From Candidatus Termititenax sp. (GTDB lineage Bacteria > Margulisbacteria > Riflemargulisbacteria > GWF2-35-9 > DYQY01): DNA of 7,223 nucleotides. Below the pieces are notes generated by a model, which was not told where the DNA came from, made no database searches, and was given only the letters and a program-made list of their open reading frames with translations. This document shows positions 1-7,223 of the stretch, piece after piece; position 1 is the first letter of the stretch, and each line of letters opens with the position of its first letter. The translations under genes and the position numbers were made by a program. The stretch spans positions 1 through 7,223 of the forward strand of contig DYQY01000029.1 of assembly GCA_020719045.1 (NCBI GenBank). The letters are read 5' to 3'.

Positions 1-56
1 CCCCCCCCACCTCAAAAATCTGTATTTTTCTCCTGTGAAATCGGCTGGGCAGAAAA
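1..56. other. Candidate cos / packaging-initiation region
   Basis: Eight consecutive C residues open the window. They are followed by a 6-bp AT inverted repeat (AAAAAT at 14-19, ATTTTT at 24-29, loop CTGT) and a G-rich patch, GGCTGGG, at 43-49. By hand count about half of 1-52 is G or C, against roughly a third in the rest of the window, and no gene covers it. Phages with P27-type small terminases often carry cos just upstream of the terminase genes, which fits this position. The role is inferred from place and composition; no cut site can be assigned. The window begins inside the C tract, so its left part may be missing. Confidence 0.35.
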
Positions 57-118
57 AATTTTACCCCTACTATTTTTTAATACTTTAAGGAAAATTTAAG
101 TTTTATATTTTGGTGGAA

Positions 119-157
119 TTTTTTTTAAAGTATAATGTAAACTTAAAATGTTATAAT
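119..157 (+). promoter_or_regulatory. Promoter region of the small terminase gene
   Basis: Two perfect TATAAT boxes lie at 131-136 and 152-157. The second is preceded by TGT (149-151), an extended -10 element. No TTGACA-like -35 box is visible, but T-rich tracts sit upstream at about 72-78, 101-111 and 119-126 (eight T), spaced at roughly helical-turn multiples. This resembles the vegetative promoters described in Campylobacter. Starting about seven bases after the second box would give a leader of roughly 12 bases containing the ribosome site AAAAAGGG at 163-170. The first box would give a leader of about 33 bases. Confidence 0.6.
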
Positions 158-175
158 TGAACAAAAAGGGTTTAA

Positions 176-754
176 ATGGAGTATGGTACAGCATCAGTGG
201 CTATGGCTTATTATAGTTGTTCAAAAGTTAATCTAGCAGCAAGAGCAAGAGGTGGGTCACTACCAACAAAGATTGGTCAAGGGGATAGAACTCTATATGC
301 TTTAGCACCTGAGTTCCTAAAAAGAAAAGTAAAAGGCGGAAAAGAAATAATGTTACCAACAAAGACACCAAAAGGGGCTATCAAGGTCACAAAAGAACAA
401 GAAGAGGCTTATAATAACCCAGTTGATATACATATTCCTTATAACCCACTATGTGAATATGATTTTGTGTTGGAACACATAAAACAAACCACAGAAATTA
501 ACCCAATGATTGAAGCAAAAGTGTTAGAGTATATATCAGTATATAAAAATTACTGGAGTCTTTATCACACAACTCACGCTCAACCACTTACCCCTTTCTT
601 CAAAGCCAACCCTATGTTTGCTATTATCAAAGCTGAGTTTTCAAGACTTAAGGTTTTAGAGGCACAACTAGGTATAGGTTTAAGGAATGCAATGCTTTTA
701 AAATTAGTTAAGACAGAAGAAGTTAACCAATTTGCTTCTTTTATGGATAGTTAA
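176..754 (+). CDS. Phage terminase small subunit, P27-like family
   Basis: Likely the DNA-recognition subunit of the packaging motor: it binds the packaging site on concatemeric phage DNA and hands it to the large subunit. The 192-residue protein has the P27-family C-terminal pattern: a KANP motif at 143-146, a helical stretch with IIKAEFSRLKVLEAQLGIG (150-168), then R170, comparable to the usual NPA...L..LG..P..R ending. Residues 20-80 are rich in Gly, Lys and Arg and match no domain I recognise. The start at 176 is chosen because AAAAAGGG lies five bases upstream; the next Met codons (residues 10 and 59) lack as good a site. The stop overlaps the large terminase start by one base (TAATG). 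Position directly before an unmistakable large terminase supports the call more strongly than the sequence does. The length is somewhat above what I expect for this family, the extra being N-terminal. Confidence 0.7.
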   Translation: MEYGTASVAMAYYSCSKVNLAARARGGSLPTKIGQGDRTLYALAPEFLKRKVKGGKEIMLPTKTPKGAIKVTKEQEEAYNNPVDIHIPYNPLCEYDFVLEHIKQTTEINPMIEAKVLEYISVYKNYWSLYHTTHAQPLTPFFKANPMFAIIKAEFSRLKVLEAQLGIGLRNAMLLKLVKTEEVNQFASFMDS

Positions 755-2370
755 TGCAACGAACAGTAGATGATGTAGTAAAACAAGCATATAAAGTCAT
801 TGATAGACTTGAAAAAGAGCATACAAATGATATTTATTATTATGATAAACCTTTAGCTCAAAAATATATCAAGTTTATTGCTATGTTAAAGCATACAGCA
901 GGAGAATTTGCAGGGGTGAACTTCCAAATACTCGACTTTCAGACTGAATTTGTCACAGTTTCACTTTGTGTTAAGAGAAGAGATACAAAAAGAAGAAGAT
1001 ATAAGAGTTGTATGCTTTTTATCCCTAGAAAATCAGGTAAAACTGAATTATTGGCTGCTATTTTATTAGTTATGTTCTTTTTAGATAAAGAAAAAGGGAA
1101 AGAGATATACACAATGGCTTCTGAAACAGAACAAGCTAAAATTATATACAATGCAGCCTACTCAATGATAAAACAAACAGGGTATTTTGAGACAATGATA
1201 AATGCATATAAATCTACTCGTTCTATCGTATCAAAAGGGGAGTTTAATGATGTTCTTAAAGTTTTGACTGCTAATGCTGATACAAAAGATGGGTTGAGAG
1301 CAAACTGTGCTGTTGCAGATGAGGGTCACTCATACAAGGATGATTCACTATACAAGGTAATAGAGGAATCAATGATTTCCCGACTTGAACCAATAATATT
1401 CCTTATCTCAACAGCAGGTTATTTAATTAATGGTTGGTTTCATCAAAGATATGAGTATGCTAAAAAAGTACAGAAAGGTATTATTAAAGATGATAGTTTC
1501 TACTCTATGATATTTGAAGCTGACCCAAATAAATGGCAAGAAGAAGCAGAATGGATAAAAGCCAACCCAGCATTAGGATATGGTGTAAAACTTGACAATT
1601 TAAGAGATATGTATACAAGAGCAATGCATTCAGGGACTGAAGAAGTAAGCTTTAAAACAAAACACTTAAATATTTGGACAAATAGTAGTGAAACATTTAT
1701 AGCTGACCACACTTGGGTATCAAATATGGTTGATAGGATTGATATTGACTTAACAAAGCTAAAATGTTGGGGCGGACTAGATTTATCAAGCACAACAGAC
1801 ATTACTTCATTTTATTTAGTATTTGAGTATCAGAATAAAATCATAATAAAAGGAAAGAACTACTTACCTAGTGAGAAACTAAGGGAGAAGGCTAGAAACG
1901 ACAATGTTCCTTATCAAACTTGGGTAAAGGAAGGTTTCCTTACTATAACAGAAGGAAATGTAGTTGATTATGATGTTATCCAAGCAGATATTGAAGCAGC
2001 ATTTACAAAATATAATATTCAAGGTATTGCTTTTGATAGATGGAACTCATCCTCATTAATTTCAAGACTTCTTGAAAAACGAGTAACAATGTTAGCATTT
2101 GGGCAAGGTTTTGCTAGTATGTCAGCACCAACAAAACAACTAGAAAAACTTGCCCTAGAGAAAAACTTTATTTCAGATGACCCAATGCTGAGATGGGCTA
2201 TAAGTAATATAGCATTACAGAAAGACCCTGCAGGTAATATAAAACCAGCAAAAGATAAAGTAAAACAAAAAATAGACCCAGCAGTAGCCCTAATTATGGC
2301 TCTTGGACTGTATATCCCAGATATGCAAAAAGAAAGTGCTTACCTCACTCGAGGATTAAGAAGCCTTTAA
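754..2370 (+). CDS. Phage terminase large subunit (packaging ATPase and nuclease)
   Basis: The motor that cuts concatemeric DNA and translocates it into the prohead through the portal. The 538-residue protein shows both expected domains. The N-terminal ATPase has Walker A PRKSGKT (91-97) with hydrophobic MLFI before it, Walker B AVADE (186-190) with D189 and catalytic E190, and the coupling motif STAG (219-222). The C-terminal RNase H-like nuclease has GGLDLSSTTD (340-349, metal ligand D343), GIAFDRW (424-430, D428) and KIDPAVA (506-512, D508). These fit the Terminase_1 (PF03354, HK97/P27-type) group. All catalytic positions look intact. The start codon overlaps the small terminase stop by one base, and no clear Shine-Dalgarno precedes it, so translation is probably coupled to the upstream gene. 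The protein stays in the infected cell and is not part of the finished virion. Confidence 0.95.
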   Translation: MQRTVDDVVKQAYKVIDRLEKEHTNDIYYYDKPLAQKYIKFIAMLKHTAGEFAGVNFQILDFQTEFVTVSLCVKRRDTKRRRYKSCMLFIPRKSGKTELLAAILLVMFFLDKEKGKEIYTMASETEQAKIIYNAAYSMIKQTGYFETMINAYKSTRSIVSKGEFNDVLKVLTANADTKDGLRANCAVADEGHSYKDDSLYKVIEESMISRLEPIIFLISTAGYLINGWFHQRYEYAKKVQKGIIKDDSFYSMIFEADPNKWQEEAEWIKANPALGYGVKLDNLRDMYTRAMHSGTEEVSFKTKHLNIWTNSSETFIADHTWVSNMVDRIDIDLTKLKCWGGLDLSSTTDITSFYLVFEYQNKIIIKGKNYLPSEKLREKARNDNVPYQTWVKEGFLTITEGNVVDYDVIQADIEAAFTKYNIQGIAFDRWNSSSLISRLLEKRVTMLAFGQGFASMSAPTKQLEKLALEKNFISDDPMLRWAISNIALQKDPAGNIKPAKDKVKQKIDPAVALIMALGLYIPDMQKESAYLTRGLRSL

Positions 2371-2517
2371 GTATGCTAATCTTATAATACTGAATGCTTG
2401 AAAGGGTAACCCCCTATCTCTCTTTCTCTTTCAAGTAAATTAAAAAACTTTGGTTTCCAACACACACCCTTACCTCAGTAAATATAAATGATATAATTAG
2501 CCTAAAAAAGGCTAATT
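2371..2517 (+). other. Spacer between terminase and portal: C-rich, G-poor, with inverted repeat
   Basis: This 147-base gap interrupts an otherwise tightly packed gene row. No open frame of useful length is seen. It holds a TATAAT at 2383-2388 with no nearby gene start. An 8-bp perfect inverted repeat follows (CTTGAAAG 2397-2404, CTTTCAAG 2428-2435, 23-base loop), then a near-unbroken pyrimidine run at 2410-2432 with a single A. By hand count 2407-2480 has 23 C and 4 G on the + strand. No U-tract follows the repeat, so it is not a classical intrinsic terminator. C-rich, G-poor RNA is the usual composition of Rho loading sites, so Rho-dependent attenuation after the terminase genes is plausible but unproven. 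Confidence 0.4.
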
Positions 2518-2518
2518 A
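2489..2518 (+). promoter_or_regulatory. Portal promoter nested in a perfect 10-bp inverted repeat
   Basis: An extended -10 element, TGA-TATAAT (2489-2497), lies 26 bases upstream of the portal ATG. It overlaps a perfect inverted repeat, TAATTAGCCT (2494-2503) and AGGCTAATTA (2509-2518), with a five-A loop (2504-2508). The right arm includes the GG of the ribosome site and ends on the A of the start codon. RNA reading through from upstream could fold and hide the ribosome site. RNA started from this promoter would begin near 2503-2505 and lack the left arm. The same palindrome could instead be an operator for a DNA-binding regulator. Confidence 0.55.
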
Positions 2519-3714
2519 TGTTTTCAAATTTTTTTAAACGAGCAAAAGAGTTAATCCCAACAAATTATTCTATCGCAAGTATATATGCTCCTGTCAGTGG
2601 TTTATCCCAAACAGTTAATGATACAACAGCTATGAAATTTACCACTATTTACTCTTGTGTTAAAATACTTTCTGAATCTGTAGCTACATTACCTCTTAAT
2701 TTATATCAAGAAAAAGGTACTAGAAGAGAGAAACTAGACAATAAACTGACAAGACTTTTAGCTAGACCTAATGCTTTCACAACAGATTTTGATTTTAAAT
2801 CTTCTATTATGATTGATTTAGGTTTAAGAGGTAACTCTTACTGGCAAATTATACGAAATGGTTTAGGGGAAGTAAAAACACTCTATCAATTAAACTCAAA
2901 TTCAATCTCAGCAAAAATCAGACCAAATGGGGATATAGTTTATACTTATATAAGTGAAACTTTTGGTGAAGTACTTTTAGAATCTAACGAAGTACTACAT
3001 TTTAAAATGATGTCTATTGATGGTATCAATGGTATCAGTCCTATATCTTACAACCAAATGGCAATAGCAGCAGGTATGAGCCAACTTGAATATGTTGATA
3101 AGTTCTATGCAAATGGAGCAAATTCAAATGTTGTCTTATCTCATCCAGCAATCTTAAATGATGAAGCATATGAAAGACTCAAAACAAGTTTTAAAAATCA
3201 ATATGTTGGAGTTAAAAATTCACATAAACCTATCTTACTTGAAGATGGAATGAAGATAGAAAAGCTTTCTGTTAGTAACACTGATTCTCAATTTATTGAG
3301 AATAGAATATATACTAAGAATGAAATAGCATCTATTTATAGAATTGCACCACATATGATAAATGAAATGTCCAATGCTACATTTAGTAACATTGAACATC
3401 AATCACTAGAATTTGTCAAATACACTTTAATGCCTTATCTTGTAATGATTGAAAGTGAATTAAATGAAAAGTTAATCCTTAGCAACAGACAATATTTCAA
3501 ATATGATACTAACGCTTTAGTTAGAGGAGATATTAAAACAAGATATGAAGCATACCAACTTGCAATCACTAATGGTTTCCTAAGTAGGAATGAAGTTAGA
3601 AAAATGGAAGACTTAGATTCAATTGACGGTTTAGATGAGATGCTAACACCTATGAATATGAGTCAAGTAACTCAAGATGGACAAGATGTTGCAGGAAAAA
3701 AATTAACACAATAA
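2518..3714 (+). CDS. Phage portal protein, HK97 family
   Basis: Forms the ring at one capsid vertex through which DNA enters and to which the tail joins; it also docks the terminase. The 398-residue protein follows the Phage_portal (PF04860) pattern: YSCVKILSESVATLPLNLY (45-63) near the N-terminus, a LLARPNAF segment (80-87), LGLRGNSYWQII (101-112), VLHFKMMSIDGINGISPI (159-176), and IYRIAPHMI (273-281) followed by the helical stem/wing segment through about 320. The C-terminal ITNGFLSRNEVRKME (350-364) is also characteristic. Length is close to other HK97-type portals, and no truncation is seen. The start at 2518 has A-rich AAGG about six bases upstream. Translation may depend on which transcript carries it, because the upstream palindrome can cover the ribosome site. 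The protease gene follows after 33 bases, the normal partner order. Confidence 0.95.
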   Translation: MFSNFFKRAKELIPTNYSIASIYAPVSGLSQTVNDTTAMKFTTIYSCVKILSESVATLPLNLYQEKGTRREKLDNKLTRLLARPNAFTTDFDFKSSIMIDLGLRGNSYWQIIRNGLGEVKTLYQLNSNSISAKIRPNGDIVYTYISETFGEVLLESNEVLHFKMMSIDGINGISPISYNQMAIAAGMSQLEYVDKFYANGANSNVVLSHPAILNDEAYERLKTSFKNQYVGVKNSHKPILLEDGMKIEKLSVSNTDSQFIENRIYTKNEIASIYRIAPHMINEMSNATFSNIEHQSLEFVKYTLMPYLVMIESELNEKLILSNRQYFKYDTNALVRGDIKTRYEAYQLAITNGFLSRNEVRKMEDLDSIDGLDEMLTPMNMSQVTQDGQDVAGKKLTQ

Positions 3715-3716
3715 AA

Positions 3717-3734
3717 TAATGTATAATTACATTA
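3717..3734 (+). promoter_or_regulatory. Protease/capsid promoter within a short palindrome
   Basis: TATAAT at 3722-3727 lies 26 bases upstream of the protease ATG, preceded directly by TG (3720-3721). A perfect 7-bp inverted repeat, TAATGTA (3717-3723) and TACATTA (3728-3734), with a four-base loop is centred on the box. Initiation about seven bases downstream would give a leader of roughly 14 bases starting at the strong ribosome site AAGGAAGG (3734-3741). No -35 box is visible. The palindrome stops just before the ribosome site, so it would not hide it. Most likely a promoter for protease and capsid genes, with the dyad as a possible operator. Confidence 0.5.
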
Positions 3735-3747
3735 AGGAAGGTTTAAT

Positions 3748-4425
3748 ATGAAAAACAAAATTACTATAGAAGATTTAGCAAAAGTCACAACCCATAAAAG
3801 AAATTATCAACTGGCAGTTGATAATGGTAATACTGACAATGCAATTAACCTATCTGAGCGAACAATCTGGTTCACTGCAGTATCTGACGATAACAAAGGG
3901 TTAAGAGAAACTTGGTCAGGTGTTAAATATATTGAGGAAATTGATGTTGCTACTATTAATGTAGATAATTGGAAACTTTTTGTAAAAGACCATAATCCTT
4001 CTACAGACAATGTCATAGGTCGAATTGTTGAGACTTTAAAAGAAGAAGGTAAGCTAAAAGCCAAAGTAAGGTTTAGTGAAACTGCTTCTGATGTTTTTCA
4101 AAAATACCACGAAGGTATTTTAACTGATGTTAGTATTGGTTATAGATATGACTTAAATGATGCAACTATTATAGATGATGAGATACCTTTAGTACTACTC
4201 AGAAATGTAGAAATATTTGAATTATCTTCTGTTTGGCAAGGTTTTGATTCTGGTGCTAAGCTAGGTAGAGAAGCTGAAGCTAAAGTTGATGATGCTGTAC
4301 TGCCAACTTTGGAGTTGGAGGAAGGGGCAGTAGAATGTGGCTGGGATGCCTTTTTAGTAGCAGAGAGAATAAAATTGATGCGAAGAAATCTTAAATTAAA
4401 AATAAAAACAGGAGATTTAATATGA
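3748..4425 (+). CDS. HK97-type prohead maturation protease
   Basis: Serine protease of the S78/U35 (PF04586) family that is packaged inside the prohead, cleaves the scaffold domain off the capsid protein, then degrades itself. In the 225-residue product, LFVKDHNPSTDNVIGRIVE (77-95) carries the expected catalytic His (H82). LTDVSIGYR (125-133) carries the nucleophile Ser (S129), and LRNVEIFELSSVW (151-163) is the conserved strand usually read as LxEVSLV. The usual proline-rich PANP segment after it is replaced by QGFDSGA (164-170). Residues 171-225 form a charged tail with a Lys/Arg-rich end. The start at 3748 has the strong site AAGGAAGG seven bases or so upstream. The stop overlaps the capsid start by four bases (ATGA), so the two are translationally coupled as enzyme and substrate. 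Confidence 0.93.
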   Translation: MKNKITIEDLAKVTTHKRNYQLAVDNGNTDNAINLSERTIWFTAVSDDNKGLRETWSGVKYIEEIDVATINVDNWKLFVKDHNPSTDNVIGRIVETLKEEGKLKAKVRFSETASDVFQKYHEGILTDVSIGYRYDLNDATIIDDEIPLVLLRNVEIFELSSVWQGFDSGAKLGREAEAKVDDAVLPTLELEEGAVECGWDAFLVAERIKLMRRNLKLKIKTGDLI

Positions 4426-5630
4426 ACGAAAAGTTAAATAAACTAATCGAAGCTAGAGCAAAAAACTTTGAGGCTATGAAAAGACTAAATGATTTAGTTT
4501 TATCAGAAGATAGAGCATATACAGCTGTAGAAAAAGAACAAAATGAAAGAATGGAAGCTGATTATCAAGATATTGAAAACAATATTGAAAACCTTGAAAA
4601 ATTAGCAAAAAGAGAAGCTATATTATCTGAAGGTGTTAGAAAACCTTTATTTGGTGGTAAATCAGATGATAAAATAGGTAAAGATGACATAATCAAAGCT
4701 GATTATGAACTTAGAGTTTTCCCAATGTTAATGGCAAGAGGGTTTGAAAGATTAAGTGATGCTGATAAAGGTGTTGTTGCACAATACAGAGCTGTATTGA
4801 ATGTTACTACTCCTGCTGAAGGTGGTTATTTAGTTCCAGTTTCATACCAAACAAGAATCTTAGAGAAACTAAGAGAGATGGATGTTATGAGAGGATTATC
4901 TACAAACATCAGAACTTCAAGTACTGAACTTATCCCAGTTGAGGGTAATGATGCTGTTTTTGCTTGGTTAGATGAAAGTGCTGCTTATGGTTTGTCTGAT
5001 GTTTCATTTGAACAATTATCAATTGCTGCTTATAAAGCTGGTGGTATCATTAAAGTTTCTGAAGAGTTCTTAGCAGATGCTTTTGTTAATGTTGAAGAAT
5101 ATTTAACTAAAAAAATCGCACTTGCAATGAGTAGCTTACAAGAAGAGGCATTCATTTCTGGAAACGGTGTTAAAAAACCAACAGGTGTTCTTGTATCTGC
5201 ACAAGTAGGTAAAACTGCAGCTCTTGCTTCAGCTATTACTGTTGATGAGATGTTAGACCTTATGTATTCTGTAAAAGAAGGATATGATAAAACTCTATTA
5301 ATGAACAGAAGCACAGAATTAGCTCTTAGAAAACTTAAAGATTCTAATGGTCAATATTTATGGCAACCAAGTTTAACTGTTGGAACACCAGCTACATTTG
5401 ATGGTAAACCAATTGTTACTTCTCAATATATGCCTTCAATTGCTACAGGAAACAAAGCAATCGCATTTGGAGATTTCAGTCAATACACTATTGCTGATAG
5501 AGGTGTTATGTCTGTACAAAGACTAAATGAACTTTATGCAGCTAATGGTCAAATCGGGTGGAGAACTAATGCAAGAGTTGATGGAAAACTTCTTGTTTCT
5601 GAAGCTGTTAAAACATTGGTAATGGCATAA
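4422..5630 (+). CDS. HK97-fold major capsid protein with N-terminal scaffold domain
   Basis: Main shell subunit. Residues 1 to about 70 are rich in Glu, Lys, Leu and Asn and should form a coiled coil, matching the delta/scaffold domain that the protease removes in HK97. The mature fold begins around VLNVTTPAEGGYLVPVSY (125-142) and continues with the Phage_capsid (PF05065) pattern: AGGIIKVSEEFLAD (206-219), EEAFISGNGVKKPTGVL (241-257), and GKPIVTSQYMP (328-338) with FGDFSQY (349-355). At 402 residues it resembles HK97 gp5 (385) plus a small excess, so scaffold and shell are fused and no separate scaffold gene is needed. AGGAG (4410-4414), seven bases before ATG, is the best ribosome site among the genes here, in keeping with high demand. 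No Lys occurs between residues 151 and 204, so the E-loop crosslinking Lys of HK97 appears absent. Confidence 0.96.
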   Translation: MNEKLNKLIEARAKNFEAMKRLNDLVLSEDRAYTAVEKEQNERMEADYQDIENNIENLEKLAKREAILSEGVRKPLFGGKSDDKIGKDDIIKADYELRVFPMLMARGFERLSDADKGVVAQYRAVLNVTTPAEGGYLVPVSYQTRILEKLREMDVMRGLSTNIRTSSTELIPVEGNDAVFAWLDESAAYGLSDVSFEQLSIAAYKAGGIIKVSEEFLADAFVNVEEYLTKKIALAMSSLQEEAFISGNGVKKPTGVLVSAQVGKTAALASAITVDEMLDLMYSVKEGYDKTLLMNRSTELALRKLKDSNGQYLWQPSLTVGTPATFDGKPIVTSQYMPSIATGNKAIAFGDFSQYTIADRGVMSVQRLNELYAANGQIGWRTNARVDGKLLVSEAVKTLVMA

Positions 5631-5785
5631 TGGCAAAAGCTAAATCTGACAACGGACTGGTAAGGGTTAAAATCCTTACAAGCCTATCAGGTGTAGGCTT
5701 TAGTTATAAAATAGGTGAATTGGTTGAGATTGAAAAATCTTTTGCTGATGAACTTATAAAAGTGGGATTTGCGGAATTAGTATGA
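5630..5785 (+). CDS. Small head-module protein, 51 residues, function unknown
   Basis: A short gene beginning MAKAKSDNGLVRVKILTS and ending VGFAELV, encoding 51 residues. Its ATG shares one base with the capsid stop (TAATG) and its stop overlaps the next ATG by four bases (ATGA), which is strong evidence that it is real. The pattern is a beta strand VRVKIL (11-16), GFSYKIGELVEI (23-34), then a short helix SFADELIKVGFAE (37-49). I recall similar small proteins beside capsid genes in other siphoviruses, with a K-V-x-x-L...Y-x-x-G-x-x-V-x-I...A-x-x-L-I-x-x-G-x-A-E layout, but cannot assign a function. A minor head component or assembly cofactor is possible. Translation is probably coupled to capsid synthesis because no strong ribosome site precedes it. 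Two back-to-back inverted repeats lie inside it. Confidence 0.85.
   Translation: MAKAKSDNGLVRVKILTSLSGVGFSYKIGELVEIEKSFADELIKVGFAELV
5660..5700 (+). repeat. Two abutting inverted repeats just after the capsid gene
   Basis: GTAAGG (5660-5665) pairs with CCTTAC (5674-5679) around an 8-base loop. It is followed at once by AAGCCTA (5680-5686) pairing with TAGGCTT (5694-5700) around a 7-base loop. Both are perfect. They lie in codons 11-24 of the 51-residue gene, beginning 30 bases after the capsid stop. The stretch uses AGG, AGC and GGC, which are less common in these genes than AGA or GGT. No U-tract follows, so a plain intrinsic terminator is not supported. RNA-end protection or partial attenuation after the capsid gene are possible roles. 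Confidence 0.4.
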
Positions 5786-6144
5786 GTACTGAATCAACTT
5801 ACTTACAAGTATTAAACAGTGATAGTATACTCAATGGGATTATAAGTGATAGGAAGTACCCTGTAAAATTCCCTCAAAATGTAGTGTACCCTGCTTTAAT
5901 GTATAGAGTTGAGGCGGAATTAGATGGGTTATTAGATGTTTCTAATACTCCAAGTGGTGTTTTTGATTTTGAAAATACTTTTGATTGTAGTTCTTATAGC
6001 CAAGTGGTAGCTATCACTGAAGCTTTAAAAAACATTTGCTCAGAAAACGATTGGAATATATCGCATTTTATTGACAATGACTATAATGAAAATACACAAA
6101 CATTCTCAAGAACTTTAAATATTATAATAAATTCAAATTTATAA
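5782..6144 (+). CDS. DUF3168-like tail completion protein
   Basis: Probably the small protein that caps the tail at its head-proximal end (gp17-like in SPP1 terms), helping join tail to head. The 120-residue product has the family outline: a short N-terminal helix with LNSDSILNGII (11-21), YPVKFPQNVVYPALMYRVEAE (26-46) corresponding to the usual YP....P.V.Y......, a central strand FDFENTFDCSSYSQVVAITEAL (61-82) where the protein is predicted to run strand-then-helix, and a C-terminal strand TFSRTLNIII (107-116). No catalytic residues or membrane segment are seen. The start overlaps the 51-residue gene by four bases. The position just before the tail tube gene is the usual place for this family and is a main support for the call; sequence similarity alone is modest. 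A head-tail adaptor of another type is the alternative. Confidence 0.65.
   Translation: MSTESTYLQVLNSDSILNGIISDRKYPVKFPQNVVYPALMYRVEAELDGLLDVSNTPSGVFDFENTFDCSSYSQVVAITEALKNICSENDWNISHFIDNDYNENTQTFSRTLNIIINSNL
6123..6128 (+). promoter_or_regulatory. Possible -10 box for the tail tube gene
   Basis: A perfect TATAAT lies in the last codons of the preceding gene, 32 bases upstream of the tail tube ATG. It lacks the TG seen at the other sites and any -35 box, so it is weaker evidence than those at the portal and connector. Initiation near 6135 would leave a leader of about 20 bases with AAAGGA (6143-6148) as ribosome site. In such AT-rich DNA a chance match is quite possible. Confidence 0.3.
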
Positions 6145-6154
6145 AGGATAAAAA

Positions 6155-6607
6155 ATGGCAGTAACTCCAGCAGTAGCTAGAAAAGCTCAAGGTACTACAA
6201 TCAGTATCTCTTCAAATGTAACAACACCAGTATATACAGTTATCAAAAATGTAACTACTATTGATGGTATTCAAGGCGGTTCAGCTTCAGATATTGAAGT
6301 AACAAACCTATCAAGTGTAGCTAAAGAATTTGTAACTGGTCTTATTGACAATGGTGAAATCTCTTTAAATGTTAAATATGATTATGCAGATGCAGGACAA
6401 GGTATAGTTCAAACAGCTCTAACTAATAGTGCATTATGTATATTTAAAGTAGCTTTACCTGTTGCAGCAGGTGAAACAACAGGAGCTTCTTTTACTTTCC
6501 AAGGGACACCTAAAACATTTAGTAAATCTATTGGTGTAGATGGTGTGATTGAAAGTTCAATCTCAATTAAAGTAAGTGGTTCTGTTACAATAACAGCAGC
6601 AGCTTAG
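6155..6607 (+). CDS. Phage major tail tube protein
   Basis: Subunit whose hexameric rings stack to form the tail tube through which DNA passes. The 150-residue protein is almost all predicted beta strand, rich in Thr, Ser, Val and Ala, with few aromatics. It has the typical tube-protein outline: an early strand TTISISSN (14-21) then VYTVIKNVTTIDGIQGG (26-42), the hallmark SDIEVTNLSSVAKEFVTGLID (45-65) with the EVT-L-S pattern followed by a G-L-x-D turn, GEISLNVKYD (67-76), and a C-terminal SSISIKVSGSVTIT (134-147). It resembles lambda gpV N-domain-type and Phage_TTP families. No Ig-like C-terminal extension is present, so this is a minimal form. The ribosome site AAAGGA is seven bases or so upstream. 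It ends with tandem stops, TAGTAA (6605-6610). High copy number is expected, and the tail sheath gene one would expect in a myovirus is not seen nearby. Confidence 0.88.
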   Translation: MAVTPAVARKAQGTTISISSNVTTPVYTVIKNVTTIDGIQGGSASDIEVTNLSSVAKEFVTGLIDNGEISLNVKYDYADAGQGIVQTALTNSALCIFKVALPVAAGETTGASFTFQGTPKTFSKSIGVDGVIESSISIKVSGSVTITAAA

Positions 6608-6612
6608 TAACT

Positions 6613-6634
6613 TAAGGAGGAGGCTTCCTCCTTA
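6613..6634 (+). repeat. Perfect hairpin after the tail tube gene
   Basis: TAAGGAGGA (6613-6621) pairs exactly with TCCTCCTTA (6626-6634) around the tetraloop GGCT, a 9-bp stem. It follows the tail tube stop by five bases. The next bases are TGCTATAATTCT, not a U-tract, so intrinsic termination is weak at best. The left arm is a perfect Shine-Dalgarno sequence locked by its own complement, and no gene starts at a suitable distance. It may protect the 3' end of tail tube RNA or attenuate read-through to the connector gene. Confidence 0.5.
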
Positions 6635-6643
6635 TGCTATAAT
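6635..6643 (+). promoter_or_regulatory. Extended -10 promoter of the connector gene
   Basis: TGC-TATAAT starts one base after the hairpin and its TATAAT lies 27 bases upstream of the connector start codon. Initiation near 6650 would give a leader of about 15 bases with ribosome site AAGGA at 6653-6657. No -35 box is visible; the expected -35 position falls inside the hairpin. The layout matches the portal and small terminase promoters in spacing and in the TGN element. Confidence 0.55.
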
Positions 6644-6664
6644 TCTAATAAAAAGGAATTTATA

Positions 6665-7222
6665 GTGAGAAAGGTTACAGTACAACCAACAAATCTCCCA
6701 ATAACATTAGCAACAGCAAAAGATATTGCACGAATAGAACACGATTATGATGATGCTTTATTAAACACAATGATTAAATCAGCTTGTAAGACTGCTGAAT
6801 CCTTTACTGGTATTCAATTAACTACAGGTACTTTTATTGAAGCTTTACCTTATTTTGCAACACAAATAAACCTACTCTCCCCTTTACAATCAGTTACATC
6901 AGTTAAATATTATGATGAGTATAATATTCAACAAACAGTTGAATCTTCAAATTATAGAATATACACTTTTGGCAAAGCCCACTACATTGAATTTGATGAA
7001 AATTATTCATTCCCTGCTGTATATAATAGAAGTGATGCAGTACAAATCACATTTATATCTGGATATATAACTACACCTGAAGATATAGCTTCTTGGATAG
7101 CAATTAGAGTGGTAACACTTTATGAGAATAGAGAAGAATTTGTGAGTGGATATGGTACACTATCAAAAATTGATGAGAAATACTTAAATCAGTTTTTATA
7201 TCCTTATAAAATTTTTAAATAG
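6665..7222 (+). CDS. Head-tail connector protein, gp6-like (Phage_connect_1 type)
   Basis: Forms a ring beneath the portal that seals the filled head and receives the tail. The 185-residue product fits the HK97 gp6/PF05135 pattern well: ITLATAKDIARIEHDYDDALL (13-33) matches the usual LaeAK.hLRv..dddda.l opening, then IKSACKTAESFTGIQL (37-52), LSPLQSVTSVKYYDEYN (71-87) matching L..PL.sVtSVkYyD..g, AVQITFISGY (125-134) matching aVrvtf.aGy, and a C-terminal helix WIAIRVVTLYENREEF (144-159) with the YENRE signature. A GTG start at 6665 is chosen because AAGGA lies seven bases upstream and the homologous region begins a few residues later. The gene is complete, its stop being one base from the window end. 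Its place after the tail tube gene is unusual; in most HK97-like modules it directly follows the capsid gene. Confidence 0.92.
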   Translation: MRKVTVQPTNLPITLATAKDIARIEHDYDDALLNTMIKSACKTAESFTGIQLTTGTFIEALPYFATQINLLSPLQSVTSVKYYDEYNIQQTVESSNYRIYTFGKAHYIEFDENYSFPAVYNRSDAVQITFISGYITTPEDIASWIAIRVVTLYENREEFVSGYGTLSKIDEKYLNQFLYPYKIFK

Positions 7223-7223
7223 G

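Follow-up and report, generated by a model that had tools for sequence, protein, structure and literature searches.

Control of the portal gene by the point at which its RNA begins, after the fashion of gene e of phage T4, is the reading that we hold, with moderate confidence, for the start of this gene in a tailed-phage gene cluster; it is based on predicted RNA folding and on the placement of a promoter. RNA reading through from the terminase gene would keep both arms of an inverted repeat, so that the ribosome site and start codon of the portal gene would fold into a hairpin of 11-14 bp, and portal would be poorly translated from such RNA. In contrast, RNA from a promoter located inside the left arm would start at approximately 2502-2506, lack that arm and leave AAAAAAGG and the AUG unpaired. 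The likely effect would be that the dose of portal is tied to the local promoter and insulated from read-through, rather than that a terminase-versus-head timetable is set.

Gene cluster and local promoter

The window analyzed here is an entire contig (C10) of 7223 bases from a 1.75-Mb metagenome assembly. It carries a cluster of tailed-phage head and tail genes, namely, an unnamed first gene (start at 176), the terminase large subunit gene (754-2370), an HK97-type portal gene on the plus strand (2518-3714; Pfam PF04860, E value of 2e-101), a head protease-like gene (start at 3748), an HK97-type capsid gene (start at 4422), a tail tube gene (start at 6155), and a connector gene that begins with a GTG codon at 6665. 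The terminase and portal genes are separated on the plus strand by a gap of 147 nt (2371-2517), and a terminator scan called no intrinsic terminator on this strand between them. The terminase stop is therefore too far upstream for translational coupling, and ribosomes translating terminase would not open a stem at the portal start. A search against Rfam yielded nothing notable, with a single sub-threshold match located elsewhere. The gap also harbors a second stable hairpin with a long loop (CTTGAAAGGG...CTTTCAAG, 2383-2436) and a TATAAT at 2384; in the near-identical strain L004 this TATAAT reads TATCAT, and the C-run of the hairpin loop differs as well.

Upstream of the portal gene, we identified an extended −10 element, ATGATATAATT (2488-2498, plus strand, with TATAAT at 2492-2497), from the placement of the motif and its likeness to the gnTAnaAT element of Campylobacter, which it fits. 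The sigma70 element of Campylobacter jejuni is gnTAnaAT, is located 4-8 nt before the transcription start and is not accompanied by a −35 element, and the ribosome site of this species is aAGGa (PMC3847290). Applied to the portal leader, this spacing places the predicted start of the local RNA at 2502-2506 on the plus strand, at the border between the left arm and the loop of the repeat. The TATAATT motif occurs four times on the plus strand (152, 2492, 3722, and 6638), each time 18-21 nt before a gene start, and the same layout thus precedes the first gene and the portal, protease and connector genes. The longer form ATGnTATAATT is found three times on the plus strand (148, 2488, and 6634), again 18-21 nt before gene starts, and never on the minus strand. 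When followed by AAGG, it occurs three times in the 7-kb contig and a single time in the 1.75 Mb that make up the rest of the assembly. Furthermore, the viral contig L034, whose DNA is 89% identical, retains TATAATT at both later genes that it covers. Collectively, these motifs make the portal promoter a well-supported prediction.

The preliminary description had suggested that the local promoter separates terminase from the head genes in time. This suggestion found no support in the sequence, since the first gene at 176 carries a promoter motif of the same kind and no difference between early and late classes is visible; a single class of promoter seems to serve the two blocks. A more modest role, and likely the better reading, is to shield portal dose from read-through, and should the portal promoter be of the ordinary constitutive sort, insulation would be all that the switch provides.

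The style of this contig (ATGnTATAATT, AAAAAGG) is almost missing in the remainder of the assembly. Judged from its promoter and ribosome-site style and from a terminase whose nearest named relatives are in CJIE4, the contig may stem from a phage with a different host and have been mis-binned; tetranucleotide usage does not decide its membership in the assembly.

An inverted repeat over the portal start and its predicted folding

The portal start is covered by a perfect 11-bp inverted repeat on the plus strand, whose left arm ATAATTAGCCT (2493-2503), the anti-ribosome-site strand, is separated by the loop AAAAA (2504-2508) from the right arm AGGCTAATTAT (2509-2519). The repeat had been noticed before as a perfect 10-bp one (2494-2503 and 2509-2518) with a loop of five A residues; it is present and 1 bp longer. 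It spans bases 2 to 6 of the TATAAT box, the AGG of the Shine-Dalgarno region AAAAAAGG (2504-2511, plus strand, composed of the loop and the beginning of the right arm), and the A and U of the portal ATG (2518-2520). Coverage of the −10 box, the ribosome site and the ATG was thus correctly recognized; however, not just the end of the −10 box is involved, as most of it is located inside the left arm, and two bases of the ATG, not one, are included. The outer six pairs of the stem join TATAATT with the AATTATG context of the start codon, and the inner pairs are TAGCCT/AGGCTA.

The main rival to control by the RNA start point is that the palindrome serves as a DNA operator: a repressor or activator acting as a dimer would occupy 2493-2519, over the −10 box and the start site, and regulate the portal promoter. 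The perfect dyad, centered about two bases past the predicted transcription start, is where a repressor site is usually placed. Nevertheless, the site is a single copy: the window contains no second copy of the dyad with up to three mismatches and neither does the whole assembly, whereas a regulon would repeat the same site at other promoters, and the other promoters of this phage have different dyads or none. In addition, the borders of the arms coincide with RNA landmarks (start site, ribosome site and AUG), a match that an operator would not require. We therefore consider an operator unlikely.

The folding predictions fit control by the RNA start point. All folding energies and opening costs given here were predicted for 37°C in the absence of proteins, and opening was computed for positions 2505-2520. 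RNA covering 2485-2535 was predicted to fold with −16.0 kcal/mol (z score of −4.6), with AGG and the AU of the AUG within the stem, whereas in locally started RNA (2504-2560) the hairpin was not formed. Opening the ribosome site was predicted to cost 15.9 kcal/mol in the read-through RNA versus about 1.4 in the local RNA. When the 5′ end was moved base by base, the cost stayed at ~16 up to 2490, then fell steadily and was at most 1.6 from 2501 onward. The ribosome site would thus be hidden in the read-through RNA only, as had been anticipated. Of the transcript-dependent switch as originally proposed, the structural logic stands as a model with moderate support from the extended −10 element, the predicted start at 2502-2506, the drop in cost at this place and values like those of T4 gene e; the timing role is not supported.

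Chance, other sites and relatives of the leader

We compared the repeat with several kinds of randomized sequence. Stems of at least 11 bp with loops of 3-8 nt occurred 0.03 times per dinucleotide-shuffled window, and of the shuffled versions of the 147-nt intergenic region, 0.17% held a stem of at least 10 bp. When TATAAT and the start region were kept and the other upstream letters were shuffled, hiding of the ribosome site as strong as that observed was reached in 1 of 2000 cases, and in 0 of 600 in a second set. Among 58 viral leaders with the TATAATT-AAAAAGG-ATG layout and an open frame, the highest opening cost was 9.7 kcal/mol (mean of 4.1, standard deviation of 2.2) compared with 15.9 for the portal; because none of them exceeded 9.7, the layout alone does not cause the hiding. 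The pairing in the portal leader is clearly not a by-product of AT-richness. It should be noted that the portal site was picked from many screened windows, so these single-site P values are no proof and do not by themselves dismiss an isolated chance event.

A coincidence would mean that two AT-rich motifs, the −10 box (TATAATT) and the AATTATG start context, happen to pair. The outer six pairs do link these two common motifs, the weaker version at the connector gene is not unusual against shuffles, and two other Campylobacterota phages exhibit no general excess of hidden starts (see below for both). However, a coincidence leaves the inner TAGCCT/AGGCTA pairs unexplained, and the single success in 2000 shuffles that kept both motifs and the 0 of 58 matched leaders speak against it as well. 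It appears distinctly improbable to us.

Elsewhere in the phage, a weaker case with the same layout was found at the connector gene, where GCTATAATTC and GAATTTATAG surround AAAAAGG (6634-6667, plus strand). This leader was predicted to fold with −7.2 kcal/mol, and its opening cost decreased from 8.9 to 2.5 as the RNA 5′ end passed the −10 box; the corresponding values in L034 were 8.5 and 2.6. Hiding of this strength was reached in 70 of 600 shuffles that preserved the −10 box. The ribosome site of the protease gene is free. With a free site there and a weak case at the connector gene, the portal leader is an outlier and not one of a uniform series.

Further features were noted in passing. 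Right after the tail tube stop and directly upstream of the connector promoter, there is a hairpin, AAGGAGGA GGCT TCCTCCTT (6608-6639), which in L034 (~3555-3585) is kept via a paired deletion of a left-arm A and its partner, a right-arm T (AAGGGGA/TCCCCTT). From this pattern the stem looks selected, and it perhaps forms a transcript end. Between its portal and protease genes, L034 carries about 45 extra bases (614-664), with AAAAAAGTGTGTTTTTT immediately before the promoter that follows. Finally, L034 has not retained a perfect inverted repeat of 10-11 bp (AATTATCAACTG and CAGTTGATAAT, 3802-3825) that is present inside the protease-like gene of the contig.

Relatives of the portal leader were sought by searching viral contigs with the portal, terminase, capsid and portal N terminus, by one genome-contig scan, in 74 genomes of the assembly's phylum, and with two DNA patterns. 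The leader was present only in near-identical strains, represented by two IMG/VR contigs (L004/L033 and L005) that are ~99.6% identical to the window and in which it is unchanged. Neither the viral-contig searches nor the 74 genomes yielded a diverged relative with this leader. L034 begins within the portal gene and so is without the leader, and farther portal relatives have proteins of ~30-40% identity and DNA that is not alignable over the leader. One contig (L112) matched the pattern of promoter plus portal start and was rejected as a relative, its sequence being unlike a portal start.

Lastly, the hairpin could have another role in the transcript, as a pause, an attenuator, a weak bidirectional terminator, or a site for a translational repressor such as portal itself; a weak terminator-like site was called on the minus strand at the hairpin, and in Helicobacter phages the portal ribosome site is hidden by a hairpin that is conserved and covaries, with a promoter not clearly in the same place, yet neither strand has a T-run of usual strength after the stem, no minus-strand gene ends there and terminator-like calls in the window are not above those in shuffles, which makes this role very unlikely, lower in our estimate than either alternative above.

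Comparison with known systems

As a control, the opening-cost computation was run on CJIE4-1 and KHP30, two phages from the group presumed to contain the host (Campylobacterota), and revealed no general excess of hidden starts in them (3-6% of genes at a P value of 0.05). In the Helicobacter phage KHP30, the most strongly hidden start is that of portal. We aligned this leader across twelve Helicobacter schmidviruses of the KHP30 group (L116, 16356-16430; L117-L126; L130). The portal leaders of these phages form a two-part hairpin, in which a GCCU/AGGC stem over the ribosome site AAGGC is combined with an apical hairpin with paired changes. Over the 12 phages, 98.1% of the cells pair and both sides are changed in 10 cells; the score for covariation was 0.281 versus 0.136 in shuffles and at most 0.04 when slid. 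The two-sided changes are those of the apical part, whereas in the stem over the ribosome site variation is one-sided. A strictly conserved TAACCCTT precedes the hairpin.

In both the schmidviruses and our contig, the portal ribosome site is predicted to pair with an upstream strand (AAGGC with GCCUU in the former), and the host phylum is probably the same. The portals themselves differ, as that of the schmidviruses belongs to P22_portal (PF16510) and that of the contig to PF04860; moreover, the schmidvirus stem is longer and two-part, and its promoter is not clearly inside the stem, unlike in the contig. As the alignment shows, a portal leader in phages of this kind can hold a hairpin under selection; this does not demonstrate selection on the hairpin of the contig. 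It seems quite unlikely to us, although conceivable, that phages of Campylobacterota separately evolved hairpins that throttle portal, the HK97-type by a promoter in the stem and the P22-type of the Helicobacter schmidviruses by a covarying two-part stem. If they did, portal dose would be a recurrent target of leader-RNA control. Portal is needed as a single ring per head.

Among named phages, the CJIE4 prophages of Campylobacter come closest in terminase (43% identity), and their portal belongs to the same family as that of the contig. In contrast to the contig, their portal start is not hidden, and an annotated MazF-like gene (L110, 3041-3475) is located between terminase and portal, where the contig has its 147-nt gap.

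The closest parallel to the proposed control by the RNA start point is gene e (lysozyme) of T4, whose long RNA gives about 100-fold less lysozyme (PMC3014915). Its plan is common to soc, 49, I-TevI, segB and mobE of Aeh1 (PMC3014915, PMC2988022), thus including homing genes of T4 and Aeh1 (PMC2988022). By the same computation, opening of the gene e site costs 16.3 in the long RNA versus 4.5 in the short one, nearly equal to the predicted portal values of 15.9 and 1.4, in line with the likeness noted in the preliminary description. Two features of the type are predicted for the portal leader: the Shine-Dalgarno sequence and AUG are sequestered in a stable stem of the long RNA, and the promoter is placed over the 5′ arm such that its RNA, from the predicted start site, lacks this arm. 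However, gene e relies on a T4 late promoter that requires gp55, whereas the portal leader has a sigma70-like extended −10 element. Furthermore, portal is a head gene of an HK97-type cluster rather than a lysis or homing gene. If the proposed control is real, the principle of T4 gene e, that the start point of an RNA decides its translation, would extend to portal and to a head-gene cluster that is unrelated and uses sigma70-like promoters; some 27 bases would then suffice for a phage to shield the dose of an assembly protein from read-through.
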